Source of the DNA: Oscillospiraceae bacterium
GTDB taxonomy: Bacteria; Bacillota; Clostridia; Oscillospirales; Acutalibacteraceae
Assembly (NCBI GenBank): GCA_031269595.1
Contig: JAISYX010000053.1
Coordinates: forward strand, 1-64,000
Reading direction: 5' to 3'
DNA: 64,000 nt
Shown: positions 1-64,000 of the stretch, piece after piece
Position numbering within the stretch: the first letter of the stretch is position 1
Layout of the letters: every line of letters begins with the position of its first letter
Notes under the pieces: generated by a model
Database searches by the model: none
Told to the model about the DNA's origin: nothing
The model's input: only the letters and a program-made list of their open reading frames with translations
Made by a program: the position numbers and the translations under genes

Positions 1-40
1 TGGGAGCGGCGACTCTGCGCCCCCTGCTCGCATCTTTGCG

Positions 41-185
41 GTGTCATCCAAATCTCTGATTTGGCTAATGACACCCATGCACAGTTGCCCCAAATTTTAA
101 TTTGGTCGGCAACCACTGCTGCTTACTTTCTCGGCGAAACAGAAAGTTCGGGGTTTTTGCTTGCAAAAATGCAGCCTTTGGCTGC
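41..185. repeat. Run of five consecutive short hairpins upstream of mutS
   Basis: Five perfect or near-perfect inverted repeats follow one another: 41-74 (arms GTGTCAT+CCAAATC and complement), 84-113 (GTTGCC+CCAAATT and complement), 125-147 (ACTTTCT/AGAAAGT), 154-169 (TTTTTGC/GCAAAAA) and 171-185 (GCAGCC/GGCTGC). I see no credible gene in 1-305. The 60-codon reading frame at 97-279 on the minus strand is Cys-rich, crosses the hairpins and has no family resemblance. The block is probably an interspersed repeat or a structured leader. Its function is not known. Confidence 0.6.
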
Positions 186-305
186 AACCGACTAAACAAC
201 GTGCGTGCCCGTGCGGCATGAGCACATGCTGCGATAATATCCCGCTACACATTAATACAAATAAACGAAAGCATACCAAACAATTTATGTTAAACCGGTG
301 ATTAT

Positions 306-2900
306 ATGTCTGAATTAACCCCCATGATGCAGCAGTATATCCAAATTAAACAGCAAAACCCCAACTGCATCCTCTTTTACCGTCTCGGCGATTTTTACGA
401 GATGTTCTTTGAGGATGCAAAGGTGGCTTCAAAGGAGCTGGAGCTGGTTCTTACAGGCCGTGACTGCGGCCTTGAGGAGCGTGCTCCCATGTGCGGCGTG
501 CCCTATCACTCCTACGAAAATTATGCGGCAAAGCTAATCTCACGGGGCTATAAGGTGGCCATAGTGGAACAAACCGAAGACCCTGCTGTGGCCAAGGGCT
601 TAGTTAGGCGTGAGGTTGTGCGCATTCTAACCCCGGGAACTGTCATAGAGGGCAGTATGCTGGAGGAGGAAAAGAACAATTACCTGTGCTCTCTTTTTGT
701 AAACGAGGAGGGTGCGGGTCTTTGCTTTGCAGATGTTTCAACAGGAGAAATCAACCTCACTCAGCTTGAAAAGAAGGGGCTTGCAGCAGCAATTTGCAAC
801 GAGCTTGGCCGCTATCTCCCCAAGGAGATAGTTTTAAACGCCCGTGCACTCTCTATAGAGGGCTTAGGCGCATTCCTCCGTGAGCGCATAGCCTGCACAG
901 CAGAAATACTTGAAAATTCAGACTTTGAATACTCCCACGCTCTAAGTCTCATTGAGGCAAGCTCAACCGCCATGCGCTATGAGCACAGCGAAAATCGGCT
1001 TGCCACCTCCGCCTTTGGCGCACTGCTTAGCTATGTTAATTCAACCAAAATGGGCAGCGGCCTAAAGGCGGACAGAATAGAATATTACAGCGAAAACCAA
1101 TTTATGAGCCTTGATTTAGCCGCAAGGCGCAATCTTGAGCTAACCGAGACTATGCGCAGCAAAGAAAAGCGAGGCTCGCTGCTGTGGGTTTTGGATAAAA
1201 CTCAAACCGCCATGGGCAAGCGGCTTATACGTGCCTGGACAGAGCAGCCCCTCTACAATTGCAGCAAGATAATAGGCCGCCAAAACGCAGTTGAGGAGCT
1301 GTTCCTTAACAGCATACTCCGCAGCGATTTAAGCCTTTTGCTCTCTGACATAAAGGATATAGAGCGCATAATGATACGCATATCCTCAGGCACTGCAAAC
1401 GGCAGGGAGCTGCGTGCTCTCTCTTCAACCATAGCAAGCCTTGCGCCTGTTATTACAAGGCTGGAGGACGTGCAGTCCAAGCTCCTTAACGAGCTTAAGA
1501 ATGAGATAGACCCCTTGGCGGACGTTCTGGAGCTTATCGAAAGCTCCATAGCCGAAGAGCCTCCCTTTACCATTCGTGAGGGCGGCATAATCAAAGAGGG
1601 CTACAACACCGAGATAGATTTGCTCCGTGAGGACATGAACGGCGGCAAGGATTTTATAGCCCGTATAGAGGCAAGCGAGCGTGAGCGCACGGGCATACCC
1701 AAGCTCAAGGTGGGCTACAACAGAGTTTTTGGCTACTATATAGAAATAACCAATATGTACAAGGACCGCACACCGGCGGAATATATACGCAAGCAGACCC
1801 TTGCCAACTGCGAGCGTTACATAACACAGGAATTAAAGGAGCTTGAGGGCAGAATACTGGGCGCAGGCACAAAGCTGCAAGCTCTTGAATATCAGCTGTT
1901 TGAGCAGATACGCAACAAAGTCGCCCTGCAAGAAAAGCGCATACAGGCAACGGCTCAGGCCATAGCCGTAATAGACGTGCTCTGCTCCCTTGCAGAGGTT
2001 TCGGCCAAGCGTAACTACACCAAGCCGCAAATAACCACAGACGGCAGGCTCATTTTAAAGGATTCCCGCCACCCTGTGCTGGAGGCTATAATAGATGTCC
2101 CCTTTGTGGCAAATGATGTAGCTCTGGATACAAACGAAAACAGAGTGGCCATTATAACAGGCCCTAACATGGCGGGCAAATCCACCTACATGCGCCAGAC
2201 AGCCCTTATTGCAATCATGGCTCAAATGGGCTGCTTTGTGCCCGCAAGGAGTGCAGAAATCGGCCTTGTAGATGCTGTGTTTACCCGTATAGGTGCGTCA
2301 GACGACCTTACAACAGGGCAATCCACCTTTATGGTGGAGATGAACGAGGTTGCAAACATCCTAAAAAAGGCCACATCAAAAAGCCTGCTTATTCTGGATG
2401 AGATAGGGCGGGGAACCTCCACCTTTGACGGCATGAGCATAGCCCGTGCGGTGCTGGAATTTGTGGCCGAAAAGCGCAAGCTGGGCGCAAAAACCATGTT
2501 TGCAACACATTATCATGAGCTTACAGTGCTTGAACAAAGCCTGGACGGCGTTAAAAACTACAACATCGCCGTTAAAAAGAACGGCGACGACATAACCTTT
2601 TTGCGCAGGATAATCAGGGGCGGCGCAGACGACAGCTACGGCATAGAGGTAGCAAAGCTTGCAGGCCTGCCTAATTCTGTTATTGCAAGGGCTAAGGAGA
2701 TATTAGAGCAGCTTGAGGGCGGCGAGACTGTAAAGGAAAAGCCCTCACGCAAGCGTGAGAGCCAGAGCCTGCAAATGAGCCTGAGCAGCCCCAAGGAGAG
2801 CGCAATTATGGAAAAGCTGCACTCTATAGATGTTAACACCATGACACCCATGGAGGCAATGGCTATACTATTTGAAATTTCTAAGCTTGCGAAGGGGTAG
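306..2900 (+). CDS. mutS: DNA mismatch repair ATPase MutS
   Basis: MutS recognises mismatches and small loops and recruits MutL. At 864 residues it is a normal MutS1 length. The mismatch-reading Phe-x-Glu motif is visible near residues 30-32 (GDFYEMF). The Walker A motif GPNMAGKST starts near residue 619, followed by the ABC-type signature region (STFMVEM) and Walker B (LLILDEIGRGTSTFDG). The tail has a short basic/Gln linker and a final helix, as in other MutS proteins. The ATG at 306 is preceded by a weak GGTG site at about 6 nt. It begins a tight cluster with a small membrane gene, mutL and miaA, so it is likely cotranscribed with them. Confidence 0.97.
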   Translation: MSELTPMMQQYIQIKQQNPNCILFYRLGDFYEMFFEDAKVASKELELVLTGRDCGLEERAPMCGVPYHSYENYAAKLISRGYKVAIVEQTEDPAVAKGLVRREVVRILTPGTVIEGSMLEEEKNNYLCSLFVNEEGAGLCFADVSTGEINLTQLEKKGLAAAICNELGRYLPKEIVLNARALSIEGLGAFLRERIACTAEILENSDFEYSHALSLIEASSTAMRYEHSENRLATSAFGALLSYVNSTKMGSGLKADRIEYYSENQFMSLDLAARRNLELTETMRSKEKRGSLLWVLDKTQTAMGKRLIRAWTEQPLYNCSKIIGRQNAVEELFLNSILRSDLSLLLSDIKDIERIMIRISSGTANGRELRALSSTIASLAPVITRLEDVQSKLLNELKNEIDPLADVLELIESSIAEEPPFTIREGGIIKEGYNTEIDLLREDMNGGKDFIARIEASERERTGIPKLKVGYNRVFGYYIEITNMYKDRTPAEYIRKQTLANCERYITQELKELEGRILGAGTKLQALEYQLFEQIRNKVALQEKRIQATAQAIAVIDVLCSLAEVSAKRNYTKPQITTDGRLILKDSRHPVLEAIIDVPFVANDVALDTNENRVAIITGPNMAGKSTYMRQTALIAIMAQMGCFVPARSAEIGLVDAVFTRIGASDDLTTGQSTFMVEMNEVANILKKATSKSLLILDEIGRGTSTFDGMSIARAVLEFVAEKRKLGAKTMFATHYHELTVLEQSLDGVKNYNIAVKKNGDDITFLRRIIRGGADDSYGIEVAKLAGLPNSVIARAKEILEQLEGGETVKEKPSRKRESQSLQMSLSSPKESAIMEKLHSIDVNTMTPMEAMAILFEISKLAKG

Positions 2901-2923
2901 TCAATGGAAGGACGTGCTGCCGA

Positions 2924-3400
2924 TTGATAAAGAAAAAGATTTTTGTTGGTATTTTTGTCGCTTTGATTTTTTGGGGCGCAGCATTTGGCGTCTCCAAGCT
3001 TATTCTAATGCTGGAAACGCAGTACCACAGCTCTTGGGTTAGTACAGAGGGAACCTTCCTAAAATACCAATATTCTTATGATAGCTATGGACATTATCAC
3101 TCCAGAGATTACAGGATGCATTATACATACACAGTAGACGGCACACGATATTACAACAGTGATATGTTTACAGGAACCCATTGGCCGCCCTATTCAGACC
3201 ATACCCAAGGGGAGATGTTGACTATATGGTATAGTCCATCTAAACCGGAAAATGGCTTTTGTTACAAGCCCACAGGTCAGATAGAATCTTCTCTTCCTTA
3301 TATATTTGCTTGGGTTTTCTTTCCAAAGGTGCTTGTCAAAGCTCTTAGACGTTACTTCGGCGACTCCAACACTATAAAACAGCCAACACTAAGGAGATAA
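2924..3400 (+). CDS. Small membrane protein, DUF3592-like
   Basis: This 158-residue protein has an N-terminal membrane segment (about 5-27) and a second hydrophobic segment near residues 126-140. The region between them is rich in Tyr, His and Ser and reads as a beta-rich domain (VDGTRYYNSDMF and GEMLTIWYSPSKPENG), which resembles DUF3592 proteins. The role is unknown. The start is TTG at 2924 with GGAAGG about 12 nt upstream. It sits 23 bp after mutS and 4 bp before mutL, so it should be cotranscribed with mismatch repair. Its aromatic, AT-richer composition differs from its neighbours, which suggests a later insertion into the operon. Confidence 0.6.
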   Translation: MIKKKIFVGIFVALIFWGAAFGVSKLILMLETQYHSSWVSTEGTFLKYQYSYDSYGHYHSRDYRMHYTYTVDGTRYYNSDMFTGTHWPPYSDHTQGEMLTIWYSPSKPENGFCYKPTGQIESSLPYIFAWVFFPKVLVKALRRYFGDSNTIKQPTLRR

Positions 3401-3404
3401 TCCT

Positions 3405-5351
3405 ATGTCAAAAATAACCCTACTAAACAAACACACAGCCGAGCTAATCGCCGCAGGAGAGGTTGTAGAACGTCCCGCCTCTGTGGTTAAGGAGCTGGTT
3501 GAAAACGCCATAGATGCCGGAAGCCGCAACATAACCATAGAGATTAAAAACGGCGGCGTTACCCTAATACGTGTAACAGACGACGGTGAGGGCATAGCCC
3601 GTGAGGACGTGCCCACGGCCTTTTTGCGCCATGCCACAAGCAAGGTGCACACAGAGCTGGATTTAGAGCATATAGCCACACTGGGCTTTAGGGGCGAGGC
3701 TCTGGCCTCTGTCTCTGCTGTTTCAAGAACCGAGCTGCTCACACGCAGAGCCGAGGAGCTTGCGGGCACTCATTATGTAATAGAGGGCGGCAGCGAGGCT
3801 CTGTGCGAGGATGCAGGCTGCCCTGTGGGCACAACTATTATGGTTAAGGAGCTGTTTTACAACACTCCCGCAAGAATGAAGTTCCTTAAAAAGGACGTTA
3901 CCGAAGCCAATGCAGTGGCCGCTGTGCTGGACAGAATAGCCCTCTCGCACCCTGAGATTTCACTTAGCTTTATCCGTGACGGCAAGGAGGCTCTCTCCAC
4001 CCCCGGCAGCGGCGATTTAAAGGCCTGTATTTATGCGGTTTTTGGCAAGCAGTTTGCCGAGGGGCTTATCCCGCTGGATTATAGCCTAAACTATCTGCGT
4101 GTGAGCGGATTTATCTCCAAGCCCCACTGTGCAAGGCCAAACCGCAGTATGCAAAACTTTTTTATTAACGGACGCTATGTTAAAAGCCGCACCATGCAGG
4201 TTGCTCTTGAAGAGGCCTTTAAACGCTCTATTATGGTGGGCAAGTTCCCCGCCTGTGCGCTAAATTTGGAAATACCCCTAGAGCTGGTTGATGTCAACGT
4301 TCACCCCGCCAAAACAGAGGTGCGCTTTGAAAATGAAAAGCCCGTTTTTGATGTGGTCTTCCACGGGGTCAAGGCTGCCTTGAATAAGGGCGATACCCCT
4401 CCCGAATTGCAGCTAAGCGGGCAGAGCAAGCCCAATTTGAGTTTGGATATGCTCAGCCAAAATAATCAATATGAACCTCCGGCTAAGCAAGGAGATTCCG
4501 CTCCTCCTTTAACGGCAGATCCGCTCCCCTTGGGGGATACCCTGCCTAAAGCAGAGCCTCAAAATCAGCAGTCACGCTTCCCTGATATTCCTATAGCGGA
4601 CATAATGCCGCCTAAATTGAGCTACAGCTCACGGCAGATAGGCACACTCAGGGACAGCACAGCCTTTGAATACCGCAGCGAGCCTGCGCCTCCTGCGCCG
4701 ACGCCGCCCCCCTCCCACGCTCCTGCTAATGAAGAGCCTGAGCAGCCCGCCATTCAGCCTGTTTTTGAGAGCTTTGACGCCGAGCCTGAGCCGCGCATTA
4801 TAGGCGAGGCCTTTGATGCATATATCATCATGGAGCTGCAAGGGGGTGTTTATCTTATTGATAAGCACGCCGCACACGAGCGTATGCTCTATGAGCAGCT
4901 TATTAAGGACTGTGACGAGGGGCAGATGCAGTATCTCCTTGAGCCTGTAACAGTGCGCCTTGAGAGGAACGAGTATAACGCAGTTATAGGCGACACAGAG
5001 CTGGCCGCTCAGGCGGGCTTTGAACTGGACGACTTTGGCGATGGCACTGTGCTTGTGCGGGCTATCCCGCCCATTTTGGCGGGGAGTGACATAGCCTCTG
5101 CGGTTATGGAGCTTGCGGGCTATCTCACGCAAAACAGGCAGAGCGTGCGCACAGAGCACCTTGAGTGGATTTACCACTCTATCGCCTGCCGTGCCGCCGT
5201 TAAGGCCGGCAACAAGAGCAATCCGGAGGAGCTTGCCGCCCTGGTGCGGGATTTGCTCAAGGAGCCAGAACTAAAGCACTGCCCACACGGACGGCCTATT
5301 TACGTCCTGCTGACAAAGCGGGAGATAGAGAAGAGGTTTGGCAGGCAGTGA
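3405..5351 (+). CDS. mutL: DNA mismatch repair protein MutL, endonuclease type
   Basis: MutL is the GHKL ATPase that links MutS to strand removal. The 648-residue protein has the N-terminal ATPase motifs (AGEVVERPASVVKELVENA, DDGEGI, GFRGEALAS), then a long Pro/Gln-rich linker at about 335-465, then the C-terminal dimerisation domain. The C-terminal domain carries DKHAAHERMLYE (near 485), matching the DQHA(x)2E(x)4E metal-binding endonuclease motif, and CPHGRP (near 626), both typical of MutL that nicks DNA itself. This fits a bacterium without MutH and Dam-directed repair. The ATG follows an AAGGAG site, and the TGA stop overlaps the miaA start. Confidence 0.97.
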   Translation: MSKITLLNKHTAELIAAGEVVERPASVVKELVENAIDAGSRNITIEIKNGGVTLIRVTDDGEGIAREDVPTAFLRHATSKVHTELDLEHIATLGFRGEALASVSAVSRTELLTRRAEELAGTHYVIEGGSEALCEDAGCPVGTTIMVKELFYNTPARMKFLKKDVTEANAVAAVLDRIALSHPEISLSFIRDGKEALSTPGSGDLKACIYAVFGKQFAEGLIPLDYSLNYLRVSGFISKPHCARPNRSMQNFFINGRYVKSRTMQVALEEAFKRSIMVGKFPACALNLEIPLELVDVNVHPAKTEVRFENEKPVFDVVFHGVKAALNKGDTPPELQLSGQSKPNLSLDMLSQNNQYEPPAKQGDSAPPLTADPLPLGDTLPKAEPQNQQSRFPDIPIADIMPPKLSYSSRQIGTLRDSTAFEYRSEPAPPAPTPPPSHAPANEEPEQPAIQPVFESFDAEPEPRIIGEAFDAYIIMELQGGVYLIDKHAAHERMLYEQLIKDCDEGQMQYLLEPVTVRLERNEYNAVIGDTELAAQAGFELDDFGDGTVLVRAIPPILAGSDIASAVMELAGYLTQNRQSVRTEHLEWIYHSIACRAAVKAGNKSNPEELAALVRDLLKEPELKHCPHGRPIYVLLTKREIEKRFGRQ

Positions 5352-6280
5352 ACAGCAAACAAAACAAACCCCACATAACAGTAATAGCAGGCCCTACAGC
5401 CACAGGCAAAACCGCTCTGGCGGCAGAGCTGGCTCTGCACATTAACGGCGAGGTTATCTCTGCCGATTCCATGCAGGTATATTCTAACATGCCCATAGGC
5501 ACAGCCGCTCCCACTCAGGCCGAAAAGCGGGGCGTGCCCCACTATCTGCTGGAGTTTCTACCACCAAATGAGGAATACAGCCTTGCACGTTTTCTTGAGG
5601 ATGCCAATGCGGCAATTCAGGATATACTCGCACGGGGCAAAAGCCCCATAATATGCGGCGGGACAGGCCTTTACATCTCCTCCTTAATAGATAATATAAA
5701 GCTGCTTGACTGCGGCAGAGATGAAGCTCTGCGCCGCACTCTGGAGGCCAAGGCCGAGCAGGAGGGGCTTGGTTCTCTGCTAAGCGAGCTTGCGGTATTT
5801 GACCCTGAATCGGCTGAGGAGTTGAGCAAAACACGCAATCTAAGCCGCATTATAAGAGCAATTGAGCTTTACAGACTAAGCGGCATAAGCATAAGCGAGC
5901 AAAAACGCCTTTCAAGGGCTGTGCCCTCCCCCTATCAATTTAAATGCATCGCCCTTAATTTTAAGGATAGAAGCACACTTTACACCCGAATTAACAGCAG
6001 GATAGACAAAATGCTGGAAGCGGGCTTACTCGAGGAGGCAAGGCGCATTCTGGCCGTTAACGAGAGCGGAACATCCGCACAGGCCATAGGCCACAAGGAG
6101 CTTGCAGCCTATCTACACGGCCTGTGCACCTTTGACGAGGCCGTAGAGCGGCTTAAAATGGAAACCCGCCGCTTTGCAAAAAGGCAGATAACCTGGTTTA
6201 AGCGAGATAGCAGGTTTAGCTGGTTTTTTGGAGAAGATTATAGTTGTGTTGATGAGCTTGTTGAAGCGATTGCTTTTTAA
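5348..6280 (+). CDS. miaA: tRNA dimethylallyltransferase MiaA
   Basis: MiaA transfers a dimethylallyl group to N6 of A37 in tRNAs that read codons starting with U. The 310-residue protein has the P-loop GPTATGKT at the N-terminus, the DSMQVY motif that binds the substrate, and the GGTGLYI segment. The C-terminal region includes QAIGHKE and KRQITWFKRD, typical of MiaA. The start is GTG at 5348, overlapping the mutL stop by 4 bp, so translation is probably coupled. The mutS-mutL-miaA order is a common bacterial arrangement. The gene is followed by a long repeat-rich gap with only a weak hairpin plus T-run near 6281-6299. Confidence 0.96.
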   Translation: MNSKQNKPHITVIAGPTATGKTALAAELALHINGEVISADSMQVYSNMPIGTAAPTQAEKRGVPHYLLEFLPPNEEYSLARFLEDANAAIQDILARGKSPIICGGTGLYISSLIDNIKLLDCGRDEALRRTLEAKAEQEGLGSLLSELAVFDPESAEELSKTRNLSRIIRAIELYRLSGISISEQKRLSRAVPSPYQFKCIALNFKDRSTLYTRINSRIDKMLEAGLLEEARRILAVNESGTSAQAIGHKELAAYLHGLCTFDEAVERLKMETRRFAKRQITWFKRDSRFSWFFGEDYSCVDELVEAIAF

Positions 6281-6354
6281 TGCATAATGCATAGTTTTTT
6301 TGTCTTAAACTCTTATATATTATGTGTTATCTTTTATCCAAAGCTTTAGAATCC

Positions 6355-6433
6355 GTAGGGGATGATGTCCACATCATCCCGTGAACACCTGCGGGTTTCG
6401 GAAAAACGGGACGATGTAGACATCGTCCCCTAC
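6355..6433. repeat. GTAGGGG palindromic element, GATGTC-stem type
   Basis: A long imperfect palindrome starts GTAGGGGATGATGTCC and ends GGACGATGTAGACATCGTCCCCTAC at reduced pairing. It can fold into one long hairpin with a loop of about 20 nt. Close relatives lie at 6797-6875 and 41688-41766. It belongs to a wider family in this window that shares GTAGGGG and CCCCTAC ends. Confidence 0.85.
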
Positions 6434-6632
6434 AAAATTCGTCCAAGCACAGCCAAATACTCCTTTAATCAAAATTTGCGCAGCAAATCACCACAATTTT
6501 CAACTTTCAACTTTTAATTTTCAACTTAAAATTACATATTTGTAAACTTCTTGTTAACATATCACCCATACCAAAAAGCCCATGCCTTAGCCATTTTCAG
6601 CCCGCAAAAGCCCGCCTTAAATTACACAAAAT

Positions 6633-6661
6633 TTGACTTTTATGCGTGGATATGCTATAAT
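6633..6661 (+). promoter_or_regulatory. Near-consensus sigma-A promoter of the dispersed element
   Basis: TTGACT at 6633-6638, a 17 bp spacer and TATAAT at 6656-6661. The same boxes with the same spacing are kept in the second copy (41446 to 41418, minus strand) although the spacer sequence differs. Transcription would start near 6668, just before the conserved hairpin. Confidence 0.75.
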
Positions 6662-6667
6662 AACCTC

Positions 6668-6751
6668 ACGGCATTAGCGGCAATAAATTGCCGATGCCTG
6701 AGAGAACATTGTTACGTTTAAAGGTTGGCACTACGTGCCTTTGTGTAATAA
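6668..6751 (+). ncRNA. Candidate small structured RNA, copy 1
   Basis: Downstream of the promoter, 6670-6698 forms a stable hairpin (GGCAT outer arm, CGGCAA/TTGCCG inner arm, TAAA loop). A GAGAGAACATTGTTACG segment follows, then a second hairpin at 6727-6739 (GGCAC/GTGCC), and a TTTGTGTAATAATA tail. All parts recur in the minus-strand copy near 41326-41411. The first hairpin is repeated once more at about 6752-6783, directly after this element. I do not recognise an RNA family; it could be a mobile-element remnant rather than a functional RNA. Confidence 0.45.
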
Positions 6752-6796
6752 TAACCTCACGGCATTAGCGGCAATAAATTGCCCAATCGCAACCTT

Positions 6797-6875
6797 GTAG
6801 GGGACGATTTCCACATCGTAACGTAAGTATACGCAAATTTTGGAGAAACGGAACGATGTGGACATCGTCCCCTAC
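6797..6875. repeat. GTAGGGG palindromic element, GATGTC-stem type, diverged
   Basis: Second palindrome of this type in the same gap, from GTAGGGGACGATTTCCAC to GACATCGTCCCCTAC. Arms are less perfectly paired than at 6355-6433 and the loop differs. Confidence 0.8.
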
Positions 6876-6963
6876 AAACCTTAAAGTTTTAGATAATGGA
6901 TAATAGTTTAGGTGAATTTGCTGCGCAAATTTAAGTTTAGAATGCGGTAGCGGAAACTGAGAA

Positions 6964-7000
6964 TTTCTAGCTTCTAGCTTCTGGCCTCTAGCCTCTAGGA
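6964..7000. repeat. Tandem heptamer array (CTAGCTT/CTGGCCT type)
   Basis: Five consecutive 7-mers: CTAGCTT, CTAGCTT, CTGGCCT, CTAGCCT, CTAGGAG. The last unit provides the AGGAGG ribosome binding site of the next gene at 7014. A closely related array occurs at 41658-41690. The pattern resembles the short tandemly repeated heptamers known from some bacterial genomes; the function is unknown. Confidence 0.75.
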
Positions 7001-7013
7001 GGGGTTTTTAACT

Positions 7014-8657
7014 ATGAAAGCAAAGGATGAGCAAACCAAATCTAAAAAAAATGCTTCGGTTTTAGATTCTATCATACGTGATAAATCCAAGGCTCATAAG
7101 CCTTTGCCTTCAAAAAAAGCGGCAGCTTCGCCTCCTTCTCAAGCTAAAACCGCCTCCTCTGCCTCTGCAAAAAAAGAGCGCGATCCTATGCCTCTTTCGG
7201 CAAATCCACAGGCTGCTGCTCCCACCACTCCCGCCACCGTTGCTTCTGCTCCTGTCGCTACCCCTGCGCACAAGCGGGTTAGAAAAAGTCCCGCTAAAAC
7301 TAAGGTTAAGCGCAAGCTTGGCGCAATAGCCGCAATGGTTATTCTTGCGTTTCTTGTGGTCACCTTTATTATCGGCCAGGTGCTCACCTATGGCTACACC
7401 CGCATTAAAACCGAGGGCGCATATCGCAAAACTGTCCCCGATTTTATAACCGCAAAGGGCTATGTAATAAGAGATGAGCAGGTGATAGACTCCAATTTAA
7501 GCGGCGTTCGTGCCTATACCGCCGAGGACGGCTCACGTATTTCAAAGGGTTCGCCTGTGGCACTGGTGTATACCTCCGCCGAGCAGGCCGCTGCTCAAGA
7601 AAAGATAGAAAAGCTAAAGGCCGAGCGCAAGCAGCTTGACGAGCTGCAGGCCGACGGAGTTAAATATAACGCCAACCCCGACCTGCTCAATGAGCAGATA
7701 GACGCAAAGCTCGCCGAGATAATGAACTGCATAAACGAGGGGGATTTTAACGGTGTAGACTCTATGCGCAATTCTCTGCTCTATTCCATGAGCAAATATA
7801 ACATAGTAACAGGCAAAGAGACAGATTATAACCAGCGTATTATTGCCATTGACGGTGAAATAGAAGCTCTGGCAAGCCGTTACAGCTACGATAGCAAGAG
7901 CATACAAGCCCCATATTCAGGCTATTTTATAGGCAAGGTAGACGGCTATGAGGAAGTGCTTAAATCCTCTGACGCAAAAAACCTTACCCCCGCCAAGCTG
8001 CGTGCGGCAACGGCTGCACCCAAGCAGGCCACAGGCCTGGAGGCAGGCAAAATAGTGGGTGAATTCGACTGGTACTTTGCAGCTGTGCTTAGCACAGAAG
8101 AGGCCTTTAAAATAGAAAGTGCCTATAATATCTCCACAGCGATATATAATAACAGTAAACGGGACAGAATAAAGCTTATACTCCCCTACACCTCTGTTAA
8201 TCCCCTTTCAGTTGAGGTCACTGCTATTAACAAGGAGATAGGCTCAAACGAGGCCGTAGTAGTGTTCAGGTGCGATTATATGTCCGCCGATTTAGCCGTG
8301 CTAAGGTATCAGCCTGTGCAAATCATTCTAAGGGAATACACAGGCGCATGTGTAAGCGCAAGGGCTGTGCGCACCGGCACAGAGACTGTGGACGAAAAGG
8401 ACGAAGAGGGCAATATAATAGGCACAACAACTCAAGAGCTTAAGTATGTCTATATTATTGTAGGGCCGCAGGTTAAAAAACGGCGTATTAACATAGTCTA
8501 TCAGGATGTAAGCGAGGATATAATCATCTGCAAAGTGCCCGAAACCGAGGATGAAAAGGAAAATGCACCGGATGACAGCTTAAAATATTATGATGAAGTA
8601 ATAGTGGAGGGAGCCAATATTTATGAGGGAAAGCTCGTTACACCCAATCAGCGGTGA
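7014..8657 (+). CDS. HlyD-like single-pass membrane protein of the ylm/sepF cluster
   Basis: This 547-residue protein has a long Lys/Ala/Pro-rich cytoplasmic head (1-100) and one membrane segment at about 104-125. An extracellular part follows with a lipoyl/HlyD-like pattern (GYVIRDEQVIDS, GSRISKGSPVALVYTS), a coiled coil near 185-270, and beta-rich segments resuming at IQAPYSGYFIG. This resembles membrane-fusion (HlyD) proteins, but no transporter gene lies nearby. Proteins of this type often precede yggS-sepF in Clostridia, so a link to division or envelope assembly is an inference. The AGGAGG site about 11 nt upstream comes from a heptamer array. The end overlaps yggS by 35 bp. Confidence 0.7.
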   Translation: MKAKDEQTKSKKNASVLDSIIRDKSKAHKPLPSKKAAASPPSQAKTASSASAKKERDPMPLSANPQAAAPTTPATVASAPVATPAHKRVRKSPAKTKVKRKLGAIAAMVILAFLVVTFIIGQVLTYGYTRIKTEGAYRKTVPDFITAKGYVIRDEQVIDSNLSGVRAYTAEDGSRISKGSPVALVYTSAEQAAAQEKIEKLKAERKQLDELQADGVKYNANPDLLNEQIDAKLAEIMNCINEGDFNGVDSMRNSLLYSMSKYNIVTGKETDYNQRIIAIDGEIEALASRYSYDSKSIQAPYSGYFIGKVDGYEEVLKSSDAKNLTPAKLRAATAAPKQATGLEAGKIVGEFDWYFAAVLSTEEAFKIESAYNISTAIYNNSKRDRIKLILPYTSVNPLSVEVTAINKEIGSNEAVVVFRCDYMSADLAVLRYQPVQIILREYTGACVSARAVRTGTETVDEKDEEGNIIGTTTQELKYVYIIVGPQVKKRRINIVYQDVSEDIIICKVPETEDEKENAPDDSLKYYDEVIVEGANIYEGKLVTPNQR

Positions 8658-9366
8658 ACAACAGTCAAATTTGGAGTATAACTACAAAACTATATTAGAA
8701 AGAGCCGCAAATGCGGCGATAAAATCCGGCCGCAGGCCGCAGGATGTTAAGCTTATGGCGGTTACAAAAACCGTTCCGGCTGCGGTTATCAACTGTGCCA
8801 TTGAGCTGGGCGTTAATTTAATAGGCGAAAACAGGGTTCAGGAGTTCCTCTCAAAGGAGCAGGAGCTGCAGTTGGAAGGGTGTCAGGCGCATATCATAGG
8901 CCATTTGCAGACAAACAAGGTAAGGCAAATTGTGGGCAAGGTGCAAATGATACAGTCCTTGGACAGTGAAAAACTGGCCGCCGAAATAAATTTGCGCTCA
9001 AAGCAGGCAGGAATTATCACAGATACCCTAATAGAGGTAAATATTGGCGATGAAGACAGCAAAAGTGGAATTCATCAATCAAATTTGTGCAATTTGCTGG
9101 AAAATATAGCGATTTTTGATTCAATAAGAGTAAAAGGTTTAATGTGTATACCGCCTATTAGTGCAAATTCGGAAGAAAATCGAAAAAATTTTTATAATTT
9201 GCATAAACTGTTTGTTGACATTTCAGGCAAAAACATGGATAATAGTAATATTGAGATGTTATACCTTTCTATGGGTATGTCCTCAGATTATGAGGACGCA
9301 ATCTTAGAGGGTTCTAATATTATTCGTGTCGGCAGTGCCCTTTTTGGGCCGCGACTGTATGCATAA
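8623..9366 (+). CDS. ylmE: YggS/YlmE family pyridoxal-phosphate homeostasis protein
   Basis: This family binds PLP without a known catalytic activity and keeps vitamin B6 and amino-acid pools in balance. The 247-residue protein shows the PLP-lysine segment LMAVTKTVPAAVI, then GENRVQEF, HIIGHLQTNKV, SLDSEKLA and the C-terminal LSMGMSSDYEDAI and IIRVGSALFG. I take the ATG at 8623 because a GGAGGGAG site ends 10 nt upstream; the alternative TTG at 8671 has no such site. The 35 bp overlap with the preceding gene suggests translational coupling. Neighbouring sepF and ylmH match the ylm cluster of Gram-positive bacteria. Confidence 0.92.
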   Translation: MRESSLHPISGEQQSNLEYNYKTILERAANAAIKSGRRPQDVKLMAVTKTVPAAVINCAIELGVNLIGENRVQEFLSKEQELQLEGCQAHIIGHLQTNKVRQIVGKVQMIQSLDSEKLAAEINLRSKQAGIITDTLIEVNIGDEDSKSGIHQSNLCNLLENIAIFDSIRVKGLMCIPPISANSEENRKNFYNLHKLFVDISGKNMDNSNIEMLYLSMGMSSDYEDAILEGSNIIRVGSALFGPRLYA

Positions 9367-9379
9367 GGAGGTTTGAGCT

Positions 9380-9946
9380 GTGGGGAAGTTTAAAGACTTT
9401 GCAAAAAAGATTCTGCCCGGAACAGAAGCCGAGTATGATGAAACTCGTGAGGACTACGAGGACGAGGAAAAGGAAGAGGAAAACGAGGACGAATACGGGG
9501 ATGAATACGGCGGCGAATACGACGATGATGAAGATGATGACAACGATTACAGATATGAGCCCGAGGAGGAGGAAGACTCCAAGTTTTCATATTTAGAGGA
9601 TTATAACAGCAGTAAGGTGGTCGATTTTAACATGGGTAGCAAAAGCGGCGGCAACGTAAGCCACGGCGTTAAGTTTGTGCGGCCTGTTCATTTGAGCGAT
9701 GCGGCCGAACCCGCAAACATGCTAAGGAATAAGGAAATAGTTATAGTTTGCTTTGACGAGAACATCAGCTCCGCCGAAGCAGGCCGTATTTTAGACTTTC
9801 TCCAAGGCGTTGTTTACATTTTAAAGGCGGATATTAAGCGCATAGAAAAGAACTCCTACATAATGATACCCGAGGGAGTTCCTTCCGGCGGTGTAGACCT
9901 GAATACCCCTGATAATGTTAGGGTATTTACCGAGAATGAATATTAA
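9380..9946 (+). CDS. sepF: Cell division protein SepF
   Basis: SepF anchors and organises FtsZ at the septum in Gram-positive bacteria. The 188-residue protein starts with a short amphipathic membrane-targeting helix (GKFKDFAKKILPG). A very acidic linker (about 19-75, mostly Glu/Asp/Tyr) follows, then the conserved C-terminal domain (VKFVRPVHLSDAAEPANMLR, IVIVCFDENISSAEAGRILDFLQG, IEKNSYIMIPEGV). The start is GTG at 9380 with an AAGGAGG site 9 nt upstream. It lies 13 bp after ylmE and overlaps ylmH. Confidence 0.95.
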   Translation: MGKFKDFAKKILPGTEAEYDETREDYEDEEKEEENEDEYGDEYGGEYDDDEDDDNDYRYEPEEEEDSKFSYLEDYNSSKVVDFNMGSKSGGNVSHGVKFVRPVHLSDAAEPANMLRNKEIVIVCFDENISSAEAGRILDFLQGVVYILKADIKRIEKNSYIMIPEGVPSGGVDLNTPDNVRVFTENEY

Positions 9947-10697
9947 TTCCCCTGAATATTCCCTTTTTAAAGCACGCATAGAGGATATTTTAAGTCAGGC
10001 TGAAGGGGGCGGCTTCCCCTGCTTTTCAGGCTTTTTAGATGAAGGGCAGCAAGCTATTGCCTTAGGCCTTGCCTTTTCTATACATAGCAGCTGCAAGCTT
10101 ATGCTCTGGGGCGGCTTTGAAGCTGCCGAAAGGCAAATGCTTGGCGCATTCCCCCCTTACCTTGAGCCTGAGTCTGCAAGCTTTCCCCTCACTCCTGTTA
10201 CGCTTAAATTCAGGAGGAGTGATACCCTCTCTCACAGGGACTTCCTTGGCTCTCTTATGGGCTTGGGGCTAAAGCGTGAGGCTGTAGGCGATATACTCAC
10301 AGAGCAGGGGCGGGCGGTGCTATTTCTTAAAGAACCGCTGGGTGCATTTGTGGCCGAGAGCCTGTGCAAGGTTGGCAGGGTTGGCGTAGAGGCGGCTTTG
10401 GGCGCAAGTGAGCCCTTGCCTCAGGGTTCTGGCTTTGCTCCCCTTAGCGGCACTGTCTCCTCACTGCGCTTAGATTGCCTTGTCTCGCTGTTTGCAGGGT
10501 GCAGCCGCAACCAAGCCTGTGAGCTTATACGCAGCGGCCTGGTGGCTGTAAACGGCGTTCAAACAGAAAAGACCTCGCAGCTAATTTTGGAGGCCAGCAA
10601 GCTTTCAATTAGAGGCTGCGGCAAATTTATGATAGACGAAATAGGCTCGCCCACCAAAAAGGGCAGACTTCGTGTTAATGGCAGAAAATATTTGTAA
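9936..10697 (+). CDS. ylmH: YlmH family S4-domain RNA-binding protein
   Basis: YlmH-type proteins bind the ribosome and RNA through an S4 domain; the family is linked to rescue of stalled 50S subunits and genetically to cell division. About 253 residues remain when the ATG at 9936 is used. An upstream ATG at 9915 would add seven residues but has no visible ribosome binding site. The C-terminal S4 region reads RLDCLVSLFAGCSRNQACEL, then GLVAVNGVQTEK and the final LRVNGRKYL. The N-terminal two thirds match the YlmH ferredoxin-like region only loosely by eye. It overlaps sepF by 11 bp. Confidence 0.85.
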   Translation: MNINSPEYSLFKARIEDILSQAEGGGFPCFSGFLDEGQQAIALGLAFSIHSSCKLMLWGGFEAAERQMLGAFPPYLEPESASFPLTPVTLKFRRSDTLSHRDFLGSLMGLGLKREAVGDILTEQGRAVLFLKEPLGAFVAESLCKVGRVGVEAALGASEPLPQGSGFAPLSGTVSSLRLDCLVSLFAGCSRNQACELIRSGLVAVNGVQTEKTSQLILEASKLSIRGCGKFMIDEIGSPTKKGRLRVNGRKYL

Positions 10698-10708
10698 TGC
10701 AAAAACAA

Positions 10709-10772
10709 TAAGAAAGGTAGAGGCGCAGGTTTAACAGCTACTGTTGGCTTGCGAATCTTTAAACACATGGTA
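10709..10772 (+). repeat. Start-codon-abutting leader element, copy L
   Basis: A diverged copy of the dispersed leader element: AGAAAGGTAGAGGCGCAG, then GGCTTGCGAATCTTT, then AAACACATGGTATTTTTA directly before ATG. It fills the gap between ylmH and the lipoprotein gene. Its ATG at 10767 is in frame with the lipoprotein ATG at 10779. Confidence 0.6.
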
Positions 10773-10778
10773 TTTTTA

Positions 10779-11936
10779 ATGAAAAAAATAATAAGCATTT
10801 TATTAGCTTTAACTCTTTGCTTAGGCTTATTTGCCGGCTGTAAAAATAATGATGCTGCAAGCTCCTCCCCCACCTCTCAAGAGGACACAGGAAACGACGT
10901 TGATACTACCTCTGAGGACGATACCCTTGACCCCAACTTTGTGCCTAACACTGTGGGCAATACCAATGCAAACATAATAAACAACAGCCTTGCTGCTCAA
11001 GAGGGCAGCTGGATATATTACATCTCTCAAGATGAGAGCTCACCCACAAGCGGTGTGATTTGCCGCCAAAAGCTTGACGGTACAGAGCTGCAAAGCAGCT
11101 ATATACCTGCACTCTCTCTCAACGTGATAAACGGCGTTATTTATTACACAACCAGAGTTGCAAACGAGCCAAGCTACGGCATTTACAAGCTTGAGACAAA
11201 GCAGTTTGCCTCCTCTGATAAAAAGCTGCAGCTAAGGGGCAAAAAGCTGGGCAGCATTCCAGGGGTTGTCGGAGTGGACGCTCCCACCCCAATTACAGTT
11301 GTAGGAGACTGGCTTTATTACCTCTACTGCACCTCTTCAGGCAAAACCTCCTTTTATAACTTTATACGTATTAAAACAGGCGACGGCAAAGCCGAGCCTG
11401 TAACCACCTGCAAAACACGTGATAATTATATAAGCCATTTCAATTTTTACAAAGACCGCTTTTATTATTATCAAAAAAACTTTGAGGGTGCAGGCAAGTT
11501 TTACAGAATAGACCCTGATGGCGAAAATAAAAAGCAGCTTAGCAAATTTGCTAAGGATTTTATACTTGAAGATGGAATTGTATACTATGCCGATGGCAAT
11601 AAGTTTTATAAATTCAGCCTTGAAAAAGGCGAGGATATTCAAGAAATAGGCAGTTACCATGATTATCTTGGCTCCTTTACCGTTAGCGGCGGGCAAATCT
11701 TCTTCACAGCCTCCCCATTGGGCGACGATGTAAGCGAGGACGATAAGCTTATTGAAAAGTGCGTTTTCACTCTGGATGCCTCAGGCAACCCCAAGGCTCT
11801 GTGCTCTTCAATGGAGATAACCTCCAACCTAAGCGTTGCAGGCGATTGGCTCTTCTTTAATATAAGCGGAGAGGGCAACAAGCCCTTCACCTATAAAATA
11901 AACAAAAATGGTCAGGGACAGCCTGAAAAAGCTTAA
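10779..11936 (+). CDS. Secreted lipoprotein, DUF5050-like beta-propeller
   Basis: The protein starts MKKIISILLALTLCLGLFAGC, a classic lipoprotein signal with lipobox LFAGC, so it should be anchored outside the membrane. A Ser/Asp/Thr-rich spacer is followed by repeated strands such as GSWIYYISQDE, NGVIYYTTRV, GDWLYYLYC, DRFYYYQKN, DGIVYYADGNKFYKF and GDWLFFNISGEG. This pattern fits the DUF5050 bladed beta-propeller type. The ligand is unknown. Starts at 10749 or 10767 are in frame, but 10779 gives the cleanest signal peptide. The only sequence upstream is a leader element without a good ribosome binding site. It lies between ylmH and divIVA. Confidence 0.75.
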   Translation: MKKIISILLALTLCLGLFAGCKNNDAASSSPTSQEDTGNDVDTTSEDDTLDPNFVPNTVGNTNANIINNSLAAQEGSWIYYISQDESSPTSGVICRQKLDGTELQSSYIPALSLNVINGVIYYTTRVANEPSYGIYKLETKQFASSDKKLQLRGKKLGSIPGVVGVDAPTPITVVGDWLYYLYCTSSGKTSFYNFIRIKTGDGKAEPVTTCKTRDNYISHFNFYKDRFYYYQKNFEGAGKFYRIDPDGENKKQLSKFAKDFILEDGIVYYADGNKFYKFSLEKGEDIQEIGSYHDYLGSFTVSGGQIFFTASPLGDDVSEDDKLIEKCVFTLDASGNPKALCSSMEITSNLSVAGDWLFFNISGEGNKPFTYKINKNGQGQPEKA

Positions 11937-11973
11937 ACATGTGATTATATATTCAACAAAGGAGCATGATTAA

Positions 11974-13308
11974 ATGCTAAGCCTAAACGAAATCAGGAAT
12001 GTACATTTTAGAACGTCTAATTTTCGCGGATATAAAGCCGAGGATGTTGAAGCTTTTATTGACGAGGTTCAGCAGTCCTACGACCAGCTGCTTAAGGAGA
12101 ATGCCGACCTGCAAAAAAAGGTGGATGTCCTTGCGCAAAAGCTGGAGGAATACCAGCATGAGGAGGACGCAATCCGCTCTGCTCTTATGAACGCACAAAA
12201 GCTTGGCGATGCCTCCCTGCGTGACGCAAAGCATAAGTCTGAAATTATTCTTAAGGACGCTACCATTAAGGCTGAAAAGATTGTTTCAAACGCACAGTCT
12301 GAAATTAAGCGTGAAAAAGAGATTGTTGACAGAATGCAAAAGGATGTCTCCGACTTTAAAACCAACCTTTTAAAGCTATATAAGGAGCATTTGCAAATCA
12401 TTAACAACATACGCAGCGAGGACGTGCTGCGTCAGGCCACCCGTGAAGCGGCGCAATCTGTGCAGATTATCAATCCGCAGTTTGATTCCGTTCCGCCCCC
12501 GCAGCAGGATTTATACTCCCCCATGGGGCAGCCTGAATACCGTGAGCCTACACAAAATCCTGGCTTTAATCCCTTTGATATACCGCCTGAGTTCCCGCAA
12601 AACGATGATGGTATGGGCGGCGGCTTTAACGCCCCTCCCCCATTCAATCCTGCTCCTCAGGGCGCAGAGCCCATGTCCGGCACCTTTGGGCCTCCTCCTC
12701 CAACCTTTGAGAACACCTTCTCACGCAACCCTATTCCGCCTGAGCAAAACGCCGGCGGCTTTGACCAAAACCCGCAGAGCCAAGGCTTCGAAAACACCTA
12801 TAACCGCAACCAAAACCGCACCTTTGAGAGTACATATTCCCGCTATATGAACAAGGGCTTTGAAAATACATACGCACGGAACAAGAGCTTTGAAAACACT
12901 TACAATAAAAACCAAAATCGTGCCTTTGAGGGCACCTCCGGCAGCCGTATGCAGGGCTTTGAGCGCACCGCCGCAAGGGGCGGCTTTAAAGTAAATATCG
13001 CCGAAGATCCGCCGCAAAACGAGCAGGGCTTTAACGGCACTTTTAATCCTAACATGCCCTTTAACCCAACTCCCTACCGCAGCGAACCCTTAAATCAGCC
13101 GCAATATCCAGAGCAGCAAAACTTTGGTGCTTTTAACGAGGGCAGCACTCAGTTTAACCAAAATCTACCCCCTGTTGCCCCCGCCTATCCCGGGCCATTC
13201 GGCGGCGGCAACGACGGCAGCTTTGCCGCTCCGCCTGCGCCTATCTCTGAGCCTGCACCTGCACCGCAGAAGAGCTCACCTCTGGGCTTATTCAGGCGCA
13301 GGAAGTAG
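11974..13308 (+). CDS. divIVA: DivIVA-domain protein with long FENTY-repeat tail
   Basis: DivIVA proteins sense negative membrane curvature and recruit division and wall-growth factors. Residues 1-60 carry the lipid-binding motif with the conserved NFRGYKAEDVEAFIDEV stretch. Residues about 30-150 form a coiled coil. The remaining 290 or so residues are Asn/Pro/Gln/Phe-rich and disordered, with repeated FENTY-type motifs (FENTF, FENTYNRN, FESTYSRY, FENTYARN, FENTYNKN, FEGT, FERT) around 245-330. The protein ends in a basic FRRRK. The usual family length is about 150-250, so the tail is exceptional. The ATG has an AAAGGAG site about 10 nt upstream. Confidence 0.9.
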   Translation: MLSLNEIRNVHFRTSNFRGYKAEDVEAFIDEVQQSYDQLLKENADLQKKVDVLAQKLEEYQHEEDAIRSALMNAQKLGDASLRDAKHKSEIILKDATIKAEKIVSNAQSEIKREKEIVDRMQKDVSDFKTNLLKLYKEHLQIINNIRSEDVLRQATREAAQSVQIINPQFDSVPPPQQDLYSPMGQPEYREPTQNPGFNPFDIPPEFPQNDDGMGGGFNAPPPFNPAPQGAEPMSGTFGPPPPTFENTFSRNPIPPEQNAGGFDQNPQSQGFENTYNRNQNRTFESTYSRYMNKGFENTYARNKSFENTYNKNQNRAFEGTSGSRMQGFERTAARGGFKVNIAEDPPQNEQGFNGTFNPNMPFNPTPYRSEPLNQPQYPEQQNFGAFNEGSTQFNQNLPPVAPAYPGPFGGGNDGSFAAPPAPISEPAPAPQKSSPLGLFRRRK

Positions 13309-13330
13309 CATTTTGTTAAATCAAAAACTC

Positions 13331-13402
13331 GTAGGGGCCACGGCTTGCCTGGCCCGTTTTATCCTAGCACGAACCTTGGGTCAGGCAAGCCGTGACCCCT
13401 AC
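13331..13402. repeat. GTAGGGG palindromic element, GGCTTGCC-stem type
   Basis: Palindrome from GTAGGGGCCACGGCTTGCC to GGCAAGCCGTGACCCCTAC with a loop of about 25 nt, between divIVA and ileS. It is nearly identical to 41159-41230. It may act as a hairpin or attenuator between the two genes, but has no T-run. Confidence 0.85.
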
Positions 13403-13472
13403 ACAAATTCAAAGTTTTAGATATTACAAGGAAGTAGCGCAACCATTAATTATTATAACAGGAGAGAACTAC

Positions 13473-16238
13473 ATGCCTCAAGATTATAACACAACCTTAA
13501 ATTTACCCGAAACCGAATTCCCCATGCGTGCAGGTCTGCCTCAGCGTGAGCCTGAAATGCTGGCTGAATTTGAAAAAAATAAAATATACGAAAACATGCT
13601 AAAAAAGAACGAGGGCAAGCCCCTTTATGTCTTTCACGACGGCCCTCCCTATGCCAACGGTGATATTCACTTAGGCACAGCCTTAAATAAAACCCTAAAG
13701 GATTTTATTGTAAGGTATAAAAACATGTCCGGCTTTAAAGCTCCCTTTGTGCCGGGCTGGGATACCCACGGCCTGCCAACTGAGCTTAAGGCCAGAAAAA
13801 AAGCCGGCGTGGGCAACTCTACCACCATTTCTGACGTAGAGCTGCGCAGCATATGCCGTGAGTTTGTTGAGGGTTATATAGACGACCAGCGCACACAGTT
13901 TAAGCGTTTGGGCGGCATAGGCAATTGGAGCGACCCTTACATCACCCTTCAAAAGGAATTTGAGGCCACACAGATTGAAATTTTTAGCGAGATGGCCTGC
14001 AACGGCTACATCTACAAGGGCTTAAGGCCTGTTTATTGGTGTCCTGAGTGCGAAACAGCCCTTGCCGAGGCCGAGATAGAATACAAGGAAGACCCCTGCT
14101 TTTCTATCTATGTTAAGTTTAATGTAACAGACGATAAGGGCAAGCTTAGCGCACTGGGCGCAGACCTAAGCCGCACCTATTTTGTAATTTGGACCACCAC
14201 CACTTGGACACTGCCGGGCAACGTGGCAATCTGCCTTGGCCCTGATTTTGAATACAAGCTAATCAAAGCCGGAGATGATTACTTTATCATGGCAGACGGC
14301 CTTTATGAGAATGCCCTTAAGGCGGGCGGCTTTGATTCCTATGAAATTATAGGCAGCCTTAAAGGCTCAGAATTTGAATATATGAAGGCTCAGCACCCCT
14401 TCCTTGAGAGGGAATCTCTGGTTATAGTTGGGGAGCATGTCACTCTTGAGAGCGGCACAGGCTGTGTTCACACCGCTCCGGGGCACGGTGCAGAGGATTT
14501 TGAGGTATGCAAAAAGTACCCCGAGATACCTGTGGTTGTGCCTGTTAACGGCAAGGGTAAGCTAACAGAAGAGGCCGGTGCTTGCTTTGCGGGGCTCTCT
14601 ACAGAGGAGGCCAACAAGGCCATAGCCGCACATCTTAAAGATAGCGGCGCACTCTTTGCTATAGAAAAGATTATTCACCAATATCCACACTGCTGGAGAT
14701 GCAATAATCCTATACTTTTCAGAGCTACAGAGCAGTGGTTCTGCTCTGTAGAGGACTTCAAAAGCAAGGCCTTAGAGGCCATTAAAACCGTTGAATGGAT
14801 ACCTGCCTGGGGCGAGGACAGAATAAGCTCCATGGTGCGTGACAGAAACGATTGGTGTATCTCACGCCAACGCCGCTGGGGTGTGCCCATTCCTATCTTT
14901 TACTGCGAAAAATGCGGCAAGGAGCATATCTCCAAGGATGCAATTATGGCTGTTTCCAAGCTCTTTAGAGCAGAGGGCTCAGATTCTTGGTATATCAAGG
15001 ATGCAGCCGAAATCCTGCCAAAGGGCACTGTTTGCAGCAGCTGCGGCGGCACGGAGTTCTTTAAGGAAAAGGATATAATGGATGTGTGGTTTGATTCCGG
15101 CGTCTCGCACGCCGCTGTTTGTGCCACACGCCCTGAGCTCCACTGGCCTGCCGATTTATATCTTGAGGGCGCAGACCAATACAGAGGCTGGTTCCAGTCC
15201 TCACTGTTAACCTCTGTTGCTTGGAAGGGCGTTGCCCCCTACAAGGCCGTTGTAACTCACGGCTGGGTTGTAGACGGCGAGGGGCGCAAGCAGTCCAAGT
15301 CCTTGGGCAACGGCATTGAGCCTCAGGAGATAATAAACGAATACGGTGCGGATATTTTGCGCCTGTGGGTGGCCTCCTCTGATTACCACAGCGACATACG
15401 CATTTCTAAGGATATATTAAAGCAGCTCAGCGAGGCCTACCGCAAAATACGCAACACTGCAAGGTATATCTTAAGCAATCTTTACGACTTTGACCCCGCC
15501 GTGGATTCCGTCACGGCTGAGGAGCTTTTGCCCTTGGATAAGTGGGCACTGCACAAGCTGGATTCTTTAATTGAGGCCTCACACAAGGGTTATGAGTCCT
15601 TTGAGTTCCATCAGGTTTACCATGCCGTGCACAAGTTTTGCGTGGTGGATATGTCCAACTTCTACCTTGATGTGCTCAAGGATAGGCTCTATTGCGAAAA
15701 GAAGGAGAGCACCGAAAGGCGTGCCGCTCAAACTGTTATTTACAAAATTTTGCACAGCATGAACAGAATCCTTGCCCCCATTTTGGCTTTTACAGCTGAA
15801 GAGGTTTGGAAGTATATGCCCAAGGATGCCGAGCTGGACGGCGGCTCTGTGCTGTTTAATGAGATGCCCAAGCAGAGCGGCCTGAGCTTTGACAATGAAT
15901 TTATAAGCCGCTGGGATAGGATACATTCCATTCGTGACGAGGTTCAAAAGGCCTTGGAGCTTGCCCGTAAAAACAAAGAGATAGGCAAATCCCTTGATGC
16001 TAAGGTTACACTGCGCTGCTCCGGGGAGCTGCTTGAGTTTGCCAATTCTGTAAAGGGCGACTTGGCCTCTGTATTTATTGTTTCACAGGTGGAGATAGTT
16101 GACTGCTCAGAGGAGCTTGAGGTTAAAGTCAGTGCAGCAGAGGGCGAAAAATGCGCCCGTTGCTGGAGCTATTCCGGCACAGTGGGCGAAAACAGCGAGC
16201 ACCCTCAGCTATGCAAAAGGTGTGCCGCTGTGGTATAA
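13473..16238 (+). CDS. ileS: Isoleucyl-tRNA synthetase
   Basis: This class I synthetase charges tRNA-Ile. From the ATG at 13473, which has AGGAGAG about 6 nt upstream, it is 921 residues, as expected for the bacterial type. An in-frame ATG at 13392 lies inside the palindromic repeat and is not used here. Visible motifs are PYANGDIHLGTALNK (HIGH region, but ending in Thr rather than His), PGWDTHGLPTE, the editing-domain TTTWTLPGN, DVWFDSG and the KMSKS motif as KQSKS. The C-terminus has CARC/CKRC zinc-binding cysteines. A T-box leader was looked for in 13309-13472 and not seen. Confidence 0.97.
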   Translation: MPQDYNTTLNLPETEFPMRAGLPQREPEMLAEFEKNKIYENMLKKNEGKPLYVFHDGPPYANGDIHLGTALNKTLKDFIVRYKNMSGFKAPFVPGWDTHGLPTELKARKKAGVGNSTTISDVELRSICREFVEGYIDDQRTQFKRLGGIGNWSDPYITLQKEFEATQIEIFSEMACNGYIYKGLRPVYWCPECETALAEAEIEYKEDPCFSIYVKFNVTDDKGKLSALGADLSRTYFVIWTTTTWTLPGNVAICLGPDFEYKLIKAGDDYFIMADGLYENALKAGGFDSYEIIGSLKGSEFEYMKAQHPFLERESLVIVGEHVTLESGTGCVHTAPGHGAEDFEVCKKYPEIPVVVPVNGKGKLTEEAGACFAGLSTEEANKAIAAHLKDSGALFAIEKIIHQYPHCWRCNNPILFRATEQWFCSVEDFKSKALEAIKTVEWIPAWGEDRISSMVRDRNDWCISRQRRWGVPIPIFYCEKCGKEHISKDAIMAVSKLFRAEGSDSWYIKDAAEILPKGTVCSSCGGTEFFKEKDIMDVWFDSGVSHAAVCATRPELHWPADLYLEGADQYRGWFQSSLLTSVAWKGVAPYKAVVTHGWVVDGEGRKQSKSLGNGIEPQEIINEYGADILRLWVASSDYHSDIRISKDILKQLSEAYRKIRNTARYILSNLYDFDPAVDSVTAEELLPLDKWALHKLDSLIEASHKGYESFEFHQVYHAVHKFCVVDMSNFYLDVLKDRLYCEKKESTERRAAQTVIYKILHSMNRILAPILAFTAEEVWKYMPKDAELDGGSVLFNEMPKQSGLSFDNEFISRWDRIHSIRDEVQKALELARKNKEIGKSLDAKVTLRCSGELLEFANSVKGDLASVFIVSQVEIVDCSEELEVKVSAAEGEKCARCWSYSGTVGENSEHPQLCKRCAAVV

Positions 16239-16298
16239 TAAAGCTTTTATGCGGTGCACTGCACCGCATTAGTTAAATCAGGGCGTGGAGGTAGAGCT

Positions 16299-16850
16299 AT
16301 GAAAAAGCGCAGCAGCAATTTCATCTTTGCGGCAATTGGCATTGCTGTATTGATTATCCTTGACCAAATAAGCAAATATCTGGTGGTATTTAATATAAAA
16401 GAGAGAGGCAGCGTGCCTTTTATTAAGGGCATTTTAAATTTCACCTATATCACTAACGACGGTGCTGCCTTTGGAATGCTGAGCAACGCCCGCTGGATCT
16501 TTTTGCTTGGCACAGGCCTTATCACGCTCTTCGGCATTTACTATATAGCCGCTCAGCGGCTTTACCACTGGACAGGACGCCTTTGCGCCGTGCTGATTGT
16601 TGCGGGCGGTATAGGCAATATGATAGACAGGTTCTCTATTAAATATGTTATAGATTTTATAGATTTTAACCCTCTGCTTGAAAAGCTGGGGCTTAGCTTT
16701 GCCATATTCAATCTGGCGGATTCCTTTGTGTGCATTGGGGCGGTATTCTTTGCCGTTTATGCACTGTTTATACACGATAAGCACGCACCAGAGGATGAAT
16801 CCGAGTTCCTTAATCCATTTAAAAAGAAGCCGAAAAATGAAGAGGCTTGA
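16299..16850 (+). CDS. lspA: Lipoprotein signal peptidase LspA
   Basis: LspA is the membrane aspartyl protease that removes signal peptides from prolipoproteins. From the ATG at 16299 (GGAGGTAG 6-8 nt upstream) it has 183 residues. Four membrane segments are visible. The catalytic Asp motifs are GGIGNMIDR and FNLADS, and TNDGAAFGML is the conserved N-terminal loop. An in-frame ATG at 16254 adds only an implausible Cys/His/Arg-rich stretch. The acidic/basic cytoplasmic tail overlaps rluD by 14 bp, a standard lspA-rluD coupling. Its substrates include the lipoprotein at 10779. Confidence 0.95.
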   Translation: MKKRSSNFIFAAIGIAVLIILDQISKYLVVFNIKERGSVPFIKGILNFTYITNDGAAFGMLSNARWIFLLGTGLITLFGIYYIAAQRLYHWTGRLCAVLIVAGGIGNMIDRFSIKYVIDFIDFNPLLEKLGLSFAIFNLADSFVCIGAVFFAVYALFIHDKHAPEDESEFLNPFKKKPKNEEA

Positions 16851-17760
16851 ATTTGTTGTAAGCGAGGAGCAAAGCGGACTTAGACTTGATAAACTGCTCA
16901 GCCTTAATCTGCCGGAGCAATCACGCTCGTTTTTGCAGGGCTTAACGGAGCAGAACTGCGTATTCTGCAATGGCAAGGCCGCCGCAAAGAGCCTTAAAAT
17001 CAAGGCGGGAGACCGCATAACAGCAGAGCTTCCCGAGCCTCAGGTCTATGAGGCGCAGGCGGAGGAAATCCCCCTTGACATAGTATTTGAGGATGAGGAT
17101 TTGCTTATTGTCAACAAGCCTCAGGGCATGGTAGTGCACCCCGCTGCGGGGAACTACAGCGGCACTCTGGTTAACGCTCTGCTGGCACATTGCAAGGGCA
17201 GCCTCTCAGGAATCAACGGCGTTATGCGCCCCGGCATAGTACATAGAATTGACAAGGATACCAGCGGCTTGCTTATAGTTGCCAAAAACGACCTTGCACA
17301 CCGCTCCCTTGCGGAGCAAATTAAGGAGCACAGCTTTACCCGCTATTATGAGGCCATAGTTTACGGCCATCTCAAGGAGGCGGAGGGCACAATCAACGCC
17401 CCCATAGGCCGCCACCCTGTGCACCGCAAGCGCATGGCTGTAACCCACCGCAGCTCCAAGGAGGCAATTACGCACTATAATGTGCTTTGCAGCTACAGCG
17501 GCTTTGACTATCTGCGCTTGCAGCTGGAGACAGGCCGCACCCATCAAATAAGGGTGCATCTTGCGTATCTGGGGCATCCTGTAGCAGGCGACCCTGTGTA
17601 TGCAAGCTCAAATAAAAGCCTGCCTGTACAACTTAATGGGCAGTGTCTGCACGCCAGAGAGCTGGGCTTTACCCACCCCAGAACTGGGGAACGGCTGATT
17701 TTTAATAGTGAGCTGCCTGAGTATTTTGGGGAGTTTTTAAGGCACTTAGCAAAATTTTAA
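16837..17760 (+). CDS. rluD: Ribosomal large subunit pseudouridine synthase, RluD family
   Basis: RluA/RluD-family enzymes isomerise uridines in 23S rRNA. The 307-residue protein starts at the ATG at 16837 with an N-terminal S4 domain (RLDKLLSLNLPEQSRSFLQGL). It then has the catalytic motif HRIDKDTSGLLIVAKND, whose Asp is the nucleophile, and the conserved LETGRTHQIRVHLAYLGHPVAGDPVY. The longer reading frame starting at 16678 reads through lspA in another frame and is rejected. Which uridine is modified cannot be read from the sequence. Confidence 0.93.
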   Translation: MKRLEFVVSEEQSGLRLDKLLSLNLPEQSRSFLQGLTEQNCVFCNGKAAAKSLKIKAGDRITAELPEPQVYEAQAEEIPLDIVFEDEDLLIVNKPQGMVVHPAAGNYSGTLVNALLAHCKGSLSGINGVMRPGIVHRIDKDTSGLLIVAKNDLAHRSLAEQIKEHSFTRYYEAIVYGHLKEAEGTINAPIGRHPVHRKRMAVTHRSSKEAITHYNVLCSYSGFDYLRLQLETGRTHQIRVHLAYLGHPVAGDPVYASSNKSLPVQLNGQCLHARELGFTHPRTGERLIFNSELPEYFGEFLRHLAKF

Positions 17761-17778
17761 CGCAGGAGTTGAAAGGCA

Positions 17779-19293
17779 TTGAACCAGTTTAAAATCAAGC
17801 TTAAAGCTTTTGCAAAAAAACCTCAGCTTGTTGCTGTTGCGCTGTTTTTTCTCCTATTTTTAATATTAGAGGCACTGTTTGTACCTGTAAATGACGATTG
17901 GTTATGGGGCTCTGTCTCTGGTATAGACTCCTTAAAAAATGGTTATGCCGAAGCTAGCTCACGCTATGTCAGTAACACTCTGCTTATTTTTCTTCTTAGA
18001 TGCCCGCCTGTCAGGATAATATTCTTTGCCACAGTTATGGCAGGGATTTTATATCTAATTTTAAAGCTTGTGCCTCAAACACCGCTCACTCCAATGCTTG
18101 TTGCAATTTTGCTGCTTTGTGTAAGCAGAGGAATTTTCCGTGAGGTTTATGCTTGGAGCTCAGGCTTTATAAACTACACTTTTTCAGTGTTTATCGACCT
18201 AGCATATATACTCTTTGCTAAATGGTGCTGGAAAAATGCTGTTCATACAGCAAAAAACATTAAGCTTGCCATAATAATTTTCATTCTCACTCTTCCAGCT
18301 CAGTTAATTTTAGAAATTTCAACGCTGTATATAGTAATGCTTTCATTTTTCTGTTTTGCTATATTTGGGCTTAAAAACAAAAAGATTCATTTACCTTTTC
18401 TTGCTTGGTTTCTTTCTTCCATAATCGGAATGCTTGTAATAATGCTACCATCGTTTAATAACACTATTTACAAAGAGTATCGCAGCATTACTATGCCCTT
18501 TGCAAACGGATTTAAAAGCGGGTTGCTGAATTTGGTAGAAGCTTCAATTTCTATGTTCACCTACGCCGTGCTTGGAAATGCTGTGATTTGGTCTATTCTT
18601 GCCGCACTATTTATAGTTCTGTTACACAAGCAATGGCGCAGCATATCTGGCTGGTTTAAAAAAGTTGCTCTTATTTTATCGGAGTTAATTCTTGCATTAT
18701 CAATAATCATATTTATTTTAAATGATATTTTCAATGTCTCTTACCCTTTGGTGCAAGCTTATAAAACATTAAAATATTTAAAATTTTATTTTGCCGCTTT
18801 TTTAGTTTTATTTATTTTCTTGTTTGTAATTTCTAAGCTGTTTATAAAAAGCCGAAAGATATACTTTTCACTTGTATCATGTGCTATATTTACATTACCG
18901 TATTTTGTGGTTTCGCCTTTTGCATGCAGAAGTTTTTTTGCAAGCTATATATTTTTTGTAATGATTTTTGCTGAACTGTTTCATTATATGTTTAAAGAGA
19001 AGCTTGCCAATTTCAACACCAAAAAGCTCTATGCTTCTTTGCTATCAATTTTTGCCGTTTTATCTGTAATGTTTGTATATATATATTCATTTTCACTACA
19101 CGAGTACACCGCAAGGAATAAATATATTTTTGCCGAGGCAAAAAAGGGCAGCAAAGAAATAACCATATCTACACTAAGGTTTGAATCTTTTTATCATACA
19201 CCAACCCCTTACGGACCATCAGGCGGCTATCTCCCCAGAGTTTTTAATGCCTATTACGGTTTAGATGAAGATATAAGATACATTATAGACTAA
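17779..19293 (+). CDS. Polytopic membrane protein, DUF6056-like
   Basis: This 504-residue protein has about 10-12 membrane segments, an NDDWLWG motif in the first outside loop, and REVYAWSSGFINY further on. The acidic first loop followed by many membrane helices is typical of GT-C-fold glycosyltransferase-like proteins such as the DUF6056 group; this is by resemblance only. It would act on a lipid-linked sugar at the membrane surface, which is inference. The start is TTG at 17779 with AAAGG 5 nt upstream. It lies 18 bp after rluD and 17 bp before the HAD gene. It is AT-richer than its neighbours. Confidence 0.6.
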   Translation: MNQFKIKLKAFAKKPQLVAVALFFLLFLILEALFVPVNDDWLWGSVSGIDSLKNGYAEASSRYVSNTLLIFLLRCPPVRIIFFATVMAGILYLILKLVPQTPLTPMLVAILLLCVSRGIFREVYAWSSGFINYTFSVFIDLAYILFAKWCWKNAVHTAKNIKLAIIIFILTLPAQLILEISTLYIVMLSFFCFAIFGLKNKKIHLPFLAWFLSSIIGMLVIMLPSFNNTIYKEYRSITMPFANGFKSGLLNLVEASISMFTYAVLGNAVIWSILAALFIVLLHKQWRSISGWFKKVALILSELILALSIIIFILNDIFNVSYPLVQAYKTLKYLKFYFAAFLVLFIFLFVISKLFIKSRKIYFSLVSCAIFTLPYFVVSPFACRSFFASYIFFVMIFAELFHYMFKEKLANFNTKKLYASLLSIFAVLSVMFVYIYSFSLHEYTARNKYIFAEAKKGSKEITISTLRFESFYHTPTPYGPSGGYLPRVFNAYYGLDEDIRYIID

Positions 19294-19310
19294 ATATTAA
19301 GGAGCAGCGA

Positions 19311-20129
19311 ATGTCAGCAAAATTTAAAGGATATTTACTAGCCGCAGATTTAGACGGCACTTCCATAACCTCAGATTTTATAATACCTCAAAGCAACCTT
19401 GAGGCAGTTGAATATTTCAAAAGTGAGGGCGGGCTTTTCACTGTTGCCACAGGCCGTTTTGCAGGCGGTGCAGAGCAATATGTCAAGCAGCTTAAGCCCA
19501 ATATTCCCTGTGTTATACTCAACGGGGCGGCTATATATGATTTTGAAAAGAACGAAATCATCTGGGATATGAACCTCCCTGAGGCATCTATTCAGTACAT
19601 GCAGGAGCTTACCCAACAATTCCCATCCTTGGGCCTTGAGATACTTGCGGGTAACGAGCTTTATGCAACCAAGAGTAATGAATTTATTGATATACATATG
19701 AAAAACGAGGATATTGAATACATCCCCGCAAGCTTTGAAACTGTCCCTAAGCCTTGGTACAAGGCTCTTTTTGCGGGTGCGCCTGAGGAGATAGACGCCA
19801 TAAGCGAGCACTGCAAAGCGGCTGTACACAGCGGCGTTCGCTATGTGCGCTCCTCCCCCAATTATTTTGAGATGCTCCCTGAGGGTGTCAACAAGGGCGT
19901 GGCGGTTAAGGTTCTGGCCGAAAGATACGGCATAGAGCACAGCAAGCTCTGCTGCATAGGCGATTTTTACAACGATGTTGAAATGCTTGAGGAGGCTGGC
20001 ATAAGCGCAGCCACAGCCAACGCCCCTCAGGAGCTTAAGGCTTTAACCACTGTTACTGTTTGCCATTGTAATCAAGGCGCAATAGCTGCCTTTGTAAAAT
20101 ATATAAATGAAACTTTGGAGGTTATATAA
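19311..20129 (+). CDS. Cof-type HAD-superfamily phosphatase
   Basis: The 272-residue protein has the HAD nucleophile motif AADLDGTSI near the N-terminus, a VATGR motif, a Lys in NKGVAVKVLAERYGI, and the C-terminal acidic motif CIGDFYNDVEML. The C2-type cap between them identifies the Cof subfamily, which hydrolyses small sugar phosphates or related metabolites. The actual substrate cannot be predicted. Start ATG at 19311 with AAGGAG. The stop shares one base with the start of the next gene (ATAATGG), so it is tightly coupled to the transketolase genes and may serve the same sugar-phosphate metabolism. Confidence 0.88.
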   Translation: MSAKFKGYLLAADLDGTSITSDFIIPQSNLEAVEYFKSEGGLFTVATGRFAGGAEQYVKQLKPNIPCVILNGAAIYDFEKNEIIWDMNLPEASIQYMQELTQQFPSLGLEILAGNELYATKSNEFIDIHMKNEDIEYIPASFETVPKPWYKALFAGAPEEIDAISEHCKAAVHSGVRYVRSSPNYFEMLPEGVNKGVAVKVLAERYGIEHSKLCCIGDFYNDVEMLEEAGISAATANAPQELKALTTVTVCHCNQGAIAAFVKYINETLEVI

Positions 20130-20980
20130 TGGATTCACAGCTAAAACAAACGCTGGAGCTAAAAGCAAATTTGATTCGGCAGGGGATAATCGAGGGCACC
20201 TTTAACGCCAAATCGGGACATCCGGGCGGCTCGCTCTCTGTTGCAGATTTATTTGCTTACCTTTATTTTTCCTGCTTAAACGTAAATCCCCAAGAACCTA
20301 GGTGGGAGGGCAGGGATAGGCTGGTGCTCTCAAAAGGGCACGCCGCACCCGCCTATTATGCGGCTCTTGCGCTGCGTGGCTTCTTCCCCTTTGAGGAGAT
20401 AAAAAACCTGCGTAAAATAGGCCATCATTTGCAGGGTCACCCTGACAGAAAGCACACCCCGGGGGTAGATATGAGCTCGGGCTCACTGGGACAGGGTATT
20501 TCTGCCGCAGTTGGCATGGCCTACGACGCTAAGCTAAAGGCTAAGTCCCACAAGGTTTACGCAATTTTGGGCGACGGTGAAATTCAAGAGGGACAGGTTT
20601 GGGAGGCCGCCATGTTTGCAGGCCACAAAAAGCTTGATAATCTTATCGCCTTTGTGGATAACAACAACCTGCAAATAGACGGCAGCATGGAGGAGGTCAT
20701 CTCCCCATACCCCATTGCAGCTAAGTTTGAGGCCTTTGGCTGGAATACCGCAGAGATAAACTCACACGATTTTGCTCAGCTGGAGGCTGCCTTTGAAAAG
20801 GCAAAAGCCGCACAGGGCAAGCCCTTTGTTATAATAGGCAAATCTGTTAAGGGCAAGGGTGTTTCATTCATGGAGGATAAGGTTGAATGGCACGGCGCAG
20901 CCCCAAATAAAGAGCAATATGATACCGCTTTGGCGGAGCTGAAGGCCGAGTATAAAAAGCTGGAGGAGAGTGCCCTATGA
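20129..20980 (+). CDS. tktA: Transketolase, N-terminal (TPP-binding) subunit
   Basis: Transketolase moves two-carbon units between sugar phosphates. This 283-residue half carries the thiamine-diphosphate domain: GHPGGSLSVADL at the N-terminus, SSGSLGQGISAAVGMA, and the TPP/metal motif from GDGEIQEGQ to FVDNNN. Split transketolases are common in Clostridia and archaea. The start ATG follows GGAGG by 8 nt. It overlaps the second half by 4 bp (ATGA), which ensures equal production of both subunits. Confidence 0.93.
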   Translation: MDSQLKQTLELKANLIRQGIIEGTFNAKSGHPGGSLSVADLFAYLYFSCLNVNPQEPRWEGRDRLVLSKGHAAPAYYAALALRGFFPFEEIKNLRKIGHHLQGHPDRKHTPGVDMSSGSLGQGISAAVGMAYDAKLKAKSHKVYAILGDGEIQEGQVWEAAMFAGHKKLDNLIAFVDNNNLQIDGSMEEVISPYPIAAKFEAFGWNTAEINSHDFAQLEAAFEKAKAAQGKPFVIIGKSVKGKGVSFMEDKVEWHGAAPNKEQYDTALAELKAEYKKLEESAL

Positions 20981-21930
20981 GTGATGTAATAAAAAAAGCC
21001 ACAAGAGACGGCTATGGCGAGGCTCTTGTGGAGCTTGGCAATGAGATAGAAAATCTTTATGTTTTAGACGCCGACTTAGCTGCGGCAACCAAAACAGGCA
21101 TGTTTAAAAAGGCACATCCCAAAAAGTTTTTGGACTGCGGTATAGCCGAGCAAAACATGATGGGCATAGCTGCGGGCTTGTCAATAGAGGGCAATGTTGT
21201 GTTCGCCAGCTCCTTTGCAATGTTTGCGGCAGGCAGAGCCTTTGAGCAGGTGCGCAATTCCATAGCATATCCAGACGCAAATGTTAAAATAGGCGCGACC
21301 CATGCGGGTATATCTGTGGGTGAAGACGGAGCAACTCATCAGTGCTGTGAGGACATAGCCCTAATGCGTGCCATACCCAACATGGTTATAATAAACCCCG
21401 CCGACGCAGTGGAGGCAAAGCTTGCCACAAAGGCGGCGGCGGCTTATAAAGGCCCTGTATATCTGCGCTTTGGCCGTTTGGCCGTGCCCGTTATCTTTGA
21501 TGAAAACCACAGGTTTGAAATAGGCAAGGGCGATATACTCAGTGAGGGCAGCGATGTTACCATAATAGCCACAGGCCTTATGGTGGCCGAGGCAGTCAAG
21601 GCAAACGAGCTGCTCAAGGCAAAGGGTATTTCGGCCAGAATAGTCAACATTGCAACTATTAAACCCATTGATAAGCAGCTAATTCTGGAATCCGCCGCAA
21701 AGACAGGAGTTATAGTAACCGTTGAGGAGCACAGCATTATAGGCGGCCTTGGCAGTGCTGTGTGTGAGGTTATTTGCGAGAGTGCAGCACCTGTGCCTGT
21801 TTTGCGCATAGGAGTTAACGACCGCTTTGGCTTTAGCGGCCCCGCACTGGATTTGCTGGATGAATTTAAGCTTAATGCCGAAAATATAGTTAACACCGCA
21901 GAAAGAGCCATAGGCTTAAAGGCCAGATAG
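20977..21930 (+). CDS. tktB: Transketolase, C-terminal (pyrimidine-binding) subunit
   Basis: Second half of the split enzyme, 317 residues. It carries the pyrimidine-binding domain with FLDCGIAEQNMMGIAAGLS, whose Glu activates TPP in the partner's active site, and GATHAGISVGEDGATHQ. The transketolase C-terminal domain (VTIIATGLMVAEAVKA, VTVEEHSIIGGLGSAV) follows. The architecture also resembles DXS-like proteins, but the partner gene and the length fit transketolase. It completes the pentose-phosphate function with the upstream subunit. Confidence 0.92.
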   Translation: MSDVIKKATRDGYGEALVELGNEIENLYVLDADLAAATKTGMFKKAHPKKFLDCGIAEQNMMGIAAGLSIEGNVVFASSFAMFAAGRAFEQVRNSIAYPDANVKIGATHAGISVGEDGATHQCCEDIALMRAIPNMVIINPADAVEAKLATKAAAAYKGPVYLRFGRLAVPVIFDENHRFEIGKGDILSEGSDVTIIATGLMVAEAVKANELLKAKGISARIVNIATIKPIDKQLILESAAKTGVIVTVEEHSIIGGLGSAVCEVICESAAPVPVLRIGVNDRFGFSGPALDLLDEFKLNAENIVNTAERAIGLKAR

Positions 21931-21934
21931 CTTG

Positions 21935-22019
21935 AAAAAATACGAGATTTAGAGACGTAGGCGCAGCAATCACTTTTTCATACGCTATCAGTGTGCGGGC
22001 TCTCTAACACATGGTGTTT
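21935..22019 (+). repeat. Start-codon-abutting leader element, copy C
   Basis: The element fills the 80 bp between the transketolase stop and the ComEA-like gene. GACGTAGGCGCAG marks the 5' part; GTGTGCGGGCTCTCT followed by AACACATGGTGTTT is the strongly conserved 3' part. Its ATG at 22011 is in frame with the gene. Confidence 0.75.
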
Positions 22020-22571
22020 AAGATGGATAAACGAGATTTACACGAAATCTACCTTATAGCGGCGGCTTTAATATGCTGTGCTGTGATTATCGCCTACAAT
22101 GCGCTTAGTGCAATGCCTCTAAGCCAGCCTGCTTGGATTTCAAACGCTCCCCCTTCCAAAACCACCTCAAGCTCAAGCGAAACCTCAAGCGATACCCTTA
22201 AACAGAGCATAGAAAGCCTTGAGGGCGCACTGTTTGAAGCTGATGAGGCAATAAGTACGGAGCCTATATCGCAGCCTGAGGAAGATGCAATAATAGCTGA
22301 GTCTTCCTCCACAAGCACCACAACTGCGGCGGCAAGCACTTCAAAAGCGGCAACAACCGCCAAGCCCAAAGCTCCCAGCAAGGTTAACATTAACACTGCA
22401 AGTGCAGCTTTGCTTGCAGAGGTGCTCCCCGGCATAGGCGAAATCAAGGCTAAGGCTATAGTTGATTACCGTGAAACCTACGGGCTTTTCACCTCTGTTG
22501 ACGAGCTGATTAACGTTAACGGCATAGGCGAAAAAACCTTAGAGAAGATACGGCCTTATTGTACATTATAA
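22011..22571 (+). CDS. ComEA-like membrane-anchored helix-hairpin-helix protein
   Basis: ComEA-type proteins bind DNA non-specifically outside the membrane, in competence or DNA uptake. This 186-residue protein has a short cytoplasmic head, one membrane segment (about 14-34), a Ser/Thr/Ala-rich spacer (about 45-122) and a C-terminal HhH domain starting VNINTASAALLAEVLPGIGEIKAKAI and ending NGIGEKTLEKIRPY. No SLBB domain is seen, unlike classic ComEA. Starts at 22011 (inside the leader element) and 22023 are both in frame; neither has a good ribosome binding site. Confidence 0.8.
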   Translation: MVFKMDKRDLHEIYLIAAALICCAVIIAYNALSAMPLSQPAWISNAPPSKTTSSSSETSSDTLKQSIESLEGALFEADEAISTEPISQPEEDAIIAESSSTSTTTAAASTSKAATTAKPKAPSKVNINTASAALLAEVLPGIGEIKAKAIVDYRETYGLFTSVDELINVNGIGEKTLEKIRPYCTL

Positions 22572-22588
22572 AATAACATGCGCATTCT

Positions 22589-22665
22589 GTAGGGGCAGAC
22601 CTATGTGTCTGCCCAGAGTGTCGTAAATTTCCTGTCTTTGGGCAGACACATAGGTCTGCCACTAC
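22589..22665. repeat. GTAGGGG palindromic element, CAGACC-stem type
   Basis: Palindrome from GTAGGGGCAGACCTATGTG to CACATAGGTCTGCCACTAC, one mismatch in the outer arm. It lies between convergent genes, upstream of the terminator at 22694. Relatives at 37262-37338, 54040-54058 (half) and 60780-60857. Confidence 0.85.
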
Positions 22666-22693
22666 CGTTTTTTAGAGAGAACTCAATTATAAA

Positions 22694-22734
22694 ATGCGCC
22701 TTGAAACGGCTGTAAAACCCGTTTCAAGGCGCAT
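22694..22734. terminator. Bidirectional hairpin terminator between convergent genes
   Basis: Perfect 15-16 bp stem ATGCGCCTTGAAACGG with its complement around a short A-rich loop. It is located between the ComEA-like gene (+) and the deacetylase (-). The flanking T-runs are weak on both sides, but position and stem strength support termination of both genes. Confidence 0.7.
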
Positions 22735-22753
22735 ATTCTATGTAAATTAAAGT

Positions 22754-24268
22754 TTAATATTTGCCGTAATATACTTCTCCTGCCTCAAGTGCTTTACCAT
22801 TTGCCTCCATCATCTCCGATATGGTTACCAGCTGATAGCCCTTTTTGCGCAGCTCTGGTATTATTTTTGCCATGGCATCCCCTGTTGCGTCGTAAAGGTC
22901 GTGGCACAGAATAATCCCGCCGCTTTTTACGTTGCTCATTATAACCTCATAAATTTTATCGGCCTTGCGGCTCTTCCAATCCTCTGTATCCAGCGACCAA
23001 TTTATAATGGCCAGATTCATCTCCTTAGAAAGGCCCTTAAGCTCATCATTAACCGCACCATAGGGCGGACGATAGCCCTTTGGTGTAACTCCTGTTGCGG
23101 CATATATTGCATCATTTGTGCTTTTAAGCTCCTCACGCATCTCCTCAGGAGTGAGCTTGGTAAGCTGCTTGTGGTCCCAAGAGTGCCCCATAAGCTCCGA
23201 GCCCTGCTCCACAATGCTCTTTGCTGTCTCTTTGTATGTCTCAACCCTGTTGCCTATTACAAAAAATGTGGCACGGCCGCCGTTTTTATCCAGCAACTCC
23301 AGCAAGCGTCGGGTGATTTTGCTTGGTCCGTCGTCAAAGGTAAGGGCTATCATGGGCTTGCTTGGGTCTATCTCTCTTTTGGGAGGCTCTTTTACCTCAG
23401 GAGGCTGTACAGATACCACCTCAGAGGAGACAGCTATCTCACTAACAACCTGCTTGTTTGAAAGGATAAAGGCCTCGCCCAGCTCTTCCCTGCTTAATGA
23501 GACACGCTGCAGCCCAAGATATGAAGCTGTAACCTGCCCCCGCTCAAACAGAATATCCAGCCCTTCGTGAGTTAGAACCATATACTCCAGTGCGGAGGCG
23601 TCCAATTCATCAACCGCTGTGCCCTCAGGCAATTGTTTTATCAGCTTTTCTTTGATTAACTTTAGCACATCGGCCTGTTTTGCCTTTGTAATAATTTCAT
23701 CGTTTGAAAGCAGCCTTTTGTTTTGAATATCAATATTAAAGGTTTTAATAAAATCAATAGGGTGCGCCATTTGAAAATCGCCGTAAAAGCCTATTTCTTC
23801 TATGCCGGCGTAATCATTTTTAACTAAATATGAATTATACTGGGCGTTAAGCTCTGCTTCAATACCCTGACCCTTGGCAGAAGCTTCGCTTAATGTGGTG
23901 TTGTATTTGCCGTATGCCCATTCATAAATAACCTTATCAATATCGGGCATACCTGTCTTTGGATAGATGATATAGCTGTGCAGTGCAGTGCCGTTATCCA
24001 CCAAAGTTTCCGGCTCGCCGTATTCATACACAGGCTCTGCAACAGTAAAGCCTGCATTTACTGTGTTATCCTTTGGCTTTTCATTGGTTTTATATTTTGA
24101 TAAGCCTATAACAAACATAAGTGCGCAAATTATAAGCAGCCCTGCAAAAGCAAGGAGTGTCGCATTTTTGACACCATTTTTCAAAGAGACCGCACTCAAA
24201 ATCTTGTTGAAAATATTTTGCCAGCTTCTTGAATCCTTTCTAGGTTCTTTTTTAATCTTAATTTTCAT
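22754..24268 (-). CDS. Membrane-anchored polysaccharide (peptidoglycan) deacetylase, PdaC-like
   Basis: About 504 residues from the ATG at 24268 (GGAGAG 8 nt upstream). A basic head and membrane segment (about 36-58) precede a DUF3298/RsiV-like region (about 85-270). A NodB deacetylase domain follows: LTFDDGPS metal site, GHSWDHKQLT (HxxxH-type), RPPYGAVND, NWSLDTEDW and ILCHDLYDAT. This order matches PdaC, which removes N-acetyl groups from wall or chitin-like substrates; the exact substrate is inferred. The first 35 residues or so are encoded by a copy of the dispersed leader element. It lies 26 bp after the 1730-residue gene and is probably cotranscribed. Confidence 0.88.
   Translation of the reverse strand: MKIKIKKEPRKDSRSWQNIFNKILSAVSLKNGVKNATLLAFAGLLIICALMFVIGLSKYKTNEKPKDNTVNAGFTVAEPVYEYGEPETLVDNGTALHSYIIYPKTGMPDIDKVIYEWAYGKYNTTLSEASAKGQGIEAELNAQYNSYLVKNDYAGIEEIGFYGDFQMAHPIDFIKTFNIDIQNKRLLSNDEIITKAKQADVLKLIKEKLIKQLPEGTAVDELDASALEYMVLTHEGLDILFERGQVTASYLGLQRVSLSREELGEAFILSNKQVVSEIAVSSEVVSVQPPEVKEPPKREIDPSKPMIALTFDDGPSKITRRLLELLDKNGGRATFFVIGNRVETYKETAKSIVEQGSELMGHSWDHKQLTKLTPEEMREELKSTNDAIYAATGVTPKGYRPPYGAVNDELKGLSKEMNLAIINWSLDTEDWKSRKADKIYEVIMSNVKSGGIILCHDLYDATGDAMAKIIPELRKKGYQLVTISEMMEANGKALEAGEVYYGKY
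24170..24258 (-). repeat. Leader element, copy P, inside the deacetylase coding region
   Basis: On the minus strand the core GATTAAAAAAGAACC, then GAAAGGATTCAAGAAGC, GGCAAAATATTTT, TTTTGAGTGCGGTCTCTTT and AATGGTGTC aligns along its whole length with the copy at 49066-49153. Here the element is translated from an upstream ATG as the N-terminus of the deacetylase. It sits directly after the stop of the preceding gene, as the other copies do. Confidence 0.75.
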
Positions 24269-24294
24269 CTGTAATTCTCTCCACAAAAATATAT

Positions 24295-27200
24295 TTAAAC
24301 CCTTTTAATATGGGGGAAGTTATAAAATGCCGGTCCTTCGGCAATAGAGAAGGCCTGCTCGCAGCTTAAGGCCATTGCACACCATGCACACAGGGTGTCG
24401 CTTAGCAAATCCTCAGGGGGAATGCCGTAATTCCTGCGCTCACGCCTTAATATTTCGTAAATAAGGTTGATTACAGGCACAAGAGCTATGAGCTCCTGCT
24501 GCAGCGAAAGCAAGCTTGCAAGGGGCATATTGGGCACTTGAGTTTGCGCAAAGAAGAGGTACTCCTGCTCCACAGGTATAAACAAGCCCTGATTAACCGG
24601 CGTGCCGCACAGTGCGGGGAACATATTATCTGAGCGATAAGAGAGCCTGTTTTGGCTGTGAACATAATCTGCCGCCATTAACAGCTCATCCTCGGTGATG
24701 TTGGTTAAATCCTTGCCCTTTTGACGCACTATATCGCCGCATGTCCACGCCATAGAGCGCAGTGTGGTTAACTGCTCATAACGCCTTAAAACCCCGTTAA
24801 ACAACTCAGCTTCAACGTCGTTATTGGCTACAAACTGCATTTCTGCCACATGATAGATAGAGGAATAATACTCTGCCGCCTCATGCAGGAATTGGCTGGC
24901 CTGATTTTTGGCAGATTCCAGCACAAAGTTAAGCTCATCACGCAGATAATCTGCCGTAACGGGAGCAAAGCAAAGCTCCGGCTTTAGGGGCGGTTTTTTG
25001 TTGTTTTGCTCATAGTCAAAATCCACCAGAGGGTCTGCTATGTCATCAAGCTCCGGCTCACCATTGGGAGCAGCAGCGGCGTTCATGCTGCGCTTATTTA
25101 CGCCCTCAGCAAGCGAGATTCTGCTGTGCTTAACAAACTCTGCATTAATATCCTTGTAGTTAAGTGCCTTTAAGGCGTTGCCGTTGGGTATCATTCTGCT
25201 GCGGGAGGCAAAGCACCTGTGTATGACCTCCTCAGGTCCAAGATAGGCACTCTTAACCAGCTTGGTAAACACCAGCAGAGGCCAGCCGCAATTGGCTAAA
25301 TCACCGTCTCCTATTGCGTCTGCCGCACCCTGCAGCACACGCTCACGTGTTTTTGCATCAAAACCCCTGAGTATCATGCCCAGGCTTTGTATTTCTACAT
25401 CCAAATTAGCTCCCTGCTCAGGCAGCCATGCGCTCTGGCTCTGCTCATAGGTAAAGCGAATGTTGGGCAGTATCCTAAGGATATGCCGCCGCACCTGCCC
25501 CAGAGCATAACGCTTGCCGTGCTGATGGAACAGCAGAGTTAAAAGGTGCATGACCATTTCAACCTCTGTATCAAGGAAGTAGAGGTGCACGTTTTCAACC
25601 AGCTGCTCATGCAGCGGGGAGCTTGCCGCAAAGCGGTTTTCAAAATCCTCAGCCGCACCGCAGCTAAGCCATAGGATGTTTGCACTCTCGCCGTAGATTC
25701 TGTTCATAACAGTGCGGCGTATCTCTGTTGCCGTGGGCGTTTCATACTGAGAGACCCGACAAATCTTCTCAAAGGCCTGAATAAGCAGCCAGTGCACCTT
25801 TTTGCCCGCCTTTGCAATAACGGCGGCGCATTCGGTGAGGTGGTCCATTGGGTCGGGGTGATAGCGGCCTGAGGGTGCGGGATACTGGGCGTCAAAGGAG
25901 ATATAAACATCATCCAGCACAGCCATAAGGGCATTTTCGGCTATGGTGTAATCATATAGGCCGTTGTGGTAGGCATATAGCTTGAGTGCGGTATACACCG
26001 CCTCCTGAACCACATATTCATCCTCTGTAAGGCAATAAACCTCATCTGTATTATAGGGTGTTAACAGGCGGGTAAAGTCTGTAAAATCCTCCTGCGGGGC
26101 AGCCGAGCGCAAAATCTGCCTGCGGGTTTCGGTGTCCCCAAGCATGATATAATCGTTATCGTTAACCCTCTCTAGGCTTCCGTCCTCTGCCCTGTATATA
26201 AACACATCAGAGCTAACAGGGTGCTCATAGGGCTCGTCCTCTACATACACGGTGCAGTTGTAATCCCTTATTAAATCCAGCATGGCCTTTACGCCCTCAA
26301 AGCTGTATTTATCAATATAAACTATTTCACGGCACGGCATACCAAAAATTAAATCTCTGCCGCCGGAGAGCCTTGCCAGCAAATCCTTGCGGAACACTAC
26401 ATAATCGGCTAAATCATGCTGAATAAAGCGGTAGGGCGTGGTGTCCACCGAGGCAAAGACATACTTAACCTTATATTTTATATCAGCCATGTTATTTTCG
26501 GCTGCACGCCACACAGTTGCAGCGTCTATTCCCCAGTCAGATAGGGTTCGCTGCTCTACATACAAAAACCCAAGCTGTGAATCTATAACAAGAAACTCCA
26601 GCAAATTAGGCTCAACCTCACGTGTTACCAAATGGGCTGTATCCTCATAAAAGCGGTTGTCGCTAAGCTCTATATAAAGGCTTCCGCTTAAAGCCTGAAA
26701 GGTAAAATGAGAGAAGCCCACCCTTTCAAGTGTCTTGTAAAAGGGGTAGTTTTCGTTGGCATAAACATTAACTCTGCCCAGCTTATTCTCAAAGGGAACT
26801 ATTCTATAGCTGATTTTTTGGTTGGGGTCAACCTTTTTGAGTATCTCCTTGCTACGCAGGAACTCCGTGTACTCATACTCGCTTAAATCGCCGAATATGG
26901 TGTCGCACAGAGTAAGCAGGAACTCCTTAAAGCTCTCCTCATCCTCTAGGGTAGAAAGGCGGTATTGGCACTGCTCATAGGCAAAATTAAGGAGCTTGCG
27001 CTTAACGGCTGTCTCCGCTTTAACCGCAAAGGCAAAGAGCTTGGACTTCATGTCTGAATCTGCTCCGCCTAAAACGCTGGAGGAAAACTGCGCCATAGCA
27101 GAGGCATCCTTGATTGTTGCCTCGGGATACAGCTGCAAAAAGGTGCTTGAAAGCTCCGCAAAGCTGAGTGCCTCATCTGAGACATTGCGCTTGATATACA

Positions 27201-29487
27201 ACAGCATACCCATTACGCCTGTGCGAATGGCCTTTATTTCATCCTCGCTCAGCTCTTGTATTGGCTCTGCCTCTGCCTCCTTAATTATGGGTGGTGCAGA
27301 GTAGTCCTCCTTAACAGCCTCCTGCCTTGGCCTTGCAGCCGCAGGGGGTGAGAAGTCCGGCAGTCGCACATCCTCCGGTGAGAGAGGCCTCTCGTGCTTA
27401 ATTGCAGGTGTAAATATATCGGCAGGCTCTTCGGGGCTTGGCTCTTCCTCATATTCCTCCTGATATTCCTCTTCAGGCAATTCTATCGGCTGCACAGCCC
27501 TTGCGTTTATGGTAACAGTTCTTCTGGCCTTGGGTAAGGAATCCTTTTTAGCAAGGAGATTTTCAAGCCTTGCGTCAAAGGAATCTACCTCTGTGCTGTT
27601 AAACATAGGCAGAAGCAGTTCACGCAGGGGCAGCAGAACCTCACGCAGAACCTCATTTTGCTCTTCAAAATTATAATGATAAAACAGCACACGCCACGCA
27701 AGCTTGGTTAAAAATAGCTTGTCGCCCAAATGGGAAGAGCGCACTGTGCCCGCAAGCAGCTTTTCGCCGCTGGGCTTGCCTTTAAGCTCCCTTGCGTTTG
27801 CAAGCAGGCTCTCTATTTTCTCCTTATCCATGCCCGGATACAGCTCTTTAATGTCTGAATAATAGTCCTCTACAGGTAAAGAATCCTGATTATAGACCAT
27901 TAGATAGGCCTTTTCTAAAAATAGCATGGCCGCCCCTTGGGCTTCCTCAGGTGTTATTTTTGGCTCTCTAAACTCAGCAGGATACACCACACCCTGACGG
28001 CTGGCCGCGAGGCGCACAGCATCCCAATTGAAGGTTGAGAGCAGGGAAAAGTCTGAAAAATCTATGTTTTTATCGGTAAAATCGGCGTTTTCAATGTCAA
28101 ATTGGGGCGGATATATGAGCTTTTGCAGGTTTATTGCCTTTATAATATGCCCAAAACGCAGACCTTCTACTCTGCTAAAATTGCAGCCTTGAATATCCAG
28201 CGCAGAAAAATCTGCATTTTCTGAGTCGAATTCACGTGGGAATTTAACTCCCTTAATGCTTGCGGCGAACTTAATGTGCTCCCACCTGAGGCCGTGCACA
28301 CGTGTAAAGTCACTCTCGCCTATGTCACGCCCCGCATAATCGGAGTTCTCAACATCAAAATTATAGGGATAAATAAGGCCGAAGAGGCTTTTGGCAAACT
28401 TGATGCTCTCCCATTTTAAAGCAGATAGCAATGAAAAATCACTTTCAGCAATATCTCTTCCGCTAAATTCCGCCTCGCCTATTTCAAAGCCTGCGGGATA
28501 GCGAATAGCCTTAAGCTCCGCCGCTTTTTTGATATGCTCCCATTTAAGAGCCGTAACCATGCTAAAATCCGAACCGTTTATCACACGCCCTGTGAATCGG
28601 GCGGCGTCAATGTCAAAGGTTGGTGGATATTTTATTGCAGTTATGTCGCCTGCGTTTTCAATGTGCCGCCAGCGCAGGGCATAGACAGCCGAAAAATCAC
28701 AGCCTGAGATATTGCGGTTAAAAAACTCGGCATTTTCAACATCAAAGCCCGATGGAAAAACCAAGCCCATAATGTTTGAGGCCTTGCTGATATGCTCCCA
28801 GCGCAAGCCCTCAACCAGGCTAAAATCGCTGTAATCAATGTTTCTGCCTGTAAAATCGGCATTTTCTATATCAAAATCAGCGGGGTATTTTATTCCGTAT
28901 AAATCCTTGTTATCCTTAACCTGCTCCCACCTTAGGTTCTTGTGCGCACTAATATCGCTAAAGGAGATAGACGAGGTAAGCAGGGGCTTTTTGCTGCTCT
29001 TCTTGGTTTTTTTGCTAAGCTCTGCCTTGGCCTTGCGGTGGCTTTCGGCCTTTTCTTTATTGGGCAGACTGACCTTATCGGCAGAGTCAAATATAGTTGA
29101 GAGTGAGGCCATATCCTCATTTAAATTGCCCAGCTTGTTTTTTAGGTCGTCCAGCCTTTTGTGCTTTTCAGAATAAGCTATTACAGGCTTAAAATTCGGC
29201 GGAGTATCCGCCCTTGCAGGGCTTGGAGCCGGTGCCGGAGCCGGCTCTTCCTTTGCCTCCGGAGCTTCCTGCACAGGCGGAGGGGCAGCCTTGCCAAACC
29301 TCTGGGCAGGAGAAGAACTAAAGCCCGAAGCCTTAGGCGGCACATTGCCGCCCTTAGCTTCAGGCATATTTAAAAAGAAAGAACGCCTTGGCCCCGCCGA
29401 TATATTGGGGGATGTAATTCTCGAAGCTTCCTCCGCTTCCAAGGTTTCTTGATTAAGATTTTGAGCATTCTGTTTGAAAAACGCCAT
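24295..29487 (-). CDS. Unrecognised 1730-residue protein with seven 43-residue repeats
   Basis: Not assigned to a known family. No signal peptide or membrane segment is seen, so it is probably cytoplasmic. Residues 1-180 are Pro/Ala/Lys-rich and disordered. Residues about 185-486 hold seven full 43-residue repeats plus part of an eighth (pattern L-R/K-W-E-x-I ... YPxxFDxENADFxGRxI ... SDFS), partly like pentapeptide repeats. An acidic Pro/Glu linker lies near 665-760. Residues about 905-1110 loosely resemble DUF1444/DUF5688 proteins (DWGIDAATVWRAAENN, then RDLIFGMPCREIVYI). The last 600 residues are helical and unplaced. It lies 40 bp downstream of a PP2C gene and 26 bp before a deacetylase. 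A scaffold role is speculation. Confidence 0.75.
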   Translation of the reverse strand: MAFFKQNAQNLNQETLEAEEASRITSPNISAGPRRSFFLNMPEAKGGNVPPKASGFSSSPAQRFGKAAPPPVQEAPEAKEEPAPAPAPSPARADTPPNFKPVIAYSEKHKRLDDLKNKLGNLNEDMASLSTIFDSADKVSLPNKEKAESHRKAKAELSKKTKKSSKKPLLTSSISFSDISAHKNLRWEQVKDNKDLYGIKYPADFDIENADFTGRNIDYSDFSLVEGLRWEHISKASNIMGLVFPSGFDVENAEFFNRNISGCDFSAVYALRWRHIENAGDITAIKYPPTFDIDAARFTGRVINGSDFSMVTALKWEHIKKAAELKAIRYPAGFEIGEAEFSGRDIAESDFSLLSALKWESIKFAKSLFGLIYPYNFDVENSDYAGRDIGESDFTRVHGLRWEHIKFAASIKGVKFPREFDSENADFSALDIQGCNFSRVEGLRFGHIIKAINLQKLIYPPQFDIENADFTDKNIDFSDFSLLSTFNWDAVRLAASRQGVVYPAEFREPKITPEEAQGAAMLFLEKAYLMVYNQDSLPVEDYYSDIKELYPGMDKEKIESLLANARELKGKPSGEKLLAGTVRSSHLGDKLFLTKLAWRVLFYHYNFEEQNEVLREVLLPLRELLLPMFNSTEVDSFDARLENLLAKKDSLPKARRTVTINARAVQPIELPEEEYQEEYEEEPSPEEPADIFTPAIKHERPLSPEDVRLPDFSPPAAARPRQEAVKEDYSAPPIIKEAEAEPIQELSEDEIKAIRTGVMGMLLYIKRNVSDEALSFAELSSTFLQLYPEATIKDASAMAQFSSSVLGGADSDMKSKLFAFAVKAETAVKRKLLNFAYEQCQYRLSTLEDEESFKEFLLTLCDTIFGDLSEYEYTEFLRSKEILKKVDPNQKISYRIVPFENKLGRVNVYANENYPFYKTLERVGFSHFTFQALSGSLYIELSDNRFYEDTAHLVTREVEPNLLEFLVIDSQLGFLYVEQRTLSDWGIDAATVWRAAENNMADIKYKVKYVFASVDTTPYRFIQHDLADYVVFRKDLLARLSGGRDLIFGMPCREIVYIDKYSFEGVKAMLDLIRDYNCTVYVEDEPYEHPVSSDVFIYRAEDGSLERVNDNDYIMLGDTETRRQILRSAAPQEDFTDFTRLLTPYNTDEVYCLTEDEYVVQEAVYTALKLYAYHNGLYDYTIAENALMAVLDDVYISFDAQYPAPSGRYHPDPMDHLTECAAVIAKAGKKVHWLLIQAFEKICRVSQYETPTATEIRRTVMNRIYGESANILWLSCGAAEDFENRFAASSPLHEQLVENVHLYFLDTEVEMVMHLLTLLFHQHGKRYALGQVRRHILRILPNIRFTYEQSQSAWLPEQGANLDVEIQSLGMILRGFDAKTRERVLQGAADAIGDGDLANCGWPLLVFTKLVKSAYLGPEEVIHRCFASRSRMIPNGNALKALNYKDINAEFVKHSRISLAEGVNKRSMNAAAAPNGEPELDDIADPLVDFDYEQNNKKPPLKPELCFAPVTADYLRDELNFVLESAKNQASQFLHEAAEYYSSIYHVAEMQFVANNDVEAELFNGVLRRYEQLTTLRSMAWTCGDIVRQKGKDLTNITEDELLMAADYVHSQNRLSYRSDNMFPALCGTPVNQGLFIPVEQEYLFFAQTQVPNMPLASLLSLQQELIALVPVINLIYEILRRERRNYGIPPEDLLSDTLCAWCAMALSCEQAFSIAEGPAFYNFPHIKRV

Positions 29488-29527
29488 AAAATCTAACAGC
29501 TCCGAACTATATATTCATATTAACTAG

Positions 29528-30979
29528 CTAATTCTGCTCCTCGGGCTTTTCTGTAACAACAGGCACAACAGTGGTGGTTGCAGCTTGCTTTGTTGTGATT
29601 TTTGCCTCTGCTGTTGTGGTGGTTTTAGTGGTTGTCTTCTTTGTTGTGGTAACAGCAGGTGCAACCACACGGCATTCAACCTCGCACCAGCCGCCATCGC
29701 CGTATTCGGGAGTTACCGTAATTCTTGCAGAGCCGGCCTTGCTGCCCATTTTTACTATACCGTTTTCGTCCACTGTAGCAACGGCTGTGTTGCTGGACTT
29801 CCACTTAAGCTTGCCTGTATCTGCGCCCTCAGGCTTAACCGTAAACTTTGTTTTAAGGTTGAGAGTTTCGCCCGGGTCAAGGGTGAATTTATCTTTACCG
29901 GCTGGGAAGCCCACCTTAGTGGCCTTAACTTCTGATGAGGAGGAAACCTCCTCGCTGCTAACATCTTCCTCACTGGAGACCTCGTCAGATTCAAGCTCTT
30001 CACTGGAGACAGGCTCTGAGCTTATGGTAGTTTGGCTGCCCTTGCCCTCTACGCCGTATACGGCAGAGCCATAAATATAGCCCACCAAATAGCCCAGCGC
30101 AAAGCCTACTATAAGAATAATCAGGCCTATTATGCCCATTATCATGCTGCTTGTAATTTGAACCTTTTGCTTAGAGACATGCACCACAACAACAGACATA
30201 GAATCCCTGCTGCTGTTCATCTCCGCCGCCTTGACAATCTCTGAGCACTGCACAAAGGGGTCTTTGTTTGCGGCCAGCTTATCGTCTAAAGCACTGTCCT
30301 CAACATAATCAGAGACACCGTCGCTTACAATAAGGAATCTGTCCCCTGCCTGAATGGGAATAGGCTTTGCCCTAAAGGGCACAAGCTCCCTCTCATTATC
30401 ATAAATGCCAAGGAACTGCGAAACCTTGTTATCAAATGAGGAATCCGTCTGCTCGCCCCTTCTGGGGAGATGGTCACGGGTTACCTGAATAAACTCGTCC
30501 TCACGCTGGAGGTAGATTCTTGTATCGCCTAAATTATAAATATGTGCTGTTTCGTTTTCAATAACAAGCAGAGCCAGAGTGGTTGCACTGCGCACACCAA
30601 GCTTTTGTGAGCGCATACCTATGGCCTCGTTGACGTCATTGATATATTCCAGCACTATTTCGTCTGCGTCAACTCCGCCCTCGCCGTTTAAGTCCTCAAA
30701 CAGACTGCTTAGCTCAACAACAGCAAGCGAGGAGGCCTCGCTACCAGAATTGCTCTTGCCCATGCCGTCACAAACAGCAAAAACATTGGCTGTTAGAGGC
30801 TTGCCGGATTTAATCTCGTAAACCTCGTCTAGGTGCGCCTCCTGAATATAATCTCCGTTAAAAAAGATATTATCCTCGTTAGCACGGACATCGCTGCCCT
30901 TGCACTTGGCTGCTGCACGGATTATCAATGGCTTTTCGCTCTTAGTATTTTCGCCCTTATTCTTTTTCAAAGATTTCAC
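29528..30979 (-). CDS. Membrane PP2C-type Ser/Thr phosphatase with extracellular Big_2 domain
   Basis: The 483-residue protein has an N-terminal PP2C catalytic domain (1 to about 265). Metal-binding motifs are RANEDNIF, FAVCDGMGKSNSG, NLGDTRIYL and FLIVSDGVSDYV. One membrane segment follows (about 275-297), then a Ser/Glu-rich spacer, a Big_2-type immunoglobulin-like domain (KLKWKSSNTAVATVDENG, then GSARITVTPEY) and a Thr-rich tail. Phosphatase inside and adhesive or sensor domain outside suggests envelope-responsive dephosphorylation. No Ser/Thr kinase is in the window. The start is GTG at 30979; TTG at 30970 has the better spacing to GAGGTG. Confidence 0.88.
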   Translation of the reverse strand: MKSLKKNKGENTKSEKPLIIRAAAKCKGSDVRANEDNIFFNGDYIQEAHLDEVYEIKSGKPLTANVFAVCDGMGKSNSGSEASSLAVVELSSLFEDLNGEGGVDADEIVLEYINDVNEAIGMRSQKLGVRSATTLALLVIENETAHIYNLGDTRIYLQREDEFIQVTRDHLPRRGEQTDSSFDNKVSQFLGIYDNERELVPFRAKPIPIQAGDRFLIVSDGVSDYVEDSALDDKLAANKDPFVQCSEIVKAAEMNSSRDSMSVVVVHVSKQKVQITSSMIMGIIGLIILIVGFALGYLVGYIYGSAVYGVEGKGSQTTISSEPVSSEELESDEVSSEEDVSSEEVSSSSEVKATKVGFPAGKDKFTLDPGETLNLKTKFTVKPEGADTGKLKWKSSNTAVATVDENGIVKMGSKAGSARITVTPEYGDGGWCEVECRVVAPAVTTTKKTTTKTTTTAEAKITTKQAATTTVVPVVTEKPEEQN

Positions 30980-31127
30980 CTCAAAATATTTCTTTTGAAT
31001 TCAGAGCGCATAACGCCCTTTTCTTGGTGCATTTGCACCCTAACACGTATTAAGTATAGCATGGATTTTGTTTTAAAAAAACACCTTAAGCTATAAGTTT
31101 CTACATTATTAACAGTCTATTCTAAAA

Positions 31128-32198
31128 TTAGTACTTTTTAGGGAGCATAAGGTGTATACGCATACCCTTACTTGGCTTAGATTCTGCCATAATGCGCCCG
31201 CCTATTCTGTCTATTGCATTTTTTGCAAGAAATAGGCACATGCCCGCTGAATAATCAGGATATGACCTGTACTCCTCAGGGATATAGCCCGCCTCAAACA
31301 GATAGGGCAGCTCCTCTGGGAGACAGCCAGGGCTGCTGTCCTCAATGAGTATGTAAATGCCGTCCTCTGCGTCTCTGCCGGAGATTGCTATTTTTCCGTA
31401 TTCATCTGTATATGCTATTGCGTTAAGCAGTATTTGAGAAATTGCAAAGGAGAGCCAGATACTGTCGGTTAATGCGATTAGCTCAAGCCCCTTGCGCAGA
31501 GTGCCTATCTTCTTTTCGTTGAGCAAAACCGTGTGCTTTTTAAGGCATTCCTTGATAAGTGCACCAAGATGGCATTCTGTAAGCTGTAGGGATACCTCTA
31601 TCTGGTCTAAATTGCTAAGACAAATAATGTTATCTATAGAAGAGCTTATCATATCCAAATTGCGCACAAAGGGCTTGTCCTCGGCAGAGTCTACAGCTTG
31701 CTGCAGCTCCATAATGGAAGCACCCGCATCATAAACCCATTTTGCAATGGCTGCACGGTAATTCTCATAGGATATGCCACAAAATTCAACGCTTGCGGCC
31801 TGCTCCTCAACATAGGGCACAGGCTGGGGTATGCCTTGAGAGGGCTGATTGGTGTGAGTTGCCTCGTATAGATTGCGCTCTAAATTTGAGCTTATCTCCT
31901 TTGCTGTGTCAAGCTCCTTTTGAGCCTGCTCCAGCTCAGCCTTTGCATTAAAGAACTTGCTGCGCACAGTAATTGCACTGCGAAGCTTTTCTTTAACCGC
32001 AGCGTCGGCCTTAAGCCACAGCCTAAAATCGGCATTGATAAACAGCAGTGAGCAAAACAGAGCAAGCAGGGCAAACACCCATAAAAGAGCACCTTTAAAC
32101 CCAAATGCAGCATCAACAATGTATCCGCAGCACAAAATTACAATAGGGCAAACACACGCAGCCAGAAGAAGCATACGCTTGAGGGCATATTTTTTCAA
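31128..32198 (-). CDS. Degenerate sensor histidine kinase-like membrane protein
   Basis: About 356 residues from the TTG at 32198 (GTGAGG about 9 nt upstream); a reading frame reaching 32249 lacks a site. Two membrane segments (about 8-26, 34-53) are followed by a coiled coil and a dimerisation-like helix (ENYRAAIAKWVYDAGASI) with no phosphoacceptor His where one is expected. The HATPase-like domain has an N-box (ILLNAIAYT), but its G1 reads DSSPGCL and its G2 reads SAGMCLFLAK, so key glycines are changed. No response regulator is adjacent. It may be a pseudokinase or sensor scaffold. It precedes the PP2C gene by 148 bp on the same strand. Confidence 0.65.
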   Translation of the reverse strand: MKKYALKRMLLLAACVCPIVILCCGYIVDAAFGFKGALLWVFALLALFCSLLFINADFRLWLKADAAVKEKLRSAITVRSKFFNAKAELEQAQKELDTAKEISSNLERNLYEATHTNQPSQGIPQPVPYVEEQAASVEFCGISYENYRAAIAKWVYDAGASIMELQQAVDSAEDKPFVRNLDMISSSIDNIICLSNLDQIEVSLQLTECHLGALIKECLKKHTVLLNEKKIGTLRKGLELIALTDSIWLSFAISQILLNAIAYTDEYGKIAISGRDAEDGIYILIEDSSPGCLPEELPYLFEAGYIPEEYRSYPDYSAGMCLFLAKNAIDRIGGRIMAESKPSKGMRIHLMLPKKY

Positions 32199-32278
32199 GC
32201 AAAAAACCTCACTTTCAATTCTATAAGTATACCAAGAAATTGCTGTCAAATCAAATAACTTTTTGTAAATAAACGCCT

Positions 32279-32953
32279 TTATGCGCCGTAGGTTTTTAGA
32301 TAGGTCTCTATCCTCTCACGGATATTGTCGTCTAGGATTATCTGGCCGTCAATGGGTACATTGTAAATTTCGTCTATAATATCCCTTGCGGTAATAAGGG
32401 GATATGCCTTTATGCCAAATTCGGCATAAACCTCTTGAATGGCGGTTTTATCTGATTTACCCCGCTCCATTCTATCCACTGAAATAACAAGCCCCGCAAT
32501 TTCTACCTCTGCGGCCGCTTTTAGCTTTGGCAGCACTTCTCTTATGGCTGTGCCCGCTGTTATAACGTCCTCTATTATAACTATTCTGTCCCCATCCTTA
32601 ATAGGATACCCAACCAGACTTCCGCCCTCGCCGTGGTCCTTGCTCTCTTTGCGGTCAAAGCAGTAGTTCACGCTGCGGCCATGCTTGTTATAAAGGGCTA
32701 TAGCCGCCGCCACAGAGAGGGGAATTCCCTTGTATGCAGGACCAAACAGGGCATCTATTGGCCCTGTGATGCTATCGTTAATGCAATCGGCGTAAAATTC
32801 GCCTAGCTTGGCTATCTGTTCGCCTGTTTTATAGTTGCCTGTGTTGATAAAATAGGGCGCAATTCTGCCGCTTTTAAGGGTGAATTCCCCAAAGCGCAAA
32901 ACCCCTGAGCGCACCATAAATTCAATAAAAGCCTTCTTGTTCATAAACACCAT
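32279..32953 (-). CDS. pyrE: Orotate phosphoribosyltransferase
   Basis: PyrE converts orotate plus PRPP to OMP in pyrimidine synthesis. The 224-residue protein has the PRPP-binding motif IVIIEDVITAGTAIRE, the substrate segment GRIAPYFINTGNYKTGEQ and YGIKAYPLITARDI near the end. Starts at 32953 (inside the leader element) and 32944 are in frame; the second gives MNKKAFIEFMV, the likelier native start. No good ribosome binding site precedes either. It stands alone here, apart from other pyrimidine genes except pyrH at 55430. Confidence 0.95.
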   Translation of the reverse strand: MVFMNKKAFIEFMVRSGVLRFGEFTLKSGRIAPYFINTGNYKTGEQIAKLGEFYADCINDSITGPIDALFGPAYKGIPLSVAAAIALYNKHGRSVNYCFDRKESKDHGEGGSLVGYPIKDGDRIVIIEDVITAGTAIREVLPKLKAAAEVEIAGLVISVDRMERGKSDKTAIQEVYAEFGIKAYPLITARDIIDEIYNVPIDGQIILDDNIRERIETYLKTYGA

Positions 32954-33022
32954 GTGTTAGAGTGTCCGCACACACAACAACTGTGCGGCCTCCTGTGTCC
33001 TTTCCTGTTTTTGGTTTTAACC
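32946..33022 (-). repeat. Start-codon-abutting leader element, copy Y
   Basis: On the minus strand: GGTTAAAACC, then CAGGAAAGGACACAGGAGGCC, then GTGTGCGGACACTCT, then AACACATGGTGTTT, directly followed by ATG of pyrE. It occupies most of the gap after the lysozyme gene and its hairpin. Confidence 0.7.
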
Positions 33023-33035
33023 TTATCCCTAAAAC

Positions 33036-33057
33036 TAAGGGTGCCTAAGCACCCTTA
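33036..33057 (-). terminator. Hairpin after the lysozyme gene
   Basis: TAAGGGTGC and its complement with a 4-nt loop, 3 bp after the lysozyme stop, followed on the minus strand by GTTTTAGG. The stem is good and the T-run short, so termination may be partial, with read-through to pyrE. Confidence 0.55.
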
Positions 33058-33060
33058 TAT

Positions 33061-35271
33061 TTATTTCCAAGTATATCCGCTGGGCAAGGTGTATTTGTTA
33101 GAGCCATCCTTTTTATAATCACCCTTGGTAAACATCTCCGCCTCGTCCATTCTGCGGTAGTACAAGCCCGACCAACGTTGATTGCCTGCCAGAGTATAGC
33201 GGCTCAAGCCCTCTTGAATATACGCCGCAGGCACGTTAGAGCCAATTCTAAAGGCCGTCAGCGAGCCTTTAATGTAGGTCATATTATTCCATATGCTTGT
33301 GCCCTGATTAAAGGTAAAGCTCACAAGGGCGTCAAACTGCTGCTGGTTGAGAGTGAGCCTTTCAGTAATTGCAAATTTTCTTACAGCCGGAGCATAAACC
33401 TCGTTTAAATCCTTGTTAAGCAAAGCCTCGGCTTCGGCCTGAGTAAGCCCCGCCGCTGGGAATTTATCATCACTCGTTACAAGATGTCCATAGCCTATTG
33501 TAACAAAGCCTGCGTCATCCTTATATGGGGTGAAGGTGCCGCTTGAATTTGCACCGCCCTCATAGGCCTTAAGAAAGCTAATAAGATTAGCCGAGGGTGC
33601 AAGAGCGTTGATTGCAGCTGTGTTATCCCCTGACTTTTCAAGATAAACCACCAGTGTATAGGAGGCTGTTCTGCCACCTGAGGTTTTTGCTGTGATAGTT
33701 ACCAAGCCTGCGCCCACGCCTGTGACCTTGCCGCTGTTATCAACTGTGGCAATAGAGGTGTTGGCACTGGTGTAGCTTAGACCTGCAACGCCGCTTTCGG
33801 CAATAGCAACTGTTGCGCTGCTGCCCTTTTGCACCTGCCCATATTCGGAGCTAAAGGAGATTGCAGGACCTTGGGAATCCACACGCACATTGGTTATATA
33901 CTGCGAGCTGGCATAGCCCTTAACCTTTCCTGCTGTTACCTGATACCAGCCTGAGGTCTCGCCTGTAATGCCTAAGGTTGCGCCGTTTGCAGCCGAAGAG
34001 AGCACACTGGCTGTTGCATTTGCACTCGACCTTATATTCAGCACACCTGAGCTGAGCTTAACTGTGCCTATATACGATTTAGAGGTGTCGCTAAAATCTA
34101 TGTTATTTACTGTCTGACTTTGAGCGGTAGTTGTTGGGGGAGCGGTGGTTTTAACTGTTGTTGTGACAGTTGTGGTTGCAGGAGGCGGCGAAACCTGAAT
34201 ATACTGTGCGTTGACATAGCCTGTAACCGTTGAATATTTAATTTTGTACCAATCACCGCTGGTTTCTAAAATGGTGACAGTATCGTTCTTATGAAGAACA
34301 TCTACCACTGTACCCTTAGTGTTGGCACTTGAGCGCACATTGAGCGAGGCTGTAGTCACCTTGCCTATGCTGCCGGACTGAACCGCAGGCTTAGTTGTGG
34401 TAGTTACAGGAACAGTGGTTACAGTCGGGGTGTTGACAACAACAATATATTGACTGCTTACATATCCATAGTCATAGCCTACACCGCTAAGCTTGATTTT
34501 ATGCCATCCGTTTGAGGTGCTGGCTATAGTTACCAGAGTATCCTTTTTAAGGGTAGTTATAACCTTTGCGCTTGTTGATCCTGAAACACGCACGTTAAGC
34601 AGGGCAGTGTTAACCTTGCCTGTTTTTGAGCCGGCCGCCACTGTGGTGGTTTTGGTTGTAGTTGCCCCTGCCTTGGTTGTAGTGGCTGTGGTTGAAGAGA
34701 GCTTTATGTAATCCTTTGAGCCGTAGCCCTCCTTGCCGTTTGCAAGCTTTATTTTATACCAGCCGTTAGAGGTCTTTGCGGTTAAATTAAGGCTATTCCC
34801 CTTAACCGCCGTGGTGAGCTTGGCATAGCTTGTCCCCGGGCCGGAGCGTATGTTAAGCACAGCAGTTGTAACCGTGCCTGTAGTTCCTGCTGTCAGGGCG
34901 GTTTCACTGGGCTTGTCTTTATCTGTTGTGCCTGTGGTTGAATCTGCCTTAGGGGCGGACTTGTCCATTAGCTTTTTATATGTTGCGTCGCCCACTATAC
35001 CGTCTTGAGTAAGCTTAGCCTTCTTTTGAAAGGCCTTAACGGCTGCACTTGTCTTAGGGCCAAAAACGCCGTCTGCCTTGCCTGTGAGATAGCCCAGCTC
35101 AATTAATCTTTTTTGAACCTTTGTAACTGTATCCCCTTTTGAGCCCTCCTTGACTGAGACAGCCAGAGTGCGTATACCCACATTTACGGCGGGTTCTGCA
35201 GCTTGCAGGCTTAATCCGGCTATGAATAACAAGCATATGATAATACTCAATGCTATCTTTTTAGTGTGCAT
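33061..35271 (-). CDS. Secreted GH24 lysozyme with peptidoglycan-binding, SH3 and Big_2 domains
   Basis: The 736-residue protein has a signal peptide (1 to about 25), a peptidoglycan-binding domain (about 38-108; VQKRLIELGYLTGKADGVFGPKT) and four to five SH3b repeats (LNIRSGPGTSYAKLT, LNVRVSGSTSAK, LNVRSSANTKG, LNIRSSANATAS) joined by Thr-rich linkers. A Big_2-like domain (about 475-550) precedes a GH24 muramidase (about 560-736) with the catalytic Glu in FLKAYEGG and the conserved TIGYGH and QQQFDALVSFTFN. It likely cleaves the cell's own peptidoglycan. ATG with AAAGGAG. The domain set is that of host autolysins, not phage endolysins alone. Confidence 0.9.
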   Translation of the reverse strand: MHTKKIALSIIICLLFIAGLSLQAAEPAVNVGIRTLAVSVKEGSKGDTVTKVQKRLIELGYLTGKADGVFGPKTSAAVKAFQKKAKLTQDGIVGDATYKKLMDKSAPKADSTTGTTDKDKPSETALTAGTTGTVTTAVLNIRSGPGTSYAKLTTAVKGNSLNLTAKTSNGWYKIKLANGKEGYGSKDYIKLSSTTATTTKAGATTTKTTTVAAGSKTGKVNTALLNVRVSGSTSAKVITTLKKDTLVTIASTSNGWHKIKLSGVGYDYGYVSSQYIVVVNTPTVTTVPVTTTTKPAVQSGSIGKVTTASLNVRSSANTKGTVVDVLHKNDTVTILETSGDWYKIKYSTVTGYVNAQYIQVSPPPATTTVTTTVKTTAPPTTTAQSQTVNNIDFSDTSKSYIGTVKLSSGVLNIRSSANATASVLSSAANGATLGITGETSGWYQVTAGKVKGYASSQYITNVRVDSQGPAISFSSEYGQVQKGSSATVAIAESGVAGLSYTSANTSIATVDNSGKVTGVGAGLVTITAKTSGGRTASYTLVVYLEKSGDNTAAINALAPSANLISFLKAYEGGANSSGTFTPYKDDAGFVTIGYGHLVTSDDKFPAAGLTQAEAEALLNKDLNEVYAPAVRKFAITERLTLNQQQFDALVSFTFNQGTSIWNNMTYIKGSLTAFRIGSNVPAAYIQEGLSRYTLAGNQRWSGLYYRRMDEAEMFTKGDYKKDGSNKYTLPSGYTWK

Positions 35272-35473
35272 GGTCAGACTCCTTTTTATTCCAAATTAGG
35301 GATTTTAGCTCTGTGAGCCCCGCAAATTAGACAAAAAACAAAGCAAAAAACTGTGTATTTGCACAAATAAGCGGAAAATCTACAACATAATTATACCATA
35401 AAAACGGCTTTAGGTCAACCTTTTCGCCAATTCTTTTACTATATGCACAAAAATTTACAAATTCATAAAACAA

Positions 35474-35502
35474 TTGAAAATCCTTCCAAGCTGTGGTACA
35501 AT
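35474..35502 (+). promoter_or_regulatory. Promoter of the DUF1836 gene
   Basis: TTGAAA at 35474-35479, 17 bp spacer and TACAAT at 35497-35502 with an upstream TGG (extended -10). It lies about 25 bp before the gene and is divergent from the lysozyme gene. Confidence 0.65.
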
Positions 35503-35527
35503 GTAAATATAGTAAAAAGATGAGGAT

Positions 35528-36121
35528 GTGCGAAGAGGGATGTACAGTAATTTGCCGGAATTTGATAATTGGCTCAGGGAGCTTGACGCATTTGAGCTGC
35601 TTGATTGGGAAAGGCTGCCCGATATAGAGCTGTATATGGATCAGGTTATCTCTTATATGGAACGTCAGGTTGCGGTTTTTAGGCTCACCTCTGAGGAAAA
35701 AATAGTGACCCCCTCCATGATAAACAACTATATCAAGGATGGTGTTGTGCCCAAAACAGTTAAAAAGAAGTATTCGAAGGAGCACCTTTCTATACTTAGC
35801 ATAGTTTGCACTCTAAAGCAGATTTTGCCTATACAGGATTTGCACAGGATGCTGGAATTTTTAATAAATGAGGGTGAAATTCCGCAGGTGTATCAGGAGT
35901 TTTGCGAGATGCAAAAGGAGTCGCTGGAATCTATGCGGGAGGAGCTTAACCAGCCCACACACCTTGAGAGCCAAAGCTCCCCACAGGAGATGGCTCTGCT
36001 GGCAATGCGCCTTGCCGTGGGGGCAAACTCCGCAAGGGTTGCCTCACAAAAAATAATAGCCTCACTTATGTTGGAATTTGGAGATAAAAAGGCCGAATTA
36101 GAGGCAAGAGGCAAGAAATAA
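35528..36121 (+). CDS. DUF1836 protein, MerR-like putative regulator
   Basis: The 197-residue protein matches DUF1836 (YbbK-like): TPSMINNYIKDGVVPKTVKKKYSKEHLSILSIVCTLKQ resembles a MerR-type winged helix-turn-helix. It probably binds DNA; its target is unknown. The start may be GTG at 35528 (GAGG 3-4 nt upstream) or ATG at 35540. The gene's last codons (ELEARGKK) lie within a heptamer array that continues past the stop, so the native C-terminus may have been altered by the repeat. It has its own promoter at 35474. Confidence 0.75.
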   Translation: MRRGMYSNLPEFDNWLRELDAFELLDWERLPDIELYMDQVISYMERQVAVFRLTSEEKIVTPSMINNYIKDGVVPKTVKKKYSKEHLSILSIVCTLKQILPIQDLHRMLEFLINEGEIPQVYQEFCEMQKESLESMREELNQPTHLESQSSPQEMALLAMRLAVGANSARVASQKIIASLMLEFGDKKAELEARGKK

Positions 36122-36136
36122 GAGGTAAGAATTTGC
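36107..36136. repeat. Tandem heptamer array (AGAGGCA type) across the DUF1836 stop
   Basis: Consecutive 7-mers AGAGGCA, AGAGGCA, AGAAATA, AGAGGTA, AGAATTT. The stop codon of the DUF1836 gene falls in the third unit. The reverse complement resembles the CTAGCCT-type arrays at 6964 and 41658. Confidence 0.65.
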
Positions 36137-36353
36137 CCAGTCGCAGCTCCCGCTATAAATTAAGTTTAAATTAATTTTTAATCAAAATTTGCATAGCAAA
36201 TCTGCCACAACTTTTCACTTTTCACCCTTCACTTTTCACTCTTCTCTGTCCTTTAGCTTCCTCGCAGAGGGAGACAGGGCTGCGATGAAAATTTAAGCTA
36301 CTTTTTAATCAAATTTACGTAGCAAATTCACCACAATTTTCAACTTTCAATTT
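36122..36353. repeat. AT-rich intergenic repeat mosaic
   Basis: No gene is seen. TTTTTAATCAAAATTTGCATAG-type sequence near 36175-36212 and its relative near 36303-36360 both match the left end of the 285 bp elements, followed by TTTTCAACTTTCAA-type runs. The stretch 36130-36170 (TTTGCCCAGTCGCAG, ATAAATTAAG) matches the flank of the second element copy near 41615-41660. Confidence 0.6.
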
Positions 36354-37241
36354 TCAATTTAAAAAAGCTTTGTGCTTAAACCAAAAATACAACACTACCC
36401 CTGCGGGGATAGCCATTAAAGTTAACAGCTTTTTTGGCGATTCTTGCAGGAATTTTTTATTTTTTAATATAATACTGCTTACAACATACTGTGCGCAGTC
36501 TATAAATCTGCGCTTGAAGCTAAGACTGTTACACATGCACATTTTGCGGTATTCGGCAAAGCCCCTTGGGCTTTGAAAATACTGCCTTACTATGGTGTTA
36601 GACGAGCCCTCCGCCTGATATTCCACATTGCAGACAATCTTATTCATAGCCAACAAGGGTGCTTGCAAATCTGCAAGGCGGTATTTATAGCTCAGAGGCA
36701 CAAGCCTTTCGCCCTCAAATTCGGGGTATGGAGGCAAGGATTTTATCAGCTCTGTGCGGTAGATGAGCTTTTTATCACCCTTGATTTTGTATTTATGCTC
36801 AAGCTCCATCATGGTGGCCTTTGTGCCGTCCTTGGGCAGCATGTCCCCCAGAACCTTGCCCTCAAAATCGGCGTCCAGAGCCACTATTCCTGCACAGGAG
36901 CTGTCTCCGTGAGCCTGCCAAAAGGCTAGGATATTCTCTACTGCATCGGGGGGCATAATATCATCGGAATCTATGCACACATTCAGCTCTGTTGTAAGCT
37001 TTTCATAGGCCAGATTATGGGCTGTGTGCATACCTCCGTTTGGCTTGTAATAGTACTCAATTGAAAGGCTTGCAGCCCTTATCCATTCACATACAAGCTC
37101 TGCTGTGTTATCTGCTGAGCCATCGTCTATAATAACCCACTTAAAAGCCTTGCAGCTTTGCCCACAAAGGCTTTTATAGGTGCGTGTGAGCAGCTCCGCT
37201 CTGTTGTAGGTGGGGGTAAAGATAGTTAATTTACAATGCAT
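36354..37241 (-). CDS. Family 2 glycosyltransferase
   Basis: The 296-residue protein from the ATG at 37241 (AGAGG 8 nt upstream) has the GT-A fold motifs LTIFTPTYNRAELL, VIIDDGSADNT, YYYKPNGGMHTAHN and a DxD-type VCIDSDDIMPPDA. It would transfer a sugar from a nucleotide-sugar to an acceptor, likely a surface glycan. A C-terminal hydrophobic stretch (LLTLMAIPAGVVLYFWF) suggests membrane association. A longer frame reaching 37322 runs into the palindrome at 37262 and is rejected. It has no partner glycan genes nearby. Confidence 0.88.
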   Translation of the reverse strand: MHCKLTIFTPTYNRAELLTRTYKSLCGQSCKAFKWVIIDDGSADNTAELVCEWIRAASLSIEYYYKPNGGMHTAHNLAYEKLTTELNVCIDSDDIMPPDAVENILAFWQAHGDSSCAGIVALDADFEGKVLGDMLPKDGTKATMMELEHKYKIKGDKKLIYRTELIKSLPPYPEFEGERLVPLSYKYRLADLQAPLLAMNKIVCNVEYQAEGSSNTIVRQYFQSPRGFAEYRKMCMCNSLSFKRRFIDCAQYVVSSIILKNKKFLQESPKKLLTLMAIPAGVVLYFWFKHKAFLN

Positions 37242-37261
37242 AATGAGTACCTCTAAACGTT

Positions 37262-37338
37262 GTAGGGACAGACCTGCGTGTCTGTCCGGATTGCCGTAAA
37301 ATTCCCGCATTTGGGCAGACACGTAGGTCTGTCCCTAC
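37262..37338. repeat. GTAGGGA palindromic element, CAGACC-stem type
   Basis: Palindrome from GTAGGGACAGACCTGCGTG to CACGTAGGTCTGTCCCTAC. The first outer arm has G-to-A and the last has C-to-T relative to other copies, so the pair is compensated (GGGACAG with CTGTCCC). It lies between prmA and the glycosyltransferase. Confidence 0.85.
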
Positions 37339-37349
37339 AGAGCAAGCGA

Positions 37350-38282
37350 TTATTCACAATCAACCTTGGAGACAATGCACACCCAGCCTGCGTCCTCTTT
37401 TCGTTCAAGCACCTCAAATCCGCTTTGCTCAAGGGCTGCGAGCACCTCCGCCTCACGGGTATCAATAATGCCTGAGGTGATAAACACCGCATTCTTGCTC
37501 ATAAAGCCTGCAACCTGCGGCGTGAAGTAGATTATCACATCTGCAACTATGTTGGCCACAACCACATCAAAGCGGCCGCTCACCTTCTCGGTTAGATTCC
37601 CATGCACAAAGCGGCACTGCTCCTGTGAAAAGCCGTTTAATGCGGCGTTTTCGTTGGCTGTGCGCACTGCCACGGCGTCAATATCCACGCCTGTTGCGGC
37701 CTTTGCGCCCAGCAGCAGTGCGGCAATTGAGAGTATCCCGCTGCCGCTGCCCACGTCCAGAACCTCTGCGCCCTTGTGGGTGTGGTTTTCGAGAGCCTCC
37801 ATGCATAGCTTGGTTGTGGCGTGCCCGCCTGTACCAAAGGCCATGCCCGGGTCTATGCGCAGGATAGCTCTGCCCTGATTGGGTGCATCCTCAATCCAGG
37901 TGGGCTGGATAAGCAGCTTTTCGCCTATGTTGATAGGCTTAAAATAGCTCTTCCAGTTGTTCGCCCAATCCTCCTGATTGATGCCCTTAAGCTCCAGCTC
38001 AAAGGGGATACCCACGGTCTCATAACGCTCCTTGAGGAAGGAGACCGCCTCGGCGGGGTTCTCCTCTGAGTTGATGTAGATATGCACCAAGCCCTTGCTT
38101 CTGTCCTTTGCAATAAGCTCCTCATCAATTAAATCAATGTGAGCTATCTCCATTGTCTCGGCCTCCAAGTTGGAGTAATCCTCAATATAGATGCCGTAGG
38201 GAACGGCCATGTTGGCTATATCTGCGGCGGTTTCAATGTTTTTGATGTTTACTGTTATTATAATTTCTGTCCATTCAGTCAT
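37350..38282 (-). CDS. prmA: Ribosomal protein L11 methyltransferase
   Basis: PrmA trimethylates ribosomal protein L11. From the ATG at 38282 it has 310 residues, with an N-terminal substrate-recognition region (TEWTEIIITVNIKNIETAADI) and a SAM-dependent methyltransferase domain: RIDPGMAFGTGGHATTKLC, LDVGSGSGILSIAALLLGA and VVANIVADVI (Asn-Ile-x-Ala substrate motif). An upstream frame reaching 38396 runs through the antitoxin gene in another frame and is rejected. The start overlaps the end of the antitoxin gene by 8 bp. Confidence 0.93.
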   Translation of the reverse strand: MTEWTEIIITVNIKNIETAADIANMAVPYGIYIEDYSNLEAETMEIAHIDLIDEELIAKDRSKGLVHIYINSEENPAEAVSFLKERYETVGIPFELELKGINQEDWANNWKSYFKPINIGEKLLIQPTWIEDAPNQGRAILRIDPGMAFGTGGHATTKLCMEALENHTHKGAEVLDVGSGSGILSIAALLLGAKAATGVDIDAVAVRTANENAALNGFSQEQCRFVHGNLTEKVSGRFDVVVANIVADVIIYFTPQVAGFMSKNAVFITSGIIDTREAEVLAALEQSGFEVLERKEDAGWVCIVSKVDCE

Positions 38283-38580
38283 TGGTTTTCCCCTTTGCAA
38301 TAGCAGGCTCACGAAATTCAATGTGAAGTTCCAAGCCAAGGCCTTGTGCAATACGGGTAAGAAAGTCCACAGACGGATTATAATTTCCACTTTCAAGGCG
38401 ACTAATATTGCTGCGCTGAATTCCCGTGCGCTCTGCCAATGCCTCTTGCGTTAAACCTTGCTCATTTCTTGCACAGATAACCTGCGCAACTATTTCATAG
38501 TGAGGGCGCAGAGCCTCATATTCTTCCACAAATTCAGGATTATCCATAAACTTTTCAAAAACTTGTGCATGTGTTCTCAT
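38275..38580 (-). CDS. higA: HigA-type antitoxin, XRE helix-turn-helix
   Basis: The 101-residue protein has a Cro/CI HTH: VICARNEQGLTQEALAERTG, then IQRSNISRLESGNYNPSVDFL. Such proteins neutralise their partner toxin and repress the operon. The start overlaps the toxin stop by 4 bp (ATGA), the toxin-first order typical of higBA. The stop overlaps the start of prmA by 8 bp. The palindrome in the promoter at 38964-38987 is a likely operator. Confidence 0.88.
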   Translation of the reverse strand: MRTHAQVFEKFMDNPEFVEEYEALRPHYEIVAQVICARNEQGLTQEALAERTGIQRSNISRLESGNYNPSVDFLTRIAQGLGLELHIEFREPAIAKGKTND

Positions 38581-38945
38581 TGCTCATTCCTCCTTAAATA
38601 ATCGTTCATATTTTTAAGTGCCATATCTAATTCTCCTGATGGTGTCTTTTGGCTCTTCTTTACAAAGCCGTGTAATAGTACAATTTGTTTTCCAATGGGC
38701 AAAAAATAGAATATTCTTGAAATATCACTCGCAAATTGAATGCGCAACTCGGAAAGCCCTTTATATTTTTCCCCTGAAATTTTCCGCACGTACGGCATTG
38801 TAAGTGCTGTGCCAAACTGTTCAAGCATGTCAATCTCCCACTTCGTCTTTGCCGCTTGTTTCACTGTAAGAGTGTTGATAAAGTCTTCCACAGGAACACT
38901 ACCATCTGCTTTCTCATAGTATATGATTTCCCAAGAGCTGTTCAT
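38577..38945 (-). CDS. higB: HigB/Gp49-type toxin, RelE superfamily
   Basis: The 122-residue protein matches the phage-derived Gp49-like HigB family: YYEKADGSVPVEDFINTL, LTMPYVRKISGEKYKGLSELRIQ, SRIFYFLPIGKQIVLLHGFVKKSQKTP. Members cleave mRNA on the ribosome. Start ATG with AAAGGAG about 8 nt upstream. It forms a bicistronic unit with the antitoxin, located directly upstream of prmA. Confidence 0.88.
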   Translation of the reverse strand: MNSSWEIIYYEKADGSVPVEDFINTLTVKQAAKTKWEIDMLEQFGTALTMPYVRKISGEKYKGLSELRIQFASDISRIFYFLPIGKQIVLLHGFVKKSQKTPSGELDMALKNMNDYLRRNEQ

Positions 38946-38963
38946 TAATATACTCCTTTATAT

Positions 38964-38993
38964 TATTGTATCTTATAGGATACAATATGTCAA
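38964..38993 (-). promoter_or_regulatory. Promoter and palindromic operator of higBA
   Basis: On the minus strand TTGACA (38993-38988), 17 bp spacer and TACAAT (38970-38965). Spanning the spacer and -10 box is a perfect 9-bp inverted repeat TATTGTATC/GATACAATA (38964-38972 and 38979-38987) around six bases. It is ideally placed for repression by HigA. The -35 box touches the stop codon of the next upstream gene. Confidence 0.8.
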
Positions 38994-39808
38994 TCATTTT
39001 GTTGCACCCCTTCAATACCAGCCAGTAACTCTCTTGCCTCTGTTACTGCATATAGTCTGTTGCCGTTATTTATTACATACCTAAGAGCAGGCAGTGCCTC
39101 CTGGGGCTTGTTTTGGGCTATTAAGAGCCTTGATTTAAGCAGATTCAGATCAACTAAAGATCGCACTCCAAAGTTACTGTCGTTGATTGAATCTACAAGA
39201 ACACTTGCTTCACCAATTTGTTGTGTATAGATTTTATATGTTGCAAAGTTCAAATTATAGACGATTAAACAAGAACTTTTTACATGCGGGCTTAGCTTTA
39301 ACGAAAGTAGCTGATCTGCTTTATTAAAACACAATGCAGCACTTGAATAATCACCAGTTTCTGTATACAGAGCTGCTAAATCAATGCAGTAAGCTATCTG
39401 TGTTGGTATTGGTGTCCTCTTTGCTTCAAGATTGTTTTTGCAGGCAATTTCTAGGGCTTCGGCATACTGGCCTGTTAAAGCTAAGGCAATCCCTTTATAT
39501 TGCTGTAATACAGTAACAAATGATTTTAATCGCACATATGTTAATTGTTCATTTACAGTTTCAAGCAAAGGATATGGGTCACAGTTAGCATCCAACTTTT
39601 TAATTGCCTTATCAATTGCTTTTTTAGGAAAATAAATTAAAAAAATTAATGAGGTAGGAAATATTAACAGAAAGTATACAACATAAAAAGAAAAGTCAAA
39701 AAGAGCCCCTAACAGCAACGAAATTATTATAGGAATCCAAAATATTATATTATAAGCAATGGTTATATACCACCTGTGCTTTGCACTCCACCTATAAAAT
39801 TTATCCAT
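38990..39808 (-). CDS. Membrane protein with TPR-like repeats
   Basis: This 272-residue protein has two closely spaced membrane segments (about 14-36 and 41-61), then helical pairs with TPR character (GIALALTGQYAEALEIACKNN, LAALYTETGDYSSAALCFNKA, SRLLIAQNKPQEALPAL). TPRs usually mediate protein contacts; here they would face the cytoplasm. No function is known. It is AT-richer than its neighbours. The start is ATG at 39808, 2 bp after the GNAT-LarE stop. Its stop overlaps the higBA promoter. Confidence 0.6.
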   Translation of the reverse strand: MDKFYRWSAKHRWYITIAYNIIFWIPIIISLLLGALFDFSFYVVYFLLIFPTSLIFLIYFPKKAIDKAIKKLDANCDPYPLLETVNEQLTYVRLKSFVTVLQQYKGIALALTGQYAEALEIACKNNLEAKRTPIPTQIAYCIDLAALYTETGDYSSAALCFNKADQLLSLKLSPHVKSSCLIVYNLNFATYKIYTQQIGEASVLVDSINDSNFGVRSLVDLNLLKSRLLIAQNKPQEALPALRYVINNGNRLYAVTEARELLAGIEGVQQND

Positions 39809-39810
39809 CT

Positions 39811-41100
39811 TTACACCCTCCCAATAGTTTCATTCATGCTGCCTGTGCGGTAGCCCTTTAAGTCCAGTGTGACATACTCAAAGCCCAGAGCCTTAAACTC
39901 CTCATGCACCTGCCCGCTGTGCTGCTGCATAAGCTTTAGTGCCTCCTCAGGCTTTAGCTCTATTCTTGCCAGCTTGCCGTGGATACGCACCCTAACCTGA
40001 GTGCAGCCTAAATCCAGCAGTAGCTGCTCCGCTTCCTCCACCATTTTTAGCTTTTCCCGTGTAATCTCCTCACCGTAAACAAAGCGGGAGGAGAGACAGG
40101 CAAAGGACTGCTTCTTCCATGTGGACAAGCCCAGATGCCTTGAAAGCGCACGAATATCATCCTTGCTCAGTCCGCATTCACGCAATGGGCTTTTAACTCC
40201 CTGCTCCTTAACCGCCTGCATTCCCGGGCGGTAGTCGCCTGTATCGTCTGTGTTGGAGCCCTCCAGCACGTTGGCTATGTTATTTTTACTTGCTATGCTC
40301 CATATCTTGCAAAACAGCTCATTTTTGCATAGATAGCAACGGTTAAGGGGATTCTTCGCAAAGCCGTCTATATCCAGCTCCTCAGAATCGCAGACTATGT
40401 GCCTTATGCCCTCGCTCTCGCAAAACTTAATTGCAAAGTTAAGCTCCCTTTGCGGGAAGGATTCTGAGCGTGCGGTAATGGCTATGGCCTGCTCCCCCAG
40501 AGCGTCATGTGCGGCCTTTAACAGGAAGGTGGAATCCACGCCGCCGGAAAAGGCCACGGCGGCACTGCCCAAGCCCTTGATATAGGCGGTAAGTGCCTCC
40601 AGCTTTGCCAGCTGAGCCTCGCTCACCTGGGAATAGGCAAGCTCGTATTCCATGGGGATAAAGCGGATACCGTCACGCAGCTGCTCCGTATCTGTTGGAG
40701 CAAAGCCCAGCCGCTCATAGGCACCGCTGCCATACAGTGAGGCGTTAACTGTGACCCTCTCCACGCCGCCTAATTCCAGCAGATAGGCCTTAAGCTCCGC
40801 AAACAGAGCTTTCATTATGCCTCTTCTGTGATATTCTTTTTTAATAAAAAATAGATTGATGTGCCCTCTTGGCTCGGCGGCCAGAACCCCCGCCAACACT
40901 CCCTCTTCAAAAAAGCCCCAAATGAGCATTGCGCCGCTCTCTATGCGCCCGCACAGAGAATTCACAGCGATAAAATCGTTGAAGGTTTTGACACCCTCGG
41001 GGGCATAGGCAGGAGCTACGAACTCCGCAAAAACCTCCCAGACAAGGCGTGCGGCGGCGGGTGCTTCTGTTGTAGTTAAAAGCTTGATTTTATTATTCAT
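39811..41100 (-). CDS. larE: Fusion of GNAT acetyltransferase and LarE-type sulfur transferase
   Basis: Residues 1-150 form a GNAT domain (INLFFIKKEYHRRGIMKAL acetyl-CoA region, YGSGAYERLGF). Residues about 165-429 match LarE, an ATP-dependent sulfur transferase that makes the nickel-pincer cofactor of lactate racemase and related enzymes. Its PP-loop is SGGVDS (185-190). Cysteines at 255 and 258 (NRCYLC) and 335 (FACLSSR) are visible; single-Cys LarE donates its own sulfur, whereas multi-Cys forms are reported to hold an iron-sulfur cluster. The fused acetyltransferase is unexpected. larB and larC are not in the window. Confidence 0.85.
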   Translation of the reverse strand: MNNKIKLLTTTEAPAAARLVWEVFAEFVAPAYAPEGVKTFNDFIAVNSLCGRIESGAMLIWGFFEEGVLAGVLAAEPRGHINLFFIKKEYHRRGIMKALFAELKAYLLELGGVERVTVNASLYGSGAYERLGFAPTDTEQLRDGIRFIPMEYELAYSQVSEAQLAKLEALTAYIKGLGSAAVAFSGGVDSTFLLKAAHDALGEQAIAITARSESFPQRELNFAIKFCESEGIRHIVCDSEELDIDGFAKNPLNRCYLCKNELFCKIWSIASKNNIANVLEGSNTDDTGDYRPGMQAVKEQGVKSPLRECGLSKDDIRALSRHLGLSTWKKQSFACLSSRFVYGEEITREKLKMVEEAEQLLLDLGCTQVRVRIHGKLARIELKPEEALKLMQQHSGQVHEEFKALGFEYVTLDLKGYRTGSMNETIGRV

Positions 41101-41158
41101 AGGCTGTTGCCCTTCTTTCTTTGGGTTGGTGCTCTTAAGGTTTTAGGCTTTGCATGTT

Positions 41159-41230
41159 GTAGGGGGCATGGCTTGCCTGACCCGTTTTATCCTAGCTCAT
41201 ACCTTGGGTCAGGCAAGCCGTGACCCCTAC
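41159..41230. repeat. GTAGGGG palindromic element, GGCTTGCC-stem type
   Basis: Starts GTAGGGGGCATGGCTTGCC and ends GGCAAGCCGTGACCCCTAC; nearly the same as 13331-13402 with the same loop start CCGTTTTATCCTAGC. Confidence 0.85.
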
Positions 41231-41263
41231 GAAATGTGTGCATTTTTTGATTTTACAAGATAT

Positions 41264-41295
41264 TAGGGGCACGGTGTGGTGTGCCGTGCCCCTAT
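41264..41295. repeat. Short TAGGGG palindrome
   Basis: TAGGGGCACGG with a short GT-rich loop and CCGTGCCCCTA, directly after the previous palindrome. It may be a shortened family member. Confidence 0.7.
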
Positions 41296-41325
41296 CAGTT
41301 TTTTGAGATACCTAATTCAGAGTTA

Positions 41326-41609
41326 TATTATTACACAAAGGCACGCAGTGCTAACCTCTAATCGTAACAATGTTCTCTCAGGCATCGGCAATTTATTGCC
41401 GCTAATGCCGTGAGGTTATTATAGCATATTCCCTCATAAAAGTCAAATTTTGCGTGATTTTAGGCGAAGTTTTACGGGCTGAAAATGGCTAAGATATGGG
41501 CTTTGCGGGCGAGGTGATATGTTAATAAGAAGTTTACATATGTGTAATTTAAAGTTGAAAATTGAAAGTTGAAAATTGTGGTGGATTTGCTGCGCAAATT
41601 TTGATTAAA
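41326..41609 (-). repeat. About 285 bp dispersed element, copy 2, with promoter and hairpin RNA
   Basis: Reverse complement of 6464-6751 with small differences throughout. On the minus strand the promoter is TTGACT (41446-41441), 17 bp, TATAAT (41423-41418). The transcript would begin with the same hairpin (41409-41381), then GAGAGAACATTGTTACG and a second hairpin GCAC/GTGC. Differences in the spacer, while boxes and hairpin are kept, suggest selection or recent common origin. Confidence 0.8.
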
Positions 41610-41657
41610 AAGTAGTTTAAGCTTAATTTATGGCAGGAACTGCAACTGGGCAATTTC

Positions 41658-41690
41658 TAGCTTCTGGCCTCTAGCCTCTTGCTTCTAGTA
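41658..41690. repeat. Tandem heptamer array (CTAGCTT/CTGGCCT type)
   Basis: Consecutive 7-mers CTAGCTT, CTGGCCT, CTAGCCT, CTTGCTT, then CTAGTAG merging with the next palindrome. It is the same array type as 6964-7000. Confidence 0.75.
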
Positions 41691-41766
41691 GGGGATGATG
41701 TCCACATCATCCCGTGAACACCTGCGGATTTCGGGAAAACGGGACGATGTGGACATCGTCCCCTAC
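41688..41766. repeat. GTAGGGG palindromic element, GATGTC-stem type
   Basis: Starts GTAGGGGATGATGTCCAC and ends GTGGACATCGTCCCCTAC; nearly identical to 6355-6433. Together with the three features before it, it fills the 41101-41832 gap, which holds no gene I can support. Confidence 0.85.
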
Positions 41767-41832
41767 TACTCTGTAAGGTCTAAATCTTTATGTTTTGTAG
41801 GTGGCATGTGCATTTTTTGATTTTACAATATA

Positions 41833-42717
41833 CTAGTACTGATCTTCAAACTTGCTTTGAAAGGCATAGAAGTTTTGGGCTATAACAGGCGCATAAAAGC
41901 GTTGTTTGCCGTATTTTATAAGCAGCTTACCACTTAAAGACCTTTTTACCTTTACATCCTTATATGGTATTTCATATGTCCTGCCAAAGGCTGTTCTGTA
42001 CAAAAATGTATGCTCACGCAGCTCTATTTCAAAGTTGATTACTCTTACTATAACACCTATACAGAATATCATAAATGCAAGAATTACAGACATTATAATG
42101 GCATAATCCAAAAGCTCGCCTTCTTCTACAAAGTTTACATCGGTTATCATGTTGTAAAGGATAATCCCCAACAATGCAATGCAGACTGCACCTCCAAAGG
42201 CACTAAGCCATGCTATTGCCTTATGTATCCTTACAAAATAGTTTGTGTTCTTGTTGTTCTTTATAAGTTCATACAGCTTTTCTCCGTGTACAGAGTACCG
42301 TGTAATTGAAAATCTTTTATTATTGCAAGCCAATAGCATTATCCAGTGATTCCAATGCTCGACGTAAATATCTTTTATGGGGAACCTATGCTTTTTGCCA
42401 AATTCACCCCTATAGTTGAGGTATTCGCCGTCTATTTCTATTTTATAATTAAGGTAAATAGCACACAACATAATTCCCAGAAGAGAGAAAGCCCAAGCAA
42501 ATATGGACATAAAAAGCTCCTCCTCTGTTGCATTAATAGTATTAACAAAGGCAACAACGCAACATAACATGGTATTTGCAACACCAAACCAATAAATCCA
42601 TCGGGCATACCTAACAACATTAGGTTTAACCTTTATAGCAAAGCAAATACCCAAAATAATAAGCACTGAGTTAACAACAACGCTTACCCAAATAATAACA
42701 GTTTGCAGCATAGACAT
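41833..42717 (-). CDS. Membrane protein, paralogue 1 of 3 (DUF6560-like)
   Basis: This 294-residue protein has three N-terminal membrane segments and a soluble motif block (YKIEIDGEYLNYRGEFGKKHRFPIKDIYVE). Two more membrane segments follow (about 165-235), then a second copy of the block (INFEIELREHTFLYRTAFGRTYEIPYKDVKVKR) and a final FYAPVIAQNFYAF. The internal duplication of a small PH-like strand motif is clear. The function is unknown; DUF6560 is a resemblance only. ATG with GGAGGTG about 9 nt upstream. Same strand as its two paralogues upstream. Confidence 0.65.
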   Translation of the reverse strand: MSMLQTVIIWVSVVVNSVLIILGICFAIKVKPNVVRYARWIYWFGVANTMLCCVVAFVNTINATEEELFMSIFAWAFSLLGIMLCAIYLNYKIEIDGEYLNYRGEFGKKHRFPIKDIYVEHWNHWIMLLACNNKRFSITRYSVHGEKLYELIKNNKNTNYFVRIHKAIAWLSAFGGAVCIALLGIILYNMITDVNFVEEGELLDYAIIMSVILAFMIFCIGVIVRVINFEIELREHTFLYRTAFGRTYEIPYKDVKVKRSLSGKLLIKYGKQRFYAPVIAQNFYAFQSKFEDQY

Positions 42718-42789
42718 AACAGTACACCTCCGTAGTTAATTCGTAATTAGGCTGTTTGTGCGCATTTTCTCAACAGTTAGAGCCTAATA

Positions 42790-43692
42790 TTATCCATCGG
42801 ATATAGCCTCTCTTTTTTTCTCTTGTTCCTCTTTAACTTTCGCAAGCTTTATATAAAACACTTGAAAGTTCTTTGCCTCTGTTAGTGCATAAAAGCGTTT
42901 TTGGCCGTATTTAAACACAAAATTGCCGTTTATCACCCTTTTTATCTCTATCTCTTCATATGGTATTTCATATTCATTTGCAAAGGCTGTGCGGTATATA
43001 ATGGTATGCTCACGCAATTCTATTTTGAGGTTAATTGAACGTATAGAAAGGCACAACACGTTCAAAACAACAAGAGCAACCATTGCGTAAACTATAATAT
43101 CATACAAACCGAATCCCTGCATTTGCGTAAGAAAGAACCACGAGACAAACCATATAGAAAGAGCACTCATCACAAGAAAAAACAATTTATACCATATGGA
43201 GAATTTAACAATATTACGTGGAAAAGGGCACTCATTGTTTTCAACAAGTTCAATTAACTTTTTTGTTTTATCTGAATTCACTATAGGGATACGCCTTTTG
43301 CCGCAGGCTAACCTAGTCCCACCGTAGACGTAACGGTCAATATAAACATCTTTTATAGGGAATCTATATTTTATTCCAAATTGATTGCGGTAGTTGAGGT
43401 ATTCGCCGTCAATTTCTATTTTGTAGTTAAAGTGCATAACGCACAAAAATATGCCCACTACAGAAAATAAAAGAAGCGGAATAGCAAATATCCGTTCATA
43501 GTCTTCACCCGCAAATGCCAACAAAATCGCCATAGCACATATTGCGAACGTACACACTACACCTAGCCAATACACAACCTTTGTATTCCTTATAACATTA
43601 GCCCCTTCATCCCCTTTTGCCTTTATGCCTATTATTATAAGCACCAAAAGCATTGCAACACTTATTGCAGTAACCAAAATTTGTATAAGCAT
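42790..43692 (-). CDS. Membrane protein, paralogue 2 of 3 (DUF6560-like)
   Basis: About 300 residues from the ATG at 43692, which has AGGAGAG about 7 nt upstream; a longer frame to 43779 overlaps the next gene and lacks a site. It has the same layout as paralogue 1: YKIEIDGEYLNYRNQFGIKYRFPIKDVYID, then two membrane segments, then IELREHTIIYRTAFANEYEIPYEEIEIKR and RFYALTEAKNFQVFYIKL. It differs by a charged C-terminal tail. Confidence 0.65.
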   Translation of the reverse strand: MLIQILVTAISVAMLLVLIIIGIKAKGDEGANVIRNTKVVYWLGVVCTFAICAMAILLAFAGEDYERIFAIPLLLFSVVGIFLCVMHFNYKIEIDGEYLNYRNQFGIKYRFPIKDVYIDRYVYGGTRLACGKRRIPIVNSDKTKKLIELVENNECPFPRNIVKFSIWYKLFFLVMSALSIWFVSWFFLTQMQGFGLYDIIVYAMVALVVLNVLCLSIRSINLKIELREHTIIYRTAFANEYEIPYEEIEIKRVINGNFVFKYGQKRFYALTEAKNFQVFYIKLAKVKEEQEKKREAISDG

Positions 43693-43723
43693 GGTAAGCT
43701 CTCCTTTGCGATTTATTGAAATA

Positions 43724-44626
43724 TCAATCGTTTTCTTCCTCGCTATTTGCTGCAAGCTTTTCCAGCAAAACCTCAACATTTTTTGCCTCTGAGTTTAAAT
43801 AAAACTTTTTGCCATTACATGTAAGAATCAGCAGCACACTTATTTTACCCGTGATTTTAATTTCGTCTATGTGCAGCTTGTAAACATTGCCAAAGCTTGT
43901 AGTGTAGTTAATGTGCTCGCCCTCTATTTCGATTCTAAAATTCTTAGCCTGTAAAAAGCCAAAAATGCCAATTGCGCCAAAGAGCATAGATAGAATGCAC
44001 AGCATCAGCTGTTCCGGCAGCTCTAAGCCCTCAGAAAAAATGAGCACCATAACACCTCCAATTGCACCCGCAAGCAAAACCAAGGAAGCCCAAAATTCTG
44101 ATTTAGCAATGGTAATCACATTGGATTTAGCCTTTGATTCTTTGGATGTAATAGACATGGGGTTCTCTGCAACCAACTCCAGCAGCCGCTCCCTATTTTT
44201 GGCGTATTCTAAAGGGATACGTTTTTTGCCGCATTGCAGTTTTACTCCGTATCTGGTATAGCCTTTAATGTAAATATCCTTTATTGCATATCGGCCTTTT
44301 GCGCCAAACTCGCCTCTATAGTTAATGTATTCGCCGTCTATCTCTATTCTATACAGATGCGCCATTACACAAAGGAGCACGCACATAGAATCGGCCGCCA
44401 GAAAGAAAAGTGACAGCCAAGCCTCATCTTCAGCTGCGGTAAATGCGCACAAAACAGCTATGGCGCAAATCCCCAATGAGCACACAAGCCCAGCCCAATA
44501 AAACCACACAGCATACCTAATAACATTAGGATTACTCTCTTTTCTAACACGGCAAATCCCCAAAATAAGCAGCACAGAGTTAATAAGCACACTAACCCCA
44601 ACAACAACAGCTTGCAACAAAGACAT
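43724..44626 (-). CDS. Membrane protein, paralogue 3 of 3 (DUF6560-like)
   Basis: About 300 residues from the ATG at 44626 (GGGAGGGG about 6 nt upstream). It has YRIEIDGEYINYRGEFGAKGRYAIKDIYIK and the second block IEIEGEHINYTTSFGNVYKLHIDEIKI, with EAKNVEVLLEKL at the end. It is the most diverged of the three and the first in the transcript. It lies 68 bp downstream of polC, so could receive read-through from the polC operon. Confidence 0.65.
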   Translation of the reverse strand: MSLLQAVVVGVSVLINSVLLILGICRVRKESNPNVIRYAVWFYWAGLVCSLGICAIAVLCAFTAAEDEAWLSLFFLAADSMCVLLCVMAHLYRIEIDGEYINYRGEFGAKGRYAIKDIYIKGYTRYGVKLQCGKKRIPLEYAKNRERLLELVAENPMSITSKESKAKSNVITIAKSEFWASLVLLAGAIGGVMVLIFSEGLELPEQLMLCILSMLFGAIGIFGFLQAKNFRIEIEGEHINYTTSFGNVYKLHIDEIKITGKISVLLILTCNGKKFYLNSEAKNVEVLLEKLAANSEEEND

Positions 44627-44660
44627 ACTAACCCCTCCCAAGTTTAAAATAAAAATAATT

Positions 44661-44695
44661 ACGAATTACGCACTACGAATTACGAATTACGAATT
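44661..44695. repeat. Tandem heptamer array (ACGAATT type) at the polC stop
   Basis: Five 7-mers: ACGAATT, ACGCACT, then ACGAATT three times. The last unit runs into the stop codon of polC (TAATTCG on the minus strand). A short relative lies at 42735-42748. Confidence 0.7.
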
Positions 44696-47600
44696 AAAAC
44701 AGCGTCAGCTGGCTGCTCACAGGCATAGACCCCAAGGCTCCCACCTCTGTTAGGGTATCTATTATAGAGCGTGATATTTTGCCCCGTATCTGCAAATCCT
44801 CCTTAGAGATAAAGCTGCCGTACTGCTCCCTTGCGGCCTTAAGCTTTGCGGCGGCGTTCTCTCCCAAGCCTTTGACAGCCGAGAAGGGCAGGCGTATTTT
44901 GCCGTTTTCAATAAGATAGCGTGAGGCATCGGATTTATACAAATCCACGCACAGGAACTCCACACCCCTTGCAAGGGCCTCGTTTGCCACTTGCAGGCTT
45001 GCAAGCATGTCCTGCTCTGTTGCGGTGGCCTGTTTGCCCATGGCCGAAATATCGGCTATGCGGCGTTTGACTGCCTCCCTACCTTTAACCACCGCCTCGG
45101 CGTCAAATTCGCCGTTACGCACGGTAAAATAGGCGGCGTAGTACTCCAGCATATGATAAACCTTGTACCAGCCAAGGCGCAGTGTGCCTATCATATAGGC
45201 GGCTGCGTGAGCCTTGGGGAACATGTACTTGATTTTAAAGCAGGAATCTATGTACCATTGTGGCACGCCGCAGGACTTCATCTGCTCCACCATCTCTTCG
45301 GTTAATAGCTTTTTTGCGTTGCCCTTGCGGACTATTTCCATGATTTTAAAGGCAAGTCCGTTTTCAAGCCCCTTGTGTATAAGATACACCATGATGTTAT
45401 CTCTTGTGCCTATAACCTCAGAGATTTTGCACTGTCCGCTCTCTATAAGCTCCTTAGCGTTGCCGTTGTACACGTCTGTGCCGTGAGAAAGGCCTGAGAC
45501 CTGGAGCAAATCAGAGAAGGTTGCCGGCCTTGTATCTATAAGCATATTGCGCACAAACTGAGTGCCCACCTCAGGGAGGGAGAAGGTGCCTGTCTGTGAA
45601 TCTATATCCTCAGGAGTAACTCCCAGAGCCTCAGTTGAGGTGAAGAGGCTCATCACCTTACTATCGCTCATGGGCACGGACATAACAGGCACGCCTGTTA
45701 GCTCCTCAAGATATTTATAGGTTGTTGGCACATCATGGCCAAGTATATCAAGCTTTAGTATGTTATCATGAATAGCGTGGAAGTCGAAATGTGTGGTTAT
45801 AGTGTCAGAATCCGTGTCGTCTGCGGGGTGCTGAACTGGGCAAAAGTCGTAAACATCCATATATTGAGGCACAACAACCATGCCCCCCGGGTGCTGTCCC
45901 GTGGTGCGCTTAACATCCATGCAGCCCCTTGCAAGCCGCTGTATCTCTGCATTGTGCAGCACAAGATTGTGCGCCTCTGCATACTTTAACACATAACCTA
46001 TGGCAGTCTTTTCCGCCACGGTAGAGATAGTACCCGCCTTAAAGACATTCTGTTTTCCAAATATCTTCTCTGTGTATTTATGGGCAAAGCTCTGGTACTC
46101 GCCGGAGAAGTTAAGGTCTATATCGGGTGCTTTTTCCCCCTTAAAGCCAAGGAAGGTCTCAAAGGGGATGTCGTGGCCGTCTCTGTTGTAGGGAGTTCCG
46201 CAGTGGGGGCAGTCCTTGGGCGGCAAATCAAAGCCTGAGCCGTATTCACCCTCCAAAAAGAACTCGCTGCTTCTGCAATTGGGGCAGATATAGTGCGGCG
46301 CAAGGGGATTAACCTCTGAAATACCCGCCATTGTAGCGGCAAAGGAAGAGCCTACAGAGCCTCTTGAACCCACCAGATAGCCATGCTCGACAGAATCTGC
46401 AACCAGCATTTGGGCTGTCATGTACATAACAGAAAAGCCGTTGCCTATTATTGAATCCAGCTCACGGCTAAGCCTCTTTTCAACCACCTCAGGCAGCTCC
46501 GGATTGCCGTAAACCTCACGTGCTCTTTCAAAGCAGATACGCCGCAAATCCTCATCTGAGCTATCAATTTTAGGCGGGAAGGTGCCCTCGGGAATAGGCC
46601 TGATGAACTCCGCCATGTCGGCGATTTTGTTGGTGTTTTCCACCACAACCTCATAGGCCTTTTCCTCGCCGAGATATGCAAACTCCCGCAGCATCTCATC
46701 GGTATTTCGGAAGTACAGCGGCGGCTGAGTATCGGCATCCTTATAGCCCATACCGTATTCCAAAATGCGGCGATAAACCTCGTCCTCTGCATCCATAAAG
46801 TGCACGTCACAGGTGGCGCACACGGGTATATTCAGCTTTTCACCAAGGGCGACTATCCTGCGGTTCAGCTCACGCAGCTCTTCCTCTCCGCTCACCTTTT
46901 GGTCACGCACCATGAAGGAGTTGTTGCCTATGGGCTGTATTTCGAGGAAGTCATATTGCCTTGCTACGGCCTCAATTTCCGCCTCCGGCTTGCCGCTGAA
47001 TATGGCCTGAAACAGCTCGCCTGCCTCGCAGGCACTTCCCAGAATAAGCCCCTCCCTGTACTTTTCAAGCTCACTTCTGGGAATTTTAGGCTTGCCGTGG
47101 AAGTATTCCAAATGGGATTTAGAAACCAGCTTATACAGGTTTTTAAGTCCCACCATGTTTTTAACAAGTATAATTTGATGATACGCCTTAAGCTTGGCAG
47201 GATTGGCCGCTGTAAGGCTTGTGTTAATTTGATTGACCCTCTCAACCCCAAATTCCTCCCGCATTTTTTCGCACATTATAACAAAGATTCTGGCCAGAGC
47301 GTCGGAATCATCCACTGCCCTATGGTGGTTAAAGGGCGGGACACCCAAGTGCTTTGCAACGGAATCCAGCTTGTGCTTTTTTAATTCAGGGTACATAGAG
47401 CGGCTAAGCCCTACAGTATCAACGGCTGTAAAGCTAAATTCAACGCCCTGCCTCTCGCAGGCCATTTTTATAAAGGTAGTGTCAAAATCCGCATTGTGAG
47501 CCACCAGCACAGGATTTTCACCGCAAAAGGCTATGAATTCACGCAATGCCTCCCCCTCTAAGGGGGCATTTGCCACCATAGAATTTGTTATGCCTGTAAG

Positions 47601-49073
47601 CTCGGTTATAAGGGCAGGAATGGGCTTTTGCGGGTTGACAAAGGTGCTTAAACGCTCCCGCTCTACCCCGTCACGCAGCTTAACTGCGCCTATTTCTGTT
47701 ATTCTCTCGGTGCGGGCATTAAGGCCTGTGGTCTCTAAATCAAACACTATGTACTCACCGTTTATGGGCGAATCGCTCTCACCCTTAACCGATTTGCTGC
47801 TGTCATCCACATAATATGCTTCAAGGCCAAATATAACCTTGATTTCATCATCCTTGCCCTGGTGCTTGAGCATTGCATTCATAGCATCGGGATAGGCCTG
47901 CAAAACCCCGTGGTCGGTAACGGCTATGGCCTTGTGCCCCCAGGAGCAGGCACGCTCTATTAAATCCTTAACCTGAGTCATGCCGTCCATCATGCTCATT
48001 TTAGTGTGCAGATGCAGCTCAACCCTTTTAACAGAGGCGTTATCACGCTTTTGCTTCTTCTTAACCACAGCAAGATTTCTAGCTCTTATGCAGTATTCAC
48101 GTGCGTATTTATCGTTCTCATACTCCCCGCTAAGCAGGACATACATGCCGTTTTTAAGCTCGTCCACAGCCTCCTGCTGGCTCACCTTTACTATCATTTT
48201 AATTGTATTTGAATTGGTATTATCTGTAATATTAAAGGTGACAATTATGTACTTTTCGGTTTTGGTTAGCTTCTTTTCCAGCCCGAATATCTCACCGCAA
48301 ACGGTTATAGAGCCTATATCAGGCTGAACATCTGCCAAGCGCACGGGCTTTTCCTTGGGCATTTTGCCAAAGAGCACTATGCTGCCCTCGTCAATATATG
48401 GCAAATCGGCAGAGGTATATGCACCGCCGCCGCTGTATTCCTGCTTTTTGTAGGCCTCGTTGGGCATAAATTTTTTGGGAGCGGCGGGCTTCCTTTTAGG
48501 CTCTGCAGGCGGCCTTGACACTAAGCCTGCGGTTTTTGCAGATTGCAGCGGGGGCGCAAATTCAGGCCTGTTAATTTGCTCAGAATTAACCGCCGTTACT
48601 CCCGTTAGCTCCACCTTTAAATTAACCCCAAAGCGTGAGCTGATGAGCCTTTCAAACCTCTCACAAAACTTAGAGGCCTGCAAGAGCGAAGCCCCGCCGT
48701 TCTTTAGCTCCAGGCTCAGCACTCCATTCTCAAGGGAGTGCTCGCAGCCGTTTAATGTACCGTTAACTGTGGGGATAGTTTCACGTGCAAGCTCAATTAA
48801 ATCGGGCACATATTCACAGGTAAAGGGCACGTCCTTAAAGCGGGGCTTAAGGTGTGCACTAACAAGGCCATAGGCGGCGGCGATAGCCTCCTCGGCCTGT
48901 TTAAGCTCCTTTGGCGGGACATAGGAGGCAAATTCAGCATCCACATCCAGCTCGCTTTGATTATGTATTAAGTTTAATTTGATAACGCAGCTGTTACTTA
49001 AAACAGCTGCGCAACCATCCTTGAAGGCTTTTTCAAAAAATTGTGGTACGGATTTAGACATACTTGACACCAT
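44694..49073 (-). CDS. polC: DNA polymerase III alpha subunit, Gram-positive type (PolC)
   Basis: PolC is the main replicative polymerase with built-in 3'-5' proofreading. The 1459-residue protein has an N-terminal region, an OB-fold (PDIGSITVCGEIFG), a PHP domain (VELHLHTKMSMMDGMTQ) interrupted by the DEDD exonuclease (VFDLETTGLNARTERITEIGA), and the catalytic core with a zinc motif (CPNCRSSEF, CPHCGTPY) and PDIDLNFSGEYQ. Length and order fit PolC. Two in-frame starts, 49073 (in the leader element) and 49061 (MSKSVPQ), have no good ribosome binding site. It is last in the pyrH operon, as usual in Gram-positive bacteria. Confidence 0.97.
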   Translation of the reverse strand: MVSSMSKSVPQFFEKAFKDGCAAVLSNSCVIKLNLIHNQSELDVDAEFASYVPPKELKQAEEAIAAAYGLVSAHLKPRFKDVPFTCEYVPDLIELARETIPTVNGTLNGCEHSLENGVLSLELKNGGASLLQASKFCERFERLISSRFGVNLKVELTGVTAVNSEQINRPEFAPPLQSAKTAGLVSRPPAEPKRKPAAPKKFMPNEAYKKQEYSGGGAYTSADLPYIDEGSIVLFGKMPKEKPVRLADVQPDIGSITVCGEIFGLEKKLTKTEKYIIVTFNITDNTNSNTIKMIVKVSQQEAVDELKNGMYVLLSGEYENDKYAREYCIRARNLAVVKKKQKRDNASVKRVELHLHTKMSMMDGMTQVKDLIERACSWGHKAIAVTDHGVLQAYPDAMNAMLKHQGKDDEIKVIFGLEAYYVDDSSKSVKGESDSPINGEYIVFDLETTGLNARTERITEIGAVKLRDGVERERLSTFVNPQKPIPALITELTGITNSMVANAPLEGEALREFIAFCGENPVLVAHNADFDTTFIKMACERQGVEFSFTAVDTVGLSRSMYPELKKHKLDSVAKHLGVPPFNHHRAVDDSDALARIFVIMCEKMREEFGVERVNQINTSLTAANPAKLKAYHQIILVKNMVGLKNLYKLVSKSHLEYFHGKPKIPRSELEKYREGLILGSACEAGELFQAIFSGKPEAEIEAVARQYDFLEIQPIGNNSFMVRDQKVSGEEELRELNRRIVALGEKLNIPVCATCDVHFMDAEDEVYRRILEYGMGYKDADTQPPLYFRNTDEMLREFAYLGEEKAYEVVVENTNKIADMAEFIRPIPEGTFPPKIDSSDEDLRRICFERAREVYGNPELPEVVEKRLSRELDSIIGNGFSVMYMTAQMLVADSVEHGYLVGSRGSVGSSFAATMAGISEVNPLAPHYICPNCRSSEFFLEGEYGSGFDLPPKDCPHCGTPYNRDGHDIPFETFLGFKGEKAPDIDLNFSGEYQSFAHKYTEKIFGKQNVFKAGTISTVAEKTAIGYVLKYAEAHNLVLHNAEIQRLARGCMDVKRTTGQHPGGMVVVPQYMDVYDFCPVQHPADDTDSDTITTHFDFHAIHDNILKLDILGHDVPTTYKYLEELTGVPVMSVPMSDSKVMSLFTSTEALGVTPEDIDSQTGTFSLPEVGTQFVRNMLIDTRPATFSDLLQVSGLSHGTDVYNGNAKELIESGQCKISEVIGTRDNIMVYLIHKGLENGLAFKIMEIVRKGNAKKLLTEEMVEQMKSCGVPQWYIDSCFKIKYMFPKAHAAAYMIGTLRLGWYKVYHMLEYYAAYFTVRNGEFDAEAVVKGREAVKRRIADISAMGKQATATEQDMLASLQVANEALARGVEFLCVDLYKSDASRYLIENGKIRLPFSAVKGLGENAAAKLKAAREQYGSFISKEDLQIRGKISRSIIDTLTEVGALGSMPVSSQLTLF

Positions 49074-49153
49074 GTGTCAGAGAGCCCGCACACAAAACAT
49101 TATTAAAAATATTTTGCTGGCTTCCTGCGCCCTTTCTCGGTTCTTTTTTAACC
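49066..49153 (-). repeat. Start-codon-abutting leader element, copy A
   Basis: The clearest copy. On the minus strand: GGTTAAAAAAGAACC, GAGAAAGGGCGCAGGAAGCC, AGCAAAATATTTTTAA, then TTTTGTGTGCGGGCTCTCT and GACACATGGTGTC. It lies between the 154-residue gene and polC. AGGAG occurs just before the element, about 80 nt from the start codon. An open frame (VKKEPRKGAGSQQNIFNN...) crosses it and stops within the polC start. Confidence 0.8.
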
Positions 49154-49164
49154 TTCTCCTCTTT

Positions 49165-49629
49165 TTATATTAAGACGGCACGAACCGAATCAGCCTTGCA
49201 AATGCCGCTCCAATTAAGGGCGTTGAGCCTGTTGCAAAGCAGTTCAAACACCTCAAGTGCCGCCTTGGAGTTACCTTCATATTGATTGCAAAAGTCAGCA
49301 CATAAGGCCTCATATTTATAGTAAAGCTCTTGGTGCTTGCTTTTGAGAAGCTCATAATCAGCTTCAATTATGCCGTTTTGGGTTTCAAATGTAATTTCAG
49401 CAGGAAAGGGATATTCTTCCTCACCGCATTTTAATATTATCTTTTGCAAGGCTGTTTTATTACACAGCTTTTTGGCAAGCTCTGTAATAACCTCAATGCT
49501 AACCCCGGCTAATTCCTCGCTTATGTTCTCACTTGGCCCTGAGGCATTAAGCAGCTCTTCAACTGCCGCTATATCGCCCTTTAGCTGCTTAAGCTGTATT
49601 AATGACTTGACTATACTTAATACACCCAA
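49165..49629 (-). CDS. Hypothetical 154-residue protein in the pyrH-polC operon
   Basis: No family recognised. It is mostly helical: VKSLIQLKQLKGDIAAVEELLNA at the N-terminus, a short possible beta region (KCGEEEYPFPAEITFE) and a helical C-terminal half. No signal peptide or membrane segment. The start is TTG at 49629 with AAAGGAG about 8 nt upstream. It lies 12 bp after ispG, in the place where many Bacillota have proS. A role linked to replication or isoprenoid synthesis cannot be inferred from position alone. Confidence 0.6.
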   Translation of the reverse strand: MGVLSIVKSLIQLKQLKGDIAAVEELLNASGPSENISEELAGVSIEVITELAKKLCNKTALQKIILKCGEEEYPFPAEITFETQNGIIEADYELLKSKHQELYYKYEALCADFCNQYEGNSKAALEVFELLCNRLNALNWSGICKADSVRAVLI

Positions 49630-49641
49630 TGTAATACTCCT

Positions 49642-50706
49642 TTACTGTGCGTCCGGAATAAGCGCAACTTCCTTCAGCAAGGCCTCCAGAAGCTGCGCTT
49701 CCTCCACCCTGCGGATTATCTCGCCCTTTTTAAAAATCAGGCCGCCGCCCTTGCCTGCTGCTATGCCTATATCGGCCTCCTGTGCCTCCCCCGGGCCGTT
49801 TACTGCGCAGCCCATTATTGCCACAGTTATCTCCTTGTGCACGTCACGCAGAGCCTCCTGTGCCCTGTTTGCAAGGGAGATAAGGTCAATTTGCGTGCGT
49901 CCGCAGGTGGGACAGCTAACAAAGGTGATTCCGCCCCTGCTCATGCCCAGAGCGGCCAGTATATCCCGCCCTGCGGCCACCTCCTTGAGAGGTTCGGCTG
50001 TTAGCGACACCCTAAGGGTTTCGCCTATGCCATCGGCCAAAAGCGAGCCTATGCCAATCGCAGATTTAACCACGCCCATGTGCTCTGTGCCCGCCTCTGT
50101 AACGCCCAAATGCAGGGGATATTCGCAGGAGGCGGCGGTTAACCTGTAGGCCTCTATCATGTTTTTAACATTAGAGGATTTTATTGATAGTACTATGCTG
50201 TTAAAATCAAACTTTTCTAAAAGTGAGGCATGGTACAGCGCACTCTCGCAGAGTGCCGCCGCCGTAGGATGTCCGTGCCTTGCCAGAATCTCCTTTTCAA
50301 CAGAGCCGGAGTTTACGCCTATCCTAATGGGGATATTCCTAGCTAAGCAGGCCTTGGCCACAGCCTTAACCCTATCCTCACTGCCTATATTGCCCGGGTT
50401 TATGCGGATTTTATCCACGCCCGCAGCAACGCACTCCAGTGCTATTTTATAATCAAAGTGAATATCTGCGACAATAGGAAGCTTAACCGCCTCCTTTAGT
50501 GCATAGATAAGCTTGACAGCTGCTAAATCCGGCACAGCCGTGCGGATAATATCGCAGCCTGCACGCTCAAGCTCTAGGGCCTGAGCCACGTTCCCTGCAA
50601 TATCATTTGCAGGAATATTAAGCATAGATTGCACCGAAACAGGCGCACCGCCGCCAATTGTAAGTGTTCCTGCGTTTATTGAGCGTGACTTTCTGATATG
50701 AACCAC
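49642..50706 (-). CDS. ispG: 4-hydroxy-3-methylbut-2-enyl-diphosphate synthase
   Basis: IspG is the iron-sulfur enzyme that converts MEcPP to HMBPP in the MEP isoprenoid pathway. The 354-residue protein shows SRSINAGTLTIGGGAPVSVQSM, RINPGNIGSEDRV, SCPTCGRTQID and MGCAVNGPGEAQEADIGIA; the Cys residues in the last two bind the 4Fe-4S cluster. The pathway's dxr lies two genes upstream, and uppS uses its products. Confidence 0.96.
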   Translation of the reverse strand: MVHIRKSRSINAGTLTIGGGAPVSVQSMLNIPANDIAGNVAQALELERAGCDIIRTAVPDLAAVKLIYALKEAVKLPIVADIHFDYKIALECVAAGVDKIRINPGNIGSEDRVKAVAKACLARNIPIRIGVNSGSVEKEILARHGHPTAAALCESALYHASLLEKFDFNSIVLSIKSSNVKNMIEAYRLTAASCEYPLHLGVTEAGTEHMGVVKSAIGIGSLLADGIGETLRVSLTAEPLKEVAAGRDILAALGMSRGGITFVSCPTCGRTQIDLISLANRAQEALRDVHKEITVAIMGCAVNGPGEAQEADIGIAAGKGGGLIFKKGEIIRRVEEAQLLEALLKEVALIPDAQ

Positions 50707-50728
50707 CTCGGTTATAGTGTAATATTTG

Positions 50729-51922
50729 TTACTTAAACAGGTGAATAATATCTTTAAAGGTTACAAGTAAAATAAGAACCATTAACAGGGCAAAGCCTAT
50801 AAAGTGAATCATGCCCTCATTTTTAATGGGCTTGCACCGTATGCCCTCAATAATAAGGAAGAGCAGCCTGCCTCCGTCCAGTGCGGGAATAGGCAGCAGG
50901 TTCATCACTCCCAAATTAACCGTGATAATCGCAAGGATATTTAATACAGTGTTCATTGAATTGGCAAAGGCCTTGCCAAAGCCGCCCTCGCTCATGCCGG
51001 CCTGATAGCTCTGGGAGGTTGCCTGTGTCATGCCCTCGGCTATGCCCACAGGGCCGGATACCGAGGTTGCGCTAAGCCTGCCCGTTATAAGCCGGAACAG
51101 AGTTTCATAAACACTGCGTGTGTATGATATTGTGTTATTGAAGGTTTGAGAGATAAATGAGCCAAAGGTTTTGGGGATACCTTCAACATAAAAATCTACA
51201 ATCGTCACCTTGCCCCATTTAGGTGTTTGCTCTGTTTTAAAGGACAATTGCTTAAGGTTAAGCTTTTTGCCGTCACGCACAACCTTAAAATCCATGGGCT
51301 TGCCTGCGTCCATTTGAAGGGACATGCCTAAATCTTGAGCACAGTAAACACTATAGCCGTTAACGGCTATAATTTTATCGCCCACCTGCAAGCCGCCCTC
51401 TGCGTTGCTCACAGCACCCTTACCAAAGCCGGCAATAATGGTGGAGGTATATGCTTCCTTCTCCTGAGCGGTAACTACGCCCATTAAAACAAAGCCCAAA
51501 AGTATATTTAAAACAGCCCCCGCCGCCAGAATAATAGCACGCTGCCATATCTTTTTATTGCAAAAAGCCCGTGGAAAAACCTCAAGATATTTAGGCCCTG
51601 TCGTCTCCTCAGCTTTTGCCTTTTTTTCGGCCTCCTTAGGAGTATCGGAAGCCTCTTCCTCATCTACCTGCCCTGAGGGGGAGTCCTCGCCCTCCATATA
51701 ACAGGCACCGCCAATGGGGAAAAGCTTGAGGGTATACAGAGTTTCTTTGCCCTGATATTTTAAAATTTTAGGCCCCATGCCTATAGCAAACTCATTAACC
51801 TTGACATCGCAGGCCTTTGCGGCAAAAAAGTGCCCAAGCTCATGTATTACAATAATGAGCAAAAACAGAATCACGGATATAACTGCTATTAGGATAGTCA
51901 TGAAAACTGATATATCAATCAC
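50729..51922 (-). CDS. rseP: Site-2 metalloprotease RseP/RasP
   Basis: RseP cleaves membrane-bound substrates such as anti-sigma factors and signal-peptide remnants. The 397-residue protein has the zinc motif VIHELGHFFAAKA in the first membrane helix, an inserted Glu/Lys-rich loop (about 75-110), a PDZ domain (about 170-250) and the third metal ligand in NLLPIPALDGGRL. The final helices are membrane-spanning. The start is ATG at 51922, 6 bp after dxr. Confidence 0.95.
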   Translation of the reverse strand: MIDISVFMTILIAVISVILFLLIIVIHELGHFFAAKACDVKVNEFAIGMGPKILKYQGKETLYTLKLFPIGGACYMEGEDSPSGQVDEEEASDTPKEAEKKAKAEETTGPKYLEVFPRAFCNKKIWQRAIILAAGAVLNILLGFVLMGVVTAQEKEAYTSTIIAGFGKGAVSNAEGGLQVGDKIIAVNGYSVYCAQDLGMSLQMDAGKPMDFKVVRDGKKLNLKQLSFKTEQTPKWGKVTIVDFYVEGIPKTFGSFISQTFNNTISYTRSVYETLFRLITGRLSATSVSGPVGIAEGMTQATSQSYQAGMSEGGFGKAFANSMNTVLNILAIITVNLGVMNLLPIPALDGGRLLFLIIEGIRCKPIKNEGMIHFIGFALLMVLILLVTFKDIIHLFK

Positions 51923-51928
51923 CTCAAT

Positions 51929-53083
51929 CTAATTTTTGAAAAGCGCATATTTTACTTCTTTTCTGGAGGCTTCATCCACCGCCAGCACGTCCTCTAGTGT
52001 AAAGCTGCCGCTGCGGCCGCATTTTTCCATTGCCTCGGCCACCAGCTCAGGGATTTGCAAAAAGTCTATTTTATCCTGCAAAAACAGGGCAACAGCCTCT
52101 TCATTTGCGCTGTTGGCCGCTGCGGGATACAAGCCGCCCCTTGTTATTGCCTCCCTGCACAGGGGCAAGCAGGCAAACGCAGCATCATCAGGAGGGTAAA
52201 AGCTAAGCCTGCCTATTGCGGCTAAATCCAGCTCTGCTGCGGGTGAGGGGTATCTTTGCGGCCATGTCAGTGCATATTGTATTGGAATGCGCATATCCGG
52301 CAGCCCCAGCTGAGCCAGCACGGAACTGTCTGCAAACTCCACAAGGGAATGTATAATACTCTCCCTATGTACCACAACATCTATCTTTTCCTGGGGCAAG
52401 CCAAAAAGCCAGACGGCCTCTATAACCTCCAGGCCTTTGTTCATCATGCTTGCAGAATCTATGGTTATCTTTGCGCCCATATCCCAATTGGGGTGCTTTA
52501 GAGCCTGTTCCTTTTTAACACCTGCGAGCTCTGCTCTGCTGCGGCCAAAAAAGGGGCCGCCTGAGGCTGTGAGTATGATTTTTTTAAGCTCCTTGGGGCT
52601 GTTTAGCCCTTGCAAGCACTGGAATATAGCCGAATGCTCGCTGTCCACAGGCAAAATTTTAACGCCCTTGGCCTTTGCCGCCTCCATAACTATGCCGCCG
52701 CCTGCAACCAAGGTCTCCTTATTGGCCAGAGCCACATCCTTGCCCGCTGCAATTGCGGCAAGTGTGGGCTTAAGCCCCACCATTCCCACAACAGAGTTGA
52801 GCACTATGTCCGCCTCTTCAATAGCGGCCAAATGGAGAAAGCCCTCCATGCCCTCAAGGATTTTTGTGGACAAATCGGCTGTTTTGATTTTAAGACCTTG
52901 CGCCGCCTCATGATTCATAACAGCGGCATAGGCCGGCTTAAATTGCCTTATTTGTGCCTCCAGCAGCTCAATGTTAACATTGGAGGAAAGGCCGCAAACT
53001 CTTAGCCCCAGCTTGCTTGCCACCTCAAGAGCCTGCACGCCTATAGAGCCTGTTGAGCCTAGAATTGAAATTGTCTTATTCAT
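51929..53083 (-). CDS. dxr: 1-deoxy-D-xylulose-5-phosphate reductoisomerase
   Basis: Dxr makes MEP, the first committed step of the non-mevalonate pathway, using NADPH. The 384-residue protein has the Rossmann motif ILGSTGSIGVQAL, ALANKETLVAGG, the metal and substrate region PVDSEHSAIFQCL and TASGGPFFGRS, and MMNKGLEVIEA. DXS is not in the window. It lies 18 bp after cdsA. Confidence 0.96.
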   Translation of the reverse strand: MNKTISILGSTGSIGVQALEVASKLGLRVCGLSSNVNIELLEAQIRQFKPAYAAVMNHEAAQGLKIKTADLSTKILEGMEGFLHLAAIEEADIVLNSVVGMVGLKPTLAAIAAGKDVALANKETLVAGGGIVMEAAKAKGVKILPVDSEHSAIFQCLQGLNSPKELKKIILTASGGPFFGRSRAELAGVKKEQALKHPNWDMGAKITIDSASMMNKGLEVIEAVWLFGLPQEKIDVVVHRESIIHSLVEFADSSVLAQLGLPDMRIPIQYALTWPQRYPSPAAELDLAAIGRLSFYPPDDAAFACLPLCREAITRGGLYPAAANSANEEAVALFLQDKIDFLQIPELVAEAMEKCGRSGSFTLEDVLAVDEASRKEVKYALFKN

Positions 53084-53101
53084 TAGTATTCACCTTGGGG
53101 G

Positions 53102-53953
53102 TTAATTTATCACTACAAGGAAGAATTGCAGATATAAAAACAGAAATGGGCTTACAAAGATGATGCTGTCAAACCTATCCAAAACCCCGCCGTGGCCGGG
53201 CATAATCTTGCCAAAATCCTTTATATTGCAATGCCTTTTGATGATAGAAAACGAGAGGTCGCCGAATATTGATATAAGTGAACAGCACAGGCTGAGTATC
53301 AGCAGCGGCCAGAATCTGACATGCACGCCGTTTGTCCAAGTGCCCTTAAACATTAATTGATAAATATAAGCAAACGCTATGGTGATGACCACGCTGGAAA
53401 TAACCCCTCCAATTGCGCCCTCTATGGTCTTGTTTGGGCTGATTGTGGGCGTCATTTTGTGCTTGCCGAATAGCTTGCCTGAAAAGAGTGCGCAAATATC
53501 TGTGCTCCAGGACATAACCATAAGTAGGATAACGTGAAAAATACCAAACCTATCCCTTAGCATAACCATGGTCATAAATGCTGCGCTAATCATAACGGTT
53601 GTAAGGAACACCAGCCCTATTTTATCTAAGCCTATAGAGCTGTGATGCCTGAGCATAATCCAAAACATGATAGCAATGAAAAGGAAGAGCATTACTCCCA
53701 TAACAGAGAACACCATTTTTGTGTTGTGGTCTACAAAAAATGGCAAAAAAGCCACTCCTGCCGCAAATAAAAAGCTTACACTTGTCAGGGCGGCGTTTTT
53801 TATGTAGCCTGTAGTAATTTGCAATTCATATAATGCAATAATAGATATTATTGCAATTATAAGATTAAGCCCTATGGGATAGGGCGTGTTTAAAAGGAAC
53901 ACAAAGGCCACTAGAGCCACTCCGCACAGCGAAGATATTATCCTCTGTTTCAT
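53102..53953 (-). CDS. cdsA: Phosphatidate cytidylyltransferase
   Basis: CdsA makes CDP-diacylglycerol for phospholipid synthesis. The 283-residue protein has about eight membrane segments. The C-terminal signature is visible in FGDLSFSIIKRHCNIKDFGKI and PGHGGVLDRFDSIIFV, with SWSTDICALFSGKLFGKHK upstream. The start is ATG at 53953. The 121 bp before it contain half of a GTAGGGG palindrome. Confidence 0.95.
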   Translation of the reverse strand: MKQRIISSLCGVALVAFVFLLNTPYPIGLNLIIAIISIIALYELQITTGYIKNAALTSVSFLFAAGVAFLPFFVDHNTKMVFSVMGVMLFLFIAIMFWIMLRHHSSIGLDKIGLVFLTTVMISAAFMTMVMLRDRFGIFHVILLMVMSWSTDICALFSGKLFGKHKMTPTISPNKTIEGAIGGVISSVVITIAFAYIYQLMFKGTWTNGVHVRFWPLLILSLCCSLISIFGDLSFSIIKRHCNIKDFGKIMPGHGGVLDRFDSIIFVSPFLFLYLQFFLVVIN

Positions 53954-54039
53954 ATATCAGGTGTAAAAGGTATCTTAGGCCTCTTACCTCTCCTTTCATT
54001 GGGGCTTATACCGGTTAGTTGGGTATCTCTTAAAAAACT

Positions 54040-54058
54040 GTAGGGGCAGACCTATGTG
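54040..54058. repeat. Half copy of a GTAGGGG palindrome
   Basis: GTAGGGGCAGACCTATGTG matches the left arm of the palindrome at 22589 exactly, but no right arm follows; the uppS stop begins within 20 bp. It is preceded by GTATCTCTTAAAAAACT, which also resembles the flank of the copy at 60780. Confidence 0.7.
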
Positions 54059-54074
54059 GGTAATACTCAATTAA

Positions 54075-54788
54075 CTATAAACCGCCGTATCTGCGGTTTC
54101 TGCCGCAATATTCATCTATAGCCTTTTCTAAATCCTCTGTGGTAAAGTCCGGCCAAAGTATATCATTCATAAAAACATATTCGCTGTATGCCGATTGCCA
54201 CAGCAAAAAATTTGAGCTCCTGTATTCGCCGCTGGGGCGTATAATTAAATCGGGGTCAGGCTGAGTTGCAGTGTAAAGGGCATTTGAAATATCCTGCTCC
54301 TTAACTTCATTTTTGCCTGAGGCAATAAGCTGATTAACCGCCCTGCAAAGCTCTGTTCTGCCGCCGTAATTCATAGCTATGTTAAGTGTTAGGCCTGTTT
54401 TATCAGAGGATAGCTCCTCTGTCTCTTTAATAAGAGCCTGTAAATCGGGCGAAAAGGCCGTTACATCCCCTATAAAGCGTGTGCGGATATTCTCCTCACG
54501 AAAGTCTCGCAGAGCCTCCTCGAGGTACTCCCTAAAGAGCTTCATAAGGGCGTTAACCTCCTCAACAGGCCTGCGCCAATTTTCGGTGGAAAAGGCGTAA
54601 ACAGTAAGATATTTAATGCCTATACTGTTGCAATATCTGGTTATGGTTCTAAAGTTTTTTGCCCCTGCCCTATGTCCCGCAGGGCGGGGAAGGCCGCGCT
54701 TTTTTGCCCAGCGGCCGTTCCCGTCCATTATTATGCCTATGTGCTCGGGCAAAATGCGGTTTGCCCTGCTTAAATCCTTTTTGGCCAT
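54075..54788 (-). CDS. uppS: Undecaprenyl diphosphate synthase
   Basis: UppS extends FPP with isopentenyl diphosphate to the lipid carrier used for peptidoglycan. From the ATG at 54788 it has 237 residues: HIGIIMDGNGRWAKKRGLPRPAGHRAGAKNFR, TVYAFSTENWRRP, NYGGRTEL and PDPDLIIRPSGEYRSSNFLLWQSAYSE. In-frame upstream codons to 54821 come from the leader element. It links the MEP-pathway genes downstream to wall synthesis. Confidence 0.96.
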   Translation of the reverse strand: MAKKDLSRANRILPEHIGIIMDGNGRWAKKRGLPRPAGHRAGAKNFRTITRYCNSIGIKYLTVYAFSTENWRRPVEEVNALMKLFREYLEEALRDFREENIRTRFIGDVTAFSPDLQALIKETEELSSDKTGLTLNIAMNYGGRTELCRAVNQLIASGKNEVKEQDISNALYTATQPDPDLIIRPSGEYRSSNFLLWQSAYSEYVFMNDILWPDFTTEDLEKAIDEYCGRNRRYGGL

Positions 54789-54792
54789 TGCA

Positions 54793-54868
54793 GCACCATG
54801 TGCCAGAGAGCCCCTACACAAGACATTTTACGGGACTTTCTGCGTCCTTACTTACTTTTTATTTAAAG
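54793..54868 (-). repeat. Start-codon-abutting leader element, copy U
   Basis: On the minus strand: AAGGACGCAGAAAGTCCCG, then TTGTGTAGGGGCTCTCT, GGCACATGGTGCTGCA and the uppS ATG. It fills the frr-uppS gap. Here the element's ATG is out of frame with uppS, unlike the other five start-abutting copies. Confidence 0.65.
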
Positions 54869-54870
54869 CT

Positions 54871-55425
54871 CTACAGCTCCAAAATTCCCTTTTGCTTGGC
54901 TGCGGAAACATCATCTATTTCCTTGCAGTATTTGTCGGTTAACTCCTGAACCTTCTTCTCGCCGTCCTTAAGGTCATCCTCTGTAATTGTGCTCTCCTTT
55001 TTCAAAGCCTTGAGCTTTTCAATGGAATCTCTGCGCACATTGCGGACTGCAACCTTGCACTCCTCGCCCATTTTGTGAATATCCTTGCTTATGTCCTTTC
55101 TTCTCTCCTCTGTGAGGGGAGGAAAGGCAAGGCGGATAATCTTGCCGTCGTTTTGCGGATGAATGCCTATGTCTGAGGCATTTATGGCCTTTTCAATAAG
55201 GCCAAGAGATGCGGAATCCCATGGCTGAATTGTCAAGGTGCGGGCGTCGGGCACATTTACAGCTGCCATTTGATTAACAGGGGTGGGCACACCGTAATAG
55301 TCGATAGAGAGCTTATCCAGTATCCCCGGATTAGCCCTGCCTGCCCTAATGGTTTTAAGCTCCTTTTCCAGCGCATCTATGCGCTTTATCATGCCTTCTT
55401 CTGCCTTTTTTAATACTTCTTGCAT
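54871..55425 (-). CDS. frr: Ribosome recycling factor
   Basis: Frr splits post-termination ribosomes together with EF-G. The 184-residue protein has the typical all-helical ends and KTIRAGRANPGILDKLSIDYYGVPTPVNQMA, TIQPWD and RLAFPPLTEERRKDISK. Length is standard. It lies 4 bp after pyrH with its own ribosome binding site (GGAGG). Confidence 0.97.
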   Translation of the reverse strand: MQEVLKKAEEGMIKRIDALEKELKTIRAGRANPGILDKLSIDYYGVPTPVNQMAAVNVPDARTLTIQPWDSASLGLIEKAINASDIGIHPQNDGKIIRLAFPPLTEERRKDISKDIHKMGEECKVAVRNVRRDSIEKLKALKKESTITEDDLKDGEKKVQELTDKYCKEIDDVSAAKQKGILEL

Positions 55426-55429
55426 AATG

Positions 55430-56149
55430 TTATGCCTCCTTTACTATTGTTCCAATATTTTCGCCGCAGCAAGCGGAATAAATGTTATCGGGGTTTTCTA
55501 TGCTAAATACAAGTATGGGTATGCCGTTATCCTTGCACATGGCAGCAGCGGTGCTGTCCATTACATTAAGCCCCTTTTCCAGCACCTCTTTGAAGGTAAC
55601 AGTGTCGTACCTGACTGCATCCTCAAACTTTTTTGGGTCTTTATCATAAACGCCGTCTACCATAGTGGCCTTCATGATTATATCAGCCTCGATTTCGGCG
55701 GCACGCAAGGAGGCCGCTGTGTCTGTTGAAAAGAAGGGATTGCCTGTGCCGCAGCCAAAAATAATCACCCGCCCCTTTTCAAGATGCCGCACTGCCCTGT
55801 TCCTTATGTAAGGCTCAGCTACAGCCTGCATAGGAATGGCCGTTTGCACTCTGACTGTTACCCCCTGAGACTCCAGAGCGTCAGCTACAGCAAGGGCATT
55901 CATGGCCGTGGCCAGCATTCCTATGTGGTCGGCACGGGTTCTGTCCATGCTGCCGGAGGTTCTGCCTCGCCAAAAGTTGCCGCCGCCAACAACTATAGCT
56001 ATTTCTACACCAAGGTCTGTGCATTTTTTGATTGCGGCGCAAATTTGCGTTACGGCTTCCATATCCAGCCCAAACTTATTATTGCCCGCAAGGGATTCCC
56101 CGCTTAGCTTTAGGAGTATCCTGTTGTATTTTTTTTGCATATACTTCAT
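55430..56149 (-). CDS. pyrH: Uridylate kinase
   Basis: PyrH phosphorylates UMP to UDP. The 239-residue protein has [58 protein letters not shown] and [11 protein letters not shown]. First gene of the operon. The strong AGGAGGAGG near 56168-56176 is about 20 nt from the ATG at 56149, an unusually wide spacing; the nearer GGGG (56162-56165) may serve instead. A promoter is at 56226-56198. Confidence 0.96.
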
Positions 56150-56197
56150 AGCAAGGGTTTAGTCCCCTGCCTCCTCCTGTTATTATCGTTATTATTA

Positions 56198-56226
56198 ATT
56201 TTACCAAAATCGCCTTATTATGTAAA
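56198..56226 (-). promoter_or_regulatory. Promoter of the pyrH-polC operon
   Basis: TTTACA (56226-56221), 17 bp spacer and TAAAAT (56203-56198) preceded by TGG, an extended -10. It lies about 50 bp upstream of pyrH on the minus strand. Confidence 0.65.
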
Positions 56227-56265
56227 GTGTTAAAATATAAATTTTTTAAATAAACAAAGAAATAC

Positions 56266-56305
56266 AAAAGCCCCAAGTACAATTTTCACCGTACTAAGGG
56301 CTTTT
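56266..56305. terminator. Terminator hairpin between the RCC1 gene and pyrH
   Basis: AAAAGCCC and GTAC pair with GTAC and GGGCTTTT around a short loop. It can end transcription of the RCC1-type gene on the minus strand. The rest of 56150-56388 contains the pyrH promoter and no gene. Confidence 0.65.
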
Positions 56306-56388
56306 GCTGCAGTTAATTCTATTTTAGAGACAAAGAAATTGCGGGAGAGGGTGCAATTTCTGTTGCCCAAAAAGAATACAAGCTAGGG

Positions 56389-59079
56389 TTACTCTTGAAT
56401 GGTTAATATATCTGTGTATGCAAGAGCGTTATCTGTGCTGACAGAAGCTCCGCCGCCAAACACAAAGAAGTGAGTTGCCCATGTGCCTAGAAGCTCAATT
56501 CTGAGGTATTCCTCAACTATGCTGTTGTTAAGCAGGAATATAGGAGCCGAACGCTTAGCAGCAAACACGCTGCCTGTTAAGGCGTCGGGGAAGCTTGCAC
56601 CTGTGGCCAAGCAAACTGTATCACTGGGCTCGAATATCTCATCAAAATAACGCTGATATATAGCTATACCGGTTTTATATCTGTTATCGCCTGCAACTCT
56701 TTCAACTGTATAGTCACTCTTTAGGCTATCCTCTACAGCTGTTGGAACAGATGCTCCGCCGCCAACCAGGGTAATAGCTGTAATTTTAGTTGTAGACTTT
56801 TTCAAATAGCTTGCAGTTACAGGGTGAAGCACCTCACTTGAATCAGGAGTGAAGACTATTGGGCTTGCAAGTACAGCAGCAACAGGGCTGATAGTAAGTG
56901 CATCGGGGAATACCTGACCATCTGCAAGGAATGCAGCTGTGGCATCGGGAGCAAAATACTCAGCTACCTGCACAGCGGTTTCATAACGGTTTGCACCGCC
57001 CAAACGCTTAACCTCGGTGTACTTCTTTGCCAAATCCTCGGCTATACCCTTGCTAACAGAGCTCTCGCCGCCTAAAATGATAATCTTTGTGGGCTTAAGG
57101 CTTGCAATTTGAGCTGCAACATCTGCCTCAAGGCCTGCTGCTGTGTTCATTGTAAGAAGGATAGGAGCATCCTCATGATAGGCCAGAGGGCCGCCCGCCA
57201 ATGAATCGGGGAAGTTTCGGCCGTCGGCAAGAATTACTGTATTAGCACCCTCGAGCCAGCCTTTTTGTGCAATATCTATAGCTGTTTGCACACGTCTGCC
57301 GCCCCAAAGTCTTGTTAAATCGGGGTCCCATGGGTCAAGCAGATTCCATGCTAAACGTGTGACTATGTCGCCCTGTCCGTCTGTATTGTTACCTACAGAA
57401 ATAGTAGTGCCATCCTTTAAACGGGCTACGGTGTGGTCGTATCCGGCAGCTACACCTGCAACATCACCCCAATCGCCAACGTTGATTTGACCCTTGTTAT
57501 TGCTGCCTGTGGCAACCACAGTGCCGTCTGCCTTTAGTCCTACTGTGTGCTTGCCGCCTGCAGAGACTTCAATTATATCAGTCCATGCTGAAACATTGCA
57601 CTGTCCGTCGCCGTTTGCGCCAACTGTCACAACTGTTCCGTCACTTTTAATGCCCACGGCATGGTCTTGACCTGCCGAGACGTAAACTATATCTGTCCAT
57701 GCGGCAAAATCAAGGGGATTGATGCTTGTTGTGTCGCCTGTGAATAAAACCTCACCTGAATTTGTCAAAGCAAGGCTGTATCTTCCGCCTGCCGAAATCT
57801 GCTTTACGTCTGTCCAATCCAGAACATCCAGCTGGTTATTGCCATTTTCGCCTGTTGCAACAACTGTTCCGTCACTTTTGAGGCCTATTGTGAACTTCTG
57901 TCCTGCGGAGACAGCAACTATGTCTGTCCAGCTATCTACCGCACAGCGTCCAAAGGTAGTTTCGCCTGTTGCAAGAACTGTTCCGTCTGCTTTAAGGCCT
58001 ACTGTGTGATATTGCCCTGCCGCTATGCCAACAAGGTCTGTCCACGTGCTCAAATCACCCTGAGCGGATGTATTCAAGCCTGTGAAAAGAGCCGTGCCGT
58101 CCTGCTTGACAGCAACTGTGTGGTAGTCGCTGCAAGCAATTGCCTTAACATCCTTCCAGCCCTCAAGGGAATCAACGTCTGTCTGGCCGGCGTCATTTCT
58201 GCCCACAGCATAAGCCTCTGTATTAGAGCCCAGTGCCAGTGTGTGGTTGTAGCCTGCGGATATATCCTTAATATCCGTCCAGCCGTTTACTGTCAATTCG
58301 CCGTTATTATTGCTGCCTACAGCAACAACTGTGCCGTCCTCTTTAAGGCCGACTGTATGTGTATAGCTTGTTGAAATCTTCTTAATATTTGTCCATTCGC
58401 CAACGTCGCTCTGTCCATTGCCGTTGCCGCCTGCCGCAACAACTGTGTCGTCTTTTTTAAGTCCGACTGTGTGCACGTTACCTGCTGCTACTGCAGTTAT
58501 GTCTGTCCAGCCGCTAACATTGCTCTGGCCGCTGGAATTGCTGCCTGCCGCAACAACTGTGCCGTCTTTTTTAAGACCGACTGTGTGGTTAACGCCTGCC
58601 GCTACTGCGATTATATCTGCCCAGCCGCTGACATCATTCTTACCGCTTGCATTGTTGCCTAAGGCAAGCACTGTACCGTCTTTTTTAACTCCAAGGATAT
58701 TACCTGCTCCCGCAGCTATATCAACTATGTCTGTCCATACGTCAAGGCCTGTGAGCTGGCCATAGGTGTTATCTCCAACAGCAACTACTGTGCCGTTTTT
58801 CTTGAGTCCCACAGCGTTTTTGTCGCCTGCGGCAATTTTTTTAATGTCTGTCCACTGATAGATAAGCTCATTATCTTTAAGCTCCAAGCCTGCTGTTATA
58901 ACCTTGCCGCCGCTCTTGAGCCCCAGTGAAAACTGATTGCCTGCCGCAACAGCCGCCGTTCCTAATGGCGGTGAGCCCAAGGCCTGTGCGCTGAGGCCTG
59001 CGGGAACTATAATTAATGAAGCGAGAACCGCAAGGCTTAATATAATACCCCATAATTTCTTTGTGCTTGTTTTGCTCAT
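56389..59079 (-). CDS. Secreted RCC1-repeat protein with cell-wall-binding-2 repeats
   Basis: The 896-residue protein has a signal peptide (1 to about 33). About twelve RCC1-like repeats follow (about 40-585; pattern WTDI...AAGxxHTVGLKxDGTVVAxGxNxxGQ), likely one or two beta-propellers. Three cell-wall-binding repeat 2 (CWB2) units cover about 595-896 (RLWGGRRVQTAIDIAQKGW, RLGGANRYETAVQVAEYF, RVAGDNRYKTGIAIYQRYF). CWB2 units attach proteins to the wall non-covalently in Clostridia. The ligand of the propeller is unknown. ATG with GGAGG; promoter at 59150-59122. Confidence 0.85.
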   Translation of the reverse strand: MSKTSTKKLWGIILSLAVLASLIIVPAGLSAQALGSPPLGTAAVAAGNQFSLGLKSGGKVITAGLELKDNELIYQWTDIKKIAAGDKNAVGLKKNGTVVAVGDNTYGQLTGLDVWTDIVDIAAGAGNILGVKKDGTVLALGNNASGKNDVSGWADIIAVAAGVNHTVGLKKDGTVVAAGSNSSGQSNVSGWTDITAVAAGNVHTVGLKKDDTVVAAGGNGNGQSDVGEWTNIKKISTSYTHTVGLKEDGTVVAVGSNNNGELTVNGWTDIKDISAGYNHTLALGSNTEAYAVGRNDAGQTDVDSLEGWKDVKAIACSDYHTVAVKQDGTALFTGLNTSAQGDLSTWTDLVGIAAGQYHTVGLKADGTVLATGETTFGRCAVDSWTDIVAVSAGQKFTIGLKSDGTVVATGENGNNQLDVLDWTDVKQISAGGRYSLALTNSGEVLFTGDTTSINPLDFAAWTDIVYVSAGQDHAVGIKSDGTVVTVGANGDGQCNVSAWTDIIEVSAGGKHTVGLKADGTVVATGSNNKGQINVGDWGDVAGVAAGYDHTVARLKDGTTISVGNNTDGQGDIVTRLAWNLLDPWDPDLTRLWGGRRVQTAIDIAQKGWLEGANTVILADGRNFPDSLAGGPLAYHEDAPILLTMNTAAGLEADVAAQIASLKPTKIIILGGESSVSKGIAEDLAKKYTEVKRLGGANRYETAVQVAEYFAPDATAAFLADGQVFPDALTISPVAAVLASPIVFTPDSSEVLHPVTASYLKKSTTKITAITLVGGGASVPTAVEDSLKSDYTVERVAGDNRYKTGIAIYQRYFDEIFEPSDTVCLATGASFPDALTGSVFAAKRSAPIFLLNNSIVEEYLRIELLGTWATHFFVFGGGASVSTDNALAYTDILTIQE

Positions 59080-59121
59080 TTTGAACCTCCTAAAATATGA
59101 ATATCTCTCTACTTTTACAAC

Positions 59122-59150
59122 ATTATATCACAATTCAACAGACAAATCAA
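59122..59150 (-). promoter_or_regulatory. Promoter of the RCC1/CWB2 gene
   Basis: TTGATT (59150-59145), 17 bp spacer and TATAAT (59127-59122) with TGA upstream, giving an extended -10. It lies about 45 bp before the gene. Confidence 0.7.
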
Positions 59151-59363
59151 CATTTTATGCCAAATTTACTAAAATTGGCTAGGTTTGTACAAAGACCGTT
59201 CATATTCCAACAGCAAGAATGTGCAACATTTACAGAAATATACAATAAAAAGCGATAATATACATTTTTTGTCCTCTTGTTCCCCTTGGCCTTAAATGAA
59301 ATTTTTGTAGCTTATTCATAAAAATTTGTAGAGAAGAAACTGTGCTTTTTCAATTCAAATATC

Positions 59364-59392
59364 TTGTATTTCGTTATGAAGTATGGTATATT
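59364..59392 (+). promoter_or_regulatory. Promoter of the PQ-loop/CPBP pair
   Basis: TTGTAT at 59364-59369, 17 bp and TATATT at 59387-59392 with TGG upstream. With the divergent promoter at 59150 and the leader element at 59424-59503, it accounts for the 59080-59495 gap; the AT-rich middle (59180-59360) shows nothing I can name. Confidence 0.55.
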
Positions 59393-59423
59393 TTATTCAA
59401 GGGCGCATAAACAAGCCTTAAGA

Positions 59424-59503
59424 GGATTAAAATTAAAATAACCGAGAAAGGGCGCAGAAAACCGCAAGATATTTTGTGTGCGGAGTTACTGACGCATGGT
59501 GTC
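59424..59503 (+). repeat. Start-codon-abutting leader element, copy E
   Basis: GGATTAAAATTAAAATAACC, then GAGAAAGGGCGCAG, CCGCAAGATATTTTGTGTGC, GGAGTTACT and GACGCATGGTGTC. Its ATG at 59496 is in frame with the ATG at 59505, so one of these starts the PQ-loop protein. Confidence 0.75.
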
Positions 59504-59789
59504 TATGCTAAATTTACTTGAAGCTCTAATGCTTATCAGCTTTGGCCTTTCCTGGCCGTTTTCTATTTACAAGGCCTACAAGGCACGTTCTGTCGCAGGC
59601 AAGAGCTTGGTGTTTTTGCTGTTTATTTTGTTTGGATATTCCTGCGGAATTGCAGCAAAGCTTATTTATGGCAATATAAGCTATGTTTTGGGCTTTTATA
59701 TCCTTGATTTTGCCTTGGTTGCCACCGATTTAGGCATGTATATAAGAAACAAAAAAATTGAAAAAAACAACAATCAGGAGGATTTGTAA
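59496..59789 (+). CDS. PQ-loop (SemiSWEET-like) small membrane protein
   Basis: 97 residues with three membrane segments and a PQ-loop-type motif (SFGLSWPFSIYKAYKARSVAGKSLVFLL). Such three-helix units act as dimers in SemiSWEET sugar transporters, but transport here is not shown. Starts at 59496 (in the leader element) and 59505 are in frame; neither has a ribosome binding site nearby. It overlaps the next gene by one base. Confidence 0.7.
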   Translation: MVSMLNLLEALMLISFGLSWPFSIYKAYKARSVAGKSLVFLLFILFGYSCGIAAKLIYGNISYVLGFYILDFALVATDLGMYIRNKKIEKNNNQEDL

Positions 59790-60760
59790 TGAAAAATCTA
59801 TTTATCAACAAGTATAACGAGCTGCGCTCCGGCTGGGGCTTAGCCATTTTGTTCCTTGCCTATGTTATCGTTTCTAACATAGCCGCTGCCGCAGTTGCTG
59901 TGGTGTGGGGTATTGCATGGGTAGTAACATCAGGCGGGAGCATATCGACAGATGACATATTGTATCTTATGAGCGACAAGAACCTGTTATTGATCGCAAA
60001 TCTGGCTGGACAGCTTGCCGGCTTCTTTGTGCCTTGGCTTATGTTTAAACTTATGTACAAGAAGGGCTTTCACTCCTTGGGCTTTGTGGGCAAACGCTGG
60101 CTTGGAATGTTCGCAGCAGGCCTTTTGCTGGGTGCAGCCACCTTCTCCCTCTCCTATTTGATTATGTACGTAACAGGCAGTGTGCGGGTAACAGACTTTG
60201 ATTTTGACGTTGTGCTAAGCCCCTTGTTCTGGCTGCAATTTGCTGCCTTTGGACTTGGCGCAGGCTTTGTAGAGGAGGCCTTGTGCAGAGGCGGTATGTC
60301 CACCCTGCTTAAAACCACTAGGAATAAATGGGCTGTAATCTTTATTCCCAGCGTGATTTTTGGGCTTTTGCATCTGGGCAATGCAAATGTAACTATATTT
60401 TCTATTGCAAACATTGTGTTAGTAGGAGTTGCATTCGCATTATTGTTTATTAAAACAGGCTCAATTTGGATTTGCGTGGGTATGCACTTGGCATGGAACG
60501 TTGTGCAGGGCTTGGTTTTTGGCATAAATGTGAGCGGCAACCCTGCCTTGGGAATCCTGAGCTCAGAGAATACCGCCGGATTGGAATGGCTTAACGGCGG
60601 TGGGTTTGGAGCAGAGGGCGGTGCGGCTGTAAGCATGGTGCTTGCCTTTACAATAGTGGCTCTGCTGGTTATTCCCATTAAAAGGGTAGAGGGCGGCTGG
60701 AGCTTAGAGGGTGATCTGCCTTTGCTCAGGGAGAAGACTGATGTTAACACATCGAAGTAA
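59789..60760 (+). CDS. CPBP-family intramembrane metalloprotease
   Basis: The 323-residue protein has about eight membrane segments and the family motifs: FVEEALCRGGM (EExxxR), VIFGLLHLGN (FxxxH) and GMHLAWNVVQG (HxxxN). CPBP/Abi proteins cleave membrane substrates or modify prenylated ones; the substrate is unknown. ATG at 59789 with AGGAGG about 7 nt upstream, coupled to the PQ-loop gene. Confidence 0.85.
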   Translation: MKNLFINKYNELRSGWGLAILFLAYVIVSNIAAAAVAVVWGIAWVVTSGGSISTDDILYLMSDKNLLLIANLAGQLAGFFVPWLMFKLMYKKGFHSLGFVGKRWLGMFAAGLLLGAATFSLSYLIMYVTGSVRVTDFDFDVVLSPLFWLQFAAFGLGAGFVEEALCRGGMSTLLKTTRNKWAVIFIPSVIFGLLHLGNANVTIFSIANIVLVGVAFALLFIKTGSIWICVGMHLAWNVVQGLVFGINVSGNPALGILSSENTAGLEWLNGGGFGAEGGAAVSMVLAFTIVALLVIPIKRVEGGWSLEGDLPLLREKTDVNTSK

Positions 60761-60779
60761 TTGAGTATTTCTAAGAACT

Positions 60780-60857
60780 GTAGGGGCAGACCTACGTGTC
60801 TGCCCAAAGACGAGCACTTTTACGGTAATCTGGGCAGACACATAGGTCTGCCCCTAC
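60780..60857. repeat. GTAGGGG palindromic element, CAGACC-stem type
   Basis: Starts GTAGGGGCAGACCTACGTG and ends CACATAGGTCTGCCCCTAC, with one G-T pair in the stem. It follows the CPBP gene stop by 20 bp. Confidence 0.85.
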
Positions 60858-60900
60858 AAACTAGTTAGTAAATAGAGTGTCTTAATTTACAAAAAAATTG

Positions 60901-60942
60901 CCGCCTGATATGGAAAAATCCATATCAAGCGGTTTTTTATTT
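60901..60942 (+). terminator. Rho-independent terminator after the CPBP gene
   Basis: CCGC, a mismatch and TGATATGG pair with CCATATCA, a mismatch and GCGG around AAAAAT, followed by TTTTTTATTTT. Confidence 0.9.
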
Positions 60943-61098
60943 TACGCACAAACTTCATATCTGTTATCAAAATTACTAAATTATTACATTTTTGCAATGA
61001 CTAATTTGTAAGCTCTTTCTTTGCCATTGTCAATAAATGCGGCAATTCGGCTTATTTTAGGGTATTTTTGTTCATGTCAACAAAATTACAAATATGTA

Positions 61099-61127
61099 TT
61101 GAATTTTTGTAAAAAAAGGAGTAAAAT
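61099..61127 (+). promoter_or_regulatory. Promoter of the terminal secreted-protein gene
   Basis: TTGAAT at 61099-61104, 17 bp spacer and TAAAAT at 61122-61127, about 50 bp before the ATG at 61180. The rest of 60943-61098 is AT-rich with nothing recognised. Confidence 0.6.
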
Positions 61128-61179
61128 ATTACATATTCAGACAGATTTGTAATATTTTTGTAACAGGAGGCTCCCTTCC

Positions 61180-64000
61180 ATGAAAAATATAAACCTTAGT
61201 AACCTTAAAAAGCTGCTCGCCTTGGTCCTTACGGCGGCAATGCTGTTTAGCTGCGCTGCAATTGCTCCAAGCCTTGCCTTGGCCGCAAATGTCCCGGGCT
61301 ACCCCTTCCTTTTGGGTGCAGCAAGGGGAGCAAATAACGAGATAGTCCCCCTTATCAGCTACAGGCCGGGCCAGAGCACAGGCACAGTACCCCTTGACGG
61401 CAGGGTCTATGACCACCCCTTGAATGAGACTATAGCTCAGTTTAAAACCCACCCTATAAGCGGCCACCCCGATGGCACTGCCTATATCTGGGCTTATGAC
61501 GATGCCTCAAACATCTATTTTATAGCCGATTGGACAAGCGATAACACCTATGACGACGGTGACGATTACTTTACCGTTTATATTAATGATACAAACGGCC
61601 TAAGAAGCTACACTCAGTATTCCGACAGAGGCAAATACGGTGAGGCTCTGTTTACCAAAACCGCAGTAGCTGACTTTGACCATATGTATTATGTTATAGC
61701 AGTGCCCAAACAGCAGCTGACTGCTGGCATTATCAAGGTGGGCTTTGAGCTGTACGGCACAGCCGCTGTCTCCGGCTCTCTTGCTTGGGGTGCTGCACCT
61801 CCTGCAACTGTTCCTGTTGGCTCTCCCGTTAGCTTCGATGTTAGCTACAGAGTTACAGCTTGGGGCAATCAGAGCTATAGCAACACTGCGGTTCTTGTGG
61901 AATACGCCAACGATGAGGCTCTCTACAATGCCTATTATGATTTCATATTTGAAAACGGCGCATTTGAGAAATACAGCTCAGGCGGATACGTCCCCTATGA
62001 GGGCACTGACATTAAAATTCTGGGCACTAAGGAATTTACCACAGCATTTACAGGCTCTGCCAGCGAATATAATGAGCTTGAGGGCAATGTGAGCTTAGAG
62101 GGCACCTTTGCCGAGAGCGGTGCTCACAAGGTTTCGGTGCTGGTGTTCTCAAATTACGGCGGCTCTGCATATTACCCATGGGCAGGCAACCTTATCACCG
62201 CCACTATAGGCGCAGGAGATGCCTATTGGGTGGCTGATTCTACAGGCATTACAGGCGAGGGCACAGCCTCCTCCCCCTATGGTATAAGCAACGGTAATCA
62301 GCTTGCCTACATAAGCAGCTTTAACGGCAGCGGAGCTTACATTCAGCTTGAGAGCGACATAAACCTTGCAGGCAAGCTATGGATGCCCATAAGCCTTGCA
62401 GGCAGCACAGAGGGCGACTCCTTTGTTTTAGAGGGCAACGGCCACTCTATTTCTAATTTAAAGGTAAACGACACAGTATATCTTGGCACAACAGAGCAAA
62501 TCACAGCTATACGCTCAGGCTATTCCTACAATGATGAGTGGGAATATCTTGAGGCAACTGTCTCTGCTGCGGCTATGTTCTCACGCACACAAAACGCAGC
62601 TATAAGCAATATTATACTTAACTCACCTGAGGTTGTGCTGGCTTCCTCCGCTACAACAAGCGTCTCATTAGGCGGCGCACTGGTGGGGCTTGCCGAGGGC
62701 GGCGAGCTTAGGGGAATCACAGTTAACACTCCCAGCATAACAACACAGAGCATAGACAGCTACAGCAGCGGCACTGTTTTGGGCGGCGTTGTGGGCTATG
62801 CCTCAGAGCTAAAGCCCATTAGTGATGCAAGTGTTTCAGGCGGCTGTGTTTCTGCAACGGTAAGCAATAGCTACCAAACTCTTACCGCCGTGGGCGGCAT
62901 TGCAGGTGCAGCTTACTCCTCTGTGCTTGTTAACACCTCCTCTGCTGCAAAGCTTGCCTTAAATGTGTGCGGCGACGGCGCAGTTGAAGCGGCCTTTGTA
63001 GGGGGAATTGTGGGCACTATCTCCGCAGAGGAAAAGCTAAGCGGCTTCTTCTGCCTGCACAACAGCTATTCAAGATCAAAAATAACCTTAACTGTAACCG
63101 AGAGCAGCTATGCCAATGCTGCATACGCAGGCGGCCTTGCAGGCTATTTAAACGATGCTGCAATAAACAATTACTATAAAGGCACAGTTTCAATTATAGC
63201 CCCGGGAGAGGTTGAGAGCAGCCACTCAGGCGCACTATTCGGCTATGTTTACAATCCTGCTGATAAATATGATATAAGCCGCAACTACATTACAGACGAG
63301 AGCTTAGCCATAGGCGGCTTTGAAGAGAGCGGCACAGAGCCTGCTGTGGAGCATATAGCAAATGCCAACACTCTGGCTGTTGCCCTTAACGGCGGCCGTG
63401 AGGCCGTGGCAAGCGGCATATATGCGCAATACGGCGAAGAAGTCGCACTTAACAAGGTTTTTGAATGGGAAATTGTTGAAGGCAAAAACGACGGCTTCCC
63501 CGTGCTTAAAGCTCCTGAGGAGCAAGCTAAGAAGATGAAGACGGTGCTCTCTTGGGAAAAGAATCCGCCCACCAGCACAGTTACGGGAACACCCACAGAG
63601 CTTGCTCTTAAATACACCCTAACCAACGCTCCCGCCTCTATTAATGGTAAGGCTTACTTATTTGAATACGACACAGAAGAGCATTTAAGCGAGTTCCTTG
63701 ACGGCTTCCCCCTCTATTTTGAAGAGGCCGGATGCTTTGGCCGCACCTCCTATGCAGAGGGCGGAGACACTCAGTTTAACACCTCCTGCGATTGCTCTTC
63801 CTGCGTATATGCAAGTAAGAGGCAATGCTGCATTAATGACACAACTCCCTATGATGGCATAGAGATACTTGCCTCAGCCGCTTTTACAGCCACCTCCGCA
63901 AGCGGAGCAGTGCCTCTAACTGCTAATTTTGCAAGCCATGGCGGGCACAAAATAGCAGCGGTTGTATATTGGCAGGGCAGTCTATCTGTCTTTGTAAACG
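61180..64000 (+). CDS. Large secreted GLUG-motif surface protein (incomplete at window end)
   Basis: The frame is open from the ATG at 61180 (AGGAGG about 9 nt upstream) to the end, at least 940 residues. A signal peptide ends near ALAAN (residues 32-36). Residues about 55-200 form a domain of acidic, aromatic strands (WAYDDASNIYFIADWTSDN). A long region follows with GLUG-type turns (GGALVGLAEGG, GGVVGYASE, GGIAGAAYS, GGIVGTISA, GGLAGYLND, SGALFGYVY), usual in bacterial adhesins or enzymes. A Cys cluster (CDCSSCVYASKRQCC) lies near residue 871. Its C-terminal anchor, if any, lies outside the window. Confidence 0.8.
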   Translation, partial: MKNINLSNLKKLLALVLTAAMLFSCAAIAPSLALAANVPGYPFLLGAARGANNEIVPLISYRPGQSTGTVPLDGRVYDHPLNETIAQFKTHPISGHPDGTAYIWAYDDASNIYFIADWTSDNTYDDGDDYFTVYINDTNGLRSYTQYSDRGKYGEALFTKTAVADFDHMYYVIAVPKQQLTAGIIKVGFELYGTAAVSGSLAWGAAPPATVPVGSPVSFDVSYRVTAWGNQSYSNTAVLVEYANDEALYNAYYDFIFENGAFEKYSSGGYVPYEGTDIKILGTKEFTTAFTGSASEYNELEGNVSLEGTFAESGAHKVSVLVFSNYGGSAYYPWAGNLITATIGAGDAYWVADSTGITGEGTASSPYGISNGNQLAYISSFNGSGAYIQLESDINLAGKLWMPISLAGSTEGDSFVLEGNGHSISNLKVNDTVYLGTTEQITAIRSGYSYNDEWEYLEATVSAAAMFSRTQNAAISNIILNSPEVVLASSATTSVSLGGALVGLAEGGELRGITVNTPSITTQSIDSYSSGTVLGGVVGYASELKPISDASVSGGCVSATVSNSYQTLTAVGGIAGAAYSSVLVNTSSAAKLALNVCGDGAVEAAFVGGIVGTISAEEKLSGFFCLHNSYSRSKITLTVTESSYANAAYAGGLAGYLNDAAINNYYKGTVSIIAPGEVESSHSGALFGYVYNPADKYDISRNYITDESLAIGGFEESGTEPAVEHIANANTLAVALNGGREAVASGIYAQYGEEVALNKVFEWEIVEGKNDGFPVLKAPEEQAKKMKTVLSWEKNPPTSTVTGTPTELALKYTLTNAPASINGKAYLFEYDTEEHLSEFLDGFPLYFEEAGCFGRTSYAEGGDTQFNTSCDCSSCVYASKRQCCINDTTPYDGIEILASAAFTATSASGAVPLTANFASHGGHKIAAVVYWQGSLSVFVN

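Follow-up and report, generated by a model that had tools for sequence, protein, structure and literature searches.

The giant protein encoded at positions 24295..29487 (minus strand) of the window, by which we mean the whole 64,000-nucleotide stretch analysed, probably works at the cell membrane, in a signalling unit of its own with the PP2C phosphatase encoded directly upstream of it. In our main reading, to which we assign a probability of roughly 50%, the giant protein serves this membrane phosphatase as a dedicated partner in the cytoplasm and acts as a phospho-regulated hub that binds client proteins. More tentatively, and at less than even odds, the pair may represent a new phosphosignalling unit, in which a PP2C anchored in the membrane, with an Ig-like domain outside the cell, is matched with one obligate giant hub and no dedicated kinase is encoded at the locus. 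The solenoid of such a hub would be a composite, LRR/pentapeptide-like one, its TerB-fold domains would be duplicated, and its C-terminal effector module, marked by an invariant D-E-H-H helix, would be new.

The open reading frame of the giant protein has an ATG start and, including its stop codon, fills the interval given above, corresponding to 1730 amino acids. Relatives were detected at 22 loci in a scan of genome contigs, and 20 of these have a full-length open frame. One orthologue (L029:9359-15454) has no single open frame though the match spans the length of the gene, which points to a frameshift or assembly error. All orthologues come from uncultured rumen or gut genomes of the Oscillospiraceae/Ruminococcus type, and the protein is present in 13 of 398 genomes of the same family. 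The orthologues form four divergent groups, with 43-56% identity between groups, and as judged from these alignments the giant protein belongs to a fixed orthologous family. Searches of Pfam (E<=1), NCBIfam, PADLOC and PDB sequences assigned no family to the copy in the window, and PHROGs returned chance-level matches only. We looked for copies on plasmids, phages and viral contigs and found none, and a mobile, phage or plasmid origin was rejected on this ground.

The PP2C gene (29528..30979, minus strand) lies directly upstream of the giant gene, on the same strand, at every one of the 23 loci (the window and 22 others), with an intergenic distance that is mostly 27-104 bp and about 250-265 bp in two cases. 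The upstream PP2C is constant, whereas the giant gene has at least eight different downstream contexts across lineages. Among 240 sampled genomes of the family, a full-length phosphatase with transmembrane segment and Big_2 domain is found in eight (G000, G011, G036, G045, G117, G195, G201 and G276), which are exactly the eight sampled carriers of the giant protein, and in none of the 232 others. In the search with the full-length PP2C model, the score falls from 397 to 175 bits at the next match, which spans the PP2C domain only. No genome that we checked had the giant protein or the full-length PP2C alone. Because co-occurrence is exact in the 240 genomes, we conclude that the two are inherited as a unit, although co-occurrence by itself is no proof of contact between them. 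A literature search, of incomplete coverage, found no paper describing such a phosphatase-giant pair.

The predicted architecture of the phosphatase consists of a PP2C domain, one transmembrane segment, an extracellular linker and the Big_2 domain. The motifs D36, DGMG, GD[ST]R, SDG and D259, which include the metal-binding aspartates, are invariant in the alignment and apparently intact, and every copy has one strongly hydrophobic transmembrane segment. From the sequence, the catalytic domain is predicted to lie inside the cell and Big_2 outside. The core corresponds to PF13672 and scores 97.4 bits against NF033484, under the Stp1 equivalog cut-off of 230 bits. Like Stp1/PrpC-type phosphatases, the partner has a PP2C core with apparently intact motifs, but unlike them it carries a transmembrane segment and an outside Big_2 domain, and is paired with a giant protein, not a kinase. 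The PrkC-type pair of this genome is a separate locus, on contig C92. PADLOC profiles gave no match at E <= 1 for either the giant protein or the PP2C, and we rejected membership in a known anti-phage defence system for this reason.

The neighbours described in the first-pass annotation, namely the PP2C with its transmembrane segment and Big_2 domain, a polysaccharide deacetylase and a "kinase-like" protein encoded upstream, are all present in the window, but the last of these contains HATPase_c, a histidine-kinase-like ATPase domain, and is not a Ser/Thr kinase. The deacetylase gene begins 8 bp past the end of the giant gene, and the two may be co-transcribed in this genome; terminator and promoter scans gave no information on operon borders. 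Around the other orthologues, flanking sequence of up to 10 kb contains no counterpart of the deacetylase, HATPase protein or lysozyme. The proposed cluster of wall enzymes is therefore rejected. A modular wall hydrolase at 33061-35271 (minus strand), which joins a peptidoglycan-binding domain to four bacterial SH3 domains, a stretch resembling Big_2 and a lysozyme domain of phage type, is seen in this neighbourhood only. Elsewhere in the window, G+C content is low at 42001-44000 (0.36) and 18001-20000 (0.38), compared with about 0.47 around them, and these stretches are possible recent acquisitions.

A Ser/Thr-kinase HRD motif, in the form searched, occurs nowhere in the window. The genome as a whole contains five Ser/Thr kinase-domain matches, none of them in the window, and five PP2Cs, with kinase-PP2C pairs on contigs C23 and C110 in addition to the PrkC-type pair. 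Several of these kinases have their own adjacent PP2C, and kinases are thus available elsewhere in the genome. Another PP2C gene lacking an adjacent kinase (L114:4511-6993, minus strand, contig C9) lies beside that of a DUF6382-FHA protein, and is a further orphan phosphatase module.

In eight loci, a zinc-ribbon, PASTA-domain protein kinase homologue is encoded 3-9 kb downstream of the giant gene (L030:23926-25607, plus strand; L027:18512-20329, minus strand; L019, L025, L026, L031, L033 and L035), and the window's own genome encodes one on contig C55:1-925 (L115). Since this homologue lacks the HRD catalytic aspartate and has HFGxxPE instead, it is probably a pseudokinase. It may participate in the pathway, or its position may merely reflect shared gene order.

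The N-terminus of the giant protein (residues 1-170; 28978..29487, minus strand) is of low complexity and probably disordered, and has a conserved MAxFK start. It is followed by a repeat region (residues 185-507; 27967..28935, minus strand) that consists of seven exact, gapless 43-residue units at residues 185-485, with part of an eighth following at 486-506. The repeats share a mean pairwise identity of 45.5% (range 35-53%), compared with a mean of 6.3% and a maximum of 9.4% in 2000 shuffles, and 43 is the only period between 15 and 69 that exceeds background. The open reading frame and these statistics bear out the original description of a 1730-residue protein with seven 43-residue repeats. 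Across the 21 family members aligned, the 323 columns of the repeat block contain no insertion or deletion, and between species equivalent repeats are 54% identical, as against 43% for non-equivalent ones, which places the setting of the repeat number before the split of these lineages. On this evidence, the block is an old and fixed feature, and its set repeat number favours a constant binding surface over an array for variable recognition.

An AlphaFold2 model of residues 170-665, based on 21 sequences, has a pLDDT of 85.5, with values mostly of 85-97 in the repeats. The modelled solenoid matches many LRR chains with Z up to 19.1 (VIA), but Z-scores for solenoids and helical bundles are easily inflated, and our statements on LRR and TerB resemblance refer to overall fold only. 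Foldseek alone found nothing significant for the repeat model in PDB or viral libraries. Weak matches to Pentapeptide (PF00805) are present in 20 of 21 members, with a best E of 1.8e-5 and an E of 0.99, below the cut-off, for the copy in the window; LRR families in Pfam gave no match at E <= 10 in the 21 members. We describe the region as a predicted LRR-like solenoid with a pentapeptide-like consensus. It resembles LRR and pentapeptide-repeat solenoids in predicted fold and in the weak Pentapeptide match of most orthologues, but its 43-residue unit appears to make two coils, and the protein in the window is under every Pfam cut-off.

Two helical domains with a TerB-like fold are predicted after the solenoid, at residues 508-650 (27538..27966, minus strand) and 746-885 (26833..27252, minus strand), joined by an acidic, proline-rich linker whose length varies between species (residues 651-745; 27253..27537, minus strand). 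For the first, the model of residues 512-647 matches 2h5n (chain A) with Z 10.1 and rmsd 3.4 over 113 residues. The second was modelled separately (residues 747-880, pLDDT about 80), and its top two matches are 2h5n (Z 8.1) and 2ou3 (Z 6.7), a tellurite-resistance COG3793 protein. These Z-scores are moderate for helical bundles. Compared by profile, the two domains are similar as well (hhalign prob 66.5, E 5e-5), whereas all other pairs of regions have E >= 0.07. TerB-fold proteins (PG1108, structure 2h5n, and COG3793, structure 2ou3) are thus the best match for both domains, although neither has a detectable TerB sequence profile: Pfam (PF05099) gives no match, hhalign of both domains against a TerB alignment gives a probability below 1%, and Pfam TerB is absent from 60 relatives. 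Membership in the TerB family by sequence is therefore not supported, and our claim concerns the fold. Both the predicted solenoid and the TerB-fold domains resemble modules used for interactions.

The earlier view of the C-terminal half as a long helical stretch without a nameable family captures part of what we find. Two strongly conserved regions indeed have no assigned family, but this half is more than a tail: besides the second TerB-fold domain and a candidate DUF5688-like one, the protein's best conserved stretches lie here. The suggestion of a loosely DUF1444-like middle is supported at the profile level. Residues 928-1081 (26245..26706, minus strand) align collinearly with DUF5688 over 154 columns (hhalign prob 57%, E 1e-4), where E-values are pairwise and are judged against other regions of the same protein, all with E >= 0.04. 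As a positive control, DUF1444 against DUF5688 gives E 7e-7, and a small DUF1444 alignment against the giant protein reaches only E 0.05. Unlike DUF1444 (YtpQ/CgoN) and DUF5688 proteins, this candidate domain escapes HMMER detection of either family, covers part of the profile and is embedded in a giant protein.

Residues 1136-1460 (25108..26082, minus strand) form a helical region within the best conserved part of the protein, with the motif RSRxIP...YKDxNxEFxKH. D1306, E1310, H1314 and H1321, which make up a D-x3-E-x3-H-x6-H segment, are invariant in 21 of 21 aligned members. Modelling of residues 740-1730 gave a poor result (pLDDT 48) that is usable only at residues 747-880 and for which Foldseek returned nothing meaningful. 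A C-terminal domain at residues 1505-1729 (24301..24975, minus strand) recurs in a 1213-amino-acid protein from another family of the order, whose gene adjoins MoxR AAA and DUF2201/VWA-like genes. This protein (genome G066, L013:4592-8233, minus strand) has a weak BRCT match, and its neighbours (including L013:1-825 and 3126-4577) are MoxR AAA, DUF2201/VWA-like, WYL, exonuclease and UvrD-like genes; we found no match of this MoxR-VWA cluster to a described system.

The phosphatase-giant pair is invariant and includes no kinase, and in the simplest reading the giant protein works in the cytoplasm as the phosphatase's dedicated partner. An outside cue, sensed by Big_2 or by a protein bound to it, would alter the activity or position of the PP2C, which would be anchored in the membrane, its catalytic domain on the inner side. 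The giant protein would serve as the hub, with the repeat solenoid and two TerB-fold domains holding client proteins; the fixed repeat number argues for fixed partners. Its conserved C-terminal half would be the effector part, whose state would depend on phosphate being added by one of the genome's Ser/Thr kinases and removed by this PP2C. The data show the gene pair and its co-occurrence; physical contact, phosphorylation of the giant protein, the direction of the signal and the identity of kinase and clients are the steps that we infer. Counting against the hub are the lack of a kinase in the conserved pair and the failure to find a phospho-binding domain such as FHA in the giant protein.

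The closest rival to the hub is a regulatory or targeting subunit, comparable to eukaryotic phosphatase targeting subunits, in which the giant protein would not be a substrate but would hold the PP2C and bring it to other phosphoproteins. Strict one-to-one pairing with the PP2C and the solenoid and TerB-fold modules fit this role too, and sequence cannot separate the two readings. Bacterial PP2Cs usually work without large subunits, however, and the conserved region at residues 1136-1460 suggests an effector activity of the giant protein's own, and we regard a targeting role as unlikely. The poor model of residues 740-1730 means that the effector part could be catalytic, and the giant protein might then be an enzyme switched by the PP2C, with the DUF1444-like domain or the invariant D-x3-E-x3-H-x6-H segment as a catalytic or metal site. 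In Priestia megaterium, YtpQ (DUF1444) is reported to be an FAD-dependent coproporphyrinogen III oxidase (PMC10965808), which counts in favour of this reading, but the DUF5688/DUF1444 match is distant and partial, too distant for that function to be transferred, and the model is too poor to reveal a pocket. Despite the invariance of the four residues, we find an enzyme very improbable.

TerB-fold domains in the giant protein, and a C-terminal domain shared with a protein encoded beside MoxR AAA and DUF2201/VWA genes, raise the prospect that the pair belongs with stress systems of the Ter or MoxR-VWA type, as a Ter-like module for envelope stress or phage conflict, and TerB is present in the phage-defence systems Shango and Bunzi (PMC10952713). 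The lack of a TerB profile link, of a PADLOC match and of copies on plasmids, phages or viral contigs makes this doubtful, as does the occurrence of the protein as a conserved family, not in defence islands, with no support from its neighbourhood. The first-pass annotation had instead proposed a cytoplasmic scaffold coupling a phosphorylation signal to wall modification, which would now act through the deacetylase and wall hydrolases. Its tie to the membrane PP2C stands (23 of 23 loci; 8 of 8 carriers against 0 of 232 other genomes), and the modules of the giant protein look suited to interaction. The coupling to the wall is not supported: probable co-transcription with the deacetylase, 8 bp away, applies to this genome, and none of the other orthologues has a deacetylase, HATPase protein or lysozyme nearby, making this the least probable of the readings considered.

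Compared with Ter-dependent, TerY-P and MoxR-VWA stress systems, as they are generally known, the giant protein and its phosphatase share the linkage of a PP2C to a large multi-domain protein with TerB-fold parts and a C-terminal domain common to a MoxR/VWA neighbourhood, but the conserved pair includes no TerD, TerC, VWA or MoxR gene. One kinase-PP2C-VWA linkage is described in a published account (PMC7159879).

If the PP2C and the giant protein interact, they would be a defined case in which signalling centred on a phosphatase can be tested, and would connect TerB-fold domains with Ser/Thr phosphoregulation; a function would also be gained for a family that the domain libraries used here all fail to recognise. 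A bacterial PP2C is mostly seen as the partner of a kinase. In these uncultured bacteria of rumen and gut, evolution has instead bound a phosphatase with an external domain to a single giant protein.
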